Below the pieces are notes generated by a model that worked only from the letters and a program-made list of their open reading frames with translations, searched no databases and was not told the DNA's origin. The translations under genes were made by a program, and so were the position numbers. Shown one piece after another: positions 1 to 64,000 of a DNA stretch of 64,000 nt. Position 1 is the stretch's first letter; each line of letters starts with the position of its first letter. This stretch comes from Pseudomonadota bacterium (GTDB taxonomy: Bacteria; Pseudomonadota; Alphaproteobacteria; Rhodobacterales; Rhodobacteraceae): NCBI GenBank assembly GCA_020161615.1, contig JAIUPD010000003.1, positions 310,001 through 374,000 on the forward strand. Reading direction: 5' to 3'.

Positions 1-243
1 GATATGCCGGGCGACGAATGCTATCACGCCGCGCCCTGCAGCGGGCTGGTGGAACCTCTGGTCGATCTGGGCGAGCCGGTGCATCGGGGCATGGCCCTGG
101 CGCGGATCTGGCCCATCGAGCGCAGCGGCGGCGCACCCGAGACGATCCTGGCGCAAGGCGCGGGGATCCTGGCGGCGCGGCATTTCCCGGGGCTTGCCCA
201 GATCGGCGACACGCTGGCGGTGGTGGCCGTGCCGCGGACGTAG
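1..243 (+). CDS. Aspartoacylase/succinylglutamate desuccinylase family deacylase, C-terminal end only
   Basis: Reading frame 1 is open from the first base to the TAG at 241-243, so only about 80 C-terminal residues are present and the start lies outside the window. The remnant reads like the C-terminal beta domain of zinc deacylases of the AstE/ASPA family: a phrase about the substrate pocket (CYHAAPCSGLVEPLVDLGEP) followed by a short barrel-like stretch. The closest family I can think of is DoeB, the N-acetyl-diaminobutyrate deacetylase of ectoine breakdown, but the catalytic zinc site is not in view, so substrate and symbol are left open. No ectoine genes lie downstream; the next gene points the other way. 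Confidence 0.55.
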   Translation, partial: DMPGDECYHAAPCSGLVEPLVDLGEPVHRGMALARIWPIERSGGAPETILAQGAGILAARHFPGLAQIGDTLAVVAVPRT

Positions 244-270
244 GCATTCACTTTGTCAATAATCGGCAGC

Positions 271-298
271 AAAAAGGGCGGGCGAAATCCGCCCGCCC
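271..298 (-). terminator. Rho-independent terminator of the secreted-protein gene at 325-762
   Basis: An 8-9 bp GC stem (GGGCGGGC at 276-283 pairing with GCCCGCCC at 291-298, with a further G-C pair) closes a short AT-rich loop. On the minus strand it is followed by five T residues (271-275). It starts about 25 bp after the stop of the minus-strand gene at 325 and also separates it from the plus-strand gene ending at 243. Confidence 0.8.
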
Positions 299-324
299 TG
301 TCACTTTCCCAACAAAACCGATTC

Positions 325-762
325 TCAGACTCCGACGCCCGGGCCCAGGCAACCCAGCGGCGCCTGGCTTTGCTCGACCTCGTAGAGTTCGGTCGACGGC
401 CCGTCGAGGCCCTGGAATACCGCCCTCAGCCCGTCGCCCTCGGCGAAGAAGCGCCAGCATTGTTCGTCGTCCGGCGCGTTGTCATAGACGAAGCAGATGT
501 TGCCCGCGCGTTCGTACCAGCTGCCGTCCTGGCATTCCTGACCGATGAAGGTCCAGCGCACGCGGCGGTCGGGCAGGTATTGCTCGACCCCATAGGGGGT
601 GCCCTGAAAGACGTAGCTCAGCGTCCGGCCCAGCGTATAGGCGTCGAATTCCTCGGCGCTCATCGGGGTGGGTCCCCCGGCGGCGGGCGGCGGGGTCTCG
701 GCGGCCAGCGGCAGGGCGACGCTCAGCGCGGTGGCAAGAACCAGAAAATTGGCGCGGATCAT
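325..762 (-). CDS. Small secreted cysteine-containing protein of unknown function
   Basis: A 145-residue protein. The ATG at 762 was chosen over an upstream in-frame start at 858 because it places a normal Sec signal peptide at the N-terminus (MIRANFLVLATALSVALPL, cleavage near AAAE or LAAE). The mature part has a proline-rich linker, then a compact domain with four cysteines (in ECQDGSW, NICFVYD, DEQCWRF and the C-terminal LGCLG), which could form two disulfides. Aromatic residues are frequent. It resembles uncharacterised periplasmic proteins of Rhodobacterales; I know no function for them. A clear terminator follows, so it is probably a single-gene unit. Confidence 0.75.
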   Translation of the reverse strand: MIRANFLVLATALSVALPLAAETPPPAAGGPTPMSAEEFDAYTLGRTLSYVFQGTPYGVEQYLPDRRVRWTFIGQECQDGSWYERAGNICFVYDNAPDDEQCWRFFAEGDGLRAVFQGLDGPSTELYEVEQSQAPLGCLGPGVGV

Positions 763-873
763 GGCAAGACTCCCTGGCAGGTTCCGGGCACTCTGCCAGA
801 GGGCCGGACAAAGGGCCAGCCGCCCGGCCGTCACGATGCCGCGAGTCGGGAGGCGCAAGTCGGACGCCGCGCC

Positions 874-1920
874 TCAGCCCCGCAGCAGCGCCTCGGCGCT
901 GGGCAGGGGGGCGGCGTCGTGCTGGGCCAGGACCTCGGCCAGACGCTTGTCCATCACCGCCTTCCACAGGGGCGGCACCAGCGCCAGCATGGCCATGGCC
1001 GGCAGCGGCGCGGGCAGCATGGCCGACCCCTCGGGCACGGTGAGCTGCGGATAGGGCCGCGCGGGATGGGCATGGTGGTCCGAATGGCGCGGCGCGTTCA
1101 GCGTCACGGCCGAGGAATACCAGCCGACCGAATTCCAGGCGTGCCAGGGCCCGGCCGGTTCGAACTTGCCATTGGCCAGCCGCCGCCGCTTCAGCCCGTA
1201 ATGCTGGACGTAATCGGCGACCAGCATCTGCGACTGGGTATGGGCGCAGAGCGCCACGTAGATCAGCAGCCCCTTCAGCCCGAAAAGCGCGAAGGCCAGA
1301 ACCAGAAGCGTCACCTCGCCGGTCATGTAGAAGACATAAGGGTTGATGCGCTTGCGCCCCGAGCGGCGGGTCATCGCCTTTTCCGCCCGATAGCCGGTGA
1401 TGAAACTACCGTACCAGGCCTTGGGCAGGAAGGACCAGAAGCCCACCCCCTTGTCGGCCGACACCGGGTCCTGCGGCGTCGCCACATAGGGATGATGCAC
1501 GAAGCGATGGGCCGAGACATGGTGGCCGAAAAGGAAACCGATATAGACCGCCGTGCCGAGCCCGGTCATGAACCGGTCCGAACGGTGGATCAGCTCATGC
1601 GAGGCGGGGTTGCCGATCTGGCCGAAAAACAGGCCGAAGCCCAGGATTCCGGCCACCCAATCCAGCCCGTGCAGGTTATGGGTCAGCGCCCAAACACCCA
1701 GGGGCAGATGCGTCAGCTGCAGGAAGCCCAGCAGGATCAGCAGGTTGTCGCCCACCGGCATCTCGCTTTCGTCGGCCGGGTCGGGGAATTGATCGACGGC
1801 GATCCACATCAGGCCGATCGAGACCGGGGCAAGCCAGATGGCCCAGCCGCCATGGAAGGCGCCCCAGGCCAGCAAAGCCGCCGGCAGAAGGGTGGCGAAA
1901 GTGAAGATGGTCAGGCGCAT
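874..1920 (-). CDS. alkB: Alkane 1-monooxygenase (AlkB family, membrane di-iron)
   Basis: A 348-residue integral membrane protein with several hydrophobic segments. It carries the histidine boxes of membrane di-iron hydroxylases: HELIH at about 108-112, H-x3-HH followed by VATPQDP at about 138-151, the HYG motif at about 240 and HSDHH at about 279-283. The family oxidises the terminal carbon of n-alkanes or similar chains with O2 and electrons from rubredoxin; no rubredoxin gene is adjacent. The second box starts with Ala-His rather than the Glu-His seen in Pseudomonas AlkB, so the substrate may differ. The start at 1920 begins MRLTIF; longer in-frame starts lack hydrophobic or conserved sequence. 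It is divergent from ftsY. Confidence 0.85.
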   Translation of the reverse strand: MRLTIFTFATLLPAALLAWGAFHGGWAIWLAPVSIGLMWIAVDQFPDPADESEMPVGDNLLILLGFLQLTHLPLGVWALTHNLHGLDWVAGILGFGLFFGQIGNPASHELIHRSDRFMTGLGTAVYIGFLFGHHVSAHRFVHHPYVATPQDPVSADKGVGFWSFLPKAWYGSFITGYRAEKAMTRRSGRKRINPYVFYMTGEVTLLVLAFALFGLKGLLIYVALCAHTQSQMLVADYVQHYGLKRRRLANGKFEPAGPWHAWNSVGWYSSAVTLNAPRHSDHHAHPARPYPQLTVPEGSAMLPAPLPAMAMLALVPPLWKAVMDKRLAEVLAQHDAAPLPSAEALLRG

Positions 1921-2054
1921 GAGCGGGTCCAGAGCACGGGTACGGTTAACGGATACGCGCGGATTTGGGCAAGCATAAGGCATTGCGCCCCTTCCATCCA
2001 TGCGACCGAGAGGCTACTTGCTGGAAAACAGCCCGAAACCGGCCCGGAGGCCCC

Positions 2055-3086
2055 ATGTCCTTCTTCGGAAAGCTCAAGGAACGGATGTTCCGCTCGTCCT
2101 CGAAGCTCGACGAGGGGCTGGATGCGCTGGTCGCCGCCGAACCCGCCCCCGAGGCGCCGGATGCGCCGATCCCCTCGCCCGCGCCGATCGTCGCCCCCGA
2201 TGCCGCGAAACCGGGGCTGCTGTCGCGGCTGACCGGGCGGCAGGACGCGCCCCGCCGGGTGCTGGACGACGCCTTTGTCGAGGAGCTGGAGGATCTGCTG
2301 GTGCAGGCCGATCTGGGCGTGGATACCGCGCTGAAGGTTACGGCCAATATCGCCGCGGGCCGCTTCGGCCGCCGCGTCACCACCGCCGAGATCAAGGAGG
2401 CGCTGGCCGCCGAGATCGCGCGCATCATGGAACCGGTGGCGCGCCCCCTGCCCCTTTACGCCAAGAAGCCGCAAGTCGTGCTGGTGGTCGGCGTCAATGG
2501 CGCGGGCAAGACCACGACCATCGGCAAGCTGGCCAGCCAGTTCCGCGCCGCTGGCAAGTCGGTGATCATCGCCGCGGGCGACACGTTCCGCGCCGCGGCG
2601 GTGGAACAACTCCAGGTCTGGGGCCAACGCGCGGGCGTGCCGGTGATGACCGCGCCCGAGGGCTCGGACCCCGCCTCGCTCGCCTATGACGCGCTGACCC
2701 GGGCTCAGGCCGAGGGCGCCGACCTCTTGATGATCGACACCGCGGGCCGCCTGCAGAACCGCGCCGATCTGATGGAGGAATTGGCCAAGATCGTCCGCGT
2801 CCTGCGCAAGAAGGACCCGTCCGCGCCGCACAACACCCTGCTGGTGCTGGATGCGACCACCGGCCAGAACGCCCTGACCCAGGTCGAGGTCTTCCGGCAG
2901 ATGGCCAATGTCTCGGGCCTGATCATGACCAAGCTGGACGGCACGGCGCGGGGCGGCGTTCTGGTGGCGCTGGCCGACCGGTTCGGCCTGCCGATCCATG
3001 CCATCGGCGTGGGCGAACAGATCGACGACCTCGATTCCTTCGACCCGCAGGATTTCGCCGCTGCCCTCACCGGCACCGGCCCGTGA
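2055..3086 (+). CDS. ftsY: Signal recognition particle receptor FtsY (GTPase)
   Basis: A 343-residue SRP receptor. It docks the Ffh-nascent chain complex at the inner membrane and, with Ffh, hydrolyses GTP to hand ribosomes to the SecYEG channel. The acidic/Pro-Ala N-terminal A region (first ~60 residues) is short, as in many alphaproteobacteria. The NG domain shows the P-loop GVNGAGKTTT (~146), DTFRAAA, DTAGR (~228), TKLDGTARGG (~292) and a C-terminal region ending near GEQIDDLDSFDP. The ATG at 2055 has a GGAGG ribosome site 5 bp upstream; the longer frame from 1965 has none. A convergent MgtC-like gene begins 5 bp after the stop. Confidence 0.96.
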   Translation: MSFFGKLKERMFRSSSKLDEGLDALVAAEPAPEAPDAPIPSPAPIVAPDAAKPGLLSRLTGRQDAPRRVLDDAFVEELEDLLVQADLGVDTALKVTANIAAGRFGRRVTTAEIKEALAAEIARIMEPVARPLPLYAKKPQVVLVVGVNGAGKTTTIGKLASQFRAAGKSVIIAAGDTFRAAAVEQLQVWGQRAGVPVMTAPEGSDPASLAYDALTRAQAEGADLLMIDTAGRLQNRADLMEELAKIVRVLRKKDPSAPHNTLLVLDATTGQNALTQVEVFRQMANVSGLIMTKLDGTARGGVLVALADRFGLPIHAIGVGEQIDDLDSFDPQDFAAALTGTGP

Positions 3087-3091
3087 CACGC

Positions 3092-3568
3092 TCAGCGAAA
3101 GCCCTGCCGGGCTTCGTAGAGCCGCAACAGCGAGAGCACGGCCACCACGATCACCGTGGCCAGGATCGCCAGCGGCAATTGCCCGGCGCCGCAGCCAAGG
3201 CCGATGGCGCCGGCCATCCACAGCGAGGCGCCGGTCGTCACGTTCTGGACCTGCCCCTTGGAGGTAAAGATCACCCCCGCCGCCAGGAAGGCCACGCCCG
3301 CCGTCACCGCCTCGATCATGCGCAAGGGATCGCTCTGCTGCTCGCCCGGGGCGCCGAAGTCGAGCCGCGCGATCTGCAGCCCCAGCAGGACGAAGAGACA
3401 GGCGGCGACCGAGACGAGGATATGCGTGCGCAGCCCCGCGGGTTTGCGGCGCCATTCGCGCTCGATCCCGATGGCCGCGCCCAGCGCCAGCGCCACCAGG
3501 AGTCGCAGCGCATAGGCCGGCAGATGGTCGAGGCCGGCGGAGAAGTCGGTGGCGATCTGGTCGAGCAT
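3092..3568 (-). CDS. MgtC/SapB family membrane protein
   Basis: A 158-residue hydrophobic protein of four to five predicted membrane helices. The family signature is visible: ALGAAIGIEREWRRKPAGLRT near the N-terminus, then a helix with cysteine and a second half with GVAFLAAGVIF and TGASLWMAGAIGLGCGAG. Members of this family are inner-membrane proteins linked to Mg2+ or acid stress and virulence in some species, without a proven transport activity. It is convergent with ftsY (5 bp gap) and divergent from the EamA permease at 3616, with only 47 bp between the two starts. Confidence 0.85.
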   Translation of the reverse strand: MLDQIATDFSAGLDHLPAYALRLLVALALGAAIGIEREWRRKPAGLRTHILVSVAACLFVLLGLQIARLDFGAPGEQQSDPLRMIEAVTAGVAFLAAGVIFTSKGQVQNVTTGASLWMAGAIGLGCGAGQLPLAILATVIVVAVLSLLRLYEARQGFR

Positions 3569-3615
3569 GTCGGGTGTTCTAGCGCGCGCCGCGGCGCTTT
3601 CCAGGGGGTGCCCGC

Positions 3616-4515
3616 ATGAGCGAGTGGCTGATCGCGCACGAGGGCACCCAGACCGGCCTCTATCTGTCGATGGCGCTGGCGCTGGCGGCCGCGGTCCTGC
3701 ACGCGATCTTCGGCGCGCTGCAGAAGGGGCGGCACGATCCCTGGCTGTCGCGGGCGGGGATCGACGTCTTCGCCTTCCTGATGGCGCTGCCGGCGGCGCT
3801 CTTCCTCGTCCCCTGGCCCGAGCCGCATCTGTGGCCGATATTCGGGGGCGTCTTCGTCATCCATGTCGCCTACAAGATCCTGCAGGCCATGACCTATACC
3901 CGCGGCGCCTATACCGTGGTCTATCCGGTGGTGCGCGGCACCGGCCCCCTTTTCACGGTGTTCGGGGCATGGCTGATCTTCGGCGAGACCTTCAACCTCT
4001 GGCAATGGCTGGGCGTCGCGGTGCTGCTGGGCGGGATCTATGGGCTCGCGCTCTATAACCTGCGCAAGATCACCACGGGCCGCGAGCGGCTGGTTCCCGC
4101 CCTGGGTTTTGCCGTGGCGACGGGGGCGATGGTGGCGGTCTATACGACCTTCGACGCCTATGGCATCCGCGCGACAGCGGACCCGTTCACCTTTCTCGCC
4201 TGGTTCTTCGTCATCGACAGCCTGTTCATGCCGCTGGTGAGCGCGCGGCGGATGATCGCCCTGCCCCGGGCCGAGCGCGCCTCGCTGCTGCGGCGGGGCT
4301 TCGTCGGCGCGCTGGTGGCTTTCGCCAGTTTCGGCGGGATCATGCTGGCGACCCGGCTGGGGCCGGTCGGCCAGGCGGCGGTCCTGCGTGAGACCTCGAC
4401 GGTCTTCGCCGCGCTGATCGGCTGGCTGATGCTGGGCGAAAGCACGGGGCCGCGCCGGGTGGCGCTGATGGGGATGATCGCGGCGGGGGCGATCATTGTG
4501 CAGCTGGCGGCGTAG
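3616..4515 (+). CDS. EamA/DMT-family permease
   Basis: A 299-residue protein with about ten hydrophobic segments arranged as two EamA halves; the second half ends GWLMLGESTGPRRVALMGM, a typical end of the repeat. Drug/metabolite transporters of this kind export or import amino acids, nucleosides or other small molecules; the substrate cannot be read from sequence. The phrase YTRGAYTVVYPVVRGTGPLF matches the subfamily found again at 42,374 (YPIARG). The ATG at 3616 has an upstream G-rich site. The inverted-repeat element at 4512 overlaps the stop codon and may serve as its terminator. Confidence 0.8.
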   Translation: MSEWLIAHEGTQTGLYLSMALALAAAVLHAIFGALQKGRHDPWLSRAGIDVFAFLMALPAALFLVPWPEPHLWPIFGGVFVIHVAYKILQAMTYTRGAYTVVYPVVRGTGPLFTVFGAWLIFGETFNLWQWLGVAVLLGGIYGLALYNLRKITTGRERLVPALGFAVATGAMVAVYTTFDAYGIRATADPFTFLAWFFVIDSLFMPLVSARRMIALPRAERASLLRRGFVGALVAFASFGGIMLATRLGPVGQAAVLRETSTVFAALIGWLMLGESTGPRRVALMGMIAAGAIIVQLAA

Positions 4516-4637
4516 GGGGTGGGATGAAATCCCACCCTACAGGTCCGCATCGTGGCGTTGCACGCGCAAGGGGCCGGTAGGCTGCGTGCTCGCACGCTCC
4601 CCGCGCAACGCTGTAGGGTGGGATTTCATCCCACCCC
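4512..4637. repeat. Pair of GTAGGGTGGGAT inverted repeats
   Basis: Two near-identical hairpin units lie 72 bp apart: 4512-4540 (GTAGGG-GGTGGGAT, 4-nt loop, ATCCCACCCTAC) and 4613-4637 (GTAGGGTGGGATTTCATCCC and CACC). Each can fold into a long stem on either strand. They fill the gap between convergent genes (permease and LLM oxidoreductase), so they could end transcription from both sides. The core is also known as a scattered intergenic repeat in proteobacterial genomes, from memory. Confidence 0.7.
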
Positions 4638-4647
4638 GCGCAACGCC

Positions 4648-5643
4648 TCAGGCCGGGACCGTCATCCCCTGCAACACCTCGGCCGCGATCTCGAAGGAGC
4701 GGATCCGCTTGGCCGGGTCATGGATCGCACCGGTGAGGATCAGCTCGTCCGGCTGGGTCCGGGCGATCATCTCGCGGAACCGTCGTTCCAGAGTCTCGGG
4801 CCCGCCGGTGGCCGAGAAGCCCAGCGCCCCGTCGACCTGGCGCAGCAGGGCGGCCGGCACCTCGCCCGCCACGTCCTGCACCGGCCGGGGCAGCTTGCCC
4901 GGCTGGCCGGAACGCAACCGGGCGAAGGCCAGCACCTGCGACGAGCGCAGGAAATGCGCCTCGTCATCCGTCTCGGCCGCGAAACACCCGGCCGCGACGA
5001 TGGCATAGGGCCGCTTCAGATAGTCCGAAGGCCGGAAGGTCGAGCGATAGATCGCCAGCGCCTCGTCCAGCGCGGCCGGGGCGAAATGCGAGGCGAAGGC
5101 ATAGGGCAGGCCCAGATAGGCCGCCAGCTGCGCGCCATAGAGGCTGGAGCCGAGGATGGTGAGCGGCACGTTGGTCCCGGTCCCCGGCACGGCCTGCACC
5201 CGCCCGCCTTCGTTGGCGCCGAAATAGCCCAACAGCTCCACCACATCCTGCGGGAAGGTGTCCTCAGCCTGCATGTGGCGCCGGAGCGCCCGCATGGTCA
5301 CCTGGTCGGTCCCCGGCGCCCGGCCGAGGCCGAGGTCGATGCGCCCCGGATAAAGCGTCGCCAGCGTGCCGAAGGCCTCGGCCACCGTCAGCGGCGCATG
5401 GTTGGGCAGCATGATGCCGCCCGCGCCGACGCGGATGGTCGAGGTCGCGCCCGCCACATGGCCGATGACCACGGCGGTGGCGGCGCTGGCGATGCCGACC
5501 ATGTTGTGATGTTCGGCCAGCCAGAAGCGGTGATAGCCCAGCCGTTCGGCGGCGCGCGCCAGGGCGACGCTGCCGTTCAGCGCGTCGGCGGCGGTCCCGC
5601 CTTCGGGAACCGAGGCCAGATCGAGGATCGAGAAATGCTGCAC
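4648..5643 (-). CDS. LLM-class flavin-dependent oxidoreductase (luciferase-like)
   Basis: A 331-residue TIM-barrel flavoprotein related to bacterial luciferase alpha chains. Diagnostic stretches are [13 protein letters not shown] near residue 45, [13 protein letters not shown] and [13 protein letters not shown]. These enzymes use reduced FMN or F420; alphaproteobacterial ones use FMN. The substrate is unknown. The start is a GTG at 5641-5643 with AAAGGAG eight bases upstream, which is much better than the upstream in-frame ATG at 5691. It is followed by the GTAGGGTGGGAT repeats. The neighbour argF is on the same strand but 84 bp upstream. Confidence 0.85.
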
Positions 5644-5726
5644 GGGTGTAACTCCTTTCCCCCTACCTAAGCCGGCCGCCGGGCCGTACAAGGGTCGGGG
5701 CGCAGGGGCACCCGGTCAGACGCCGG

Positions 5727-6653
5727 TCACACCCCGAGGCACCAGCGCATGATCGCCTTCTGCGCGTGCAGACGGTTCTCGGCCTCGTCCCAGATCACCG
5801 AATGCGGCCCGTCCATCACGGCCGAGGTCACCTCGTCCTCGCGATGCGCGGGCAGGCAATGCATGAAGAGTGCATCGGGCTTGGCGCGCTCCATCAGCGC
5901 CTCGTTCACCTGATAGGGGCGCAGCTGGTTGTGGCGGCGCTCCTTGGTAGACTGGCTGTCATGCATCGAGACCCAGGTATCGGTCACCACCAGATCGGCG
6001 CCTTCGACCGCGGCGGCCGGGTCGCGCATGATCCGCACTTCCGAGCCCTTGTCGCGGGCGAAACGGACCCAGGCATCCTCAGGGTCCAGCGTCTGCGGCC
6101 CGGTGAAGGTGAAGTCGAAGCCGAATTGCCCCGCTGCCTGCAGGAACGAGGCGCAGACATTGTTGCCGTCCCCCGCCCAGACCACCCTCTTGCCCGCGAT
6201 GGGTCCGCGATGCTCCTCGAAGGTCAGGACATCGGCCACGATCTGACAGGGATGCGTCCGGTTGGTCAGACCGTTGATCACCGGCACGCTGGCATATTCC
6301 GCCATCTCCTGGATCACCGATTCATCGAAGGTGCGCAGCATGATCAGATCGACATAGCGGCTGAGGACGCGCGCCGTGTCGGCGATGGTCTCGCCATGGC
6401 CGAGCTGCATCTCGCTGCCCGACAGCACCATGGTCTGCCCGCCCATCTGCCTGACACCCACGTCGAAACTGACACGGGTCCGGGTCGAGGGCTTTTCGAA
6501 GATCAGCGCGACCATGCGCCCCTTGAGCGGCTGCTCGTCGTCGGGCGCGCCCTTGTGGCGGCCCTGGCGGGCCTGTTTCATGGCGGCGGCGCTGTCGATG
6601 ATGGCGCGCAGCTCGGTTGCGTCGGTGGTATGAATATCGAGGAAATGGTTCAT
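5727..6653 (-). CDS. argF: Ornithine carbamoyltransferase
   Basis: A 308-residue enzyme that joins carbamoyl phosphate to ornithine, giving citrulline in arginine synthesis. Visible signatures: the carbamoyl-phosphate loop EKPSTRTR (~50), the HPCQ motif (~133) and the ornithine loop with [10 protein letters not shown] near residue 270. Length and motifs are normal. It follows argD on the same strand with 93 bp between, which holds a hairpin repeat, so the two are probably co-transcribed or partly separated by attenuation. The start at 6653 ([11 protein letters not shown]) matches family starts. Confidence 0.96.
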
Positions 6654-6680
6654 GGGACTGGACTTTCTGGATCGGGAGCG

Positions 6681-6746
6681 AGGGGGCGCTGCCCCCTCTT
6701 GGCCTGCGGCCAATTCACCCCCGGCGTATTTGCGGCAGAATGAAAA
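6681..6746. repeat. Intergenic hairpin repeat with CGTATTTGCGGCAGAATGA core
   Basis: Between argD and argF. It consists of a GC hairpin (AGGGGGC-GCT-GCCCCCT, 6681-6697) followed by a spacer and a C-rich run joined to CGTATTTGCGGCAGAATGA. A close relative is at 25,562-25,590 and a reversed, diverged one at 28,413. It belongs to the same general hairpin-plus-tag design as the ATATCC elements described below. Confidence 0.65.
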
Positions 6747-7919
6747 TCACTTGCCTTCGGCGGCGGAGGCGGCGGTATCGAGGCGGGCGACCGCCTCGGT
6801 GATATCCGCGTCGGGGATGTTCAGCGCGGGCAGCAGGCGCAGCACATTGTCCGCGGCGGGGACCACCAGCACGCCCGCCTCGCGGGCGGCGGCGGCGAGT
6901 TCGGCCGCGGGCTTCTTGCACTTCAGCCCCAGCATCAGCCCCAGGCCGCGCACTGTCTCGAACGTGTCGGGATGGGCCGCGACCAGCCCTTCGAGCCGCT
7001 GGCGCAGCAGGCCCGCCTTGCGGCTGACCTCGTCCAGAAACCCGGGATCCGAAACGATCTGGCTGACCTTCAGCCCCACGGCGCAGGCCAGCGGGTTGCC
7101 GCCATAGGTCGAGCCATGCGTGCCCGCCACCATGCCCGAGGCTGCCTCTTCGGTGGCCAGCACCGCGCCCAGCGGGAAGCCGCCGCCGATGCCCTTGGCG
7201 ACCATCATGATATCAGGCGCCACACCGGCCCATTCATGGGCGAAGAGCTTGCCAGTCCGGCCCATGCCGCATTGCACCTCGTCGAGGATCAGCAGCGCCC
7301 CGGTCCGGTCGCAGGCGGCACGGATCGCGCGCAGGTCTTCCTCGGGCATCGGGCGGATGCCACCCTCGCCCTGCACGGGTTCGACCAGCACGGCGCAGAC
7401 GCTGTCATCCATCGCCGCCTCGAAGGCCGCCATGTCGCCCCAGGGCAGATGCTTGAACCCGGGCATGAGCGGACCGAAGCCCTTGACCATCTTCTCGCTG
7501 CCCGAGGCGGCGATGGCGGCGGTCGAGCGGCCGTGGAAGGCCCCTTCGAAGGTCAGGATCGTCTCGCGCGGGGCGCCCTTCTCGTAATGGTACTTGCGCG
7601 CCATCTTGATGGCGAGTTCGGCGGTCTCGGTGCCGGAATTGGTAAAGAAGACCGTATCGGCAAAGGTCTTGTCGACCAGAAGATCGGCCAGCGCCTGCTG
7701 CTCGGGGATCTTGTAAAGGTTCGAGACATGCCAGAGCTTGCCGGCCTGCTCGGTCAGCGTGGCCACCAGCTCGGGATTGGCGTGGCCCAGCGCGTTGACG
7801 GCGATCCCCGCCCCCATGTCGAGGAATCGGCGCCCGTCCGCCTCGATCAGCCACGAGCCTTCGCCCTTCACGAAGGAAAGAGGCGTGCGGTTATAGGTCG
7901 GCAGAACGGTCGAAATCAT
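6747..7919 (-). CDS. argD: Acetylornithine aminotransferase (class III PLP enzyme)
   Basis: A 390-residue PLP aminotransferase. It converts N-acetylglutamate semialdehyde to N-acetylornithine in arginine synthesis and may also work on succinyldiaminopimelate. Seen: SNLYKIPEQQALA, FTNSGTEA, FHGRSTAA, LDEVQCGMGRTGK and the PLP lysine in MVAKGIGGGFPLGA. Start ATG at 7917-7919 (MISTVLPTYNRTPLSF) is typical. It is the first gene of the argD-argF unit. Confidence 0.95.
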   Translation of the reverse strand: MISTVLPTYNRTPLSFVKGEGSWLIEADGRRFLDMGAGIAVNALGHANPELVATLTEQAGKLWHVSNLYKIPEQQALADLLVDKTFADTVFFTNSGTETAELAIKMARKYHYEKGAPRETILTFEGAFHGRSTAAIAASGSEKMVKGFGPLMPGFKHLPWGDMAAFEAAMDDSVCAVLVEPVQGEGGIRPMPEEDLRAIRAACDRTGALLILDEVQCGMGRTGKLFAHEWAGVAPDIMMVAKGIGGGFPLGAVLATEEAASGMVAGTHGSTYGGNPLACAVGLKVSQIVSDPGFLDEVSRKAGLLRQRLEGLVAAHPDTFETVRGLGLMLGLKCKKPAAELAAAAREAGVLVVPAADNVLRLLPALNIPDADITEAVARLDTAASAAEGK

Positions 7920-8259
7920 GGGAATGCCCTTGGATGCGAAGGCCCATTCGTGCCGAAGGCAACGGGCCAAGTCAATGCGGGTTCAGAGGGGGAACTGCGG
8001 CCAACGGGCGCGCAGCAATGATCGTCAGACGCGGGTCAGCGTCGGCGTCGCAGCGAAAGAGGGGCGCTTTGGTCGATCATTCCCGCCGCATAGCGCAGGG
8101 CGCGGGATTTGTCGAGGCTTCTGTTGGCAGGGCGCGCGCAGGGGCCGGATGCCGCCGCCGCGCCCGGGGGCCCCGGGCCCCCGCGGCACACAGGCCCCTT
8201 GCCGCCCCTCCTTGCGTTAAGTATCCCAGTCTCAGGATCCCACGACGCCCGCAGGCCCC
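7920..8259. other. 340-bp intergenic region between argD and a lipoprotein gene
   Basis: Holds the divergent start regions of argD and the genes at 8260/8345. A GC-rich palindromic run (CCCGGGGGCCCCGGG) lies around 8163-8178 and could be a hairpin. I see no RNA gene, no convincing sigma-70 pair and no conserved coding sequence in any frame. Confidence 0.4.
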
Positions 8260-8340
8260 ATGCCCTCCAGTTCCAGACCCCCGCCGCGTGAGCGCGCCCT
8301 GCCCGTGCAGGCGCCCCAGGCCGGATGGTGGAGCGGCTGA
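8260..8340 (+). CDS. Possible 26-residue leader-like ORF
   Basis: An ATG at 8260 opens 26 codons that end with a TGA at 8338-8340, 4 bp before the ATG of the lipoprotein gene at 8345. The product would be Pro/Arg-rich and end GWWSG. The close spacing would allow translational coupling. There is no clear ribosome site and no family I recognise, so it may be chance. Confidence 0.2.
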   Translation: MPSSSRPPPRERALPVQAPQAGWWSG

Positions 8341-8344
8341 GCCG

Positions 8345-8956
8345 ATGCGACGCGCCCTCCTCTTCCTCGCGCTCGTGCTGCCGCTCTCCGGCTGTTTCGA
8401 GACCGCGCCGCTGACCGAAGCCGCGAGCCGCGCGCTTCAGCCGACCGCGGGTCCGGCGCAGCTCAGCGTTCTGGATGGCGCGGTGGCGGTGGCGGGCCCG
8501 GCGGGCTATTGCGTCGATGCCGAGGCCACGCGCGAAAGCGACATCGAGGCTTTCGTGCTGCTGGTGCGCTGCCGCTACACGCTGCGGCCGTCGCCCGTGC
8601 TCAGCGCCACGGTGACCGGGCTCAATTCCGACGGCAACCCCGAGACCTTCCGCCGCCTCACCGGCTTCCTGCAAAGCGCCCCGGGCCGGGCGCAGCTGTC
8701 ACGCTCGGGCGATCCCAGCGATGTCGAGGTGCTGGAGGCGACCTTTGCCGAGGGCGTGATCTGGCTGCTGATCCATGACACGGGCAACCCCCAGTCCTTT
8801 GACGAGACCTATTGGCGCGCCATCCTGCCGGTTGCCGGGCGGATCGTCACGCTGTCGGTGCTGGCTGCCGCCGACCACCCCTTTGAGCGCGACAGCGGGC
8901 TGGGGATCCTGCGCAGCTTCGTCATGCGGATGCGGGCGGTGAACGCGGGCGGCTGA
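8345..8956 (+). CDS. Predicted lipoprotein of unknown function
   Basis: A 203-residue protein. The N-terminus is a lipoprotein signal with lipobox LSGC at about residues 14-17, so it is probably anchored to a membrane facing the periplasm. The rest is a single globular domain with two cysteines (YCVDAE and LVRCRY) that could pair, and an acidic C-terminal half. It resembles uncharacterised Rhodobacterales lipoproteins; no function is known to me. Start 8345 is chosen because the lipobox then falls at the right distance. It is convergent with the permease gene at 8968. Confidence 0.75.
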   Translation: MRRALLFLALVLPLSGCFETAPLTEAASRALQPTAGPAQLSVLDGAVAVAGPAGYCVDAEATRESDIEAFVLLVRCRYTLRPSPVLSATVTGLNSDGNPETFRRLTGFLQSAPGRAQLSRSGDPSDVEVLEATFAEGVIWLLIHDTGNPQSFDETYWRAILPVAGRIVTLSVLAAADHPFERDSGLGILRSFVMRMRAVNAGG

Positions 8957-8967
8957 GGCGTCAGCGC

Positions 8968-9864
8968 TCAGGCCACCAGCACGATACCGATGATCGACAG
9001 CGCCAGCAGCGCCATTCCCGCCACTTCCAGCGGCCGCGGCCGCTCGCGGAAGAAAAGCGCCGAGACGAGGATGGAATAGAGCAATTCCACCTGCCCGAGG
9101 CTGCGGACATAGGCCGCGTTCTGCAGGGCGAAGGCCACGAACCAGCCAAGGCTGCCCAGCACGCCGGTCACCCCGACCAGGGCCGTCGCCCGCCAGGACG
9201 CCAGCACCCGCCCGACCTCGCCCGGCTCGCGCCAGCCAAGCCAGAGCGCCATGGCCAGCGCCTGGAAACTGGTGGCCATGGCCAGCGCGGCGGTGGCGCG
9301 GAACAAGGCGTCCTGATGCGCCACTTCCAGCGTGGCGCCCCGGTAGCCGATGGCGGAAAGGCCGAAGAGCGCGCCCGCCAGCACGCCCAGCATCGTGGCG
9401 CGGTTCAGGATGCCGCCCTGCCGCCAGCCCTGGGGCGGACGCGAGATCAGGATGACCCCGGCGACCCCCACCAGGATCGCCACCAGGCCGGGGGCCGAGA
9501 CTTCCTCGCCCAGCACCAGCGCCGAGAAGGCCGCGACCTGCACCGTCTCGGTCTTGGTGAAGGCGATGCCCACGGCGAAGGAGCGTTCGGAAAAGAGGGC
9601 GACGGTGCAGAAGGTGGCGACGATCTGGCCCAGCCCGCCCAGCACGGCGAAAATCCAGAACTTCGGCCCGGGCAGCGGCACCGGCTGCGGATCGAGCGCG
9701 AGCAGCAGCGCCAGCCCGGCGAGCGCCAGCGGCGCGGCGAAGAGGAAGCGCGAGAAGGTGGCGCCGCCGGTGCTGAGCCCCAACCCCTTCAGCCGCTTTT
9801 GCAGCGTGAAGCGCAGGGTCTGGACGGCGGCGGCGGCGAGGGTGACGAGGACCCAGAGTTCCAT
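8968..9864 (-). CDS. DMT-family (EamA) permease
   Basis: A 298-residue, ten-helix type membrane protein with two EamA halves. Recognisable stretches are FTKTETVQVAAFSALVLGEE in the first half and LLYSILVSALFFRERPRPLE in the second, each a typical loop before the last helix. Substrate unknown. It is 11 bp from the convergent lipoprotein stop. Repeat copy A lies just upstream of its start and may insulate it from the Lrp gene. Confidence 0.8.
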   Translation of the reverse strand: MELWVLVTLAAAAVQTLRFTLQKRLKGLGLSTGGATFSRFLFAAPLALAGLALLLALDPQPVPLPGPKFWIFAVLGGLGQIVATFCTVALFSERSFAVGIAFTKTETVQVAAFSALVLGEEVSAPGLVAILVGVAGVILISRPPQGWRQGGILNRATMLGVLAGALFGLSAIGYRGATLEVAHQDALFRATAALAMATSFQALAMALWLGWREPGEVGRVLASWRATALVGVTGVLGSLGWFVAFALQNAAYVRSLGQVELLYSILVSALFFRERPRPLEVAGMALLALSIIGIVLVA

Positions 9865-9973
9865 GGCATTCTTCCCGGCGGAGTCGGCGACCCTGATACG
9901 CCTGGGTCCCGGTCGGCACCAGCCCCGACGCCGCGCGGAGCATGCGGGGGGCCAGCCCCCCGCCCCCCCCCCG

Positions 9974-10126
9974 CCAAAGGGGACCCTCGGGTCCCCTTTG
10001 GAAACCCCCGAGGATATTTCCAGAACAAAGATGAAGATTATGGGGAGGTTAAGCCGCCTTCTTTGCGCTTCAAATATCCTCGGGGGGTGAATGCCCGCAG
10101 GGCAGAGGGGGGCAGAACGCCCCCCT
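9974..10126. repeat. Composite intergenic repeat, copy A
   Basis: About 150 bp built from: a 13-bp-stem hairpin (CCAAAGGGGACCC, 2-nt loop, GGGTCCCCTTTGG; 9974-10001), the tag CCCCCGAGGATATTT (10005-10019), a central spacer with AAAGATGA and CTTCTTTGCGC, the inverted tag AAATATCCTCGGGGG (10072-10086), and a second module ATGCCCGCAGGGCAGAGGGG ending in a C-run hairpin. The whole unit recurs, inverted, at 22,387-22,538. Confidence 0.85.
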
Positions 10127-10144
10127 GCGCGCTCCCCGCAGGCG

Positions 10145-10588
10145 CTAGCGCACCGAGGTCGCGCGGCGGGTCGACATCAGCAGATGCGTCTCGGATTGCG
10201 TCACCGCCTCCAGCTTGCGGATCCGCGAGAGGGTCTCGTCGAGATGGGTCAGCGAATCCGTGGCCAGATCGACGATCACATCCCAGCGCCCGCTCGTCGC
10301 ATGCACCGCCTGCACGGCGGGCATGGCCAGCATCCGCCCCACCGCGCGATCGGTGCCCGGTCCCTCGATCGCCACCATCATCAGCGCCCGCACCGGGCTT
10401 TCCGCCAGATCGCCACGGGTCAGCGCGGTGAAGCCGGCGATCTCGCCCGCCGCGACCAGGCGGTTCAACCGGGCACGCGCGGTGTTTCGGCTGATGCCCA
10501 GTTCCGCCGCCAGCGCCGCCAGCCCCAGCCGCCCGTCGCGCTTCAGCGCCGCCATGATCCTCTGGTCCGTGGCATCCAGGCTGACCAT
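10145..10588 (-). CDS. Lrp/AsnC-family transcription regulator
   Basis: A 147-residue regulator with an N-terminal winged helix (LDATDQRIMAALKRDGR, then ELGISRNTARARLNRLV) and a C-terminal ligand-binding RAM domain. It is divergent from arginase (115 bp between starts), so it most likely controls the arginase-ornithine cyclodeaminase unit in answer to arginine or ornithine, as known for similar pairs. It ends in copy A of the composite repeat. Confidence 0.88.
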   Translation of the reverse strand: MVSLDATDQRIMAALKRDGRLGLAALAAELGISRNTARARLNRLVAAGEIAGFTALTRGDLAESPVRALMMVAIEGPGTDRAVGRMLAMPAVQAVHATSGRWDVIVDLATDSLTHLDETLSRIRKLEAVTQSETHLLMSTRRATSVR

Positions 10589-10609
10589 TTTGCCCCCTCT
10601 GGCTGTGCA

Positions 10610-10633
10610 TTTCGCTCAATAAGCCGCCCGAAA
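10610..10633. promoter_or_regulatory. Candidate Lrp operator in the lrp-arginase intergenic region
   Basis: An inverted repeat TTTCG (10610-10614) and CGAAA (10629-10633) with a 14-bp spacer lies between the two divergent starts. Lrp-family sites are often such short, spaced dyads. A TATATT about 25 bp before the arginase ATG could be its -10 element. Suggestive only. Confidence 0.3.
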
Positions 10634-10703
10634 CGCGCATCCTGTCAAGCAGAACGCCTGCCGTTCCGCGCTATATTCAGCCCACCAGAGCCGCGAGGAT
10701 CCC

Positions 10704-11636
10704 ATGACCCAGACCCATTGCCTGCTGATCGGCGCCCCCGTCGATACCGGCCAACACCGTCCCGGCTGCCTGATGGGCCCGGCCGCCTATCGCACCGCGG
10801 GCCTCGCGCCCGCGCTTCAGGCGCTGGGCCATCGGGTGAGCGATCTGGGCGACGCCGCCTGCGTCCCGGTGCCCGCGACGGTCGCCAATCCGGCCGTCCA
10901 TCATCTGCCCGAGACGCTGGGCTGGACCCGCGCGCTGGCCGCGATGGCCGAGGCGGCGATGGCCGAGGGAATGCCGATCTTCCTGGGCGGCGACCATTCG
11001 CTGTCCCTGGGTTCGGTCGCCGGGGTGGCAGCGGCGGCGCGGGCGCAGGACCGGCCGCTCTTCGTCCTCTGGCTCGACGCGCACAGCGATTTCCACACCC
11101 CGGCCAGCACGGAATCGGGCAATCTGCATGGCACGCCGGTGGCCTATCTGGCCGGCCGCCCGTTCGAGGGCTTTCCGCCCTTCCCGGCCCCTGTCCCGCC
11201 GGAAAACATCTGCCTGTTCGGCATCCGCTCGGTCGATGCGGCCGAACACGCGGCGCTTCTGGAGCATGAGATCGCCATCAACGACATGCGTGTCCTCGAC
11301 GAGCGCGGCGTCGTGGCCCCCCTGCGCGAATTCCTGGCGCTGGTCGAGGCGGCGGACGGGTTGCTGCATGTCTCGCTCGACGTCGATTTCCTCGATCCCG
11401 TCGTCGCCCCGGCGGTCGGCACCACCGTCCCCGGCGGCGCCACCTTCCGCGAGGCGCATCTGGTGATGGAACTGCTGCACGAATCCGGGCGCGTCACCTC
11501 GCTGGACCTGGTGGAACTGAACCCGTTTCTGGACGAACGCGGGCGGACGGCGCATCTGATGGTGGATCTGGTCGCCTCGCTGATGGGCAAGAAGGTCTTC
11601 GACCGGCCGACCCGCGCCTATCGGGGGCAGGCATGA
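10704..11636 (+). CDS. rocF: Arginase
   Basis: A 310-residue manganese enzyme of the ureohydrolase family that splits arginine to ornithine and urea. Metal-binding motifs are present: GGDHSLSLG, DAHSDFHTP and SLDVDFLDP, and the C-terminus carries VELNPFLDERGRTA, which is typical of arginase rather than agmatinase. ATG at 10704 follows a GAGGA ribosome site. Its stop overlaps the start of the ornithine cyclodeaminase gene (ATGATG/TGA), so the two are translationally coupled and form an arginine-use pathway. Confidence 0.94.
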   Translation: MTQTHCLLIGAPVDTGQHRPGCLMGPAAYRTAGLAPALQALGHRVSDLGDAACVPVPATVANPAVHHLPETLGWTRALAAMAEAAMAEGMPIFLGGDHSLSLGSVAGVAAAARAQDRPLFVLWLDAHSDFHTPASTESGNLHGTPVAYLAGRPFEGFPPFPAPVPPENICLFGIRSVDAAEHAALLEHEIAINDMRVLDERGVVAPLREFLALVEAADGLLHVSLDVDFLDPVVAPAVGTTVPGGATFREAHLVMELLHESGRVTSLDLVELNPFLDERGRTAHLMVDLVASLMGKKVFDRPTRAYRGQA

Positions 11637-12682
11637 TGCGCGATCTTCCCCAACCCTCGGCCCAGGCGCTGGTGCCCTTCGTCTCGGTGGCTGAGATGAT
11701 GGCGACCCTGCACCGCATCGGCCTCGAATCCGCGCTGGTCGACCTCACCGCAAGGATCGAGGCCGAGTTCCGCCGCTGGCCGCTCTTCGACAAGACGCCG
11801 CGCGTCGCCGCCCATTCGCCCATCGGCGTGATCGAGCTGATGCCGACCTCGGACGGCAGCCGCTATGCCTTCAAATACGTGAACGGCCATCCCGGCAACA
11901 CGCGGGCGGGCCTGCAGACCGTCACCGCCTTCGGCGTGCTGGCCGAGGTGGCGACGGGCTATCCGCTGCTGATCTCGGAAATGACGCTGCTGACGGCGCT
12001 GCGCACGGCCGCTACCTCGGCGCTGGCGACGCGGGCGCTGGCCCGGCCGGATGCCCGGGTGCTGGCGCTGATCGGAAACGGCGCGCAGGCCGAATTCCAG
12101 GCGCTGGCGCTGCGGGCGGTCTGCGGCATCGACCAGGTCCGGCTCTACGACACCGACCCCGGCGCCACCCGGAAATGCGCCCGGAACCTGCGCGCGGCGG
12201 GGCTGCAGGCCATCGCCTGCGACAGCGCCGAGGCCGCGATCCAGGGGGCCGACGTGATCACCACCTGCACCGCCGACAAGCGCAACGCGACCGTCCTGCA
12301 CGACAACATGGTCGGCGCGGGCGTGCATATCAACGCCATCGGCGGCGATTGCCCGGGCAAGACGGAGCTGGCGCCCGCCCTCCTGTCCCGCGCCACCACC
12401 TTCGTGGAATACGAGCCGCAGACGCGGGTGGAGGGCGAGATCCAGCAGGTCGCGCCCGGTTATCCGGTGACCGAGCTGTGGCAGGTGCTGACCGGCGAGG
12501 CCGCGGGGCGGACGGCTTCGGGGCAGATCACCCTCTTCGACGGCGTGGGCTTCGCCATCGAGGATTTCGCGGCGCTGGGCTGGCTTTACGACCAGCTCGA
12601 CCCCGGGACCGCGCGGCTCGACGTGATCGCCGATCCCGACGACCCGCGCGATCTTTACGGGATGGTGATGCGGGCGCGGTGA
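11633..12682 (+). CDS. ocd: Ornithine cyclodeaminase
   Basis: A 349-residue NAD-dependent enzyme of the mu-crystallin family. It turns ornithine into proline with loss of ammonia, so with the preceding arginase it forms the arginine-to-proline route. The Rossmann motif LALIGNGAQAEFQ sits near residue 140 and the substrate side shows YVNGHPGNTRAGLQT and TRTAATSALA-like sequence. The start is either ATG 11633 (overlapping the arginase stop) or ATG 11636. Confidence 0.93.
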   Translation: MMRDLPQPSAQALVPFVSVAEMMATLHRIGLESALVDLTARIEAEFRRWPLFDKTPRVAAHSPIGVIELMPTSDGSRYAFKYVNGHPGNTRAGLQTVTAFGVLAEVATGYPLLISEMTLLTALRTAATSALATRALARPDARVLALIGNGAQAEFQALALRAVCGIDQVRLYDTDPGATRKCARNLRAAGLQAIACDSAEAAIQGADVITTCTADKRNATVLHDNMVGAGVHINAIGGDCPGKTELAPALLSRATTFVEYEPQTRVEGEIQQVAPGYPVTELWQVLTGEAAGRTASGQITLFDGVGFAIEDFAALGWLYDQLDPGTARLDVIADPDDPRDLYGMVMRAR

Positions 12683-12785
12683 AATCCCGCTGATCACGAC
12701 CGCTTTCGTGCTAGGCTGACGGGGCCTCCGGCGCGACCGGCGCCCGGGCCGGGGCATCGGCATTCGGCGCCAATGCGGTTTTCCC

Positions 12786-14102
12786 ATGATGCGTTTTGCC
12801 TGCCTCGTCCTTGCCGCCCTCCACCTCGCCCCCGCTGCCGGGGCGCAGGGGGTGACCGATTGCGACCGGCTCGCCGGCTATCTGCCGGTGCCCCGCACGC
12901 CCGATCTGCCCCCCGATCTGCGCGGTGTGGCCGAGATCGCCGAGCCCGCGCAGGCCGTCGCCGCCTGCGAGGCCGCGCGGCGCAGCGATCCCGACCCGTT
13001 CCTCGCCTTCCTGCTGGCCCGCGCGCTGGAGGCCGCCGATCCCCAGGATCCCCGCCTGCCTGTCCTCGTCGCCGAGGGCGCGGCGGCCTCGGCCCCCTTT
13101 GCCGCCAGCCGTCTGGGGCTGCTCTATCAGCGGGGCCATGGCGGCCTGCAACGGGACGACGCCCGGGCCCGCGCGCTGTTCGAGGAAAGCTGCGCCGCCT
13201 TCCCCGATCCGCAGTCGCTGGCGGGCTGCAACAACCTGGCCGCGGCCATGGTGCTGGCCGAGGAATTGCCCGCGGCGGTCACGCTCTTCGAACAGGCCTG
13301 CGACGTGGGCCTCGGCCGGGCCTGCGCCAATCTGGCCGACCGGATCGAGGAGGGGCGCGCGCCAGGCTATGACCCGCTTCGGATGCAGCCCCTGCGCGAA
13401 CGCGCCTGCGACCTGTTCGAACCCCATGCCTGCATCCAGGCAGGCTATGCGCTGACCCAGACCGACCCGCACGAGACGCTGGGCGCCCTGCGTCGCTTCG
13501 AGATCGCTTGCGATCTGGGCCTGGCCGACGGCTGTTACCGGGCGGGTGCGGTGATGCGCGACGCGACGGACATGGAATTCGGCTGGCGCGCGCGGCAGGA
13601 GGCCTTCGGCCGGGGTTGCGACGGCGGGGTGGCCGAATCCTGCTACGAAGTCGCCGTCGGCCTGGTCTATGGCGAGGACGGCACCGGCAGCCTGGCCGAT
13701 CCCGGCGAGCAGGCGCAGGGGCTGGCGATGTTCGACCAGCTCTGCACCGACCGCGATCCCTGGGCCTGCACGGACCTCGGCTATCTCTATTCCGAAGGAC
13801 TGGCCGTGACCCGCGATCCGGCCCGGGCGGTGGCCTTGTCGGCGCGGGCCTGCGCGCTGGGTCTGGCGGTGGGCTGCAACAACCTGGCGGTGCATCTGGC
13901 CACCGGCGACGGCCTGCCGCAGAACCTGCCGCAAGCCGCGCGCTATTACGAACAGGGCTGCGCCGGCGGATCGGGGCTGGCTTGCCTCAATCTGGGCGAC
14001 ATGCTGGCGGCGGGGGATCTGGGCACGCCCGATCCCGCCCGGGCGCAGGCCGCTTTCCGCAAGGGCTGCGATCTGGGTGAAGCCGAGGCCTGCACGCGCT
14101 AA
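12786..14102 (+). CDS. Secreted cysteine-rich Sel1-repeat protein (first of three)
   Basis: A 438-residue protein with a signal peptide (cleavage near AAGAQ). After a conserved opening (TDCDRLAGYLPVP, also in the two next genes) it consists of about nine Sel1-type helical repeats. At least eight carry a Cys-x7-Cys pair (for example ACDVGLGRAC, ACALGLAVGC, GCAGGSGLAC), the spacing seen in Helicobacter cysteine-rich proteins, where each pair is a disulfide locking the helix pair. It is therefore probably a periplasmic or secreted solenoid that binds other proteins. It is the largest of three tandem paralogues; the promoter side holds only a GC-rich dyad near 12,720. Confidence 0.85.
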   Translation: MMRFACLVLAALHLAPAAGAQGVTDCDRLAGYLPVPRTPDLPPDLRGVAEIAEPAQAVAACEAARRSDPDPFLAFLLARALEAADPQDPRLPVLVAEGAAASAPFAASRLGLLYQRGHGGLQRDDARARALFEESCAAFPDPQSLAGCNNLAAAMVLAEELPAAVTLFEQACDVGLGRACANLADRIEEGRAPGYDPLRMQPLRERACDLFEPHACIQAGYALTQTDPHETLGALRRFEIACDLGLADGCYRAGAVMRDATDMEFGWRARQEAFGRGCDGGVAESCYEVAVGLVYGEDGTGSLADPGEQAQGLAMFDQLCTDRDPWACTDLGYLYSEGLAVTRDPARAVALSARACALGLAVGCNNLAVHLATGDGLPQNLPQAARYYEQGCAGGSGLACLNLGDMLAAGDLGTPDPARAQAAFRKGCDLGEAEACTR

Positions 14103-14213
14103 GCCGCGGGTCGGGCGCGCAATTCCCTTTTCGCCCCGGCTTCCGCCCTCGCCGCCCACGTGTTAGCCTTCCCCGAAGACCGCGGACAGGACAGGCGACG
14201 AGGGACCTGCACG

Positions 14214-15218
14214 ATGCACCGATGGCCGGCCCTGGGGGTCGCTCTGGCTTTCCTGCTGCCCGCGCCCCTCTGGGCCCAGGCCACCGACTGTGACCGGCTC
14301 GCCGGTTTTTCCCAGCTTCCCCGGATCGAGGGCGCCGCCGGTCCCTATGTCGTGCACGAGCCCGCGGCCGCCGTCGCCGCCTGCGAGGCCGCGCGGGCCG
14401 CCCGCCCGGACGACCCCTTCTTCGATGTCCTTCTGGCCCGGGCCAGGCTTGCCGCCAATCCCGAGGACCGCACCGTCGTCGAACTGCTGGCGGGCGTCGT
14501 CGAGGAAATCCCGCCGCTGGCGGCCTCGGAACTCGGGCGGCTCTACGAGATGGGATTGGCCGGGCTGCCGATCGGCGACCGGCAGGCGCGCGATTTCTAT
14601 CGCCTCGCCTGCGACAGCTGGCCGGACCGCCTTGCCGCCCCGGGCTGCACGCGCCGTGCCGTGATGATGATCGAGGGGCGGGGCGGGCCGGCCGACGAAA
14701 CCGGGGGCTTCGCGCTGCTCGACAACCTCTGCCGCTCGGGCTGGGGTGGCGCCTGCACGCAGCAGGCCTTCCAGACCGACCTGCGCGGCACCGGCGACTA
14801 CGAGACGCTCGGCCAGGAAATCGCCCGGCTTTTCGAGGCCGGATGCGACGCGGGCGACCTTCTGGCCTGCAGCCAGTTCGGCTTCCGCCTGGAACTGGGC
14901 GATGGGGTCGACCTCGATGTCGCCCGCGCGCAGGCCCTCTACCGCCGCGCCTGTGAGGGCGGCGAGCCGCAGGGCTGTTCCTATCTGGGCGAAATCTACC
15001 GCTCGGGCCTCGGCGTGCAGCCCGATCCCGAACAGGCCGCGCATTTCTTTACCCTGGGATGCGAGGGCAACGACCCCTATGCCTGCGTGACCTTGGGCGA
15101 CATCCTGTCCGAGGGCCGCGGCGTCGCCCGCGACGTCCCCCGCGCCATCGTCGCGCTGGAACGCGCCTGCGGCCTGGGCGATCCCGAAGCCTGCGACATG
15201 GCCGACGTCCTGCGCTGA
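14214..15218 (+). CDS. Secreted cysteine-rich Sel1-repeat protein (second of three)
   Basis: A 334-residue paralogue of the preceding gene, sharing the signal peptide design (cleavage after PLWAQ), the opening TDCDRLAGFSQLP and the Cys-x7-Cys Sel1 repeats (GCDAGDLLAC, ACEGGEPQGC, GCEGNDPYAC, ACGLGDPEAC). It has about six repeats, fewer than its neighbours. ATG 14214 was taken because the signal peptide begins there; the upstream frame from 14160 adds a charged, non-conserved stretch. Likely exported, disulfide-stabilised and protein-binding. Confidence 0.83.
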   Translation: MHRWPALGVALAFLLPAPLWAQATDCDRLAGFSQLPRIEGAAGPYVVHEPAAAVAACEAARAARPDDPFFDVLLARARLAANPEDRTVVELLAGVVEEIPPLAASELGRLYEMGLAGLPIGDRQARDFYRLACDSWPDRLAAPGCTRRAVMMIEGRGGPADETGGFALLDNLCRSGWGGACTQQAFQTDLRGTGDYETLGQEIARLFEAGCDAGDLLACSQFGFRLELGDGVDLDVARAQALYRRACEGGEPQGCSYLGEIYRSGLGVQPDPEQAAHFFTLGCEGNDPYACVTLGDILSEGRGVARDVPRAIVALERACGLGDPEACDMADVLR

Positions 15219-15246
15219 AATCCCCGCCCTCTGGGAGTGTCCGACG

Positions 15247-16353
15247 ATGCAACGACCGCTGTCCCTGGCCCTGCTGACGATCCTGCTGGCCGCCCCCGCC
15301 CTGGGCCAGACGCCCCCCACCAAGTGCGACCGGCTGGCGGGCATGCGCTTTGCCCCCCGCGTACCGGACGCGGGCGGCGCCGACATCATCACCCGCGGGC
15401 CCGAAGCCGTCGCCGCCTGCGAGGAGGCGGCCGACCGCAACCCCGCCGATCCCCATATCGCCCTGCAGCTGGGGCGCGCCTATCTGGCGGTCGATCCCGC
15501 CGATCCCCGGGTGCCGGGCCTCTTCACCGCGGCTCTCGACGCGCTGCCTGCACTCGCCCGCCTCAGGCTCGGGACGCTTCACGACCACGGCTGGGCGGGC
15601 CTGCCGCAGGACGTGCCGCGGGCACTGGCGCTCTACGAGGAAGCCTGCGCCCTGACCGGCCAGCCCGGGGCGCTGGTGGCCTGCAACAATGTGGCGCTGG
15701 TCCTGCTCGAGGGCGATGACGCCCGCCAATACCCGCGCGCCCTGGGTCTGCTGGAGGCCGGCTGCACCGCAGGCGATCCCTTCTCCTGCGAGAATCTGGG
15801 CTATGAATACGAGACCGGCACGCATGTCGTGCAGGACCGGCGCCGTGCCGTGGCGCTATACCGCCAGGCTTGTGACGCGGACTCGGCGCTGGGATGCTCG
15901 AACCTCGGCAACGCGCTCGCCGATGGGTTCGACGGCCCGCCGGACCTGCCGCAGGCACAAGCCCTGTTCCGCCGGGCCTGTGACCTGGGCGAGATGCTGG
16001 GCTGCTCGAACCTCGGCTGGGCGCTGTGGCAGGGCTATGACGGCCCCGAGGACCCCGAAGCCGCGCTTCCCCTCTTCCAGCAGGCCTGCGCCGCCGGGAT
16101 CGGCGTGGGTTGCGGCAATCTGGGCGACCTGCATTACGACGGGATCGTCGTTGCGCAGGATCACGCCGAGGCCGCCCGGCTCTACGCGCTGGGCTGCGAC
16201 GGCGAGGACGGCTGGTCCTGCCTGCAACTGGGTCTTCAGCTGCGCGGCGGGACCGGGGTGGCGCAGGATGACGCGCGCGGTCAGGCGCTGATCCGGCAGG
16301 GCTGCGATCTGGGCGACAGCGACGCCTGCGCCATGGCTGCGGCCCTGGACTGA
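15247..16353 (+). CDS. Secreted cysteine-rich Sel1-repeat protein (third of three)
   Basis: A 368-residue third paralogue, 28 bp after the second and probably in the same transcript. A signal peptide (cleavage near PALGQ) is followed by TKCDRLAGMRFAP, which corresponds to the openings of the other two, and six clear Cys-x7-Cys Sel1 repeats (ACDADSALGC, ACDLGEMLGC, ACAAGIGVGC, GCDGEDGWSC, GCDLGDSDAC, GCTAGDPFSC). Repeats of this kind form right-handed superhelices used for protein contacts. No other domain is fused, so the binding partner is unknown. Confidence 0.84.
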   Translation: MQRPLSLALLTILLAAPALGQTPPTKCDRLAGMRFAPRVPDAGGADIITRGPEAVAACEEAADRNPADPHIALQLGRAYLAVDPADPRVPGLFTAALDALPALARLRLGTLHDHGWAGLPQDVPRALALYEEACALTGQPGALVACNNVALVLLEGDDARQYPRALGLLEAGCTAGDPFSCENLGYEYETGTHVVQDRRRAVALYRQACDADSALGCSNLGNALADGFDGPPDLPQAQALFRRACDLGEMLGCSNLGWALWQGYDGPEDPEAALPLFQQACAAGIGVGCGNLGDLHYDGIVVAQDHAEAARLYALGCDGEDGWSCLQLGLQLRGGTGVAQDDARGQALIRQGCDLGDSDACAMAAALD

Positions 16354-16424
16354 GGCAGAGGCGGCTCTTGCCACAGCCCCCCTGAACGGCTATCCGCCGC
16401 GCCTGACCCGCAGGAGGCAACGCA

Positions 16425-17330
16425 ATGGCACGCAAGGGCAAGGGCCGCCCCGTCAACGGCTGGCTGATCGTCGACAAACCGGCGGGCGTGACCTCGACCT
16501 CGGTCGTGGGCAAGGTGCGCTGGGCGCTCGACGCGCAGAAGGCGGGCCATGCGGGCACGCTCGACCCGGCCGCCACCGGCGTCCTGGCCGTGGCGCTGGG
16601 CGAGGCGACGAAAACCGTCCCCTATGTCACCGATGCCACGAAAGGCTACCGTTTCCTTGTCCGCTGGGGCGTGGCCACCGATACCGACGACGCCGAGGGT
16701 CAGGCCATCGCGACCAGCGACGCCCGCCCGACCGATGAGCAGATCGAGGCCGCCCTGCCGGCCTTCCGGGGCCTGATCCAGCAGGTCCCGCCGCAATATT
16801 CCGCGGTGAAGGTCGAGGGCGAGCGCGCCTATGACATCGCCCGCACGGGCGAGGCGATGGACCTCGCCGCCCGGCCCCTTGAGGTGGAGAAGCTGGTGCT
16901 GCTGCGCCGCCCCGACGCCGATACCGCCGAATTCGAGATGGTCTGCGGCAAGGGCGGCTATGTCCGCGCCATTGCCCGCGACCTCGGCCGGGCGCTGGGT
17001 TGCCTCGGCCATGTCGTCTGGCTCAGGCGGGACTGGTCCGGCCCGTTCCGCGCCGAGGAGGGGATCGGCCTGGCCGAGATCGACGCGCTGGCCCGCACGC
17101 CCGAGCTGGACGCGCGGCTCCTGCCGCTGGAAGTCGCCCTGGCGGGCCTGCCGGAACTGCCGCTCGCCCCCGAGGGCGCGGTACGGCTGAAGAACGGCAA
17201 CCCCGGCCGGGTCCTGTCGTCCCGCGCCGCGCCCGGCGACATCGCCTGGGCCAGCTTCGAGGGCAAGCCGGTCGCCGTCGGCACCTATATGGGGGGCGAA
17301 CTGCACCCCAACCGTGTCTTCAACCTCTGA
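16425..17330 (+). CDS. truB: tRNA pseudouridine-55 synthase
   Basis: A 301-residue enzyme that makes pseudouridine 55 in the T loop of tRNAs. The catalytic aspartate is in [12 protein letters not shown] near residue 46; VDKPAGVTS at the N-terminus, [15 protein letters not shown] and [12 protein letters not shown] are also typical. The C-terminal PUA-like part is short. The start ATG 16425 follows an AGGAGG site. In many bacteria truB sits by rbfA or rpsO, but neither is here. Confidence 0.95.
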
Positions 17331-18146
17331 CCGGGCCTTCGTTTCAAGGATCCAGGCCCTGCCTTGCGCGGCGTACGGCGACCTGAAAGCGCCCCACCTG
17401 TCCCCACCCCCAGCGTCGCCCCCGCGATAGCCTTGCGGTTTCCAAAGGGCATGCCGCTCGTGGCGGGGGCGCGAAGGTCTGCCGCCCGTCCCTGTCTGCC
17501 TGCGCGCGCCAACCCGACCCCGGCCCCTCCCCGAGAACCCGATGCCGCCGAAACTCCGGCGCCTGCGCAGGGATGCTGAACCCGCCCCCCACTCCGTCCC
17601 AGCCCCCCTGTCGCATCACCGCATCGTGCCAGAGATCGCCGTCGCGGTTCTTTCCGCTGTGAATCGCCCCCTTGAATGGGGATCTCCGCGTCGGGAAACA
17701 CGCCAATCCAGCGCGCTGGTCAGGAACACCGCCCAGCGCCCCTGCTCACAGCCGCCCTCCTGCGCGGCTGGAAGCCCGCCACGGCTCCCGCTCCCAACGG
17801 AGCGCCCCTCTGTCCCTCTTACCACCCGCTCTGATCCGAAACCCCAACGCGCCGGTTACAGGCGTCCCTGCGCGACACCTCCCCCGCAGCCCGGTCGCCC
17901 TCCCCTCCGATCTCGACGGCAGGCATCCCCTGACCCCGCCCCTCATCTTTGCGCGCCAAATATCCTCGGGGGTTTCTCAAGGGGGTGGAAAACCCCCTTG
18001 AGCGGGGGGTGCGGGGGGCGGCGCCCCCCGCATGGTCGCCCTCGCCCTGACGCCACCGGCGTCGGGGCCGAGGGCGAAACCCCTCCCGCTCTGGACCTTC
18101 CCCGCCGCCGGGTGTTTAACTCGCGCAGCATGACAGAGGGAGAGGC
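17331..18146. other. 816-bp region with no recognisable gene
   Basis: Between truB and the class IV aminotransferase. Every frame gives Pro/Arg/Ala-rich translations without family resemblance or convincing starts, and frames overlap on both strands as in noncoding GC-rich DNA. The only structures seen are the hairpin repeat at 17,943-18,031 and short GC dyads. It could be the decayed remains of a gene, but I cannot identify one. Confidence 0.45.
17943..18031. repeat. Intergenic hairpin repeat with AAATATCCTCGGGGG tag
   Basis: The tag lies at 17,958-17,972, preceded by CATCTTTGCGC. It is followed by a 10-bp-stem hairpin (CTCAAGGGGG, 7-nt loop, CCCCCTTGAG; 17,976-18,002) and then a second GC hairpin (GCGGGGGGCGGCGCCCCCCG, to about 18,031). 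It is one half-unit of the composite element at 9974 and 22,387 with different flanking hairpins. Confidence 0.75.
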
Positions 18147-19007
18147 ATGATGGCCGTCGGTTCGCGCATCCGCACCTGGTTCGAAGGACGCTGGCACGAG
18201 GGCGATGTCCCGGTGATGCGGGCCGCCGATCACGGCGCCTGGCTGGGCAGCACGGTCTTCGACGGCGCCCGCTATGTCGACGGCCTCACCCCGGACCTCG
18301 ATCTGCATCTGGCCCGCGTCAACCGCTCGGCCGAGGCGCTGATGATCCAGCCGACGATGAGCGTCGAGCGGATGCTGGACATCGCCCGCGAGGGGCTCGA
18401 GGGCTTCGCGCCCGCCGTCTATATCCGGCCGATGTACTGGTCGATCCACGGCGGCCCCTCGGGCGTGCTGCCGCTCTATGGCGAGACGGGCTTCGCGCTC
18501 TGCCTCGAGGATATCCCGATGGCGCCTGAGGACGCGACCACCACCCTCACCACCACCCGCTTCCGCCGCCCGACGCTCGACGTGGCCGTCACCAATGCCA
18601 AGGCCGGCTGCCTCTATCCCAACAACGCGCGGATGCTGGCCGAGGCCAATGCCAAGGGCTTCGGCAACGCGCTGGTGCAGGACAGCCACGGCAATGTCGC
18701 GGAATCGGCCACGGCGAACGTCTTCATGGTCAAGGACGGCGAGGTCTTCACCCCCATTGCCAATGGCACCTTCCTCAGCGGCATCACCCGCGCCCGCCAC
18801 ATCCAGAACCTGCGTGCCGACGGCGTGACGGTGCATGAGGCGGTGCTCACGCTCGACGATTTCCGCGCCGCGGACGAGGTGTTCCTGTCCGGCAACATGT
18901 CCAAGGTCACCCCGGTCAGCGCCTTCGACGATGTGACCTATGCCATCGGCCCGGTGACCCGCCGCACGCGCCAGCTCTACTGGGATTGGGCGGCCTCGGC
19001 CCGGTGA
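18147..19007 (+). CDS. Branched-chain amino-acid aminotransferase-like enzyme (PLP class IV)
   Basis: A 286-residue PLP fold-type IV enzyme. The expected stretches are present: DHGAWLGSTVFDGARY at the N-terminus, the PLP lysine in VTNAKAGCLYPNN, NVAESATANVFMV and SGITRARHI. This family includes IlvE, D-amino acid aminotransferase and ADC lyase; the length and the NAKAGCLYPNN stretch fit an IlvE-like aminotransferase of Rhodobacterales, with ilvD further on, but the exact substrate is not certain. ATG at 18147 or 18150. Its stop overlaps the GTG start of the channel gene by 4 bp. Confidence 0.82.
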   Translation: MMAVGSRIRTWFEGRWHEGDVPVMRAADHGAWLGSTVFDGARYVDGLTPDLDLHLARVNRSAEALMIQPTMSVERMLDIAREGLEGFAPAVYIRPMYWSIHGGPSGVLPLYGETGFALCLEDIPMAPEDATTTLTTTRFRRPTLDVAVTNAKAGCLYPNNARMLAEANAKGFGNALVQDSHGNVAESATANVFMVKDGEVFTPIANGTFLSGITRARHIQNLRADGVTVHEAVLTLDDFRAADEVFLSGNMSKVTPVSAFDDVTYAIGPVTRRTRQLYWDWAASAR

Positions 19008-19789
19008 GGGAACGCTCGCGCCTCTTCCGACGGGTGCGGATCCTCTACCGGGGGCGGACCGAATACGCCAAGCGCTTCCGCTACGGGCTGATCGTCTTCG
19101 ACGTCGCCTCGATCCTCTATTTCATCCTCGCCGCCGCCCTGCCCTATTCGGGCTGGGTGACGGCGATCAACCTCGGGCTCGGGCTGGTGATTCTGCTCGA
19201 TTTCCTGGCCCGGCTCTGGGTTGACGACAACCGGCGGCGCATGCTGCTCAGGATCTACACCATCGCCGATATCGTCGTGCTGCTATCGCTGGTGGTCGCC
19301 CCCTTCCTCAGCCACGACATCACCTTCCTCAGGATCCTGCGCGGCCTCAGGCTCCTGCATTCCTATCATTTGATCACCGACCTCAGACGCGACTGGAAGC
19401 TCTTCCGCCGGCACGAGGAAACCTTCGTCGCGGGCCTGCATCTCTTCGTCTTCCTGTTCGTGACGACCTCGCTGGCCTTCGCCCTCTTCTTCCCCGCGCA
19501 TACCGGCTTTGCGGCCTATGTCGACGCGCTCTATTTCACCGTGGCCACCCTGACCACCACGGGTTTCGGCGACATCACCCTGCAAAGCACCGGCGGCAAG
19601 CTCTTCTCGGTGGCGGTCATGGTGGTGGGTGTGGCGCTTTTCGTGCAATTCGCCCGTGCCCTCTTCCAGCCGCCCAAGGTCCGCTACGAATGTCCGACCT
19701 GCGGGCTCAACCGCCACGACCCCGACGCCGTGCATTGCAAGCATTGCGGCGAACAGCTCAAGATCAGGACACCGGGCTATCGCGACTGA
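19004..19789 (+). CDS. Potassium-channel-like protein with C-terminal zinc ribbon
   Basis: A 262-residue ion channel of the voltage-gated-like superfamily. Several hydrophobic segments precede a pore loop whose filter reads TLTTTGFGDITL (~190), the K+ selectivity type. A stretch RILRGLRLLHSYHLITDLRR in the S4 region is arginine-rich. After the last helix, a four-cysteine zinc ribbon follows (CPTCG about residue 230, then CKHCG). The GTG at 19004 overlaps the previous stop (GTGA), so translation is coupled; the longer TTG start is less likely. Confidence 0.8.
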   Translation: MRERSRLFRRVRILYRGRTEYAKRFRYGLIVFDVASILYFILAAALPYSGWVTAINLGLGLVILLDFLARLWVDDNRRRMLLRIYTIADIVVLLSLVVAPFLSHDITFLRILRGLRLLHSYHLITDLRRDWKLFRRHEETFVAGLHLFVFLFVTTSLAFALFFPAHTGFAAYVDALYFTVATLTTTGFGDITLQSTGGKLFSVAVMVVGVALFVQFARALFQPPKVRYECPTCGLNRHDPDAVHCKHCGEQLKIRTPGYRD

Positions 19790-19872
19790 CCCGGGCAACC
19801 GCCCGCCCCGCACCCCTTCTGGACAGCCCGCGGCGCATCCGCCAATATGGCCCGACCAACCGGAGACACTGA

Positions 19873-20328
19873 ATGCGCAAGTTCCTCGTCGTGCTGGACG
19901 ACAGCCGCGAATGCCTGAACGCGATCCGCTTCGCCGCACTCCGGGCTGCCCATACCGGCGGCGGCGTCACCATCCTGTCCATCATCCCGCCCGAGGAATT
20001 CCAGCACTGGATCGGCGTGGCCGACCTGATGCGCGAGGAAGCGCGCGAGCGGATCGAGGCCCATTTCGAGGTCTTCGCCAAATGGATGCGCGACAAGCAC
20101 GCCATCCAGCCGGAGCTGGTGATCCGCGAGGGCAAGCCCGTGGACGAGATCCTGGGCCTGATCGCCGAGGATCCCGAGATCGGGATCCTGGTCCTCGGCG
20201 CGGGCTCGGACCGGGCGGGGCCCGGCCCCCTCGTGACCCAGCTGAGCCGCAACTCGGGCTCGCTGCCGGTGCCGATCACCATCGTGCCGGGCACGATGGA
20301 CAAGGCGCGGATGGAAAAGATCGCCTGA
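19873..20328 (+). CDS. Universal stress protein (UspA family)
   Basis: A 151-residue single-domain Usp protein. It begins KFLVVLDDSRECLNAIRFAA and shows the nucleotide-loop area LVLGAGSDRAGPGPL followed by PVPITIVPG, as in ATP-binding Usp proteins. Likely a stress-induced soluble protein; the exact role is unknown. Its stop codon is directly followed by the stop of the convergent hydrolase gene (20,329). Confidence 0.88.
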   Translation: MRKFLVVLDDSRECLNAIRFAALRAAHTGGGVTILSIIPPEEFQHWIGVADLMREEARERIEAHFEVFAKWMRDKHAIQPELVIREGKPVDEILGLIAEDPEIGILVLGAGSDRAGPGPLVTQLSRNSGSLPVPITIVPGTMDKARMEKIA

Positions 20329-21465
20329 TCAGCGCCACCGGTCGAGCCTGAGTCCAGCGGCGCGCCCCTCGCCGAATCCTGCCTCCGCCCCCAGCGCGGT
20401 CTGGGGATCGAGGTAGAGATCCGCCGCCGCCTCGCCCTTCAGATGGCGGTCGAGGAAGGCGGCGGCGAAATGCTGGGCGATGGCGTTCATCCGCACGCTG
20501 TCCCAGACGGGATCCGCGTAATGCTCGAACGGCGCCCAGCCGAGCTTGGCGCTCAGCGCGTGGCTCTCGGCCGGCGCCGGGATCGGCGCCGCGGCATTGT
20601 GACCGGCGTTATGAAAGGTCAGCAACCGGCCCCGCGCCGCCTCGGCGATACCGCGCATCCCGTCATAGCCCGACACCGTGTCGCGATCCCCGGCCATGAC
20701 CAGAAGCGGCATCCGGGCCAGCGCGGACAGGCCGTTGTCGCGCCAGAGCCCGTTGGCATTGCCGAAGGGACCGATGGCGATGACCGCCTTCAGGGCCTCG
20801 GGCGGCGGCGGCACGGCGCCCTCCAGATGACCCGCCAGCAGGTCATGCGGCGGCGCCTGCTCGTGCTCCCGCACGCCGGGTGCAAGGCCAGCGCCCGCTG
20901 TCACCAGCGCCCCGTAACCGCCCATGGAATAGCCGACGATCGCCGCCGCGTCCCCGGCGTTGGGCAGGTCCGCCAGCGCCCCCAGCAGGAAACGCTGGTC
21001 GAGCGGCCGGTGGTGGAGCGTCTCGCCGAAGGGGCGCTGATCCTCGTAGAGGCTGCCGGGATGATCGGCGGCGCCGACCAGATACCCGCGCGAGGCCAGC
21101 GCCTCGGCCAGATGGGCCATGAGGTAGCGGTTGCCCGGATAGCCGTGTGAGATCAGCACCAGCGGAAACCGGCCCGGCGCCGGATTGGCATTGCGCGCGG
21201 CGCGGCCCTGCAGGGTGATCGCCGTCTCGCCGTCGCGCAGAAGCGTGCGATAGGTGCCGCCCGCCCGGGTGTTGGTCAGCGCCGGATACCAGAGTTCCGT
21301 GACCAGCGCCCGGGGACCGCGGACCAGCGCCTCGCCCGAGGCCGCCAGATCCACGCGGTCGGGATCGGTGACGGTCAGGGTGCGCACGCCCACCGGAAAC
21401 GGACCGGGACCGGCGAGCGGCGGGGAATCGGGGCGGGTGGCGTCGACGCGGTTCTGCTGGCTCAT
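20329..21465 (-). CDS. Alpha/beta hydrolase, dienelactone hydrolase-like
   Basis: A 378-residue cytosolic-looking hydrolase. The nucleophile elbow is GYSMGGYG (Ser in the middle), with an oxyanion segment LVLISHGYPGNRYL and a late histidine in FHNAGHNAAAP. The N-terminal part (GVRTLTVTDPDR) matches the lipoprotein/platelet-activating-factor-acetylhydrolase-like enzymes. Substrate unknown. The start ATG 21465 (MSQQNRVDATRP) was preferred to 21501, which would add a non-conserved leader. It is divergent from pyrF by about 100 bp. Confidence 0.8.
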   Translation of the reverse strand: MSQQNRVDATRPDSPPLAGPGPFPVGVRTLTVTDPDRVDLAASGEALVRGPRALVTELWYPALTNTRAGGTYRTLLRDGETAITLQGRAARNANPAPGRFPLVLISHGYPGNRYLMAHLAEALASRGYLVGAADHPGSLYEDQRPFGETLHHRPLDQRFLLGALADLPNAGDAAAIVGYSMGGYGALVTAGAGLAPGVREHEQAPPHDLLAGHLEGAVPPPPEALKAVIAIGPFGNANGLWRDNGLSALARMPLLVMAGDRDTVSGYDGMRGIAEAARGRLLTFHNAGHNAAAPIPAPAESHALSAKLGWAPFEHYADPVWDSVRMNAIAQHFAAAFLDRHLKGEAAADLYLDPQTALGAEAGFGEGRAAGLRLDRWR

Positions 21466-21572
21466 GGCGGCGAGACTGCCCGCACGCCCGACCCTGCGCA
21501 AGGTTGCCCGGCCGGGCCAATCCGCGTATCAGCGGGCCAGCGCCCATGACGCCCATCACGGAGACCCGCCCG

Positions 21573-22301
21573 ATGTCCCAGCCCGCCCCCCTTCCTGCCT
21601 CGCTTCCCGCCGACGACCGCCTGATCGTCGCCCTCGACGTGCCGAACGTGGTGCAGGGGCTCGAGATCGCCCAGCGGATCGGCGATCAGGTCAGCTTCTA
21701 CAAGATCGGCCTGGGGATGCTGACCGGCGGCGGGCTGGCCCTGGCCAACGAGCTGAAACAGGAGATGGGCAAGCGCATCTTCCTCGACATGAAATTCTTC
21801 GACATCCCCGCGACGGTCGAGGCGGCGGTGCGCGGCATCGCCCGCTTCGACCTCGATTTCCTGACGGTGCACGGCGACCCGCACGTGGTCCGCGCCGCGC
21901 GCGAGGGCGCCGCGGGCAGCGGGCTGAAGATCCTGGCGGTGACGGTGCTGACGGCGATGGACCGCGCCGATCTCGACGCCTCGATGATCGTGGCGGGCGA
22001 GATGGCCGATATCGTCACCGAACGCGCCGACCGCGCCTTCGCCGCGGGCGCCGACGGGGTGATCGCCAGCCCGCACGAGGCCGCCCGCATCCGCGCCCTG
22101 CCCCGCGCGGCGGGGCGGCTGATCGTGACACCCGGCGTGCGGCCCGCGGGCTCGGCTGCTAACGACCAGAAACGCATCGCCACCCCGGGTGACGCGGTGC
22201 GTCTGGGCGCCGACCACATCGTGGTCGGCCGCCCGGTCTGGTCCGCCCCGGACCCGGTGGCGGCGGCCCGCGCCATCGTCGCGGAACTGGCCGGCGCCTG
22301 A
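21573..22301 (+). CDS. pyrF: Orotidine 5'-phosphate decarboxylase
   Basis: A 242-residue enzyme of the last step of UMP synthesis (OMP to UMP). Key parts: IVALDVPN, the catalytic FLDMKFFDIPATV (Lys-Asp pair), FLTVHGDPH and the phosphate-binding VTPGVRPAGS. The start ATG 21573 has GGAG nine bases upstream; earlier in-frame ATGs (21504, 21546) lack this. Normal length. It ends at the composite repeat copy B, which separates it from tgt. Confidence 0.95.
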   Translation: MSQPAPLPASLPADDRLIVALDVPNVVQGLEIAQRIGDQVSFYKIGLGMLTGGGLALANELKQEMGKRIFLDMKFFDIPATVEAAVRGIARFDLDFLTVHGDPHVVRAAREGAAGSGLKILAVTVLTAMDRADLDASMIVAGEMADIVTERADRAFAAGADGVIASPHEAARIRALPRAAGRLIVTPGVRPAGSAANDQKRIATPGDAVRLGADHIVVGRPVWSAPDPVAAARAIVAELAGA

Positions 22302-22386
22302 GAGGGGGAGGGGTTTCGCCCTCGTTGCCCGCTGCCGCGGGCGCCTCGGGCGACCAGCGGCGCGGCGTACCGCCGCGCCGAAGGAA

Positions 22387-22538
22387 GGGGGGCCGTCTGC
22401 CCCCCTCTGCCCTGCGGGCATTCACCCCCCGAGGATATTTGAAGCGCAAAGAAGGCAACTTAACGCCCCCTTAACTATCATCTTTGCGCTGTAAATATCC
22501 TCGGGGGTTTCCAAAGGGGGCCCGAGGGTCCCCTTTGG
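22387..22538. repeat. Composite intergenic repeat, copy B (inverted relative to copy A)
   Basis: In the 359-bp gap between convergent pyrF and tgt. Read on the minus strand it matches copy A through most of its length: hairpin of CCAAAGGGGACCC (here 22,511-22,538), tag CCCCCGAGGATATTT, spacer, inverted tag, and ATGCCCGCAGGGCAGAGGGG module (22,401-22,420 on the opposite strand). Tags are at 22,426-22,440 and 22,493-22,507. The centre (about 50 bp) is the part that differs most. The rest of the gap (22,302-22,386; 22,539-22,659) is GC-rich with no gene. Confidence 0.85.
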
Positions 22539-22659
22539 CGGGGGGTGAGCGGCGTTTCGGAAACGCGTCAGTGGCGCGCCTCTGGCCGCGAACGCCGCGC
22601 CCGTGGCGCGGCCGGGAGTCGAGGGGGCTGGCCCCCCGCTCCTTCCCGTCCCGCGCCAG

Positions 22660-23790
<1,131 letters not shown>

Positions 23791-23871
23791 CCGCCACCTC
23801 GTTTTGACGGGGCTTGTAGCCGCTCGCGGCCGCTCTTGCCAGCCCGGGCCGGGGACGGCACACTCGCGCCC

Positions 23872-24645
23872 ATGAGCACCATCACCGAAAGCCGCACGGG
23901 CGGTATCCTCACCCTGACGCTGGAGAACGGCGTGGCGCATCCCCTGTCGCTGGGCATGATCCGGGCGCTGCACCGGGCCGTCGAGGGCGCGCAGAGCGAT
24001 CCCGAGACGAGGGTCATCGTGGTTCACGGCCCCGGGCGGATCTTCAGCGCCGGGCACGACCTGAAGGAAATCGCCGCCCACCGGGCCGATCCCGACCGGG
24101 GCGCGGCCTATATCCGCGACCTCTTCGAGAGCTGCGCGGCGATGATGCAGGCGCTGGCCGGGTCGCGCAAACCGACCATCGCCCGGGTCGAGGGGCTGGC
24201 CACCGCCGCCGGGCTGCAATTGATCGCTGCCTGCGATCTGGCCTTCCTGTCGGAAAGCGCCCGCGTCTGCCTGCCCGGCGTGAAGCGCGGCGGCTTCTGC
24301 ACCACGCCCGCGGTCGGCGTCGCCCGCAAGGCCAGCCGCGCGGCCCTGATGGAACTGCTGCTGACGGGGGCCGAGAAATCGGCCGATTGGGCGCTGCGGG
24401 CGGGGCTTGCCGCCGAGGTGCTGCCGGACGCGGCGCTGGCCGCCCATGTGGCCGAGGTGGCGGAGACGCTGGCCGGGCGCTTCTCGCCCATCTCGGAAAA
24501 CGGGCTGGCCGCGACCCGGCAGCAGCTGGACTTGCCGCTCGACCAAGCCTATGCGCTGGCGACCGAGGCGATGATCGGCCATTTCATGGACCCCGCCCTG
24601 CGCGATCCGGCGCTGCCCGGAAAACCCGCCGCCGCCGCGGAATGA
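23872..24645 (+). CDS. Enoyl-CoA hydratase/isomerase family protein (ECHDC3-like)
   Basis: A 257-residue crotonase-fold protein. The oxyanion-hole segments [12 protein letters not shown] and [19 protein letters not shown] are clear. The usual catalytic glutamate segment appears as [19 protein letters not shown], without the acidic residue normally found there, as in human ECHDC3. The true activity may therefore differ from hydration of enoyl-CoA. ATG 23872 is divergent from tgt (82 bp). Confidence 0.78.
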
Positions 24646-24718
24646 CGGCCGCCCCCTTTACGCTTCGCGGCGAGAAACTTATATCTTCGCTCAGGAATAC
24701 CTGAGCCCCGAGGAAGGC

Positions 24719-25087
24719 ATGGACGCCTCGCAGAACCAAGAGCCCGCCGAAGGCACCCCGCTGATCGCGCCCTCGACCACCGAACACCCGCTTTACGAGC
24801 AGGTGGTCGATGCCTGCCGCACGGTCTTCGACCCCGAGATCCCGGTCAATATCTATGACCTGGGGCTGGTCTATACCGTGGCCATCGACCCCGAGAACAA
24901 GGTGAAGATCGTCATGACCCTGACCGCCCCGGGTTGCCCGGTGGCCGGCGAGATGCCGGGCTGGGTGCAGGATGCCGTGGGCTCGGTCCCCGGCGTGCAG
25001 GATGTCGACATCGACATGACCTTCGACCCGCAATGGGGGATGGAGATGATGTCGGATGAAGCCCGTCTTGAACTGGGGTTCATGTAA
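24719..25087 (+). CDS. sufT: SufT-like DUF59 (MIP18 family) Fe-S assembly protein
   Basis: A 122-residue MIP18/DUF59 protein with the family stretch DPEIPVNIYDLGLVYTV and the conserved LTAPGCPVAGEMP cysteine motif. In other bacteria SufT helps maturation of iron-sulfur proteins. It has an acidic N-terminal tail. The stop TAA is followed at once by the GTG start of the sufA-like gene, so the two are one unit. A GAGGAAGG site lies before ATG 24719. Symbol given by family resemblance. Confidence 0.85.
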   Translation: MDASQNQEPAEGTPLIAPSTTEHPLYEQVVDACRTVFDPEIPVNIYDLGLVYTVAIDPENKVKIVMTLTAPGCPVAGEMPGWVQDAVGSVPGVQDVDIDMTFDPQWGMEMMSDEARLELGFM

Positions 25088-25480
25088 GTGTTCGGCATTC
25101 CCGGAAAATCCCCCGTCACCCTGACCCCTGCGGCCGAGCGGCACGTGGCGCGGCTGATGGCCAAGCAGGGCAAGATGGGCCTGCGGATCGGCGTCAAGAA
25201 GGGCGGCTGCGCGGGGATGGAATACACGATGGCTTTCGCCGATGCGATCGAGCCGCATGAGGAGATCGTGCAGCAGGGCGAGGCCCGGGTGCTGATCGCG
25301 CCGATGGCGCAGATGTTCCTCTTCGGCACCGAGATCGACTACCAGACCGGGCTTCTGGAATCGGGCTTCAAGTTCCGCAACCCGAATGTCTCGGAGGCCT
25401 GCGGCTGCGGCGAGAGCGTGAAATTCGAGGATGTCGAAACGCTGAAGGCGAAGCTCGACGCGGCGACCAAGGCCGGGTGA
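25088..25480 (+). CDS. sufA: A-type iron-sulfur carrier protein (SufA/IscA family)
   Basis: A 130-residue A-type carrier. The three cluster-binding cysteines are in KGGCAGMEY and ACGCGESV, and FGTEIDYQTGLLESGF is typical of the family. It accepts Fe-S clusters from a SUF scaffold and passes them to apoproteins. The GTG start immediately after the sufT stop shows coupling. It could also be called ErpA or IscA; context with SufT favours SufA. A long hairpin repeat follows. Confidence 0.88.
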   Translation: MFGIPGKSPVTLTPAAERHVARLMAKQGKMGLRIGVKKGGCAGMEYTMAFADAIEPHEEIVQQGEARVLIAPMAQMFLFGTEIDYQTGLLESGFKFRNPNVSEACGCGESVKFEDVETLKAKLDAATKAG

Positions 25481-25499
25481 GTCCCAGAGACCGCCAAGG

Positions 25500-25592
25500 G
25501 CGGGGGGCTGCCGCCCCCCGCACCCCCTGCTTCAAGGGGGATGGTGGCCCCCCTTGCAAATTCCCCGGTGCGTATTTCCGGCAGAATGAAAG
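25500..25592. repeat. Intergenic hairpin repeat with CGTATTTCCGGCAGAATGAA tag
   Basis: Downstream of sufA. Two GC hairpins (GCGGGGGGC-TGCC-GCCCCCCGC type at 25,500-25,520 and an AAGGGGG/CCCCCTT pair to about 25,557) are followed by C-run plus CGTATTTCCGGCAGAATGAA (25,571-25,590). It is nearly the same tag as at 6,720-6,745. It can act as terminator for sufTA on the plus strand. Confidence 0.7.
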
Positions 25593-25683
25593 ACGGGCCC
25601 GGCGTGAGGCTGGACCCGTGAGACAGTCTTGCCGAAAGGTAAACGGCGGCAGCCAAGCCCTTGATCTTCCAGGGCCTGGCCGC

Positions 25684-25703
25684 GTGTCCCACGCGTGGGA
25701 CAC
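25684..25703. repeat. Perfect 20-bp palindrome
   Basis: GTGTCCCACG-CGTGGGACAC, ten bases before the ilvD stop. Without a loop it would form only a cruciform in DNA; as RNA at least three base pairs at the tip would open. Read on the minus strand it is downstream of ilvD and could stall RNA polymerase, but no T-run follows, so the function is open. Confidence 0.6.
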
Positions 25704-25712
25704 CCGATTGGC

Positions 25713-27554
25713 TTAATCCTCGCCGGGCAGGATCCGCACGCCGCCCTTGGCCGCCGAGGAGGCGAACATCGCATAGGCCTTGAGTGCGGTCGAGACGGCG
25801 CGCTTGCGGGGGGCGGCGGGTTTCCAGGGCAGCGGGCCCTTGGCCGCGCGCCGGGCCTCCAGCGTGGCCTCGTCGACCGCCAGATTGATCGAGCGGTTCG
25901 GGATGTCGATCTCGATCCGGTCGCCGGTTTCCACCAGGCCGATCAGCCCACCCTCGGCCGCCTCGGGCGAGGCATGGCCGATGGAGAGGCCCGAGGTCCC
26001 ACCCGAGAAGCGACCGTCGGTCAGCAGCGCGCAGGCCTTGCCCAGCCCCTTGGATTTCAGGTAGCTGGTCGGGTAGAGCATCTCCTGCATCCCCGGCCCG
26101 CCCTGCGGCCCCTCGTAACGGATGACGACCACATCGCCTTCCTTGACCTTGCCGGTCAGGATGCCGCTCACCGCGTCGTCCTGGCTTTCATAGACCCGCG
26201 CCGTGCCGGTGAATGTCAGGATCGACTCGTCCACCCCCGCCGTCTTCACGATGCAGCCGTTCAATGCGATGTTCCCGAAAAGCACCGCCAGCCCGCCGTC
26301 CTTGGAGAAGGCATGCTCGACATTGCGGATCACGCCCTTGTCGCGGTCGGCGTCCAGCGCCTTGTAGCGGTTGTCGGTCGAGAAAGCCTGCGTGGTGCGC
26401 ACGCCCCCCGGCGCCGCGCGGTAGAATTCATCGACCGCCGGATCGTTCGCGGTCTTGATGTCCCAGGTCGCCAACGCCTCGGCCATCGAGCCGGAATGCA
26501 CCGTGCGCGCCTCGCCATGCAGCAGGCCCCCGCGATGCATCTCGCCCAGGATCCCCATGATGCCGCCGGCGCGGTGGACGTCCTCCATATGGACGTTCTG
26601 CGTGTTCGGCGCGACCTTGCAGAGGCAGGGCACCTTGCGGCTGAGCCGGTCGATGTCGGCCATGGTGAAATCGACCTTGCCCTCATAGGCGATGGCCAGA
26701 AGGTGCAGCACGGTATTGGTCGAACCGCCCATGGCGATATCCAGCGACATCGCGTTTTCGAAGGCCTCGAAAGTCGCCACCTCGCGCGGCAGATAGCCGG
26801 GCTCGTCCCGTTCGTAATGCGCCTTGGTGATCTCGACGATGCGGCGGCCGGCGCGCAGGAAGATTTCCTTGCGGTCGGCATGCGTCGCCAGCATCGAGCC
26901 GTTGCCGGGCAGCGCCAGGCCCAGCGCTTCGGCCAGGCAGTTCATCGAGTTCGCCGTGAACATGCCCGAGCAAGAGCCGCAGGTCGGACAGGCGTTCTCC
27001 TCGAAGGCCTGCACCTGTGCGTCGGTGTAATTGTCGTCGGCGGCGACGATCATCGCGTCGATCAGGTCGACCTTGCGCACTAGGTCACCGACCTGGACCT
27101 TGCCCGCTTCCATCGGCCCGCCGGACACGAAGATCGTCGGGATGTTGAGCCGCATGGCGGCCATCATCATGCCGGGCGTGATCTTGTCGCAGTTCGAGAT
27201 GCAGACCATCGCATCGGCGCAATGGGCGTTGACCATGTATTCCACGCTGTCGGCGATCAATTCGCGCGAGGGCAGCGAATAGAGCATGCCGTCATGGCCC
27301 ATGGCGATGCCGTCATCGACGGCGATGGTGTTGAATTCCTTGGCCACGCCGCCCGCCGCCTCGATCTCGCGCGCGACCATCTGGCCGAGGTCCTTGAGGT
27401 GCACATGCCCCGGCACGAATTGCGTGAAGCTGTTGACCACCGCGATGATCGGCTTGCCGAAATCGCTGTCGGTCATTCCCGTGGCGCGCCAGAGGCCCCG
27501 GGCCCCGGCCATGTTGCGCCCATGGGTGGAACGCCTCGAACGGTATTGCGGCAT
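25713..27554 (-). CDS. ilvD: Dihydroxy-acid dehydratase
   Basis: A 613-residue enzyme of valine/isoleucine synthesis that dehydrates dihydroxy acids to 2-keto acids with an Fe-S cluster. Cysteine motifs: [13 protein letters not shown] and [19 protein letters not shown], plus the C-terminal [20 protein letters not shown]. Length is normal. ATG 27554 ([20 protein letters not shown]) is the family start; the longer frame overlaps the divergent tpiA. Its cluster would depend on the Fe-S system partly encoded just downstream. Confidence 0.96.
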
Positions 27555-27684
27555 GGTCAGGCTCTCCCGTAGCTGTTGGCCGTCCATACCGCGTTTGCCG
27601 GGCAGAGGGAAGATCTGCGGCGCCTTGCCGGCTTGGCCCCGGGGCCGATCCGTGGTCTGTTGCGGGCAAAAATGGGAGGACCTC

Positions 27685-28410
27685 ATGAAGAAGCTCGCCG
27701 CCGGAAACTGGAAGATGAACGGGCGCACCGCCCAGTTGACCGAGGCCATGGCGCTGGCCGCCGCCCATCCCGCGCCCGGGGTCGAGGTGCTGCTCTGCCC
27801 GCCCGCGACGCTGCTGGCCGCCATGGCGCAGGCGCTGGTCGGCACGGCGGTGGCACTCGGCGGACAGGATTGCCATGCGGCCGAGAAGGGCGCGCATACC
27901 GGCGACATCGCGGCGGCGATGCTGGCGGATGCGGGCGCCTCGCATGTCATCCTCGGCCATTCCGAGCGCCGCGCCGATCACGGTGAAAGCTCGGCCGATG
28001 TGGCGGCCAAGGTGCGGGCCGCCTGGGCCGCGGGGCTTGTCGCGATCGTCTGCCTGGGCGAGACCGAGGCGCAGCGCGACGCGGGCGAGACGCTGGCAGT
28101 GATCGGCGACCAACTCGCGGGTTCCCTGCCCGAGGGTGCCAATGCCGAGAACACCGTCATCGCCTATGAACCCGTCTGGGCCATCGGCACCGGCCGCACA
28201 CCCACGCCCGAGCAGATCGCCGAGGTCCATGCCTTCCTGCGCGAAAACGCGCCCGATGCGGGCATCCGCCTGCTCTACGGCGGCTCGGTCAATCCGGGGA
28301 ATGCGGCGGCGATCTTCGCCCTGCCGAACGTCGACGGCGCGCTCGTCGGCGGCGCCTCGCTGAAAGCCGCGGATTTCAGCCAGATCGTCACGGCCCTCGA
28401 AGCCGCCTGA
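27685..28410 (+). CDS. tpiA: Triose-phosphate isomerase
   Basis: A 241-residue TIM-barrel enzyme converting dihydroxyacetone phosphate and glyceraldehyde 3-phosphate. Catalytic residues: Lys in GNWKMNG, His in LGHSERR and Glu in [11 protein letters not shown]; the phosphate loop is [10 protein letters not shown]. The ATG at 27685 has a GGGAGGA site; the earlier frame start lies inside ilvD on the other strand. It is slightly shorter than the 250-residue norm. Rhodobacterales often carry two tpiA genes; only one is in view. Confidence 0.95.
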
Positions 28411-28413
28411 TCC

Positions 28414-28470
28414 ATCATCTTGCCGAAAATACTCGCGGAGGGGGTCCGAGGGAGGGGCGCGCCCCTCCCC
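28414..28470. repeat. Hairpin repeat, reversed variant (TCTTGCCGAAAATACTCGCG)
   Basis: Between convergent tpiA and the protease gene. Tag CATCTTGCCGAAAATACTCG (28,414-28,433) is a reversed, diverged form of the CGTATTT-CGGCAGAATGA tag. It is followed by a G-run and a perfect 20-bp dyad GGGAGGGGCG-CGCCCCTCCC (28,450-28,469). Confidence 0.6.
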
Positions 28471-28478
28471 CGCCTGCT

Positions 28479-29792
28479 TCAGTCCAGCGCCCCCGCCCGG
28501 CGCAGCGCCTCAGCGAAAGCGCGGGTATCCACCGCCAGATGCGAGGACGACATCTCCGGAAAGGGCGGCTGAGCGTCGAAGAACTGGCTGTCCACCGCCA
28601 CCAGACGCCATTCCCCGTCCCGCAGATGCATGATCGGCGAGCCGGAATCGCCCCGGGTCGTGTCGCAGGTATGGATCATCGAGCCGTCGCGATAGGCGGT
28701 CAGGATCTGGCAATCCATATGACCCGAGGGGAAGCGGCCGGTATCCCAGCTGTAGCCCATCTGGCTGACCAGATAGGTGCCGTTGCGGATCTCGGCCAGA
28801 TCGTCCTTGGTGAAGACATAGGGCCGGACATAGCCGATCTCGGTGCCCAGGTCGCGGTCCAGCGTCAGGATCGCCCAATCGTCGCCGTTGCCGCCGTTGG
28901 GCGCGGCGCTCTGCGGCGAATAATCCGGCGCCACGACCGAGCTTACCACATGGGCCAAGCCCTGTTCGGTATCGCCGTAGGCCCCGGCGCGGAAGCTGAT
29001 GACCTTGGCCAGGCCGCCGCCCTCGGCCTGCATGCAATGCGCGGCGGTGGCGATGAGGCGCGGCGCGATCAGCGTCGCGGTGCAGGAGCCGTCTTCCAGC
29101 GTGAGCAGGCCGACAGCGCGCCAGGGCATCTGCGTGACATCGGGGTGGATACGGTCGTCATGACCGAAATAATGGTCGCGCATCACCACCGGCCGGTCGC
29201 GGCCGATGCAATCGGCCGTGTCGGTGAAGGCGCGGCAGGTGGCCCGCGCGCTGCCCGGTTCCTCGCAGATGCCGTTGAACGCGGTCTCGCAATTGTTCGA
29301 GCGGTTGCGCATCATGGCGACCGGCGCGCAATCGGTGCGGTCGGTGCCCGAGATGCAGGCACCGGTGCCGATGCCGGGATCGTCGCATTCCCCGTCATTG
29401 GCCCAGCGGCAGCTGTCGTCCGAGCCGATGGCCAGCGCCCGGCAATCCGAGGCATCGGTGCCGTTCTCGCAGGCGCCGGTGCCGCCGAAGCGGATGTCGT
29501 CGCATTCGCGGTCATTGGCCCAGCGGCAGGTGTCGTTGCCGAGTTGCGCCCGGATCTCGGCCGGGACCGCATCCATCAGGCGCTGCCAGCTATCGGCCTC
29601 GGTCCGGCAATCATTGGCGTCGGTGCCGCTTTCGCAGGCGCCGGTGCCGCCGAAGCGAGCCTCGTCGCATTCGTTGTCATTGGCCCAGCGGCAGGTATTG
29701 GCCTGCGCAAGAACCGCCCCCGGCGCCGTGGCCAGCAGAAGCGCCGTCAGGGTCAGGGAAAATCTGGAAATCCGAAATGTCTTCAAGAACAT
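28479..29792 (-). CDS. Secreted trypsin-like serine protease with N-terminal CRWAND repeats
   Basis: A 437-residue exported protein. The signal peptide ends near GAVLAQA. It is followed by four cysteine repeats of about 28 residues: CRWANDNECDEARFGGTGAC-type units (three good, one degenerate starting CETAFNGICEEP), each with four cysteines and acidic residues that suggest disulfides and perhaps Ca2+ binding. The C-terminal domain is chymotrypsin-fold: His in LIATAAHC, Asp in DDWAILTLD, Ser in RGDSGSPI. Start ATG 29792 places the signal peptide at the N-terminus. It is 67 bp downstream of another secreted repeat protein on the same strand, likely one operon; substrate unknown. Confidence 0.82.
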   Translation of the reverse strand: MFLKTFRISRFSLTLTALLLATAPGAVLAQANTCRWANDNECDEARFGGTGACESGTDANDCRTEADSWQRLMDAVPAEIRAQLGNDTCRWANDRECDDIRFGGTGACENGTDASDCRALAIGSDDSCRWANDGECDDPGIGTGACISGTDRTDCAPVAMMRNRSNNCETAFNGICEEPGSARATCRAFTDTADCIGRDRPVVMRDHYFGHDDRIHPDVTQMPWRAVGLLTLEDGSCTATLIAPRLIATAAHCMQAEGGGLAKVISFRAGAYGDTEQGLAHVVSSVVAPDYSPQSAAPNGGNGDDWAILTLDRDLGTEIGYVRPYVFTKDDLAEIRNGTYLVSQMGYSWDTGRFPSGHMDCQILTAYRDGSMIHTCDTTRGDSGSPIMHLRDGEWRLVAVDSQFFDAQPPFPEMSSSHLAVDTRAFAEALRRAGALD

Positions 29793-29823
29793 GGCAAGCC
29801 CCCCCGCCATAGAATAGGATGAA

Positions 29824-29850
29824 CCGCCCCCGGGCAAACACCGGGGGCGG
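29824..29850 (-). terminator. Hairpin between two secreted-protein genes
   Basis: A 10-bp perfect stem (CCGCCCCCGG / CCGGGGGCGG) with a 7-nt loop lies between the stop of the 29,860 gene and the ATG of the protease gene on the minus strand. The following sequence is TTCATCCTATTC, only weakly T-rich, so it may be an attenuator or a processing/stability hairpin rather than a full terminator. Confidence 0.5.
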
Positions 29851-29859
29851 CGGTCAGGC

Positions 29860-31656
29860 TCAGTGCTCGCGGTCCATGACCCATTGCGGCGAGGCGATGG
29901 TGACGCCCAATGTCGCCATGCCGCCCGTGCCGCCATAGCTGCCGGCGAAGACCGCATAGGCACCGGGCTGCGGGTTGGGGATCATGACGCCGGGGTTCAA
30001 CTGCTCGAAATCGTCGTTGCAATAGATCCGCCCGTCGGGGGCCACGATAGTCAGCGTGCCGTCGGTATCGGCGACCATGTAGACCATGAGCTGCGGCAGA
30101 CCCTCGGTCGCGTCGATCACCAGATCGGGCTGGGCGGGGTTGATGTAGCCCGCGCAACCGTCGCCCATGCCGAAGGCCTCGGTCTGGCTGGGGGCGATGT
30201 CAAAGATCACCCGCGGGTCGATCCTTGTGTCCGGGCCAAAGCTCAGCCGCGCGACCGAGGGTTCGGCGGTGACGTTGAGGGACTCGGGCGCGGTCTGGCC
30301 GCCGGCCAGCGCGGTCGCATTCCAGTTGGGCTCGCCCATCGAGGCATAGAGGTTATAGGTCCCCCCAGCCCCCGGCGCGTAGCTGCCGACATAGACCAGG
30401 TAATCGCCTGCCTGCGCCGCGGTGAAGCTGATGCCCGGGTTAAGCTGGAACGCGTCGTCGTTGCACGACCAGTTGCCATCGGGCGCCCGCACCGCCAGCA
30501 CCAGGTCGGTTTCCGACCTTGCATAGATCGACATCATCGACTGCGCACCATCGAGCGACAGCACCAGATCCGGGGCCGAAATGTCGGTATAGCCCGCGCA
30601 ATACATGCCGATCGGCAGCGACTCGACGGGATCTTGCGAGGAAACGGGCGCGCTGGCCAGCAATTGCCCCTGCAGCGCCTGATCGGCGTCGAAGGCGACA
30701 TGGCCCGCGCGGGGCTCGGCGTCGAGGTCGAGCACCGCATCCGAGAAGGCGGGCGTCCCGGCCGAGGCATAGAGGTCATAGAACGACCCCGGCCCCGGGC
30801 CATAACCGCCGACGAAGACCTGGTATTCGCCCGGCTGGGCACCGTCGAAGGTCACGGCCGGGTTGAGGTTATAGGTGTCGTCGTTGCAATGGACCTGGCC
30901 CGCCGGGTCGATCACCGCCATCACCAGATCGCGGTCCGAGATGGCGAAGACGCTGAACTGGTCGGTCGCCGCATCAAGCGTCAGGATCGCATCGGCGGCA
31001 TCGAGGCGGCCATAGCCCCAGCACGCGTCCTGCGCCAGCGGGCGGAGTTCCTCCTCGGCATAGAGGGGGGCGCCGCTGACCAGTACCTGCCGCGCGCTGT
31101 CGGGGCTGGGGGCATAGGCGAAGCGGCCCGCCCGCGGCTCGCCCAGCCGCGCAACGTCGAGGCCGAAAAGCTCGATGGCCGAGACCGGGCTTTCCGAGGC
31201 AAAGAGCCGCGCGTCGATGCTGCTGCCCTCGGCCGCGCCCAGCCAGACTGTATAGCGCCCGGGCGCCACATGCCCCAGCGAGGTGCTGACGAAGCCCTGG
31301 TCATCGGCCAAAGCGCAGCGATAGAGCCCGTCGGGCGTGCCCAGCACCAGGCTTTGCAGCCCCGCCCCGGCACCGGTGAAGGTCAGCGTGTCCATCGGCG
31401 CCGTCACCTCGAAGGCCGCGCCCGCGCTCTCGGCCGGGACCACGCCCTGACAGCCCCGCACGAAGGACGAAGCGGGCTCGGTCACCGGGCCATAGACACG
31501 CAGGCCGATGCGCTGGCGCAGGAAGGGATCCGAGGCAGGGCTCAGCTCGACGGCGAACCCGGCCTCTTGCGCGAAGGCCGCGCCGCCGACCAGCGGCATC
31601 AGCAGGGTGGCAAGCGCGGTGGTGGCGGTCAATAAAGGTCGATCAATGCGGGTCAT
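29860..31656 (-). CDS. Secreted protein with CNDD-type beta modules
   Basis: A 598-residue exported protein (signal peptide to about GGAAFAQ). The mature chain has at least three good copies of a module of about 150 residues, each with a Cys-Asn-Asp-Asp step (HCNDDTYNLNP, SCNDDAFQLNP, YCNDDFEQLNP), then a phrase of the type QPGEYQVFVGGYGPGPGSFY. The first part is a more distant copy. The acidic turns suggest metal-binding beta sandwiches like the PPC domains often found beside secreted proteases. It precedes the protease gene, which fits a partner, inhibitor or matrix role (inference). Start ATG 31656. Confidence 0.75.
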   Translation of the reverse strand: MTRIDRPLLTATTALATLLMPLVGGAAFAQEAGFAVELSPASDPFLRQRIGLRVYGPVTEPASSFVRGCQGVVPAESAGAAFEVTAPMDTLTFTGAGAGLQSLVLGTPDGLYRCALADDQGFVSTSLGHVAPGRYTVWLGAAEGSSIDARLFASESPVSAIELFGLDVARLGEPRAGRFAYAPSPDSARQVLVSGAPLYAEEELRPLAQDACWGYGRLDAADAILTLDAATDQFSVFAISDRDLVMAVIDPAGQVHCNDDTYNLNPAVTFDGAQPGEYQVFVGGYGPGPGSFYDLYASAGTPAFSDAVLDLDAEPRAGHVAFDADQALQGQLLASAPVSSQDPVESLPIGMYCAGYTDISAPDLVLSLDGAQSMMSIYARSETDLVLAVRAPDGNWSCNDDAFQLNPGISFTAAQAGDYLVYVGSYAPGAGGTYNLYASMGEPNWNATALAGGQTAPESLNVTAEPSVARLSFGPDTRIDPRVIFDIAPSQTEAFGMGDGCAGYINPAQPDLVIDATEGLPQLMVYMVADTDGTLTIVAPDGRIYCNDDFEQLNPGVMIPNPQPGAYAVFAGSYGGTGGMATLGVTIASPQWVMDREH

Positions 31657-31913
31657 TCTGCAATCCTTTGTCCTCGGACCTCGGTCCTGCGGTCGATGCG
31701 CGCCCGTCGACAATCGAACCCCGGGCACCAGCGCGGCAAGATTGCCCCGCCCCCGCCGCGCGCGTCAATCACATTGCAGGAAGCTCACGGCTTGGTGCAG
31801 CGCCGCCCCATCAGGGGATGGCAGCGGCGACGACCATGCTGTAAGGACAGGGCAATCCGGCCCCGGACCGGCGCGACACTCCGCACGACAGCCCGCACGA
31901 CAGGAAGCCCGAC

Positions 31914-33632
31914 ATGGCGCGTATTCTCATCACCTCGGCGTTACCCTACATCAACGGGATCAAGCATCTGGGCAATCTGGTCGGCAGCCAGCTTCCCGCC
32001 GATCTCTATGCACGGTACATGCGCGCCCGGGGCCATGAGGTGATGTTCATCTGCGCCACCGACGAGCACGGCACCCCGGCGGAACTCGCCGCCGCGAAGG
32101 CCAAGAAACCGGTGGCCGAATATTGCGCCGAGATGCACGAGGTCCAGGCGGATCTGGCCGCCGGGTTCCGGCTGTCCTTCGACCATTTCGGCCGCTCGTC
32201 GAGTCCCGAGAACCATAAACTGACGCAGCACATGGCGGGCCGGCTGAAGGCTGCCGGGCTGATCTCCGAGGTCGACGAGAAGCAGGTCTATTCCATCGCC
32301 GACGGCCGTTTCCTGCCCGACCGCTATATCGAGGGCACCTGCCCCAATTGCGGCTACGAGCGCGCGCGCGGCGATCAATGCGAGAATTGCACCAAGCAGC
32401 TGGACCCGACCGACCTGATCAACCCGCGCTCGGCGATCTCGGGCTCGAACGACCTGGAGGTGCGCGAAACCAAGCACCTGTTCCTGCGCCAGAAGGCGAT
32501 GCGCGACCAGCTGCGCGACTGGATCAAGTCCAAGAAGGACTGGCCGATCCTGACCACCTCGATCGCGCTCAAGTGGCTGGACGATGGCGACGGGTTGCAG
32601 GACCGCGGCATCACCCGCGATCTGGACTGGGGCATCCCGGTGAAGGATGGGCAGGCCGACTGGCCGGGGATGGAGGGCAAGGTCTTCTACGTCTGGTTCG
32701 ACGCCCCCATCGAATACATCGCCGCCACCGCCGAATGGGCCCATGCCAACGGGCTGGGGGACGAGGCCTGGGAACGCTGGTGGCGCACCGACAAGGGCGC
32801 GGAGGACGTGCGCTATATCGAGTTCATGGGCAAGGATAACGTGCCCTTCCACACGCTCAGCTTCCCCGCGACGCTGATGGGCTCGGGCGAGCCCTGGAAG
32901 CTGGTCGATTACATCAAGTCCTTCAACTACCTGAATTATGACGGCGGCCAGTTCTCGACCTCGCAGGGCCGGGGCGTGTTCATGGATCAGGCGCTCAGCA
33001 TCCTGCCGCCCGATTTCTGGCGCTGGTGGCTGCTGAGCCACGCCCCGGAAAGCTCGGACAGCGAATTCACCTGGGAGAATTTCCAGGCCTCGGTGAACAA
33101 GGATCTGGCCGACGTCCTCGGCAACCTGGTCAGCCGCGTCACCAAATTCTGCCGCTCGAAATTCGGCGAGGCGGTGCCCGAGGGCGGCACCCTCGGCCCG
33201 CGCGAGGAAAAGCTGGTCGCCGACCTGACCGAGAGGCTGCGCGCCTACGAGGGATTCATGGAGGCCATGGAGGTGCGCAAATCCTCGGCCGAGCTGCGCG
33301 CGCTCTGGGTTCTGGGCAACGAATACCTGCAGGAGGCCGCGCCCTGGTCGACCTTCAAGACCGACCCGGAACTGGCCGCGGCGCAGGTGCGGCTCGCGCT
33401 GAACCTGATCCGGCTTTACGCCGTGGTCTCGCAGCCCTTCATCCCCGACGCGGCGCAGGCGATGATGGCGGCGCTGAACTGCACCGACTGGTCCTGGCCC
33501 GAGGATGTGGGCGCGGCGCTGTCGATGCTGCCCGCCGGCCATGCCTTCACCACGCCCGAGGTGCTTTTCGCCAAGATTACCGACGAAGCGCGCGAGGATT
33601 GGCAGACCCGTTTCGCCGGGATCCGCACCTGA
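31914..33632 (+). CDS. metG: Methionyl-tRNA synthetase
   Basis: A 572-residue class I synthetase charging tRNA-Met. N-terminal [14 protein letters not shown] holds the HIGH-type HLGN; a zinc knuckle (CPNCGY...CENC) is near residue 140; the KMSKS-equivalent is FSTSQGRG, which is the normal form in alphaproteobacterial MetG, not a defect. C-terminal anticodon-binding helices are present; no dimerisation EMAP-like tail. The 258-bp upstream gap shows no RNA leader that I can recognise. A strong terminator follows at 33,683. Confidence 0.96.
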
Positions 33633-33682
33633 GGCCCGATGGCCTGAAAGGTTGACAGGTCTCGAAACGTGAACGACCCTTG

Positions 33683-33713
33683 ATCCCGCCCGTCATATTG
33701 GGGCGGGATTTTT
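33683..33713 (+). terminator. Rho-independent terminator of metG
   Basis: Perfect 9-bp stem ATCCCGCCC (33,683-33,691) with GGGCGGGAT (33,701-33,709), 9-nt loop, then TTTTT on the plus strand. It starts about 50 bp after the metG stop and lies just before the next gene. Confidence 0.88.
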
Positions 33714-33729
33714 CTCGAAGGTCGTTTGC

Positions 33730-34668
33730 ATGAAGCTCTCCCTCCCTCTGGCGGCGGCGCTGTCGCTCATCGCCCCGCCCGCCCTCGCCCAGACCGATCT
33801 GGCTGCGATCAGCCTGACCGCCCGCGCCTATGTCCAAGTCGTCAGCTGGCAGGAACGCTCGTTCCGTCCCGCCGGCCTGACCGAGGTGATCCGCGCGCCG
33901 GGTCATATCCTTCTCGACGTGCGCGCGGTGCTGGACGGGCCCTGGTCCGATACGATCGAACGGGTGCAGGCGGGATCGCGCGACATCCGCCTGGTGCTGC
34001 CCGACGGGCGCGAGTTGGAGCCCGAGGGCGGCTTTCAATACTGGGGGCAATTGAGCCTCATCCCCCGCAGCATCTCGGCCCGCCGCCCCCGCGACTTCCC
34101 CGAGGCCGACGCCGATATCCACTGGAACGGCCTGTTCCTGGTGCCCGAGGGCGTCAGTCAGGCCACCCTGACCATCGCCAGCGACGACATCCGCTTTTCG
34201 GGCGTGGTGACGGTGCCCAAGACATCGACCCCCGAAAGCGCCGCCAGCTTCGCCAGCTTCACGCCCCGGGACGTGCGCCGCTTCCGCGTGGCCCAATTGC
34301 AGGACGGCAATGGTGACGGGGCCGTGCCCTCGACCCTCACCGCGCTGCCCGGCACCGTGCTGGCCGACATCGAGGTGGAGGTCAGCGGGCTGGCAGGCAA
34401 CAATGCCGATGGCGAAGACCGCTTCAACTGGAGCACGTCCGATTTCCGCCTGACCGATCCCCAGGGCACGACCCTGCCGCTGGTCGGCGAGCGCTTCATC
34501 CGCCGGCTGCTCGATTCCCAGTTCAACGGCGTCGAGGTCGGCGCATCGACCGAGCGCCGGATGCTCTGGCTCGTGCCCGAAGGGCTGACCGAGGCCCGGC
34601 TCCTCTTTGGCGAGACCGAGGTGGCGACGGTCGATCTGGCCGGCGCCGCCGTCACCGACACCGACTGA
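33730..34668 (+). CDS. Exported protein of unknown function
   Basis: A 312-residue protein with a Sec signal peptide (cleavage after PPALAQ). The mature part is rich in beta-type sequence, with two similar halves: FLVPEGVSQATLTIAS near residue 140 and LWLVPEGLTEARLLFGE near residue 280, suggesting an internal duplication of one domain. No catalytic motif is seen. It starts only 17 bp after the metG terminator, so its promoter may overlap that terminator. I do not recognise the family. Confidence 0.72.
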   Translation: MKLSLPLAAALSLIAPPALAQTDLAAISLTARAYVQVVSWQERSFRPAGLTEVIRAPGHILLDVRAVLDGPWSDTIERVQAGSRDIRLVLPDGRELEPEGGFQYWGQLSLIPRSISARRPRDFPEADADIHWNGLFLVPEGVSQATLTIASDDIRFSGVVTVPKTSTPESAASFASFTPRDVRRFRVAQLQDGNGDGAVPSTLTALPGTVLADIEVEVSGLAGNNADGEDRFNWSTSDFRLTDPQGTTLPLVGERFIRRLLDSQFNGVEVGASTERRMLWLVPEGLTEARLLFGETEVATVDLAGAAVTDTD

Positions 34669-34748
34669 CCCCGGCACCCCCTTGCCGCCCGGCCCCCGGG
34701 CATCGCGATTTCGATTGCGCCTGCCGGGGGCTGCGGTAGGCTGGCCCC

Positions 34749-35000
34749 ATGTTCACCATCGAGCACGATTTCGACGCCACCGTCATCACCCTGATCGACG
34801 AGGGGGACGCCCCCCTCAACGAGGATGTGGTGATCGAAAGCCATGAAGAGGGCGTGACCCTCACCCAAGTCGATCCCGACACCGACGAGGTGATGGTCAT
34901 CAACCTGTCCATGCACCAGCTGAAGGAGTTGCGCGCCGCGCTGGACCTGCCGGAAGGGATCTACCGGCTGAAACGGCCCTCGGGCGATCAGTCGAGCTGA
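34749..35000 (+). CDS. Small acidic protein of unknown function
   Basis: An 83-residue acidic protein without signal peptide. It contains a beta-strand-rich half (MFTIEHDFDATVITLIDEG) and a C-terminal amphipathic helix (MHQLKELRAALDLPEGIY). Similar short proteins are found in Rhodobacterales, no function known to me. Its last 13 bases overlap the convergent DUF167 gene. Confidence 0.7.
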   Translation: MFTIEHDFDATVITLIDEGDAPLNEDVVIESHEEGVTLTQVDPDTDEVMVINLSMHQLKELRAALDLPEGIYRLKRPSGDQSS

Positions 35001-35239
35001 AAGAGCTTGTCGCGCGCCGTCTGGCCCCTGAGCATGGTCAGCCGGGTCGGCGCCACGCCCAGCGCCTTGGCCAGCAGTTTGCGCACCGCCTCATTCGCCC
35101 GCCCCTGATCGGCCGGCGCCGTCACCCAGATCCGCAGCGGCTCGCCCGCCTCGACAGCCTCGCGCTTTGCCCGGGGCGTGGCGCGGACCGCCAGCTTCGC
35201 CCCCGGCACAGCCAGCGCCGAAAGGTCCGGCAGACTCAC
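34988..35239 (-). CDS. DUF167 (YggU-like) family protein
   Basis: An 83-residue protein with the DUF167 features AVRATPRAKREAVE, APADQGRANEAVRKLLAKAL and a closing TMLRGQTARDKLFQLD. The fold is known but not its function. Its GTG/ATG start region overlaps the stop of the dehydratase gene upstream (35,236), so it is last in a four-gene minus-strand unit (36,192 to 34,988). Confidence 0.85.
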   Translation of the reverse strand: MSLPDLSALAVPGAKLAVRATPRAKREAVEAGEPLRIWVTAPADQGRANEAVRKLLAKALGVAPTRLTMLRGQTARDKLFQLD

Positions 35240-36195
35240 CCCTGCAGCGCCCGGATCATCATCGCCCGGTCCACGTTTCCGCCCGAGGCCACGGCAATGA
35301 CCGGCCCCGCGCCCGGCCGGAACAACGCCGCCGCCAGCGCCACCGCGCCGCCCGGCTCCAGCACGATCTTCAGCCGGTCATGGGCCAGCGCCATGGCTTT
35401 CAGCGCCTCCTCCTCGGTCACCACGACCCCCGGCCCGCAGAGGTCGCGGAGCACGGGCCAGGTCAGATCCCCGGTCACCGGCGTGATGATCGCATCGCAG
35501 ATCGACCCCGAGAGACGCTCGTTCTTCAGCCGCTCCCCTGCGGCCTGCGAGCGGGCCACATCGTCAAAGCCCTCGGGCTCGACCGGATGCACGACCATGC
35601 CCGGCGCCCGCGCCCGCAAGGCCAGCGCGATGCCCGAGGTCAGGCCGCCCCCGCCGCAGGGCACCAGCACCGTGGCCTCGCTCACCCCCGCCTCGGCCGC
35701 CTGTTCGGCGATCTCCAGCCCGGTGGTGCCCTGCCCCGCGATCACCTCGGCCATGTCGAAGGGCTTGACCAGCGCCAGCCCCCGCTCCGCCGCCAGCCGC
35801 GCGCCCAGCGCGTCGCGATCCTCGGCCGCGCGGTCATAGGTCACGACCTCGGCCCCCAGGGCGCGGGTATTGGCGATCTTGATGGCGGGCGCATCCGCGG
35901 GCATCACGATCACCGCCGGGATGCCGTGCATCTTCGCGGCAAGCGCGACCCCCTGCGCGTGGTTGCCCGAGGAATAAGCGATGACCCCGCCGATGGGCCC
36001 GGCCTCGACCAAAGCCGAGACCGCGTTCCAGCCGCCCCGGAACTTGAAGGACCCGGTGTGCTGCAGGCATTCGGCCTTCACGAAGACCGGCCGGCCGGCG
36101 ATCTCGTCCAGAAAGGGCGAGGACAGCAGCGGCGTGCGCCGGGCATGGCCGGCCAGCCGCTTGGCGGCAGCCTCGATCAGGGCAATGGACGTCAT
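35236..36195 (-). CDS. Serine/threonine dehydratase-like PLP enzyme (fold type II)
   Basis: A 319-residue PLP enzyme. PLP lysine is in TGSFKFRGGWNA (~54), the Asn/Ser loop in SSGNHAQG (~80) and the phosphate-binding loop in PCGGGGLTSG (~190). It has no C-terminal ACT domain, so it is of the short biosynthesis-independent type (threonine/serine dehydratase, or serine/aspartate racemase-like). It overlaps the hydrolase start by 4 bp and the DUF167 gene by 4 bp, which indicates one operon. Confidence 0.85.
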   Translation of the reverse strand: MTSIALIEAAAKRLAGHARRTPLLSSPFLDEIAGRPVFVKAECLQHTGSFKFRGGWNAVSALVEAGPIGGVIAYSSGNHAQGVALAAKMHGIPAVIVMPADAPAIKIANTRALGAEVVTYDRAAEDRDALGARLAAERGLALVKPFDMAEVIAGQGTTGLEIAEQAAEAGVSEATVLVPCGGGGLTSGIALALRARAPGMVVHPVEPEGFDDVARSQAAGERLKNERLSGSICDAIITPVTGDLTWPVLRDLCGPGVVVTEEEALKAMALAHDRLKIVLEPGGAVALAAALFRPGAGPVIAVASGGNVDRAMMIRALQG

Positions 36196-37010
36196 ATCAG
36201 CAATCCCAGGAAGCGGTGAATGGCGGTGACGGCCTCGGGCTCGTCAAGAAAGGGAATATGCCCGCGGTCGGGCACCTCGGCGCTAATCATGTCGGGCGCG
36301 CGGGCGGCCATCTCGTCGGCGGTCGCCTGCGTCAGCAGGTCGGAATTGGCCCCCCGGATCAGCGCCAGCGGCTTCGCTGTGCAGACCTCGAACAGCGACC
36401 AGGCATCGGCCGGGGGCTGCTTCATCGCCTCCAGGAAAGCGGTCCTGAGGGCGGGGTCATAATTGATGTCAAGCCCTTGATCGGTCTCGACATAATGGCG
36501 CTTGGCCTCTTCCATCCAGCGGCTGGCGGGGGCCTCGAACCCCTCCATCGACAGTTGCAGCGCGACGGCCGCCGCGGCATGGGTCCGCGCCGCCGGCCGC
36601 CGGCCGATGTAATCGCGGATCCGCTCCAACCCTAGGGGGTCGATCACCGGCCCCACGTCGTTCAGGATCAGCCCCCGCACCCGCTCGGGTGCCACCGCCG
36701 AGAGATACATCCCGATCAGCCCCCCGCGCGAGGTCCCCAGGATGGCCGCGCTCTCGATCCCCAGATGGTCGAGCAGCGCCAGGGCATCGGCGCCCTCCTG
36801 CACGATCGTATAGGTCTCGGCTCCGGTCCAGTCCGACTTGCCGCGCCCGCGGTAATCCATGCGGATCAGCCGCAGGGGCGGCAGATGCGGCGCCAGATAG
36901 TCGAAATCGCTGCTGTTGCGGGTCAGACCGGCGAGGCATAGCAGCGGAATGCCATGGCCTTCGTCCGTGAACCAGAGCCGGGCGCCATCGGCGGCGGTGA
37001 AATGGGGCAT
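36192..37010 (-). CDS. Alpha/beta hydrolase
   Basis: A 272-residue alpha/beta hydrolase. Nucleophile elbow GTSRGG (Ser ~97), oxyanion area PLLCLAGLTRNSSDFDYL, Asp in RGANSDLL and His in DRGHIPFLDEP. This arrangement is seen in 3-oxoadipate enol-lactonase-like and haloperoxidase-like hydrolases; substrate not readable. It is the first of the unit with the dehydratase. The HAD gene upstream is 58 bp away on the same strand. Confidence 0.83.
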   Translation of the reverse strand: MPHFTAADGARLWFTDEGHGIPLLCLAGLTRNSSDFDYLAPHLPPLRLIRMDYRGRGKSDWTGAETYTIVQEGADALALLDHLGIESAAILGTSRGGLIGMYLSAVAPERVRGLILNDVGPVIDPLGLERIRDYIGRRPAARTHAAAAVALQLSMEGFEAPASRWMEEAKRHYVETDQGLDINYDPALRTAFLEAMKQPPADAWSLFEVCTAKPLALIRGANSDLLTQATADEMAARAPDMISAEVPDRGHIPFLDEPEAVTAIHRFLGLLI

Positions 37011-37068
37011 GCGCGGGGTCCGTTTGTAATGCCCGCACTAGATCACGCGCGCCCGGGACGGGCAAGGA

Positions 37069-37668
37069 TCACAGAAGGTCCCGCGCGACCAGATCCGCCT
37101 CCAGCGCCTCGGGCGTGGTGAAAGGATGCGCCGCCATCCCCACCGCCCGCGCCCCCGCGACATTGGCGGCGCTGTCGTCGACGAAAAGGCACTCCCCGGC
37201 CGCCAGCCCATTGCGCTCCAGCAGCAGGTGGTAGATCGCCGCCCCGGGTTTCAGCAAGCCCACCTGCCCCGAGACGACGACATCCGCGAAATCCGCGCCC
37301 AGCCGCGGATGCAGCCGCAGGGCCACGGGCCAGGTTTCGGCGGCGAAATTGGTGATGGCGAAGAGGCGCGCGCCCTTCGCCTTCAGCCGGTCGATCAGTG
37401 CCCAGGTCCCGGCGATGGGCTCGCGGATCGTCTCGGCAAAGCGCAGGGGGTAATCGGCCAGGGCCTCGGCCTCGGCGCCATGGGCGGCGCGCAGCTCGGC
37501 GATCGCCTCGGCAAAGGGCCGCCCGCCGTCATTGGCCAGATTCCAGGCGGCGAAGCCCACCCGCTCCAGATAGGCCAGCGCCTCGGCCTTCTCGGGATAG
37601 ACATGCGCGACGGCCAGCTCCGGCCGCCAACGGAGCAGCACATTTCCGACATCGAACACCAGATTCAT
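37069..37668 (-). CDS. HAD-family hydrolase (haloacid dehalogenase type phosphatase)
   Basis: A 199-residue HAD phosphatase. Motif I is DVGNVLLRW at the N-terminus (nucleophile Asp then Gly-Asn, as in YihX-type sugar-phosphate phosphatases), motif II ITNFAAET, motif III Lys in VGLLKPG, motif IV VDDSAANV. An alpha-helical cap lies after motif I. Substrate unknown. Start ATG 37668; the longer frame from 37719 is not supported. Confidence 0.85.
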   Translation of the reverse strand: MNLVFDVGNVLLRWRPELAVAHVYPEKAEALAYLERVGFAAWNLANDGGRPFAEAIAELRAAHGAEAEALADYPLRFAETIREPIAGTWALIDRLKAKGARLFAITNFAAETWPVALRLHPRLGADFADVVVSGQVGLLKPGAAIYHLLLERNGLAAGECLFVDDSAANVAGARAVGMAAHPFTTPEALEADLVARDLL

Positions 37669-37704
37669 CGCCGATACCCTGCCAATCCCTTCAAAAATCC
37701 AACC

Positions 37705-37766
37705 TTCTTTGCGCCGCAACTATCCCGGGGGGCGCGCGGCACGCGCGGCGGGGGGCAGCGCCCCCC
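37705..37766. repeat. Diverged hairpin repeat (TTCTTTGCGC ... CTATCCCGGGGGG)
   Basis: Upstream of the HAD gene. CTTCTTTGCGCCGCAACTAT plus CCCGGGGGG keeps the layout of the ATATCC tag with changes, and is followed by a GC hairpin (GGGGGGCAGCGCCCCCC, 37,750-37,766). The most decayed member of the family. Confidence 0.5.
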
Positions 37767-37815
37767 GGGCGGGCCGAGGGAGCTCGATACCCCCGAGGCC
37801 CGCCCCCGCGAGACC

Positions 37816-38595
37816 TCAGAGAGTGGTGTTCACGCCACCGCCATCCAGCAGCAGGTTCTGCCCGACGATGAAGCCCGCATGCTGCGAACACAGGAAGGCA
37901 CAGGCCGCGCCGAATTCCGCCGCCGTGCCATAGCGCCCGGCCGGGATCGTCGCCTCGCGCGCCTTGCGGGCCTCTTCCAGCGATCCGCCCGCCGCCTTGG
38001 CCGCGCCCGTGTCCAGCGCCACTGCCCGGTCGGTGTCGTGGATCCCCGGCAGCAGGTTGTTGATCGTCACCCCCGATTTGGCCACCTGGCGCGAGGTGCC
38101 GGCGACGAAGCCCGTAAGCCCCGTGCGGGCCGAGTTGGACAGCCCCAGCACCCCGATCGGCGCCTTGACGGCCTGGCTGGTGATGTTCACCACCCGGCCC
38201 CAGCCCCGCGCCATCATCCCCGGAACCAGCGCCTGCATCAGCGCGATGGGCGTCAGCATGTTGCCGTCCAGCGCCTTGATGAAATCCTCGCGCGCCCAGT
38301 CGGTCCAGGTGCCGGGGGGCGGGCCGCCCGCGTTGGTCACCAGGATGTCGATGTCGCCCGCCGCCTCCAGCACCCGGGCGCGCCCCTCCTCGGTGGTGAT
38401 ATCGGCCGCCACCGCGATCACCTCGACGCCGAAGCGCTCGCGGATCGCCACCGCCGCCGCTTCCAGCGCCTCGGCGCCCCGGGCGTTCATCACCAGCGTG
38501 CAGCCCGCCTCCGCCAGGGCATCGGCGCAGCCCCTGCCCAGCCCCTTGGACGAGGCGCAGACCAGCGCGCGTTTTCCCCTGATCCCCAGATCCAT
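37816..38595 (-). CDS. SDR-family oxidoreductase lacking the Tyr-x3-Lys pair
   Basis: A 259-residue short-chain dehydrogenase/reductase. The cofactor loop ASSKGLGRG (~14), NAGG and the catalytic serine in VNITSQAV are present. At the place of the active-site Tyr-x3-Lys, the sequence is VLGLSNSARTGLTGF, so the tyrosine and lysine appear to be Leu and Asn. SDRs of this type occur in a known subfamily and usually carry an altered or missing reductase activity. Length and C-terminus (LLLDGGGVNTTL) are normal. Start ATG 38595. Substrate unknown. Confidence 0.8.
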   Translation of the reverse strand: MDLGIRGKRALVCASSKGLGRGCADALAEAGCTLVMNARGAEALEAAAVAIRERFGVEVIAVAADITTEEGRARVLEAAGDIDILVTNAGGPPPGTWTDWAREDFIKALDGNMLTPIALMQALVPGMMARGWGRVVNITSQAVKAPIGVLGLSNSARTGLTGFVAGTSRQVAKSGVTINNLLPGIHDTDRAVALDTGAAKAAGGSLEEARKAREATIPAGRYGTAAEFGAACAFLCSQHAGFIVGQNLLLDGGGVNTTL

Positions 38596-38718
38596 AGCCG
38601 TCTCCTCTTGTTGCCGGCCAGAGGTAACCCGCCCTCGCGCGGCCGACAACCCGGGCGCGATTGACCTTCCCCCGGGCCCGGCCCTAAGATCGCCGCTGCT
38701 CTGCCCTCCGGAACCGCG

Positions 38719-39723
38719 ATGGTCGCCCAATCTCCCGCTCTCCCCCTGCCCGTCGCGCATGCCGTGGCCGTGTTCCCGGCCGCCGCGCTCAGGGTCGTCT
38801 CGGGCGCGAATGCGGGCGATGCGCTGCCGGCGCCGGAGGAGTCGGTCTGCGGCGATTACTACAGGCTGGATGACGGCGCGGCGCCCCTGACCCTGATGCT
38901 CGACCTCGAGGGCGGCGCGGGCGGCCGCCTGGCGCCGGGCAGCGAGGCGGGCCAACCCGGCGATCCCGTCCGGCTGGAAGGGCGGCTCTCGCTCATGGCG
39001 CCCGACGGCGATCTGGTCGAGGCGCTGGTTCTGGCCCTGCCCGATGCGCGGGTCGCCCTGCCGCTGTCGCCCCTTCGCCCCAAACTGACCTATTCGCTGA
39101 TCGCCACCGACCCGACCCCCGGCCCGATCCGGCTGGCCGATGTGGTGGCGGGCGCCTTCGCCCAGGGCACGCGGATCGCGCTGGCCGACGGGCGGCAGGT
39201 CCCGGTCGAGGATCTGGCGCCGGGCGACCGGGTGATCACCCGCGACCATGGCGCCCAGGCCTTGCGCTGGAAGGGCGAGGTCACGCTCAGGGCCGAGGGC
39301 GGTTTCGCCCCCGTGACGGTGCTGCCCGGCGTCATGGGCAACCCCGGCGCGCTGATCGTCAGCCCCTATCACCGGCTCTTCCTCTACCGCCGCGACGCCC
39401 GGGCGCTGGCCGGGGCGGCCGAATTGCTGGTGCAGGCCCGCCATCTGGTCGACGGCCAGTCGATCCTGCGACGCGAGGGCGGTTTCGTCACCTATCACTC
39501 GCTGGTCTTCGACGCGCACGAGGTGATCTATGCCGAGGGCGTCCCTTGCGAGAGCCTGATGGTCTGCCCCTCGGTCGTCACCCGCCTGCCCGAGGATCTG
39601 GCCCTGCCCCTCGCCGAGGCCTTCCCCGGCCTCTCTCAGCACGCCCATACCGGCGCCGATCTGCGGCCCGAGCTGGTCTCGCGCCTGCGCGACCGGCCGG
39701 GCAGCGCCTCCAGCGGGATCTGA
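38719..39723 (+). CDS. Hint-domain protein with altered nucleophile
   Basis: A 334-residue protein. Residues about 145-290 form a Hint (hedgehog/intein-like) domain of the type common in Rhodobacterales: GTRIALADGRQVPVEDLAPG, DRVITRDHGAQALRW, VSPYHRLFLY, and HEVIYAEGVPCESL. The position usually occupied by the nucleophilic cysteine (CFTPGTRI-like) is Ala-Phe (GAFAQGTRI), so self-cleavage is doubtful. The N-terminal 140 residues match no family I know and have no signal peptide. Four bases after its stop a universal stress protein starts. Confidence 0.75.
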   Translation: MVAQSPALPLPVAHAVAVFPAAALRVVSGANAGDALPAPEESVCGDYYRLDDGAAPLTLMLDLEGGAGGRLAPGSEAGQPGDPVRLEGRLSLMAPDGDLVEALVLALPDARVALPLSPLRPKLTYSLIATDPTPGPIRLADVVAGAFAQGTRIALADGRQVPVEDLAPGDRVITRDHGAQALRWKGEVTLRAEGGFAPVTVLPGVMGNPGALIVSPYHRLFLYRRDARALAGAAELLVQARHLVDGQSILRREGGFVTYHSLVFDAHEVIYAEGVPCESLMVCPSVVTRLPEDLALPLAEAFPGLSQHAHTGADLRPELVSRLRDRPGSASSGI

Positions 39724-39726
39724 CCC

Positions 39727-40506
39727 ATGCCCTTTGCCGCCGTGCTCGCCGCCACCGACCTGACCGCGCGTTCCGCGCAGGTGCCCGGCCGGGCGCGGAG
39801 GCTGGCGCAGGCCCCCGGGTCGCGTGTCCTGCTGGTCCATGTCCGCCCCGAGGACCGCAAGAAGCCGCCGGCAGCCGAGGTCGAGGCCGAGCTTGCCGGG
39901 ATCGCGGCGGCGACCGGCGCTGACGGGTACCGCCTGCTGGTGGGGGAGGCCGGGCCGCAGATGGCGGCGCTGGCCCTCGATCAGGCCGCCGGGCTGATCG
40001 TGCTGGGCCTGCATCAGGAACGCCGGGTGCTGGACCTGCTGCGCCTCACCACGATGGAGAAGATCGTGCTGGCCGCGCCCTGCCCGGTGCTGATCGCCCA
40101 ACTGCCGCCCGACCGGCCCTATCGGCAGGTCCTGCTGGCGACCGATTTCTCGCCTGCCTCGGCCGAGGCGCTGAAAGCCGCCGCGCGGGTGGCGCCCGGG
40201 GCCGAGTTCCATGCCATCCACGCGCTGGAACTGCCGCTGGTGGGCGACCGCGAGGCGGCGCAGGCCCGGGCCGAGGCGGCGTGCGAGGCCTTTCTGGCCA
40301 CGCCCGGCCTGCCGCCGCTGGCCGAACGGCCCGAGATCGTGCCGGGCGGCGTGCATCAGGTCCTGGCCTTCCGGCACGAGGAGCTGGGCGCGGATCTGCT
40401 GTGCCTCGGCGCGCAATCGGGCAAGGATCCGGGAACGCTGGGCAATTACGCGCGCGACCTGATGCGGGCGCCCCCCTCGGACATGCTGGTGGCCAAGGCC
40501 CCCTGA
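39727..40506 (+). CDS. Two-domain universal stress protein
   Basis: A 259-residue protein with two Usp domains in tandem: the first from AAVLAATDLTARSAQ to LIVLGLHQERRVLDLL, the second from QVLLATDFSPASAEAL to DLLCLGAQSGKDPGTLGN. The glycine-rich nucleotide motif of the second is changed. It starts 3 bp after the Hint gene stop, so the two are co-transcribed. Expected role in stress survival; exact function unknown. It is convergent with phnM. Confidence 0.82.
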   Translation: MPFAAVLAATDLTARSAQVPGRARRLAQAPGSRVLLVHVRPEDRKKPPAAEVEAELAGIAAATGADGYRLLVGEAGPQMAALALDQAAGLIVLGLHQERRVLDLLRLTTMEKIVLAAPCPVLIAQLPPDRPYRQVLLATDFSPASAEALKAAARVAPGAEFHAIHALELPLVGDREAAQARAEAACEAFLATPGLPPLAERPEIVPGGVHQVLAFRHEELGADLLCLGAQSGKDPGTLGNYARDLMRAPPSDMLVAKAP

Positions 40507-40512
40507 CACCCG

Positions 40513-41655
40513 TCAGGCGACCCGCCGTCCCGCCACCCAACTGCCCCGGACGGCCGCCTCGGCGCCGAAGCGGCGCACGCGGATCACATCGGCCCTGAGC
40601 CCTTCGGCCAGCCGCCCCCGGTCCGCCAGCCCCGCCGCCCTGGCCGGGGCCGCCGTCACCGTGGCCAGCCCCCGGGCCAGATCGCCCCAGATCGCGCCCA
40701 GCATCAGCCCGCCGGTCAGCAGCGCGGACGGCACGTAATCCGAGGACAGAACCTCCAGCACGCCTTGCCGCGCCAGCGCCTCGGCCGCGACATTGCCGGA
40801 ATGCGAGCCGCCCCGGATCAGGTTCGGCGCGCCCATCATCACCGCGATTCCGGCCCGCTGGCTGGCCTGCGCAGCGACCTCGGTCGTCGGGAATTCGGCA
40901 ATCGCCGCGCCGTGCCGGGCCGAGGCCGCGACATGGCCCTCGGTCGTGTCGTCATGGCTGGCCAGCACCGCGCCGAGGCGCCCCGCCGCCGCCACCGCCG
41001 CCGCCTCGTGCGGCAGCCGCCGCGCCGCGCCCAAGGCCTGCTGGGCGTGCAGGTGATCCAGAAACTCCGGCTCGGAAAACCCGTGCTTGCCGCGGACGTA
41101 ATGGCGGAAGATGGCGATGTCGGCGAACTGGCGTTGCCCCGGCGTGTGGTCCATGAGGCTGACGATCCCCACCCGGTCGGCGGGGCCGAAGCCGTCCAGT
41201 TCACGCTCCAGCGTCTCGGAACAGATCTCGGCCCTGAGGTGCAACCGGTGGCTGACCCTGAGCGCCCCCGCCCGATGCGCGGCGAGGATGTGGTCAGCAA
41301 CGCCCCGGGCGTATTCCCCGGCGCCATAGGGGCGGCTGACCAGCGCGCCGACCCTGAGCGCGTCGAAAACCGTGGTGATGCCCACCGCCGCCAGCTCTGC
41401 GTCATGCGCCAGCAGCGCGGCGGCCTGCGGCCAAGCGACGCCCGGGCGGGGCTTCAGATGACGCTCCAGATTGTCGGTGTGCAGCTCGATCAGGCCCGGC
41501 ATCACCAGATCGCCCTCGCAATCGACCGCACCCGGCGGCAGATCGGTCCCCGCCTCGATCCGACGGATCACCCCGCCCGCCAGTTCCAGCCAACCCGGCA
41601 GGACCTCGCCGGGCAGGACCAGCCGGGCATTGGCAAGGATCGTCGTCTCGGTCAT
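40513..41655 (-). CDS. phnM: Alpha-D-ribose 1-methylphosphonate 5-triphosphate diphosphatase
   Basis: A 380-residue amidohydrolase-fold enzyme of the C-P lyase route; it removes pyrophosphate from the ribosyl methylphosphonate triphosphate. Visible: MPGLIELHTDNLERH (metal ligands His/Asp), RVSHRLHLRAEI, SLMDHTPGQRQF, ASHDDTTEGHV and SSDYVPSALLTG. The phn lyase genes themselves are not in the window. The start is 54 bp from the divergent DUF1045 gene, a typical pairing. Confidence 0.92.
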   Translation of the reverse strand: MTETTILANARLVLPGEVLPGWLELAGGVIRRIEAGTDLPPGAVDCEGDLVMPGLIELHTDNLERHLKPRPGVAWPQAAALLAHDAELAAVGITTVFDALRVGALVSRPYGAGEYARGVADHILAAHRAGALRVSHRLHLRAEICSETLERELDGFGPADRVGIVSLMDHTPGQRQFADIAIFRHYVRGKHGFSEPEFLDHLHAQQALGAARRLPHEAAAVAAAGRLGAVLASHDDTTEGHVAASARHGAAIAEFPTTEVAAQASQRAGIAVMMGAPNLIRGGSHSGNVAAEALARQGVLEVLSSDYVPSALLTGGLMLGAIWGDLARGLATVTAAPARAAGLADRGRLAEGLRADVIRVRRFGAEAAVRGSWVAGRRVA

Positions 41656-41708
41656 GCTCTCGGCGCTTCTGTCACGGCGCTGTGATCCCCGCTGCGCATG
41701 GTTGCTTC

Positions 41709-42371
41709 ATGAAACGCTACGCCCTCTATTATGCCCCGCCGCCCGGCCCCTGGGCCGAGACTGCCGCGCGCTGGCTCGGTCGCGATGCTGTCAGCGGCGA
41801 GGCCAGGATGCAACCGCATCTCGCGCTGGCCGGGCTGACGGACGGCGCGCGGCGCTATGGTTTCCACGCCACGCTGAAGGCCCCGTTCCGGCTGTCTGAG
41901 GGGTCGAGCGAGGAGGATCTTCTGGCCGCGGTCGAGGTCTTTGCCGCGGGGATCGCCCCCTTCTCGGTCGAGGGGCTGCGCGTCGCGGAACTCGACGGGT
42001 TTCTGGCGCTGGTGCCTTCGGGCGATGCCTCGGCGTTCGATGCTTTCGCCGCGCAGGTCGTCGTCCGTTTCGACCGGTTCCGCGCCCCCCTGAGCGCCGA
42101 GGACCGCGCCCGCCGCCGCCCCGAACGGCTGAGCGAGCGCCAGCGCGCCCTCCTCGACACCTATGGTTACCCCTGGGTGATGGAGGAATTCCGCTTCCAC
42201 ATGACCCTGACCGACCGGCTGACCCCGACGCAGAGCGAGCGCCTGCTCCCGCTGGCCGAGGCCGAATTCGCCCCGGTCCTGCCGCAGCCCTTCGTGCTGG
42301 GCGGGCTGTCGGTCTTCGCGGAGGATGCCGAGGGACAATTCACCGAGATCCACCGCGCCCGTCTGGGCTGA
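41709..42371 (+). CDS. DUF1045 (2H phosphoesterase-like) phosphonate-linked protein
   Basis: A 220-residue protein of the two-histidine phosphodiesterase fold: HxT motifs in FHATLKAPF (~52) and FHMTLTDRL (~165). DUF1045 proteins are nearly always next to phn genes, and are thought to act on a cyclic phosphate such as ribosyl-1,2-cyclic phosphate (as proposed, not proven). Start ATG 41709 chosen; the frame upstream adds nine unconserved residues. It is divergent from phnM and convergent with the DMT permease. Confidence 0.82.
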   Translation: MKRYALYYAPPPGPWAETAARWLGRDAVSGEARMQPHLALAGLTDGARRYGFHATLKAPFRLSEGSSEEDLLAAVEVFAAGIAPFSVEGLRVAELDGFLALVPSGDASAFDAFAAQVVVRFDRFRAPLSAEDRARRRPERLSERQRALLDTYGYPWVMEEFRFHMTLTDRLTPTQSERLLPLAEAEFAPVLPQPFVLGGLSVFAEDAEGQFTEIHRARLG

Positions 42372-42373
42372 GA

Positions 42374-43219
42374 TCAGGCCCGGCTGACCCTCAGCAGCAC
42401 CGCCCCCGCCAGCGTCAGGGCGGTCGACAGCACCTTGGCCAGGCTCAGACGCTCGCCCAGCAGGAAGACGCCGATCATCAGCGCGAAGATGATCGAGGTT
42501 TCGCGCAGCGCCGTGACCAGCGCGATGGGCGCCTGGGTGAAGGCCCAGACCACCAGCGCGTAAGCCGTGAACGAGGCGCCGCCGCCCAGGATCAGGCTGC
42601 GCTTCAGCGCCAGCGACCGGCCCAGCAGCCCCGGTTTCCAGACCCGGGCGATCCCGGCAAAGATCACCGCATCCAGCGCCGACAAGACGCCGAAATAGCC
42701 CAGCGCCGTGCCCGCCAGCCGCGCGCCCAACCCGTCCGTCACCGAATAGGCGGCGATGAAACAACCGGTGATCAGCGCCAGAACCGCGGCCTTGCCCTGC
42801 AAGATGCCGTCCCCCCGCCGCACCAGGCTGACCGAGGCGATGCCGATGGAGATCATCGCCACCGCGGCGATTTCCAGACTGGAAAAGGTGACGCCGAGGA
42901 TGAAGGCCGAGGTCAGCGCCACCAGCAAGGGCGCCACGCCCCGGGCGATGGGATAGACCTGCGTCAGGTCGCCGAAGCGGTAGGATTGCATCAGGAAGAC
43001 CTGATAGAGCATGTGCAGGACGACGCTGCCCGCGAGATAGGGCCAGCTTTCCGCCGCCGGGAAGGGCACGAACGGCAAAAGCGCCGCGCCGAACAGGCCC
43101 TGCCCGACCACCACCGCGACCATCGCCACGCTCTTGTCGGCGCCGCCCTTGACCAGCGCGTTCCAGGCAGCGTGCAGGGCGGCGGCGAGGATCACCACGG
43201 CGAAGACGAGGCCGGTCAT
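42374..43219 (-). CDS. EamA-type (DMT) permease next to phosphonate genes
   Basis: A 281-residue, about ten-helix permease: LHAAWNALVKGG at the N-terminus, QVYPIARGVAPLLVAL in the first half and IIFALMIGVFLLGERLSLAK in the second. Related EamA permeases of Rhodobacterales are often beside the phnM/DUF1045 pair, so it could carry a phosphonate or amino-acid-like compound; this is inference. A direct repeat TAGACA-x2-TAGACA lies 64 bp upstream of the start. Confidence 0.8.
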   Translation of the reverse strand: MTGLVFAVVILAAALHAAWNALVKGGADKSVAMVAVVVGQGLFGAALLPFVPFPAAESWPYLAGSVVLHMLYQVFLMQSYRFGDLTQVYPIARGVAPLLVALTSAFILGVTFSSLEIAAVAMISIGIASVSLVRRGDGILQGKAAVLALITGCFIAAYSVTDGLGARLAGTALGYFGVLSALDAVIFAGIARVWKPGLLGRSLALKRSLILGGGASFTAYALVVWAFTQAPIALVTALRETSIIFALMIGVFLLGERLSLAKVLSTALTLAGAVLLRVSRA

Positions 43220-43282
43220 TCGGTATCACCCGCCAGAAGGGGCGGCGCAAGGACAGGGGGCATGGGATTCGGGCTCAAGATA

Positions 43283-43296
43283 TAGACAACTAGACA
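43283..43296. promoter_or_regulatory. Candidate GntR-type operator upstream of the DMT permease
   Basis: TAGACA is repeated with an 8-bp period (43,283-43,288 and 43,291-43,296), within an AT-richer patch (ATATAGACAACTAGACATCT). On the minus strand this reads TGTCTAGTTGTCTATA. GntR/HutC-type phosphonate repressors (PhnF) use TGTCTA-like half sites, from memory. No such regulator gene is in the window. Confidence 0.28.
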
Positions 43297-43342
43297 TCTT
43301 CTAGCGCCCGGCCCCGGCCGATGCACGCGAAATCTGCGGAGC

Positions 43343-43849
43343 TCAGCCCGCCGCTGCGCTGAGGAAAGCCGCGCTCACCACCGCCAGCGCCTCGGCCCTC
43401 AGCCGCGGCAGGTCGGCCAGCGCCACCTGCGGCCCGCCCCCCGGGACCAGCCGCGCGGTCCAATCCTCATCACGCATCTCGCGCCACTCCACATTCAGAT
43501 GCACGCGCGTATGGTCGAAGAGATGCCGCAGCGCCCGGGGCGGCAGATGGGCGGCGAAATCGACCTCGGCCGGATCGGGCACCAGCGATGCGACCGGCTG
43601 ACCAGCCCGATGCGCGGCAATCGCTTCGCCCATCCGCCTCGCTTCCAGCGACAGAAGCCCAATCCGCCACGCAAGCGAGGGCGCGGCGCCGGCATAGAGC
43701 GCCGCATCGGTCGTGTCGTTCAGCAGCCGCGCGACCTGGGCGGTCAGACGGCGGGCCTGCAACAGGTCCCCGGCCGGGGCGCCGGGCGCGTCGTAGCGCG
43801 CGCCCTTGCCCTGCCGCTCGATCAGCGCCTGACGCGCCGCGTCGGTCAC
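43343..43849 (-). CDS. Maleylpyruvate isomerase-like protein (DinB/MDMPI-type four-helix protein)
   Basis: A 168-residue protein, last gene of the gentisate operon, starting with a GTG at 43847-43849 that is 5 bp from the end of the gentisate dioxygenase gene. It looks like the helical N-domain of mycothiol-dependent maleylpyruvate isomerases: an early LTAQVARLLNDTTDAALY and a C-terminal LADLPRLRAEALAVV. In that family the zinc histidines lie in HVLAHLA-like and REVWIHA-like stretches; here those read WRIGLLSLEARR and RAEALAVV, without the histidines. Its place suggests it still serves isomerisation of maleylpyruvate to fumarylpyruvate, possibly with glutathione, but this is not proven. Confidence 0.55.
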   Translation of the reverse strand: MTDAARQALIERQGKGARYDAPGAPAGDLLQARRLTAQVARLLNDTTDAALYAGAAPSLAWRIGLLSLEARRMGEAIAAHRAGQPVASLVPDPAEVDFAAHLPPRALRHLFDHTRVHLNVEWREMRDEDWTARLVPGGGPQVALADLPRLRAEALAVVSAAFLSAAAG

Positions 43850-43853
43850 GGCT

Positions 43854-44954
43854 TCATTCCTCGACAAAGGCGGTGCGGTCGAAATGCAGCCGCTCCATGA
43901 TCGGCGCATCCGAGAAATGGAAAAGGTCGAAGCCGGTCTCGGCCTGCAATTTCCACGGGACCCAGGACGGCACCACGAACATATCGCCGATGTCGAGCCG
44001 ATGCTCGACGCCGCCCATGACCACCGAGCCCCGGCCCGAGAAGACCTGGAACACCGACGACCCCACATCGCGCCGCATCCGGCTGGAGGCCCCTGCCCTG
44101 AGCCGGTGGAACTGGCAGCGGATCGTCGGCATCACATCGCCGCCGGTCGTCGGGTTGACGTAGCGGATGCCCGCATGGCCCAGGCTGTAGGTCGCGGGCT
44201 GGCCCTCATCCTCCAGCAGCAACTGCTCGGTCAGGGCGCGGTCGGTATGTTCCCAGCGGAAGGCCGCCAGTGGGCTGGAGACGGTGTTTTCCAGCTTCGA
44301 CAGCGGCCTGAGCCCCGGATGCGCCCAAAGCCTTTCGCCCTGGCTGAAGCGCGGCGTCGCGTAATCCGTCACCCGGTCGGCGCCGAATTCGAAGAAACCC
44401 ACGTCGTTTTGCTTGCTGAACGGGATATCCAGCCCGTCGATCCAGGCCATTGGCTGGTCGGTGTCGTTGTGGTGGCCGTGGAAATTCCAGCCCGGCGTCA
44501 GCAGCAGATCGCCCCGCGACATGCGCACCGGATCGCCGTTGACCACGGTCCAGACGCCCTCGCCCTCGACCACGAAGCGGAAGGCGTTCTGCGCGTGGCG
44601 ATGCTCGGGCGCGGTCTCGCGCGGGCCGAGGTACTGGATCGCCGCCCAGAGCGTCGGACTGACATAGGCCGCACCGCCCAGCCCGGGGTTGGCAAGGCCG
44701 ATGGCCCGCCGCTCGCCGCCCCGCCCGACCGGGACCAAAGCGCCCGAGGCCTCGGCCAGGGGCAGCAGATCCTTCCAGCGCCAGAGATGCGGCACCGCTT
44801 TGGGCTTCGGGTGCATCGGCATCAGATCGCCCGTCTGGGTCCAGAGCGGGATCAGGTGGTGATCGGCAAAGCCCTGATAGAGCGCGCGCAGTTCCGGCGT
44901 ATCCTCGGGCTGCATGCCATGGGCGACGGTTTCGTGGGTCAGATCCTTGGTCAT
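43854..44954 (-). CDS. Gentisate 1,2-dioxygenase
   Basis: A 366-residue bicupin that opens the gentisate ring to maleylpyruvate with Fe(II) and O2. The first cupin has the iron site APEHRHAQNAFRFVVEGEGVW and the second the matching PWKLQAETGFDLFHFSD region; FHGHHNDTDQPMAWIDGLD is typical of gentisate dioxygenase rather than salicylate or 1-hydroxy-2-naphthoate enzymes. Start ATG 44954 overlaps the end of the fumarylpyruvate hydrolase gene by 4 bp. Confidence 0.93.
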   Translation of the reverse strand: MTKDLTHETVAHGMQPEDTPELRALYQGFADHHLIPLWTQTGDLMPMHPKPKAVPHLWRWKDLLPLAEASGALVPVGRGGERRAIGLANPGLGGAAYVSPTLWAAIQYLGPRETAPEHRHAQNAFRFVVEGEGVWTVVNGDPVRMSRGDLLLTPGWNFHGHHNDTDQPMAWIDGLDIPFSKQNDVGFFEFGADRVTDYATPRFSQGERLWAHPGLRPLSKLENTVSSPLAAFRWEHTDRALTEQLLLEDEGQPATYSLGHAGIRYVNPTTGGDVMPTIRCQFHRLRAGASSRMRRDVGSSVFQVFSGRGSVVMGGVEHRLDIGDMFVVPSWVPWKLQAETGFDLFHFSDAPIMERLHFDRTAFVEE

Positions 44955-45667
44955 TCCGCAGCCTCGCTGAGGCCCGCGCGGGGCCCGATGATGGTTGTCA
45001 ACTCGCCCAGCCCCTCGATGCTGACCACGCAAATATCGCCCGGCACCAGCGCCCCCACGCCCGCGGGCGTACCGGTCATGATCAGATCGCCCGCCCTGAG
45101 CGCGATGGAGCGCGAGAGGATGGCGATGATCTCGGGCACGGTCCAGATCAGCTCCGACAGATCGGCGTCCTGCATCACCTTACCGTTGACCGTCAGCCGG
45201 ATCGAGCCCGTCGCCGGATGCCCGACCTCGGCCGCCTTGCGGATCGCCGCGATGGGGGCCGAGCGGTCGAAGGCCTTGCCCCAATCCCAGGGCCGCCCCT
45301 TGTCGCGCGCTTCAAGCTGCAAATCGCGGCGGGTCAGGTCGTTGCCCACGGCATAGCCATAGACGTGATCCAGCGCCTGCCCCTCGGGGATATTCACCCC
45401 GCCCTTGCCGATGGCCACGACCAGTTCGGCCTCGTAATGGAAATTCCCGGTCTCGGGTGGATAGGCGACGGTTTCGCCATCCCCGACGACAGCATCGGCG
45501 GGCTTGGTGAAGAAGAAGGGCGGGTCGCGGTCCGGGTCCTTGCCCATCTCGCGCGCATGGGCGGCATAATTGCGGCCGACGCAAAAGATCCGGCGCACGG
45601 GGAAGCGCGCCTCGTCGCCCAGCACGGGCAGGCTGGGGGTCGGCATCGGGGGGAAGACGTAATCCAT
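44951..45667 (-). CDS. Fumarylpyruvate hydrolase (FAH family)
   Basis: A 238-residue FAH-fold hydrolase that splits fumarylpyruvate to fumarate and pyruvate, the last step of the gentisate route. Key parts: IFCVGRNYAAHAREM, FFFTKPADAV, the metal ligands in NFHYEAELVVAIG, NDLTRRDLQ and IMTGTPAGVG. Four-base overlap with the dioxygenase gene and a 20-bp gap after the hydroxylase-ligase gene show a single operon. Confidence 0.92.
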   Translation of the reverse strand: MDYVFPPMPTPSLPVLGDEARFPVRRIFCVGRNYAAHAREMGKDPDRDPPFFFTKPADAVVGDGETVAYPPETGNFHYEAELVVAIGKGGVNIPEGQALDHVYGYAVGNDLTRRDLQLEARDKGRPWDWGKAFDRSAPIAAIRKAAEVGHPATGSIRLTVNGKVMQDADLSELIWTVPEIIAILSRSIALRAGDLIMTGTPAGVGALVPGDICVVSIEGLGELTTIIGPRAGLSEAAE

Positions 45668-45687
45668 GGGCTTTCCTTTCCGGGGGC

Positions 45688-48411
45688 TCAGCGCGCGGCG
45701 AGCGTCTGGCGGTCGATCTTGCCGGTGCCGGTCTTCGGCAGCGCGTCGCAATACTCGATCAGGCGGGGGTATTTGAACGGCTGCAACCGCTCCTTGACGA
45801 AATCACGGATCGAGGCGTCCATGGCCGGCCCCGGCTGGGCGCCGCCCCGCAGATGCACGAAGGCCCTCAGCGTCATCCGCTTGTCCTCCAGCGCGTGGGC
45901 GAGGACGGCGCATTCGTGGATATCGGGATGCTCGGCCAGGCATTTCTCCACCTCGCCGGGCCAGACCCATTGGCCCGAGACCTTGATCAGCTCATCAGCG
46001 CGACCCTGGAAGTAATAATACCCGTCCCGCTCGACAAAGCGGTCGCCGGTATAAATCCAGTCGCCGCGCATCGTGTCGCGGGTCTTGTCGGGCCGGTTCC
46101 AATAGGCGGGGGCCGAGGAATGGCCACGCACCAGCATCACCCCTTCCTCGCCCGGCCTGGCCTCGGCCCCCTCGGGCGTCAGCAGCCGGATTTCATAGCC
46201 CGGGACGCGCGCGCCTGCCGCGCCCAGCCGGTGATCGTCCAGCCGGTTCGACAGATACACATGCAGCATCTCGGTCGAGCCCAGACCCTCGGTCGGGCCA
46301 TGCCCCGCCAGCCGCACCCAGATGTTGTAGACATCCTCGGACAGGATCTCGGCCGCGGACATGCTTTGCCTCAGGGACGAGAAATCGGCGCCCTCCGCCC
46401 GCGGGCTGCGGGCGATGGCGGTGAAAAGCGTGGGCAGGCCGAAGAAGACCGTCGGCCGGAACCGCTCGATTGTGTCGATCACCGCCTCGGGCCGGGGCTG
46501 GCCGGGCATCAGCACCGTGGTCGCACCGACCGAAAAGGGGAAGGTGAAGGCATTGCCGAACCCATAGGCGAAGAAGATCTTCGGCACCGAGAAGCACAGA
46601 TCGTCCGCGCGCAGCCGCAGCACGTTCCGCCCGAAGGACAGGTCGGAATAGGCCATGTCGTGATGCAGATGAACGATCCCCTTGGGCCGCCCGGTCGAAC
46701 CCGAGGAATACATCCAGAAGGCCATGTCGTCGGGCCCGGTATCGGCCGCCTCCAGCGTGGTCGGCTGGCCTTGCAGAAAGGCCTCGGCCGTCTCGAACCC
46801 CTCGGCCGCGCCGTTCACGGTGATGACGCGGGCCACATCGGTCCCCGCCAGAACCTCAGGCCGGAAGTGCGCCGCCAGCGCGGCCTCGCACAGGGCCATC
46901 CGCGCGCCGGTGTCCGTCAGGAAATAGTTCAGCGTCTCGTCCGGGGTCTGGGTGTTCAGCAGCACCGGCACAAAGCCCGCCCGCACCGCGCCGAAGAAGG
47001 CGGCGGGATAAGCGGGCGTGTCGTCGAGGAAGAAGGGAATACGCTCGCCCCGTTTCAGCCCGGCCTTGGTGAAGGCATGCCCCCAGCGCGCGGCCTCGGC
47101 GATCAGCTCGCGGTAGGTCAGCGTTCCGGCGGGGCCGGTGACGGCGGGCTTGTCCGGGTTGCGGGCAAGGTTCTGCCACAGGATCTCGGAACAGTTGGGA
47201 TGCGCGGCCTTGTCGAAACCGATCTCCAGAGCGCCCGGCGTCCCCTCGCCCACCGGGTCAGTGATCGCGTCGGGATGGGCGCGTTTCTCGGCCTCGTAGC
47301 GGGCGGCGAAACCGGGGGCGAGTTTGCGCAGGCGGTCCATGTCGACCCGGCCCGAGCGGGTGATGTAGTCGAAGGCGAAGTCGAGGGGCGCCTTCTCCAT
47401 CCGCTCGCCGAACGTGTCGTACCACCCGGCCGAGGTATTGGCCGCATCGACAATCTTGCGGGCAATCGGCAGGCGCGCGGCTTCGAACCGGGCCAGCCCC
47501 TCGCGCCAATCCTCGGTCGCGGCCAGGGCCTCGACCAGCGCGATCACATCCTCGAAGGCCAGCCGCGTGCCCGAGCCGATGGAGAAATGCGCGGTATGCG
47601 CGGCGTCGCCGACGATGACGTAGCGGTCATGCACCCAGCGCTTGCACCAGAGGCGCGGGAACTGCCGCCAGATCGACTTGTTGGTGATCAGCTCGGCCCC
47701 GTCCAGCACCTCGGCAAACAGCTCCTGACAGAGCGCTGCGCTGGCCTTTTCGTCCATCTGCCCGAAACCGTAGCGCTCGAAGGTCTCATGCTCGCATTCG
47801 ACGATGAAGGTCGAGCGGTCGGGCGCGAAACGGTAGTGATGCGCGTTCATCGGCCCCTTGGGGGTGCGGATGAAGCTCTGGGTCAGCGTGTCGAAGGGCC
47901 GCGTCGCGCCGAACCAGGCGAAATGGCAGTTGAAATGCTCGATCTCGGGCGCGAAGTCGGCCTCGAAACTGCGGCGGACCAGCGAATTGAGGCCATCCGC
48001 GCCCAGCACCACATCCGCCTCCAGCGCCGCGAGGTCGCTGATCGTGGTCTCGAACCTTATGTCGATGCCCAGCCCCTCGGCGTGCTCGCGCAGGATCTCG
48101 ATCAGGTCGAGCCGCCCCAGCGCCGTGAAGCCCACCCCGTCCAGGATCACCTGATCCTCGGGATGGTTCAGGGTCATGTTCTGCCAGCGCTCCATATGCG
48201 GGACGATCAGCGCGTGCATCTCCGGGTCCGAGGCGCGCAGGAAATCCAGCGCCTGATCCGAGAAGACCACCCCGAAGCCGAAGGTCGCCCCCTTCGGGTT
48301 CTGCTCGAACACCGTGACCTGAACCTGCGGCATCTTCCGCCGCATCAGGATCGCCGCATAGAGGCCCGCAGGCCCGCCCCCGACAATGGCCATGCGCTGA
48401 AGTTGCGCCAT
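45688..48411 (-). CDS. Fused flavin aryl-CoA hydroxylase and aryl-CoA ligase
   Basis: One uninterrupted 907-residue frame. Residues 1 to about 385 are a group A flavin monooxygenase: FAD dinucleotide fold IVGGGPAGLYAA (~9-20), FGFGVVFSDQALD, and VGDAAHTAHFSIGSGTRLA (~267), most like salicylyl-CoA 5-hydroxylase and 2-aminobenzoyl-CoA monooxygenase. Residues about 400 to 907 are an acyl-adenylate/CoA ligase of the benzoate-CoA type: YSSGSTGRPKG (~568), TEGLGSTEMLH, and a C-terminal PKTGTGKIDR with the catalytic Lys (~898). It can therefore activate an aromatic acid and hydroxylate the CoA ester. With gentisate genes after it, salicylate (or 3- or 4-hydroxybenzoate) is the likely substrate. ATG 48411 follows GGGAGGGG. 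Divergent IclR regulator. Confidence 0.85.
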   Translation of the reverse strand: MAQLQRMAIVGGGPAGLYAAILMRRKMPQVQVTVFEQNPKGATFGFGVVFSDQALDFLRASDPEMHALIVPHMERWQNMTLNHPEDQVILDGVGFTALGRLDLIEILREHAEGLGIDIRFETTISDLAALEADVVLGADGLNSLVRRSFEADFAPEIEHFNCHFAWFGATRPFDTLTQSFIRTPKGPMNAHHYRFAPDRSTFIVECEHETFERYGFGQMDEKASAALCQELFAEVLDGAELITNKSIWRQFPRLWCKRWVHDRYVIVGDAAHTAHFSIGSGTRLAFEDVIALVEALAATEDWREGLARFEAARLPIARKIVDAANTSAGWYDTFGERMEKAPLDFAFDYITRSGRVDMDRLRKLAPGFAARYEAEKRAHPDAITDPVGEGTPGALEIGFDKAAHPNCSEILWQNLARNPDKPAVTGPAGTLTYRELIAEAARWGHAFTKAGLKRGERIPFFLDDTPAYPAAFFGAVRAGFVPVLLNTQTPDETLNYFLTDTGARMALCEAALAAHFRPEVLAGTDVARVITVNGAAEGFETAEAFLQGQPTTLEAADTGPDDMAFWMYSSGSTGRPKGIVHLHHDMAYSDLSFGRNVLRLRADDLCFSVPKIFFAYGFGNAFTFPFSVGATTVLMPGQPRPEAVIDTIERFRPTVFFGLPTLFTAIARSPRAEGADFSSLRQSMSAAEILSEDVYNIWVRLAGHGPTEGLGSTEMLHVYLSNRLDDHRLGAAGARVPGYEIRLLTPEGAEARPGEEGVMLVRGHSSAPAYWNRPDKTRDTMRGDWIYTGDRFVERDGYYYFQGRADELIKVSGQWVWPGEVEKCLAEHPDIHECAVLAHALEDKRMTLRAFVHLRGGAQPGPAMDASIRDFVKERLQPFKYPRLIEYCDALPKTGTGKIDRQTLAAR

Positions 48412-48479
48412 CGTTTTCCCCTCCCGACCGAAACGCGTCGCGGCGGACGTTAGAAAATAATTCCCCAGGATGCAACTAA

Positions 48480-48494
48480 TTCTGTATAGCGGAA
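48480..48494. promoter_or_regulatory. Candidate IclR operator between fused enzyme and regulator
   Basis: TTCTG-TATAG-CGGAA, an imperfect inverted repeat in the middle of a 171-bp AT-rich intergenic region between divergent starts. A second AT-rich dyad, GAAAATAATTCC, lies nearby (about 48,453). IclR-family activators usually bind such 14-15 bp dyads overlapping the promoter. Its effector may be the aromatic acid. Confidence 0.38.
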
Positions 48495-48582
48495 ACCATA
48501 AGATACCCGCCACGCCCCGGCCAGCGTTGTCTGCCGGGGTGGTCGCTGGTATCAACGCGGGACCGAAACGGGGGCCGGACGG

Positions 48583-49386
48583 ATGACGAAAGAGCCGAAA
48601 GACAGCGGTGCGGGCGGGGGCATCCAATCCCTCGACGCGGCGCTGAAGGTGCTGGCGCAAATGGCCCGCTCGGGCGGGCCGATCTCGCTGACCGATCTCG
48701 CCCGCGAAACCGACATGCCGCCCAGCAAGGTGCACCGCTACCTCGCCTCGTTCCTGGCGGCTGGGCTGGTGGCGCAGGGCGGGCGGTCGGGAAAATACGA
48801 CCTGGGCCGCGGCGCGATCGAGTTGGGACTCGCCGCGCTGGACCGGCACGATTTCGTCAACGCCCCCTCGGCCCATCTGGCTGACTTGCGCGAGGAGACG
48901 GGTCTCACGGTGCTGCTGTCGGTCTGGGGCGCGGGCGGCGCGACCGTGGTGCGGTGGGAGCGCGCGGCCTCGCCGGTCGTCACCTCGATGGGGCTGGGGA
49001 CCACGCTGCCGCTCCTCAATTCCTCGACCGGACGGGTGTTCCTGGCCTATGGCCCCCGCCCGCCGATGGAACAGCAGCTGGGCCTGGAACTGGCCCGCGC
49101 CCGCAAGACGCCCGAAATCCTGTCGGATGCCGAACCCAGCCGCGCCGGGATCGAGGCGCTGGCCGAAAAGGTTCGCGCGCAGGGCTATGCCACGGTTGCA
49201 GGCGATTACATCCCGGGGCTGGCGGCGGTGGCGGCGCCGCTGCTGGACTGGCAGGGACAGGCGCAGGCGGTAATCACCCTGATCGGCACCAGCCGCGAGA
49301 CGATCCGCGAAGGTGCCCCGCCGATCGCCCGCCTGCTCGATTTCTGCCGGGCGCATTCTTTCGCGCCCCTCGGCGCGGCGGGCTGA
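48583..49386 (+). CDS. IclR-family transcription regulator
   Basis: A 267-residue regulator with an N-terminal winged helix (GGIQSLDAALKVLAQMAR, TDMPPSKVHRYLASFLAAG) and a C-terminal effector domain ending AVITLIGTSRETIREGAPP. It is divergent from the gentisate operon, hence its probable controller; members of this family often sense aromatic acids. ATG 48583 follows GGACGG-like sequence only, so the start is moderately sure. Its stop is 6 bp from that of the convergent META gene. Confidence 0.88.
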   Translation: MTKEPKDSGAGGGIQSLDAALKVLAQMARSGGPISLTDLARETDMPPSKVHRYLASFLAAGLVAQGGRSGKYDLGRGAIELGLAALDRHDFVNAPSAHLADLREETGLTVLLSVWGAGGATVVRWERAASPVVTSMGLGTTLPLLNSSTGRVFLAYGPRPPMEQQLGLELARARKTPEILSDAEPSRAGIEALAEKVRAQGYATVAGDYIPGLAAVAAPLLDWQGQAQAVITLIGTSRETIREGAPPIARLLDFCRAHSFAPLGAAG

Positions 49387-49392
49387 GCCCGT

Positions 49393-49794
49393 TCAGGGCT
49401 GGCGCTGCAAGGCCAGGGTGCCGCCATCGGGGGCGGTCAGGGTCACGGCGGCGGTCGCCAGATCCAGCGCGACCTGGAGCGGCTGAGCCAAAAGGGCAAA
49501 GATCGCCTCTTCCTGCTCCCCCAGCCCGCCCGGGCAGGCCATGCGGGTGCTGGCCAGCGGTCCCAGGGTCAGGATGCCCTCGGCCTGCGTGCCCTCACCG
49601 CCGAAGCGGTTGCAGCCGCTGGTCCCCGAGACCCGGCCGCCTTCCTCGAAGACGATCTCGGGCTCGTTGACGGTCGCCGCACCCGAGACGGCGACGATGG
49701 TCCAGCGGGTGCCCGCCTGCCCCGCGTCCTCGGCCGCAGCGCCCAGCGGCAGAAGGGCCAGCGCCCCGGCGACCAGCGTGGTGAGGTGTTTCAT
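49393..49794 (-). CDS. META-domain (HslJ-like) exported protein
   Basis: A 133-residue protein with a signal peptide (cleavage near GAAAE). The META domain is recognised by WTIVAVSGAATVNEPEIVF, GTSGCNRFGGEG and LGPLASTRMACPGGLGEQE, with its two conserved cysteines. Members such as HslJ are linked to heat and novobiocin resistance in E. coli. Here it is a single gene; function unproven. Confidence 0.86.
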   Translation of the reverse strand: MKHLTTLVAGALALLPLGAAAEDAGQAGTRWTIVAVSGAATVNEPEIVFEEGGRVSGTSGCNRFGGEGTQAEGILTLGPLASTRMACPGGLGEQEEAIFALLAQPLQVALDLATAAVTLTAPDGGTLALQRQP

Positions 49795-50136
49795 GGGGTG
49801 ACCCTTTCCGTGCATGCCTCTGGAACCCGTGTTCGGGGCGAGACTGGCAGCATCGGAGCGATTCTTGAACGGGGCGCGAGAGGGCCGCGCGGGATTCCCG
49901 CTCATGGCCAAGAGCCAAGACCTGTTCCGCTGCGCCGGGTGAAGGGGTCGGTCCTTCGCCCGATCAGGCGCGGCCCCGGGACCGGCCCCCTCCTCGCCGC
50001 GTCTTGCGCGCCGGGCGGGATGCACACCCGCAGTGAATGCCCCCGTCGCACCGACGCCGATTGCCCCTACAGACGATTTTGACAAGCAACAGGCGTTGTG
50101 TTTGCCTGACGGTGTCCTGATTGACGAGGAGCTTCC
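49795..50136. other. 342-bp intergenic region with a weak promoter candidate
   Basis: Between the divergent META gene and a lipoprotein gene. Mostly GC-rich without coding features. TTGACA at 50,079-50,084 with a weak -10 (TTGCCT at 50,102-50,107, spacing 17) could drive the lipoprotein gene; it also has AGGAG before the GTG at 50,137. No RNA gene seen. Confidence 0.35.
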
Positions 50137-50568
50137 GTGCGAATTCCTGTTTCGGCCGCTCTGGCCTTCGCCCTGGCCGGCTGCGTTCCTCAAACCCCCT
50201 CGACATCAGGCGGGTCCGGTTCTGCCGTTGTCGAGGCTGTACCCTTCGACATCGCGGGGATGCTCAGCACCTATTTTGCAGAGAACCCCGGCGCGAGCCG
50301 TTTCTCCTTGCTGAACAGGAGGGGCGAAGGCTTTCGATTCAATCGCGACGGATCGGTGGATCACGTCGCGTTCGGAGCCACCTCGGGCCTGACCTGGCCG
50401 ACGCGTGTCACGGAAGCGCAAGGAAATCGCTTCTGCGTGGCACCGTCCGGGGGATGGACGGGCGCCTGTACCTCGCTTTACGGTAACCTCGAGGGCCCCC
50501 TTACGGCGACCATCACCTTCGGCAACGGGCGCCAACGCACGGATGTTCTGACCTTCTCGGCCGGCTGA
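50137..50568 (+). CDS. Predicted lipoprotein, last chromosomal gene before the prophage
   Basis: A 143-residue protein starting with GTG (AGGAG seven bases upstream). Lipobox LAGC at about residues 13-16. A Ser/Gly linker is followed by a domain with a cysteine pair (FCVAPSGGWTGAC). Function unknown. It ends 112 bp before the tRNA-Leu fragment, so it probably belongs to the chromosome rather than the prophage. Confidence 0.68.
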   Translation: MRIPVSAALAFALAGCVPQTPSTSGGSGSAVVEAVPFDIAGMLSTYFAENPGASRFSLLNRRGEGFRFNRDGSVDHVAFGATSGLTWPTRVTEAQGNRFCVAPSGGWTGACTSLYGNLEGPLTATITFGNGRQRTDVLTFSAG

Positions 50569-50680
50569 TGAAGGCCCCTGTCGCGTGGTGGGTGTCTTCT
50601 CGGGCCTATGGGCGAGGGGACCGGTTCTGCCGCTCCGCTCCGATGCATCCGACGAGCTCGGCAGAATACTCCAAGGTGAT

Positions 50681-50735
50681 TGGTGCCCGAGGCGAGATTC
50701 GAACTCGCACACCCGTTAGGGCGGAGGATTTTGAA
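50681..50735 (-). other. tRNA-Leu(CAA) 3' fragment: prophage attachment site (att)
   Basis: On the minus strand the 55 bases read from the anticodon loop (TTCAAAATCC, anticodon CAA) through a long variable arm, T arm (GCGAG TTCGAAT CTCGC) and 3' acceptor strand (CTCGGGC A) to an encoded CCA. The 5' half is absent: no GCCCGAG acceptor strand is found upstream, and the bases before the loop cannot pair with the anticodon stem. This is what is left when a phage integrates in the 3' part of a tRNA gene. The tRNA reads towards the chromosome (left), so the restored tRNA should stand at the far right end of the prophage. Confidence 0.8.
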
Positions 50736-50795
50736 TTTAGCCGATTCCTCACGGCTTCAACATCTTGGCCCGATCTGTTCACCAAGACATAAAGT

Positions 50796-50810
50796 GAACA
50801 TCCGTAGAAC
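50796..50810. promoter_or_regulatory. Candidate LexA (SOS) box 1
   Basis: GAAC-ATCCGTA-GAAC, which on the minus strand is GTTC-N7-GTTC, the alphaproteobacterial LexA site. It lies between the SOS peptidase gene and the tRNA fragment, with no convincing gene directly downstream. It may be a chance match or may serve an unseen small gene. Confidence 0.4.
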
Positions 50811-50842
50811 AGGTGAATGGCCAATACCGCGCCCTATGGCGC

Positions 50843-51463
50843 TCACCTCAGATCGTCAATCAGCTCCAGCGCCCCATCCGGCAGCGGCCGCTGAAGCTCG
50901 GCCGCGGGGGCGCCCTGTAGCCAGACTTGCCAGTCGTCGGGCTCGATCAGGATGACAGGCATCGCCTTGGGATGGATCGGCCGGACCTCGGCATTGGGCT
51001 CGCAGGTGAGAAAGGCGAACAGGTCGTCGGTCGTCTCACCGTCCTTCAGCTTGCGCATCGACCGCCACTCGGGCACCCATAGCCCCGCAAAGAAAGCCTG
51101 ATGCTCGCTGATCACCCGGAACCAGGCGTTGCCCGCTCCCTTGCCGCGCGGCTCCGCAAATCGGTCGAAAGGCACGAGACAGCGGTGGTCAGGCCCCAGC
51201 CATCGGCGCCAATGAGGCGAGCCGACATTTCGGACGTTGGTGACGCCCCGGTCGATCCCCGAGGGGCTGTGATATTGCGGCGGCGAGGGGAGGCCCCAGC
51301 GCGCCACCCGCAGCACCGCCCCATCCTCCCCCTGCGTCAGGATCGGTGCCAGCCTGTCGGGGTAGATGTCGCCGGGCTCCATGTTGCCCGCGCGGTTGCT
51401 GATTCCGGGAAACAGCCTGCGCATCGCCTCGACGGCGGTGGTCTGGTTGTAGAGGTTGCACAT
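50843..51463 (-). CDS. SOS response-associated peptidase (YedK/HMCES family)
   Basis: A 206-residue SRAP-domain protein. Cys2 (MCNLYNQ), which in this family forms a DNA-protein crosslink with abasic sites, is present after Met removal. Other conserved segments: RWGLPSP, TNVRN, CLVPFDRFAEP and HPKAMPVIL. Start ATG 51463 places Cys at position 2, as required; the longer frame from 51,523 would not. A LexA box lies upstream of the next gene on the same strand (51,743). Confidence 0.9.
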   Translation of the reverse strand: MCNLYNQTTAVEAMRRLFPGISNRAGNMEPGDIYPDRLAPILTQGEDGAVLRVARWGLPSPPQYHSPSGIDRGVTNVRNVGSPHWRRWLGPDHRCLVPFDRFAEPRGKGAGNAWFRVISEHQAFFAGLWVPEWRSMRKLKDGETTDDLFAFLTCEPNAEVRPIHPKAMPVILIEPDDWQVWLQGAPAAELQRPLPDGALELIDDLR

Positions 51464-51526
51464 GGATCCGTTCATCCCTCGCAATCTGAGGGTGACCATG
51501 CGAGCCGGCCAGCGACCGGTCAATCC

Positions 51527-51733
51527 CTATCTCAATGGCGGCCGCTCACGCAGCACCCTGGCGCCATGCTGGAGCGTCAGCCGGTCCTGCGGCCTCTCGC
51601 TCTGCAGGGCGTCCCAGGCCGCTTTCATGGCCGTGAAACTCCCGGCCGCAACCGTCTCGTGCAAATGCGGGCCTTTTGCCCAGATGATGTAGAGGGCGGC
51701 GTTTTCGTCGAATTTGGGTTCGTGGATTTGCAT
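51527..51733 (-). CDS. Small prophage protein of unknown function, SOS-box adjacent
   Basis: A 68-residue protein (MQIHEPKFDENAALYIIWAK) without membrane segment. Its ATG (51,731-51,733) is only 9 bp from a GTTC-N7-GTTC LexA box on the same strand, and it is 64 bp upstream of the SRAP gene, so the two may be one SOS-induced unit. No clear ribosome site is seen, which suggests a short or leaderless message. Function unknown. Confidence 0.6.
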   Translation of the reverse strand: MQIHEPKFDENAALYIIWAKGPHLHETVAAGSFTAMKAAWDALQSERPQDRLTLQHGARVLRERPPLR

Positions 51734-51742
51734 GTTAGGTTA

Positions 51743-51757
51743 GAACATAGAGCGAAC
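51743..51757. promoter_or_regulatory. Candidate LexA (SOS) box 2
   Basis: GAAC-ATAGAGC-GAAC (minus strand GTTC-GCTCTAT-GTTC), directly upstream of the small gene at 51,733 and the SRAP gene. The position, in the promoter of an SOS-associated peptidase gene, makes this the better supported of the two boxes. Confidence 0.65.
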
Positions 51758-51822
51758 ATATTCTTTGGGCAATCCCCCTCGCACCCCTCGACGCCCGCCG
51801 CCCTCACGCCTACATCCGGCAC

Positions 51823-52008
51823 ATGTACCCATCCGGCGAAATCACTCTCCGCGTCGACTGCGCCTGCGGCCATACCGCCGAGCTACGGGCGGAGGATGTC
51901 GGCTGCGACCCTCTCTATTTCAAAGGCTGGGATCGCCTGCGGTGCAGCCGGTGCGGGCGGAAAGGGCGCCCCGCGGCCATCATGCGCAGCTGGTCACCTG
52001 CGAAATAG
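51823..52008 (+). CDS. Small zinc-ribbon-like prophage protein
   Basis: A 61-residue protein with four cysteines in a ribbon-like spacing: DCACGHTAEL (CxC) and RCSRCGRKG (CxxC). It may bind DNA, RNA or protein. It is the first gene of the plus-strand early group with the 72-aa gene and the Xre regulator. No strong ribosome site; family unknown. Confidence 0.5.
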   Translation: MYPSGEITLRVDCACGHTAELRAEDVGCDPLYFKGWDRLRCSRCGRKGRPAAIMRSWSPAK

Positions 52009-52020
52009 GCCCGCAAAAGT

Positions 52021-52067
52021 TACGCCTAGCGTGATTTTGCCCTTGCAATGCGATTACGCATAGCGTA
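52021..52067. promoter_or_regulatory. Pair of TACGC-N3-GCGTR operators
   Basis: Two similar dyads: TACGC-CTA-GCGTG (52,021-52,033) and TACGC-ATA-GCGTA (52,055-52,067), 34 bp centre to centre, i.e. about three helical turns. They lie in the leader of the 72-residue gene and the Xre regulator, overlapping the likely promoter. This fits binding by a small dimeric phage repressor, possibly the Xre protein itself. Confidence 0.6.
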
Positions 52068-52115
52068 TCTGTAGAGCATGGAAACGGGCGATGCCCACTG
52101 ATTGGAGAGACCGTG

Positions 52116-52331
52116 ATGAACAGCTTCGCCATTTTCGCCAACGGCGCTTACTGGGGCACTTGGGCCAGCATTGACGCCGAGTCTGCGATGCAGGCTGCTG
52201 CCGACGAAGTCGGGACGGAAGGCAATACCGATGGCCTGGTCGCGCATGAGGTCACGGCCGATCAGGTGACGGCGCTCGACGAATGGTCTGCAAATGGCTC
52301 GCCCGCCAGCGAATGCCCGATCAAGGCTTGA
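52116..52331 (+). CDS. Small prophage protein of unknown function
   Basis: A 71-residue protein starting at ATG 52116 (or GTG 52113, 72 residues) with GGAGAG eight bases upstream. It has a beta-rich start (SFAIFANGAYWGTWASI) and a helical middle. Four bases after its stop the Xre regulator starts, so they are co-expressed under the paired operators. Function unknown. Confidence 0.65.
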   Translation: MNSFAIFANGAYWGTWASIDAESAMQAAADEVGTEGNTDGLVAHEVTADQVTALDEWSANGSPASECPIKA

Positions 52332-52334
52332 TCC

Positions 52335-52565
52335 ATGACCCCCGAAGAGATCCGCACCGCCCGCGAGACGCTGGGCCTCATGCAGGCCCAGCTTGCCGCC
52401 GTCATGGGATTGCGGGGCGCGGCGGCCGTGAGCGAATGGGAGAAGGGAAAGCGCACACCGGATGGCCGCAGCATCCGCCTCCTGCGCGCTTATCTCGATG
52501 GATACAGGCCCTCGGACTGGCCGCTGCAGCCTCAGCCCCCCACCGCCCCCACCAGCCCGTCATAG
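52335..52565 (+). CDS. Xre/Cro-like helix-turn-helix regulator
   Basis: A 76-residue protein with a single HTH: EIRTARETLGLMQAQLAAVM, then AAVSEWEKGKRTPDGRSI. It likely acts as a Cro-type repressor on the paired dyads upstream, setting lysogenic or lytic choice. Its last 34 bases overlap the convergent Rz1-like gene. Confidence 0.83.
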   Translation: MTPEEIRTARETLGLMQAQLAAVMGLRGAAAVSEWEKGKRTPDGRSIRLLRAYLDGYRPSDWPLQPQPPTAPTSPS

Positions 52566-52795
52566 CCCTGCACCGCCAGCCCGCGCCGCCCCTCGCAGGT
52601 GATCAGCGCATCACCCATCCGGCCGACGATCAGGCGCCAGTCCCCGCCGCCCAGTAGATCGGCCGGGGCGGCGCAGGGCAGCCGCGCCTCAGTCGGCAGG
52701 GGTGCCGTCTGCACCCCACCGGGCGCGGAGCCCAGACAGGTCGTCAGGCTGAGGGACAAGGCAAGCGCGGGGATCGGCGAGGATGGCATGGTCAT
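52532..52795 (-). CDS. Rz1-like outer-membrane spanin lipoprotein
   Basis: An 87-residue protein with a lipobox-like LTTC at about 17-20 and a short Pro/Gly-rich mature part. Its first 107 bp overlap the 3' end of the Rz-like gene in another frame, which is the hallmark of Rz/Rz1 pairs. As o-spanin it would join the i-spanin across the periplasm to fuse inner and outer membranes at lysis. The homology itself is too weak to see; the call rests on lipobox and arrangement. Confidence 0.62.
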   Translation of the reverse strand: MTMPSSPIPALALSLSLTTCLGSAPGGVQTAPLPTEARLPCAAPADLLGGGDWRLIVGRMGDALITCEGRRGLAVQGYDGLVGAVGG

Positions 52796-53042
52796 GCTCC
52801 TGGGATCGGGCGCGCTGCGCGTCCTCGCGCTGGCGCAGGTCGTATTCGGTGCGGGACAGCGCCTCGGCCGCGTCGAAGATCCGGCGCTGCACGCGGCTGC
52901 GGTCCTCGGCCTGCTGCGCGGCCTCCCGGTCGCCGCGCCAGGACCAGGCGGCGCCGAAGGCTGCGACGTGAGAGGCCACCAGCGCCGCGCCCACCAGCGG
53001 CCAGATCCAGGCGCCGAGGCGGTCGAGCAGCAGGCGGATCAC
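52689..53042 (-). CDS. Rz-like inner-membrane spanin
   Basis: A 117-residue protein: one N-terminal transmembrane segment (WIWPLVGAALVASHVAAFGA), then a charged coiled-coil stretch (DREAAQQAEDRSRVQRRIFD) and a C-terminal part overlapping Rz1. It matches the i-spanin plan. It starts with a 4-bp overlap on the gene upstream, as part of the lysis cassette. Confidence 0.7.
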   Translation of the reverse strand: MIRLLLDRLGAWIWPLVGAALVASHVAAFGAAWSWRGDREAAQQAEDRSRVQRRIFDAAEALSRTEYDLRQREDAQRARSQEHDHAILADPRACLVPQPDDLSGLRARWGADGTPAD

Positions 53043-53293
53043 GGCAGCGCCTGCGTAATCGACCCGGGCGGATCGCCGCAGGTGACATAGGGCTCAGGCC
53101 ACACCGGGTCAGGGTGATGGCGCGGCAAGATGCCCGGGCCAATCTTGGACCAGTCAATGGGCGTGGCCTCCTGCACCGTCGCCAGCTTCGCGCGCATCGC
53201 TTCGGCCTGTTCCGCGGTCATCGCGCCGCCGGTCGCGGCGAGAAAGCCATCCAGCCATGCGCGGTATTCGCTTAGGGTCATGTTGCTCTCCAT
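53039..53293 (-). CDS. Small lysis-cassette protein of unknown function
   Basis: An 84-residue protein, start ATG 53,291-53,293 in a TGATG overlap with the endolysin stop, so translationally coupled to it; another ATG at 53,281 is possible. A helical N-terminal half with WLDGFLAATGGAM and a Pro-rich tail. No family recognised. It lies between endolysin and Rz. Confidence 0.6.
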   Translation of the reverse strand: MESNMTLSEYRAWLDGFLAATGGAMTAEQAEAMRAKLATVQEATPIDWSKIGPGILPRHHPDPVWPEPYVTCGDPPGSITQALP

Positions 53294-53844
53294 CACGGCA
53301 AACCCCGAATGCAGATCGCATGCTCGCGCTGGCGGCGCGGGAAGAGGATCCGCGCGCGCACCCCGGCGCGGGTCCACCAGGTCAGCGCCTCGCAGGCCCC
53401 GCGCACGTCGCCTGCATTGAGGCGGCGCACCGCGGTCGATCCCGAGACGGCGCCGATCCCGATGTTGTAGGTCAGCGACGAGAACGCGACATCGACCCAG
53501 ACGGTGAGCGACAGATAGCCGGTCTCGGTCAAGCTGTTGCGGAAGCCCTGCCAGTAGCGCTGCGCCTCGCGCCGCAGGTCAGCGCGGCACTCGGCCCTGG
53601 TCCGCACGTCGCCCATGCGCACCCCCACGGTGATGCCCGAGCAGATCGTCGGCACCGGCGGGCTGGCGATGCGGTCAAGATAGGCCTCGCAGCGGTCACC
53701 GTTGCAGGGCAGGCCCTCTTCCTGCTCCAGGAGCGGCACCAGGTGGGTCGCGGTCTCGGGCCAGGTCGGCGCCCCGTTCTGGGGCGGGACGGGCGCGGCG
53801 GCGGTGCAGATCGCGAAGACCGCGCAGAGGATGGACTGGATCAT
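53293..53844 (-). CDS. Phage endolysin, lysozyme-like (GH24)
   Basis: A 183-residue lysozyme-type muramidase. The Glu-Asp-Thr catalytic triad is visible: Glu in EQEEGLPC, Asp in RCEAYLDRI, Thr in GITVGVRMG, with the following ECRADLRREAQRYW typical of GH24. The N-terminus (MIQSILCAVFAICTAAA) is a signal peptide or SAR-type anchor, so export may not need the holin. It is downstream of the holin-like gene. Confidence 0.84.
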   Translation of the reverse strand: MIQSILCAVFAICTAAAPVPPQNGAPTWPETATHLVPLLEQEEGLPCNGDRCEAYLDRIASPPVPTICSGITVGVRMGDVRTRAECRADLRREAQRYWQGFRNSLTETGYLSLTVWVDVAFSSLTYNIGIGAVSGSTAVRRLNAGDVRGACEALTWWTRAGVRARILFPRRQREHAICIRGLP

Positions 53845-54056
53845 CCCGACACCTTGGGCTGCTTGACCAGCCGACCAAGGGGGCCGTAGACGAAGAGGAT
53901 GTTCGCCAGCGCGAAGAAGACCCACGGCGCCACGGGGTCATAGCCCAGCAAGCGATACAGCAGCTCGGGCGCCCATAGGGCGATCATGCCCAGGTAGAAA
54001 GCCCGCATCGAGTGCGAGCGAAGCGCCACCTGGCGCCAGTTGTCGACCAGTTTCAT
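53841..54056 (-). CDS. Holin-like small membrane protein
   Basis: A 71-residue protein with two hydrophobic segments (FYLGMIALWAPELLYRLLG and APWVFFALANILFVYG) and a charged N-terminus, immediately before the endolysin (4-bp overlap). Size, membrane segments and place fit a holin or pinholin; no sequence homology is claimed. Confidence 0.65.
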   Translation of the reverse strand: MKLVDNWRQVALRSHSMRAFYLGMIALWAPELLYRLLGYDPVAPWVFFALANILFVYGPLGRLVKQPKVSG

Positions 54057-54346
54057 CGTCCGTTCTCCCTCAGGTATCGGGTCAGATCCGCTACGCCCGC
54101 CTCGATGCGGACCAGGCTTGTCTCGATCGAGCGCAGCCGCTCGTTGGTGCGGGCCTCGGCGGCCTGACCGGCGGCCAGTTGCTCGCCATGCCGAGAGATC
54201 TGGGCAGCGTTGGCGCGGCTGCGCTCATCGACCTGCTCGACCCGGGCGCTCATCGCGAACCAAGCGCCGGTCAGGCTGACCAGCAGCACGCCGATGGTCA
54301 GCAGGTTGCCCAGCGAAATGGTCATCGGGATCTTGGGGGCGGTCAT
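54053..54346 (-). CDS. Membrane-anchored coiled-coil prophage protein
   Basis: A 97-residue protein: one transmembrane segment (LLTIGVLLVSLTGAWFAMS) then a coiled coil (VEQVDERSRANAAQISRHGE and further). Overlaps the neighbours at both sides by 1-4 bp. In lysis cassettes such proteins may assist the holin; an antiholin role is possible. Function unknown. Confidence 0.6.
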   Translation of the reverse strand: MTAPKIPMTISLGNLLTIGVLLVSLTGAWFAMSARVEQVDERSRANAAQISRHGEQLAAGQAAEARTNERLRSIETSLVRIEAGVADLTRYLRENGR

Positions 54347-55173
54347 CAGGTGAATGCCCCGCGGGCGATCACGCGCGTGAAGTCGTCATCGAGGACGGTC
54401 AGGGGCGCGCGCTCTGAGACGGCCAGATCCTCGATCCAGCCCCGGTAAAGGCGCGTGTTGGGCGCGGCGCCGAAGCCCGGGGGCACGCCCCATTTGGGCT
54501 TCATGGCCGAGAAATCGCCCACGTTGTCGTCACCAACAACCGTGGCCAGCAGGACCGTGCCCAGGGCCGAGCGCATCCGCATGCCGACGCCCCCGGCGTT
54601 GCGCCAGTAGGCGATCTGGGTGACCTGACCGAAGATGTTGGCGTTGGGATCGGTGTTGCCCCCCTGGAACGTCGAGCCGTTGGTCTGGCGGCGGTAGTCG
54701 ATCCGGGGAATACTGCTCTGCGACCACGTGACCAGCTCGGGTCCGGCCGAATAGCTGGTGGCCGCACACTGGAACATGGGCGCAATGGAGCCGCCCGTCG
54801 CATACCATGCCTCAGAGGTCGGCATCTTGTACCAGCCGACCACCATGAAATACTGCGGGCCACCATGGATCGAGGCCAGGCATCCCGCCGGGCCCTCGAC
54901 ATAGGCGCGGTTGGTGATCGGCGCGGCGAAGTCAAAGCCGCCGCCCGCAAAGATGGTGCCGTCGCCGGTCTCGACAAAGGCGCCGTCGCCCACATCGGCC
55001 GCGTCTTTGACCACATCGGCCCCGATCGGATTGCCGCCCGCCCAGCAATAGCGAAACGCGAGGTCGAACATGAAGGTCACGCCCCCGTTGTCGCCCGTCA
55101 GGATGGGATCGCGGCGCAGGGTCACGAGGTCGGGCGCGGTGGAGGTGGAGAGGGATTTGATGACGACAGGCAT
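54346..55173 (-). CDS. Prophage structural protein, possibly a tail or fibre-associated component
   Basis: A 275-residue protein starting with AGGAGC before ATG 55173, between the tail fibre and the coiled-coil gene. Beta-rich (PVVIKSLSTSTAPDLVTLRR; YRGWIEDLAVSERAPLTVLD), which suggests a beta-sandwich such as a lectin-like domain. Only the place argues for a tail function. Confidence 0.55.
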   Translation of the reverse strand: MPVVIKSLSTSTAPDLVTLRRDPILTGDNGGVTFMFDLAFRYCWAGGNPIGADVVKDAADVGDGAFVETGDGTIFAGGGFDFAAPITNRAYVEGPAGCLASIHGGPQYFMVVGWYKMPTSEAWYATGGSIAPMFQCAATSYSAGPELVTWSQSSIPRIDYRRQTNGSTFQGGNTDPNANIFGQVTQIAYWRNAGGVGMRMRSALGTVLLATVVGDDNVGDFSAMKPKWGVPPGFGAAPNTRLYRGWIEDLAVSERAPLTVLDDDFTRVIARGAFT

Positions 55174-55183
55174 TTCAAGCTCC

Positions 55184-58100
55184 TTAGGCTTCGAGCATTT
55201 CGAGGAAACCAAATTGCAGGACGCGGCCTCCGTTGGGAGGTTCGGGGTGGATGCCATCCGCATTGAAAAGGGGGCGATCTGAGGTGCTGGCGTAGTCAGC
55301 CGGGACGAGCCCGAAATCCCGCTGGAAATCCCGGAAGGCGATCCCTTCCGCCGCCGCGATCTCTCGCGCCTGCGCTGCATAGAGCGCCATGGGGTAGGTG
55401 TTTTCGCGCATGTTTTCGGGCGGCATCGCCAGCAGAATATCCGGCACCGCCGCAGCGGCGCGCAGGCGCTCGATCAGCGTCTCGGCGTGCCCGGCCCAGG
55501 TCTCGGGTGACATGACCACTTGGCTGTTAGTACCATCGAGGACGGTGAAGGTATCGACCTCCAGCACCTCCCAACCCGCGCGCTGCTGTGCTTCGTCACG
55601 GGCGGTCCACTGGCTGATGTTCGACCCGCTACCGCCCAGCTTGTGAAACCGCACGCCCGAGGCGTCCGACAGCGCGTTGTCGCCGCACAGCTTGACCGTG
55701 CCGCTGACCACCTCGATCTCGATCACATGCGCCCCAGCGGTCAGGGCAATGTCGAAGGTCTGGACCGCATCCACCGTGCCCTGCACGTTTTGGCTGGTCC
55801 AGGAGCCGCCATCGACCCGGTGGCGCACGACGCCATCGGCCGTGCCGATGTAGACGACGCGCAGGGCGGTGTGATCGGGCGAGGCCGGGACCGCGCGCCG
55901 GACATAGGCCCCGGCGGTCGAGCTGGAGACGTGCGACAGATCGGGGCCGTCACTGCCGTTGTAGACCGTCGCCCAGGCGCCGTGGAAATGCAGGGTATAG
56001 GAGGACGGGCGCACGTTGCCGTTGATGCCGCTGGGCTGCGTCCCGGGATAGACCCATGGCCCGCCCGCGCCACCATACCAACCATAGCCCGTCCAGCCGC
56101 CGCCCGCGTCACCGTATTGAGCCATGAGCAACTGCGCAGCGGGTCCGGTCCAGCGGACGGCGGCCTGGGTATAGCTGTCGCCGATAGCCGCGATGTTGAT
56201 CTGGGTCGCCTCGCCGAGCCTGCATTTGATCATCTTGTAGTGGCAGTTGCGCAGGGTCTCGCGGCCAAATTGCGGGGCCAACGTTACGCCGCTGGGGGAC
56301 AGGCTGGCGTCCAGGCGCGTGCCGAGGTCCGGCGCTGACCCGCGCGCCGCCACAACCTCGGCCGAGGCGTCGTCCCCGGGTGCGGGCGCGGCCCACAGGA
56401 CTTTCAGATCGGCGTCGGTCGCGATGATCGGCGGAGCCAAAGGATCGTTGATCTCGTAATACACCAGCTCGAAATCGGCGGTGCCGAGCTTGGCCAGGGC
56501 GATGTGCCAAAGGGCGCCTTTGTCCACCCGTCCGAAGATCTTGTTCATAGCCTCTGCGAAGACCATCAGATCGTCATCGCCCTGAAAGCTCAGCAGATCG
56601 AAGACCGCGCGGAAATCGTGCAAGAACCCCAAGCCGTCATCGACCCAGTCCGAGCCGTCGAAATGCCAGAAATGCCCCGTGCTGCTGATCCAGGCCGTCT
56701 CGCCGGTGGTCGGGGTAAGATCGTCCAGATCGGCGGTCAGAGCGAGGCTGTAATCCACGGCCACCAGTTCCGACGCGGCGTCCAGCGCGGCCTCGGCGCC
56801 CAGCCGCGCCTCCTGTGCGGCAGTGGCGTTGCCCTCGCTGTCGGCAAGATTCGCGGCCTCTTCGGCGCGGTCGGCGTCTACGCCCGCGGATTCGGCGGCG
56901 GTCTCGGCCCGCCAGCGATCGGTCACGTCCTCAAGCCACACCTCAGCGAAGCGCCAGACGCCATCCGTATCGGCGTCCTCAGTCGCGATTTTCGCCCGGG
57001 CGAGCCGGCCGTCGGCGTCAAGGACATGATCCACACCCTCGACATCTTGAGAGAGCGTGGCGGCGATCTGAACACGCCCGTCCGCAACCGAGATCGCCGC
57101 TGCTGCACGCACGGCGATGGTCTCGACGTTGGTGGTGCCGTCTTCCTCCCAGGTCTCCACCAGATAGGCGACGGTCGAGATGCCCGAGCTGTTCGCGGCG
57201 CAGATCCCGTCGAATCTGGCCTCATAGACGCGCCCATTGGTCAGGGGGACCCATTCGCGATGGGCGATGATATGCGAGCCGCCACCAGCGATCTCCACCG
57301 ATGGACCGAGCAGAGCGTCAAGCGCCATGTCGTCGGAGGTATAGCCGGACAGATCCTCGGGCCGCCCCTCGTCGGCGGCTACGAACAGCCACGGGCGCCC
57401 GGTTCGACCGCGAGCAGCGGCGACCCCAGCCGAATCGAGCGCCCGGGCTTCCGCCTCATCGACAAGATCGGAAGTCTCTCCGACAAGCTCCTCAACCTCC
57501 GCCAGGCTGGTTCCAGTGCTGGTGACCCCTTCCGCCCAGACCGGCTCGTCCGGCAGCGCCTCCGCAAAGGTGATGGTGGCCTCATCGAGCGTCCAAGCAT
57601 GCCCGAAGCGCTGAGCCACACCCCCGATGAACACGCGGATCCTGTCCGACCCGAGCGAAGCCTGGGCGGCGGTGAGCGTCAGTTCCGTCTCGCCGGGGTT
57701 GAGGCCGAAATCGACACGCCAAGCGACGAGCTTGTTGGCAGCGGCTACCGCAATATCACGCGCGGCTTCAACGACCCCTCGATCAATCGAAACCTGCTCG
57801 GCATCTTCCGCCACCTGGTCAGCATCCTCGCTGATCTGGTCGGCGATTTCCTGCATGATCGCGAGGGTTGCAAACCTGATGCGAAGCCAGTTCCCGGAAT
57901 AGGTGGGCCCGGCATCATCGACCAGAGCGACCAGCACCTCATCCCTGGCGAACGACACATCATCTACGGCGCCACCGAGAGTAACCACCCATGCGTCGCG
58001 GGCCCGGATGTCGGTTTGGTCCGGTCGCTCATCCGGGAATGCGCCGCTGGCAGCGCTCCAGGTGCCGACGAACCTGAGGCCGCTCCCGAGCGCGACGTTG

Positions 58101-58219
58101 ATGGGTTCCACCAGGTCGTTGAGCTGCGCATCGAAGGCAGCGCGGAATGCCTCATCACCCGCGTCGTACTGCTCGACGAACGTCCACGGCCGCGAATATG
58201 TGAGATCGGTCAGCGGCAT
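55184..58219 (-). CDS. Tail fibre/receptor-binding protein with C-terminal SGNH hydrolase
   Basis: A 1011-residue protein. The N-terminus (MPLTDLTYSRPWTFVEQYDA) is a virion-anchor type start with helical repeats rich in Ala-Glu-Asp (residues ~110-170 and ~440-500), as in trimeric fibres. The C-terminal third is an SGNH/GDSL hydrolase: AAIGDSYTQ (~680) and DGIHPEPP (~988) carry the catalytic Ser and the Asp-x2-His pair. It probably deacetylates or cleaves cell-surface polysaccharide at adsorption. It is the largest gene of the late operon. Confidence 0.78.
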   Translation of the reverse strand: MPLTDLTYSRPWTFVEQYDAGDEAFRAAFDAQLNDLVEPINVALGSGLRFVGTWSAASGAFPDERPDQTDIRARDAWVVTLGGAVDDVSFARDEVLVALVDDAGPTYSGNWLRIRFATLAIMQEIADQISEDADQVAEDAEQVSIDRGVVEAARDIAVAAANKLVAWRVDFGLNPGETELTLTAAQASLGSDRIRVFIGGVAQRFGHAWTLDEATITFAEALPDEPVWAEGVTSTGTSLAEVEELVGETSDLVDEAEARALDSAGVAAARGRTGRPWLFVAADEGRPEDLSGYTSDDMALDALLGPSVEIAGGGSHIIAHREWVPLTNGRVYEARFDGICAANSSGISTVAYLVETWEEDGTTNVETIAVRAAAAISVADGRVQIAATLSQDVEGVDHVLDADGRLARAKIATEDADTDGVWRFAEVWLEDVTDRWRAETAAESAGVDADRAEEAANLADSEGNATAAQEARLGAEAALDAASELVAVDYSLALTADLDDLTPTTGETAWISSTGHFWHFDGSDWVDDGLGFLHDFRAVFDLLSFQGDDDLMVFAEAMNKIFGRVDKGALWHIALAKLGTADFELVYYEINDPLAPPIIATDADLKVLWAAPAPGDDASAEVVAARGSAPDLGTRLDASLSPSGVTLAPQFGRETLRNCHYKMIKCRLGEATQINIAAIGDSYTQAAVRWTGPAAQLLMAQYGDAGGGWTGYGWYGGAGGPWVYPGTQPSGINGNVRPSSYTLHFHGAWATVYNGSDGPDLSHVSSSTAGAYVRRAVPASPDHTALRVVYIGTADGVVRHRVDGGSWTSQNVQGTVDAVQTFDIALTAGAHVIEIEVVSGTVKLCGDNALSDASGVRFHKLGGSGSNISQWTARDEAQQRAGWEVLEVDTFTVLDGTNSQVVMSPETWAGHAETLIERLRAAAAVPDILLAMPPENMRENTYPMALYAAQAREIAAAEGIAFRDFQRDFGLVPADYASTSDRPLFNADGIHPEPPNGGRVLQFGFLEMLEA

Positions 58220-58290
58220 CTACGCAGTCCTCAGGGTCGGGTCAACTGAGGCCATCATGCGGAGAGCGCACCGCGCCGTGCGGCGAAAGG

Positions 58291-58512
58291 CTACTCGCTC
58301 GGCGCTACCGCGACGGGGCCGCTCGCGCTCCACCGCCAGAGGTGGCGGCCTTCACGATCATCGGGCAGATCGTCGTCTTCGATCGGTCGCCAGTTCGCAC
58401 CGGGCGGCACGGTCTTCAGGGCTAGCTCCTCGAGCGTTGCGCCCCAGGACGGCGCGGGGATTACGACGGCAACACCGCCGCCCGGGGTTTCGTAAAGGAT
58501 CTTGCCGGCCAT
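58291..58512 (-). CDS. Small prophage protein of unknown function
   Basis: A 73-residue protein (MAGKILYETPGGGVAVVIPA) placed 4 bp after the 230-residue structural gene. Trp-rich C-terminus. Such short genes before tail fibres sometimes encode fibre assembly factors, but I see no evidence for that here. Confidence 0.5.
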   Translation of the reverse strand: MAGKILYETPGGGVAVVIPAPSWGATLEELALKTVPPGANWRPIEDDDLPDDREGRHLWRWSASGPVAVAPSE

Positions 58513-58516
58513 TGGA

Positions 58517-59209
58517 TTACCTGTGGATGGAGATCGACACGTCGGGGGAGTCGAAGAGGTTGGTGGCGCTGGCGCCCTTCATCGTGGCGACATCGAGCTG
58601 GGATGCTGTCTTGGTCTGGCCCCCGATCTGCGAAACCGTGGTTCTGGTGTTGGTTGCCGTATCGTCGCTGAGGCAGTTCCCATTCCAGGCATAGTTGGCG
58701 TCTTCCATCGCGGTCTCGAAGGTGATCTGGTAGAGGCCTGTGCCAAGGTCGGTCAGGGCGGCCACGTTGCCAGACGCCTTGATCGCGGCCGTTCCCGTTC
58801 CGTCGAAGACCACCCACGCCCGGCAGGCGTAGAGTGGGGCGGACCCGACGACATTGAGCTTGTCGTCGAGCTTCGCCTCCAGCTTCGAAGGAGAAATCGT
58901 TGCTTCGTCCGTGCCGGTTCCGGCGTCCCAGTCCTCTTGATCGAGTGCCAGGGCGGCGATCACGGCATCAGCATCGACGGAGGTACGTGCGAGCTTGACG
59001 CCCCCGGCGGTCTCTTCGTCTGGATCAACGGCATCGGCCGCGACCACCTTGTACCCGATGCCCTCGGCCAAGACGAAGACCACATCGTCAACCGCGACCT
59101 GGCGCGCTGCGTCTGCGGCGTAGCCCAGCCCTTCATCCGCCTCCAGAAGCGCCTGCGTGTCGAAGAAGAGGCCGAGCATCGCGCTCGTGACCTTGGTGAG
59201 ACCTGCCAT
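58517..59209 (-). CDS. Prophage structural protein, likely tail
   Basis: A 230-residue protein. The C-terminal half (YACRAWVVFDGTGTAAIKAS and YQITFETAMEDANYAWNG) is like the receptor-binding end of known phage tail fibre and minor tail proteins, with a repetitive beta pattern. It is upstream of the large tail fibre gene. Confidence 0.6.
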   Translation of the reverse strand: MAGLTKVTSAMLGLFFDTQALLEADEGLGYAADAARQVAVDDVVFVLAEGIGYKVVAADAVDPDEETAGGVKLARTSVDADAVIAALALDQEDWDAGTGTDEATISPSKLEAKLDDKLNVVGSAPLYACRAWVVFDGTGTAAIKASGNVAALTDLGTGLYQITFETAMEDANYAWNGNCLSDDTATNTRTTVSQIGGQTKTASQLDVATMKGASATNLFDSPDVSISIHR

Positions 59210-59272
59210 TGCTTTCCCCTTGGCTTAGGCGCCGCGCAGCCAATTCCGGCAGCGCGGCTGGGCTTGCTCGCG

Positions 59273-60175
59273 TCAGCCGGCGAACTGAGCGACACCGCGG
59301 AACGACCGCGACGGCAGCAGGCACATCAGCTTGATCGGCGTGGAGCCGTTGGGGTTCGCGTTCGGCGCATAGGTTCCGCGCACATCCCCGGTCGTCGCCG
59401 TTGCCACCGCCGTTGCGCCCGCCACGAAGGTGCCGTTCGTCACGACAGCGCCGTTGACCACCTCCTTGATGATAGCGCCAGCCGGAGCATAGGCGGGAAG
59501 GCCGAAGACCTTGGAGTTGCCCACGGTAAGCCCGGTGACATCGGCCGAGACCGAGATCCCGGTGATAGTCTTGAACGCCTTGGCGCCGGTCATCGAGGTT
59601 CCCGAGCCCGAGCTTTCGACCATGGTCTCGCCGAACTCATCGGTTCCCGTCACGGTCAGCACCGCGGTCCCGGTCCAGGCGGCGACCACGTTGCGGGGTA
59701 CATCGAAGGTCGCCACCCCATCCTCGGCGAGGGCCCCGTTGATGCCGGTCTCGAGGCCGCCAGCAGCCGTGGCGGCCTGCGAGGCGACAGCGCCATCCGA
59801 ATCCGAGGTCACCGGCGACCCCAGATCGATCATGACCGGGAACAGGTCCGACATCGCGGCGTCGTTGGCGAGGTTGTCGGCGTCGAGCATGGCGCCGCTG
59901 CGATCGAGCTCGATCCAGATGATCGCGCCAGCGGGGAAAGAAGTCTGCGAGTTGTTCGTGATCGAGACGGTCGAGGCGAGATCCTTGACGGTGATCTCGT
60001 TGCGTTCCGCCTCCAGCGCGCGCGCCTCGCGGGACGTGATCCGATGCTTGGTGCCGCCGCCATAGCTGCCGGGCCCGCGGCCCGACGGATAGGCGATGGC
60101 AAGCGTACCACCTGCCGCCCAGGCCGAAACCAGGGTGTGCTGGATCGAGTCGATGGTGTCGTTGACCTTGGTCAT
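59273..60175 (-). CDS. Prophage structural protein
   Basis: A 300-residue protein; ATG 60175 follows AGGAGACAGGT. It is Ala/Gly/Thr-rich with predicted beta content and a possible N-terminal helical segment (MTKVNDTIDSIQHTLVSAWA). Likely a virion component (head decoration or tail tube), as the first gene after the LPD38 protein in the late operon. The family is not recognised. Confidence 0.55.
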   Translation of the reverse strand: MTKVNDTIDSIQHTLVSAWAAGGTLAIAYPSGRGPGSYGGGTKHRITSREARALEAERNEITVKDLASTVSITNNSQTSFPAGAIIWIELDRSGAMLDADNLANDAAMSDLFPVMIDLGSPVTSDSDGAVASQAATAAGGLETGINGALAEDGVATFDVPRNVVAAWTGTAVLTVTGTDEFGETMVESSGSGTSMTGAKAFKTITGISVSADVTGLTVGNSKVFGLPAYAPAGAIIKEVVNGAVVTNGTFVAGATAVATATTGDVRGTYAPNANPNGSTPIKLMCLLPSRSFRGVAQFAG

Positions 60176-60379
60176 ACCTGTCTCCTGAGAAAGGGCAGGC
60201 ACAGCGCCCGCATCCAGTGGCAGAATGCGGCGCCCGCGGTTCATCGTGCGGCGAAACTAGGGAACTGGCGGGTGCATGGCGGCAGAATCATTGACTCTAC
60301 CCGGGCTCAGCCCGTTGATCAGGGCCAGGTACCGTTCACTGCTCTCTTTGAGGTAAGGACCCCAGTCTTGTCACTATTC

Positions 60380-61093
60380 ATGACGCTCGATTGTCCGCAT
60401 TGCTTCGCTCGCACTGCGTCCTTTTCAATAAGAAGTGTCCACCTTCTTTCATCAAAGAATATACAAAACATCTACTCAAATGAAATCGAAGTCCATGGAG
60501 TTTGCCGCTCCTGCAACCATTCAGTCGTGGCGGGATTTTCCTACGTAACGGGATACCAGTTCAGGGCTGACCACCTTCGAGGCGATATCACAAAAGGCTT
60601 TAGCGGGAGCGCTATTGGAGGACTTGATCTAAGAGCCAAGAAGATCTGGCAAGCACCTGAGATCCCAAAATCAGAATTGCCTGACCATCTTCCCGAGAAC
60701 GTGGTCCGGCCATTAATCGAAGCTGAAACAGCGTTTTCTCACGGGCTTTGGGGCGCCGCTGCAGCAAGCTACCGGAAAACGGTCGAGCGCGCCGTCACGC
60801 CGCTGATCGACGGCGACACAAATCGAAAAGAGCTGGGCAAAAAGCTGGGAATGCTAGAGAAGCAGGGGACTCTTCCCGAAGCCATGCTCGAGTGGATTCG
60901 CGTCGTCAAAGACCAGGGGAATTTCGCGCTTCACGACAATGACTATGACTTTGATGCGAAGGATCAGATCGAGCCTGCTCGGGAGTTCACTATCACCCTG
61001 CTCACCTATCTCTTTACCCTTCCAGAGAAGGTGCGCCTCGCGCGCGCGCTGCCGGAGCCGGAGCAAGACGCTACGGCACCGGAGGGTGCATAG
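60380..61093 (+). CDS. DUF4145 zinc-ribbon protein, possible moron/defence gene
   Basis: A 237-residue protein on the plus strand inside the minus-strand late operon. N-terminal zinc ribbon (CPHC at residues 5-8, CRSC about 45) and a DUF4145 helical domain (LIEAETAFSHGLWGAAAASY, GNFALHDNDYDFDAKD). DUF4145 domains occur with restriction-modification and abortive-infection genes. The gene is clearly AT-richer than its neighbours, so recently acquired. Its end overlaps the LPD38 gene by 23 bp. ATG 60380 was chosen as the first Met before CPHC. Confidence 0.78.
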   Translation: MTLDCPHCFARTASFSIRSVHLLSSKNIQNIYSNEIEVHGVCRSCNHSVVAGFSYVTGYQFRADHLRGDITKGFSGSAIGGLDLRAKKIWQAPEIPKSELPDHLPENVVRPLIEAETAFSHGLWGAAAASYRKTVERAVTPLIDGDTNRKELGKKLGMLEKQGTLPEAMLEWIRVVKDQGNFALHDNDYDFDAKDQIEPAREFTITLLTYLFTLPEKVRLARALPEPEQDATAPEGA

Positions 61094-64000
61094 TCGCAAT
61101 ATTCGCGGCGCGTTGCTGGACCGAGGCGGCGCGCGCCCGGCGCTGAACCGCTTCAATCTGGAGGCGGATCTCATTGGCTCGTTGCACCCGCTCCGCGCGC
61201 GGCAGGTCACCGTTGACCACGGCTGTCAGCTCAGCGCGCAGGTCGCTCAGCGCTCCATCAGCCAGATCGAGCGGCCGAATGATGCTCTGGCGCCAATCCA
61301 GCTGACCGTTGCGCCGGACACCGACATTCATCTCGCCGCTGATCTCGTCCCACACCTCCCGAGCCGCTGCATTTTCAGGGTCGGCCTGCAAATCGCTCCA
61401 CGCCTGGCGCGCCCTGTTCTTCATCTCGGTCAGCTCCTCGCGCAGATCATAATAGAGGGTCTGCTCCGGGAAGCTGCTGGTCTCCGAGGTGAACGCGCGC
61501 GCGATCGGGATGTTGCGCCTTTCCGTCGGCGTGCCGGTGGCCATGTCGAGCACTGCACCACCGACCTGCTGCGCGAAGATACCGGTCCCGCCGGTGACGA
61601 AGCGATAGAGGTAATCGAGGTGCCCGGGATAAAGGTCGATCCGGCCAGGGGTATAGGCGTCACCACCAGAGACACGGTTCAGGAACTGCGCAATCTCGAC
61701 CGCACCGCGAGTGTTGCTGCGCTCAAAGAACTGCGAGGAGCGCGGCAGGCCCTCGGCGGCGCCGTACCTGTCATCCGGGACGATAGGGGTGTCCATGAAG
61801 TTGCGGTTCAGGCGCATGTCGACCAGCGGATCAAGGATCGTCGGCGTGACCATGTTCTCCCATTGGCCGTCCGCCAGGGGGTTCCACGACATCATGCCGG
61901 CGCTGCCGACGTTGCGGATCACCTCCTCGGGCGTGCGACGCCCCATTGCGGCCAGCATGAGCTCCGAGCCAAGGGCGAGGAACGGGCGCAGAGGGTAGGC
62001 CATCCGCCAGTTGACGGTGGTGAGGCGCTGGCGCGTTTGAGGGCGACCGTCCGGCATAATTACGGTCTCCGTCACGGTCCCGGTCGGAATGATGATGTTG
62101 CGGTGCCGGTCGTATTGCGACAGCCGCTCATAGAGCAGGATGCCCTCGGGATCATCATCGTCCCCCGCCAGCGCGCCCAACAGCGTCTGAAGCGCGCCCA
62201 GCACGATGACCGCGGGGAAGGCGACCGCCCAGTTGCGCGGGCGCTTCGCGAACCGGCCCAGCTTCTCGAGCGACTGGATCGCGGGGTTGATGAAGGCATA
62301 GGCCGCCCGTAGCGTCGGCGTGGCGGCTCCGCGACGATAGTAGTTGGTGGTGGCATCCTGAGCGAGCGCAGCCGCCTTCTCGCGGCTCAGGCCTTGCTCG
62401 CGCGCCGCCACATACATCGCCAGTCGCGACGCGCTCTCGATCGGCTGGTTCAGCTTCGAGATCGCGGTGATCATCGCCTCGCCGGCCGCGGCCATCGCAT
62501 CACCGGCGGCCGAGGCCTTGGCTTTCAGGCCTGGTGTCGAGCGACCCGCGCGGCGCGTCATGCGGTCAATGTCGCGCGCAACATCATCCATGTCGCGGAG
62601 CGCGACGAAGTTGATCTTGCCCCCGTCGAGCTTCCATTCCTCGATATACTGCTGCATCCGGCGCTGCTGGGCTGGGCTGACATTCTGGCGCCGCATGATG
62701 CGCTGCCGCATCCAGTCAACCGCATCGCCGAACTCGTCGCGGAAGGCCTCGGTCAGCGCGGGCATGTAGGCCTTGGCATAGGCGGCGGCCATGCCTTTCT
62801 TGTCCACGTTGTGCGCGGTCCAGAGCCCTTCGATCAGGTCGGACTGCAGGTTCGGCACCGTGAAGTTCGGGTTGAGAGCGGTGGACGTGGCCGCGACCAT
62901 GCGGGTGACCGCGCCGACGGACACCTGAAAGGATCGCGCGATGCGCTCCATGAGCTTGCGCGGATCGTCACCGCCAAGACGGTTCAGGGCGTCCAGAAGA
63001 TAGGCGTCCTCAATCCGCAGATACACCTTGTCGCCGCCGACCTTGACCGCCATCGCGTGCCGCGGATCGACATAGCCGAAGTCGACGACATCGCTGACCA
63101 TCCCGGTCTTGGGGTCCAGCACCTTGCGCGTCGGCAGCTTGCCGACCACCTCCCAGAGACCGGGTGCCGGATAGGCCTGCACCAGGTTCATCAGCGTCTT
63201 TGCCACCCGGTTCTTCTCGGCGCGAACGATGCCTTCCTGCCGCATGGTGATGATCTGGCTGATTGGATCATCGGCAATTGAAGTCCGCCCCAAGGCGCTT
63301 CGCACCTCTTTGCCGCGCATGTCGAAGCCGTTGCCGAGGCGGCCGATCTGCTCGCCATCATCGCGTTCGGCGAAGCCGCGGAGGGGAACATAGTTCTGAT
63401 ACATGCCGCGCCAGCTCTGGTACTGCTGATCGCTGATCAGACCGGCGTTGCGGCGCAGAAGCAGGTCATCGTCCAGCATCTTGCGCAGGCGCTTGGCCAG
63501 CGCCTCAAGGGCCGGGACCTTGCCTTGTGCCTGAAGGTCGGCCAGCAGCGCCTGGGCGGCGCTGTCATGGATGCCGGAGCCGCCACCGGCGGCAAATCGC
63601 TGCGGATCGCGCTTCTGCATGACCGCGTTGCGCTCGGGGGCGTGCTTGGCAACCATGTAGACCCACAGGTCCTCGCGGCTGATGCCGGCCTGCTTCGATG
63701 CGCGCTTCATCGCGTCGAAGAAATCCTTCACCTCCCCTTGAAACAGGCGCTCCAGTCGCTCCGCAACGCGGGCCGGGAACAGGCTTTGCCGCTGCGAGGC
63801 ATTCAGCCTGTCCGTCAGCGGCTGTCCGGTCGCTGCCTCGATTTCCGCCTGGGCGGCGCGCAGGTAGAGAAACTGGTCCTGGAACGCCTCGCGCACCGCC
63901 ATGCCGAGACCCCGCTTCGGCAGCGTCCACGACATCGGCAGCGGCGGCTGGTGGAAGCCTGCCGGCGGGCCGAACTGCGCGTTGGCGCGCTGGATGCGCT
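61071..64000 (-). CDS. Large polyvalent phage protein, LPD38-type (N-terminus cut by window)
   Basis: At least 976 residues; the frame stays open to the window edge, so the start is not in view. The central part (GMYQNYVPLRGF, ALNPNFTVPNLQSDLIEG, YYRRGAATPTLRAAYAFINP) matches the LPD38 domain of large polyvalent proteins from phages and other mobile elements (from memory). A hydrophobic stretch WAVAFPAVIVLGALQTLLGALA may be membrane-active. In podoviruses such long proteins are internal virion proteins ejected into the host. It is the first gene of the late operon seen here. Confidence 0.75.
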   Translation of the reverse strand, partial: RIQRANAQFGPPAGFHQPPLPMSWTLPKRGLGMAVREAFQDQFLYLRAAQAEIEAATGQPLTDRLNASQRQSLFPARVAERLERLFQGEVKDFFDAMKRASKQAGISREDLWVYMVAKHAPERNAVMQKRDPQRFAAGGGSGIHDSAAQALLADLQAQGKVPALEALAKRLRKMLDDDLLLRRNAGLISDQQYQSWRGMYQNYVPLRGFAERDDGEQIGRLGNGFDMRGKEVRSALGRTSIADDPISQIITMRQEGIVRAEKNRVAKTLMNLVQAYPAPGLWEVVGKLPTRKVLDPKTGMVSDVVDFGYVDPRHAMAVKVGGDKVYLRIEDAYLLDALNRLGGDDPRKLMERIARSFQVSVGAVTRMVAATSTALNPNFTVPNLQSDLIEGLWTAHNVDKKGMAAAYAKAYMPALTEAFRDEFGDAVDWMRQRIMRRQNVSPAQQRRMQQYIEEWKLDGGKINFVALRDMDDVARDIDRMTRRAGRSTPGLKAKASAAGDAMAAAGEAMITAISKLNQPIESASRLAMYVAAREQGLSREKAAALAQDATTNYYRRGAATPTLRAAYAFINPAIQSLEKLGRFAKRPRNWAVAFPAVIVLGALQTLLGALAGDDDDPEGILLYERLSQYDRHRNIIIPTGTVTETVIMPDGRPQTRQRLTTVNWRMAYPLRPFLALGSELMLAAMGRRTPEEVIRNVGSAGMMSWNPLADGQWENMVTPTILDPLVDMRLNRNFMDTPIVPDDRYGAAEGLPRSSQFFERSNTRGAVEIAQFLNRVSGGDAYTPGRIDLYPGHLDYLYRFVTGGTGIFAQQVGGAVLDMATGTPTERRNIPIARAFTSETSSFPEQTLYYDLREELTEMKNRARQAWSDLQADPENAAAREVWDEISGEMNVGVRRNGQLDWRQSIIRPLDLADGALSDLRAELTAVVNGDLPRAERVQRANEIRLQIEAVQRRARAASVQQRAANIATMHPPVP

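Follow-up and report, generated by a model that had tools for sequence, protein, structure and literature searches.

A single gene for a putative salicylyl-CoA ligase and salicylyl-CoA hydroxylase at the head of a gentisate operon in a Rhodobacteraceae genome

Background

Zhou et al. (2021) are said to have described a CoA-mediated route for salicylate in Rhizobium sp. X9 that uses the separate enzymes CehG, CehH, and CehI. Genes that carry these names by annotation are found in public records. NZ_CP048525 has separate genes cehI (gentisyl-CoA thioesterase), cehH (salicylyl-CoA hydroxylase), and cehG (salicylyl-CoA ligase), which are flanked by an IclR gene and by FAA hydrolase, maiA, cupin, and isomerase-type genes; cehH and cehG are annotated in NZ_CP015090 as well. 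The annotated cehH and cehG are nearly identical in Pseudaminobacter salicylatoxidans, with 371 of 372 and 506 of 508 residues matching over the aligned parts. The gene described here joins relatives of these two enzymes in one chain: its hydroxylase part is 66-67% and its ligase part 70% identical to the annotated cehH and cehG plasmid genes, values that refer to genes named by public-record annotation and not to the Rhizobium sp. X9 sequences themselves.

In Streptomyces sp. WA46, according to PMC4600096, salicylate is likewise converted to salicylyl-CoA, then to gentisyl-CoA, and then to gentisate. As this is a known route with separate enzymes, the suggestion of an earlier, sequence-only reading of the locus that the pathway itself was undescribed does not hold. 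For a fused hydroxylase-ligase, no description was found by title or by the start of the abstract, with the subscription literature mostly outside the reach of the search, and the main text of a survey of metabolic gene fusions (PMC4921024) does not contain "benzoate," "salicyl," "gentis," or "CoA ligase."

Gene, domain, and operon organization

The gene lies within a 64,000-nucleotide stretch of contig JAIUPD010000003.1, which is the whole of the DNA analyzed and is referred to here as the window. The features of the locus are collected in Table 1.

Table 1. Features of the fused gene and its surroundings (positions are those of the window)
Feature	Position	Strand	Remarks
Fused hydroxylase-CoA ligase gene (CehH-CehG type)	45688..48411	-	907 codons; ATG at 48411; stop 45688-45690; start matches homologues
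FAD-dependent aryl-CoA hydroxylase domain	47278..48411	-	residues 1-378; domain models, structure matches, FAD motifs
Interdomain joint	47212..47277	-	residues 379-400 (22 residues)
Benzoate-CoA-ligase-family domain	45691..47211	-	residues 401-907; TIGR02262 above cut-off; 4wv3, 4eat, 2v7b among best structure matches
FAA-hydrolase family protein, probable fumaryl- or maleylpyruvate hydrolase	44951..45667	-	PF01557, 208 bits; ATG 20 bases after the stop of the fusion
Gentisate 1,2-dioxygenase	43854..44954	-	4-base overlap with FAA-hydrolase gene
Maleylpyruvate-isomerase-type (MDMPI_N) protein	43343..43849	-	PF11716, 27.2 bits, cut-off 24.2; GTG start inferred
IclR-family regulator, divergent	48583..49386	+	PF09339, PF01614
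Divergent intergenic region	48412..48582	.	171 bases; without a cehI gene, unlike many relatives

Translation of the minus strand gives 907 residues and one stop without interruption, so that a complete hydroxylase and a complete ligase do share one frame, as the sequence-only reading had claimed; the borders that it gave (residues 1-385 and 400-907) were about right. The hydroxylase half contains FAD_binding_3 (residues 8-323) and the FAD motifs GGGPAG, ADGLNS, and GDAAH, and its nearest solved structure is VioD. Residues 6-376 match only the N-terminal part of model NF006101 (380.3 bits); the match covers model positions 2-384 of 768 and falls below the cut-off of 1078. Within the ligase half, TIGR02262 (benzoate-CoA ligase family) spans residues 410-904 with 476.6 bits, above its cut-off of 375.25, and AMP-binding and AMP-binding_C cover residues 412-771 and 820-898, respectively. 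The sequences YSSGSTGRPKG and PKTGTGK in the translation are presumably ligase motifs. The nearest solved structures of this half are benzoate- and anthranilate-CoA ligases, 4wv3 being an anthranilate-CoA ligase.

The fusion is the first gene of a tight operon with the hydrolase-type, gentisate dioxygenase, and isomerase-type genes, and in this the earlier statement that it precedes gentisate genes is correct. A promoter scan returned 0 promoter-like sites versus 0.6 in shuffled sequences, and a terminator scan 1 terminator-like site versus 3.0. (The plus strand is likewise open across 45688-48411.)

Distribution

Relatives were collected by a genome search, with one genome per species and patterns taken from the fused protein, of which 80 of 153 confirmed relatives were kept, and by a plasmid search, in which 58 records had one place covering at least 80% of the query and seven were taken for comparison. 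One genome locus, L076, was left out before the counts; no hydroxylase was found there, the ligase shares its frame with fragments of an oxidase and a dehydrogenase, and the locus is probably a faulty MAG contig. The two parts are fused at 54 and split at 32 of the 86 loci that have both (79 of the 80 genome loci and the 7 plasmid loci), a ratio that is not a population frequency, because 80 of 153 relatives were kept and the search patterns came from the fused protein. Thus, the fusion first noted in this one genome is found in many others; separate homologues with a stop at the junction, which the sequence-only reading had named as a sign against itself, do occur at the 32 split loci, but the nearest relatives, namely six genome loci with at least 74% best-segment identity and the plasmid locus L091 with 78%, are all fused.

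In a sample of 394 genomes of the same family, including the host, there were 32 matches at E 1e-120. With scoring of two candidates for each genome, 15 of these are fused in one match, and in one more (G642) two matches share a single frame of 960 codons; 10 genomes have both genes separate and 6 the ligase only. Across the class, 14 of 385 sampled genomes matched at 1e-150, with no full-length match in one frame among them besides that of the host genome. The fusion is therefore recurrent, across Rhodobacterales and Rhizobiales, but it is not the rule in the class. The annotated plasmid copies are named only "benzoate-CoA ligase family protein," and the hydroxylase half and the pathway are consequently easily overlooked.

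Fusion and fission

Changes between the fused and the separate state were counted on separate ligase and hydroxylase trees, which had distant paralogues as outgroup and required 7 and 5 changes, respectively, and on a third, concatenated tree, whose 78 rows comprise 48 fused and 30 split ones and whose outgroup was the six rows that are basal in the separate trees. Three loci with two hydroxylases (L036, L077, L093) and six near copies (L013, L015, L022, L031, L037, L065) were dropped from the latter. The three trees agree in outline. The joint tree needs 5 changes, the 5-95% bootstrap range is also 5, and the starred branches alone force 4. Separate genes are basal in this tree, and the fusion arises three times: once in the main group, once in L047 (Bradyrhizobium archetypum), and once in L045 (Amorphus coralli), which is placed among the basal split rows with weak resolution. 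Nested well within the main fusions is a split clade of 15 rows (100/99). This clade holds both annotated cehH/cehG loci (L089, L090), and the P. salicylatoxidans genes belong with it; one more split row, L069, has a long branch. Grouping the 46 main fused rows as one clade was rejected (p-AU 1.8e-6, for a group named after the tree was seen). When the long branches L052, L057, and L069 were removed, a mixture-model tree kept the 15-row clade (99) and needed 4 changes.

The spacing of the genes agrees with the history given by the tree. Among the 15 primary split loci, nine have genes that overlap by 4 bases (ATGA), five have spacings of 0 to 39 bases, and L069 has a distance of 2.5 kb between the genes. 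The 17 nested split loci, by contrast, have candidate ligase starts 14-146 bases past the stop, with one alternative overlap (L079). The joint of L047 has kept an ATG that follows a GGGAG and looks like a remnant of the former ligase start. On the best tree, then, the genes would have been separate at first, one main and two lesser fusions would have followed, and a re-split clade would have come last; a pair of genes with an ATGA overlap was probably the source of the main fusion, one of whose descendant clades later re-split. One fission is favored, since it costs fewer changes than many independent fusions. Exchange between lineages, by transfer or recombination, could nevertheless have shaped the pattern in part, given that the halves of L036, L077, and L093 sit in different parts of the trees and such events do occur.

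Proposed function

The halves of the fusion are 66-70% identical to genes whose cehH and cehG annotations fit the Rhizobium sp. X9 route, and the chemistry is consequently most probably that of salicylate to salicylyl-CoA to gentisyl-CoA. It is quite likely that the single chain carries two consecutive activities of the salicylate pathway, those of CehH and CehG, and makes gentisyl-CoA. In this scheme, the C-terminal half would use ATP and CoA to convert salicylate to salicylyl-CoA, and the N-terminal FAD half would then use NAD(P)H and O2 to hydroxylate salicylyl-CoA at C5, which gives gentisyl-CoA, with regiochemistry and cofactors predicted by analogy. A hot-dog thioesterase, a CehI homologue encoded elsewhere in the genome, would free gentisate, which would be degraded by the dioxygenase, isomerase, and hydrolase of the operon.

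A single chain of this kind could also channel salicylyl-CoA from the ligase to the hydroxylase without release, as the sequence-only reading had proposed. This is compatible with the assignment of the two halves, but we consider it unlikely. The two activities are consecutive, the joint is 16-26 residues long across the 54 fused loci, and the best tree has three separate fusions, all of which speak for channelling. However, in two AlphaFold models, each domain is well modelled (mean pLDDT 87.5 and 88.1) while pTM is 0.62 with both alignments, such that the relative placement of the domains is undefined, and the return of one clade to separate genes argues that the enzymes can do without the tether. 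When hydroxylase distances were set against ligase distances in a mirror comparison, r was 0.82 in the main fused rows, 0.70 in the re-split rows, and 0.95 in the primary split rows, and so there is no sign of tighter co-evolution in the fusions. The re-split clade and the pTM values leave passage inside the protein unsupported and favor co-production and nearness over a tunnel; the benefit of the tether would most simply lie in equal amounts of the two enzymes and their proximity. Doubtful, too, is the combined proposal that a single-chain salicylyl-CoA synthetase/5-hydroxylase passes the CoA ester between its domains and that the separate cehH/cehG enzymes descend by fission. Were it true, the family would comprise the same pair in four versions (ancestrally separate, fused, hydroxylase plus fusion, and split again) and would thereby offer a natural series in which the effect of tethering could be tested. 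The fusion-fission series in any case supplies matched enzymes with which the effect of joining two consecutive enzymes can be measured.

The same fusion might instead act on 3-hydroxybenzoate, with 3-hydroxybenzoyl-CoA being hydroxylated at C6, but this has a small probability. Gentisyl-CoA would likewise be formed, and the ligase half does match the NCBIfam model of the 3-hydroxybenzoate-CoA ligase HbdA (NF053567). That match, however, reaches 360.3 bits against a cut-off of 1000, and the closest named relatives are salicylyl-CoA enzymes, found nearly unchanged in P. salicylatoxidans. Still less probable are 4-hydroxybenzoate (whose side group would have to migrate for gentisyl-CoA to form), 2-aminobenzoate, and benzoate, despite the membership of the ligase in the benzoate-CoA ligase family and the presence of the anthranilate-CoA ligase among its nearest structures. 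The host genome encodes PobA (4-hydroxybenzoate 3-monooxygenase, over its cut-off), BoxB, BoxC, and a second benzoate-CoA ligase (716.6 bits), and it has a full-length protein of the NF006101 family (1286.7 bits), which we take to be of the 2-aminobenzoyl-CoA monooxygenase/reductase type, with a ligase about 3 kb away. Since each of these routes has genes of its own, the three acids were rejected as substrates, and salicylate or 3-hydroxybenzoate are the likeliest acids for the fusion. Of the substrates named in the sequence-only reading, salicylate is thus retained as the most likely, and 4-hydroxybenzoate and 2-aminobenzoate have become less so.

The dioxygenase of the operon offers a further view of the substrate. 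It scores 256.4 bits against TIGR02272 (gentisate 1,2-dioxygenase), below the cut-off of 442.1, which may simply exclude its branch. With the dioxygenase of L065, the P. salicylatoxidans locus, it shares 78% identity; the L065 protein in turn is the sequence of PDB 2PHD except for one of 368 residues, and 2PHD is the salicylate 1,2-dioxygenase (SDO) of P. salicylatoxidans. At SDO position 106, where salicylate 1,2-dioxygenase has Gly, the operon enzyme has Ala. Within the stretches examined, the dioxygenase was found at 37 of the 86 loci, with Ala in 36 of them (26 fused and 10 split) and Gly in L065 only. In PMC11109138, a G106A mutant is reported to oxidize gentisate only and to leave salicylate unconverted. 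Direct ring opening of salicylate by the enzyme of this operon is consequently not expected, in agreement with a prior 5-hydroxylation of salicylate. The P. salicylatoxidans dioxygenase gene itself lies in an operon of the cehI-cehH-cehG type, and its product differs from an Ala106 copy on an Agrobacterium plasmid at 3 of 368 residues, Gly106 included. This suggests that the salicylate dioxygenase of P. salicylatoxidans is a gentisate enzyme with a recent gain of direct salicylate cleavage, and it places a well-known structure in the context of an operon of the CoA-dependent salicylate-to-gentisate type. Elsewhere, the host genome has a second gentisate-dioxygenase-like gene on contig C16 (35% identical) and a maiA homologue on contig C2 (48%).

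No cehI gene is present in the window operon or in the gap between the IclR gene and the fusion. The host genome has a CehI homologue on contig C9 (G000:C9:143843) that shares 44% identity with the annotated Agrobacterium CehI and 73% with the CehI encoded in the operon of Pararhodobacter sp. CCB-MM2; together with L014, L022, and L023, it forms a starred group of four. A second, weaker match lies on contig C1. By eye, the neighbors of the C9 gene include no salicylate genes. We infer that its product serves the pathway of the fusion. Among the 82 of 86 loci with at least 1.8 kb of upstream sequence, no cehI was detected at 24 of 52 fused loci, and fusion was not seen to be linked to cehI loss, given that cehI occurs anywhere in the stretch examined at 28 of the 52 fused versus 18 of the 30 split loci. 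An alpha/beta hydrolase gene is found at 6 of the 54 fused loci and 1 of the 17 re-split loci but at none of the 15 primary split loci, and a 60% homologue lies beside an AraC-type gene in the host genome. Its candidacy as a replacement thioesterase is unsupported, as L003, L021, and L025 have the hydrolase together with cehI.

Integrity of the fused frame

Over the whole gene, the fusion and its counterpart in Pararhodobacter aggregans (L001) differ by 170 synonymous and 45 non-synonymous codons; across codons 371-410, the numbers are 11 and 1, like the rest of the gene. This pattern indicates that the fused frame is under selection. In three more distant pairs, the synonymous to non-synonymous ratios at the junction are 13:7 (L054), 12:10 (L002), and 9:11 (L003), compared to 106:65, 98:64, and 112:59 in the hydroxylase; the junction is thus freer than the hydroxylase, as expected for a linker that needs only to keep the frame. 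Codons 359-470 contain no in-frame ATG or TTG, and by eye, no Shine-Dalgarno-like run is present in the 20 bases before the sole GTG (codon 387). In four fused plasmid relatives (L091, L092, L093, L095), the gene is annotated as one CDS of 909-916 codons. At the level of the sequence, the hydroxylase and the ligase are confirmed as one continuous gene and a real fusion. That the frame at the junction is due to chance or to an assembly error, with two proteins being made, is highly improbable: separate genes at 32 of 86 loci and the ATG that persists in the L047 joint would accord with it, but stop-free fusions occur at 54 of the 86 loci and in 16 of the 394 same-family genomes, the window junction lacks a start codon with a ribosome site, and the two causes were rejected, a chance open frame on the codon pattern of the closest pair and an assembly artefact on the recurrence of the fusion in many separate assemblies.

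Comparison with known systems

The window dioxygenase and the P. salicylatoxidans salicylate 1,2-dioxygenase (2PHD) are alike in sequence, as noted above, but differ in having Ala and Gly, respectively, at position 106. The N-terminal hydroxylase of the NF006101 salicylyl-CoA 5-hydroxylase/oxidoreductase is homologous to that of the window protein, and NF006101 is also a fusion of such a hydroxylase with a second enzyme; however, its partner is an oxidoreductase rather than a ligase. With the SdgA/SdgC route of Streptomyces sp. WA46, the chemistry from salicylate through salicylyl-CoA and gentisyl-CoA to gentisate would be shared. SdgA and SdgC are separate proteins according to the sequence-only reading, whereas the window has a fusion, and the two are likened by route and not by sequence. 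The closest likeness is to CehG, CehH, and CehI of Rhizobium sp. X9, a ligase, an FAD hydroxylase, and a thioesterase that lead to gentisate and whose annotated homologues are 66-70% identical to the halves of the fusion. As in the window, the loci annotated with these names have an IclR gene and gentisate genes around them; in contrast to the window, where hydroxylase and ligase are one gene and cehI lies outside the operon, their hydroxylase and ligase are separate. We therefore judge the window protein, as far as its sequence allows, to be a fused variant of the known CoA-dependent salicylate pathway rather than a plain member of the CehG/CehH type.

Forms of the fused gene in relatives

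In three related loci the operon carries two hydroxylases, a solo hydroxylase lying ahead of the hydroxylase-ligase fusion (L036, L077 and L093). The hydroxylase half of these fusions has only 55-57% identity to that of the window, and it retains the three FAD motifs. The joint of the Bradyrhizobium archetypum fusion still holds an ATG and a GGGAG; this fusion may be young, with a separate ligase perhaps still made as well. On several plasmids of the Rhizobium leguminosarum group, the search with the fused protein matched the gene in 2-4 pieces, and some matches reach only residue 720, which suggests decay in this group. The chimeric ligase frame of L076 probably reflects a faulty MAG contig.

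Features of the window and of related loci
Feature	Locus	Position	Remark
MDMPI_N-type gene	window	43343-43849	mycothiol-dependent isomerase type
SRAP gene	window	50843-51523	SOS response associated peptidase
Phage lysozyme	window	53293-53925	PF00959, 73.8 bits
Large neighbours of lysozyme	window	54346-55380; 55184-58219	
Alpha/beta hydrolase	L091	10808-11524	
ATG and GGGAG in fusion joint	L047	about 7115-7150	B. archetypum
Ligase frame with pyridoxamine-oxidase and lactate-dehydrogenase pieces	L076	516-3014	
Solo hydroxylase, then fusion	L036	6001-9996	
Solo hydroxylase, then fusion	L077	6001-9989	
Solo hydroxylase, then fusion	L093	6743-10739	
Fragmented plasmid matches	H11, H12, H14-H17, H35, H36, H42, H47-H51		
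Salicylate 1,2-dioxygenase	L065	10342-11448	Pseudaminobacter salicylatoxidans; crystallised enzyme
Dioxygenase copy	L089	13346-14452	Agrobacterium plasmid

Genes in and beside the operons

The alphaproteobacterial operon of the window encodes a protein of the mycothiol-dependent isomerase type; mycothiol is not expected in alphaproteobacteria. An SRAP gene is placed between the gentisate operon and phage-like genes. The two large genes next to the lysozyme matched no Pfam family, and the stretch 53293-58219 is probably a prophage end.

An alpha/beta hydrolase gene lies close to the operon in L091 and likewise in L003, L010, L015, L016, L021 and L025. Because we take it, by eye, to resemble plant methyl-salicylate esterases, it is perhaps an esterase that supplies salicylate.

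The gene for the crystallised salicylate 1,2-dioxygenase of P. salicylatoxidans is located in an operon of the cehI-cehH-cehG type (thioesterase, hydroxylase, ligase). It differs from its Agrobacterium plasmid copy at 13 of 1104 bases and 3 of 368 residues, one of the latter being Gly106 to Ala; Gly106 is present in a single one of the 37 operon dioxygenase copies.
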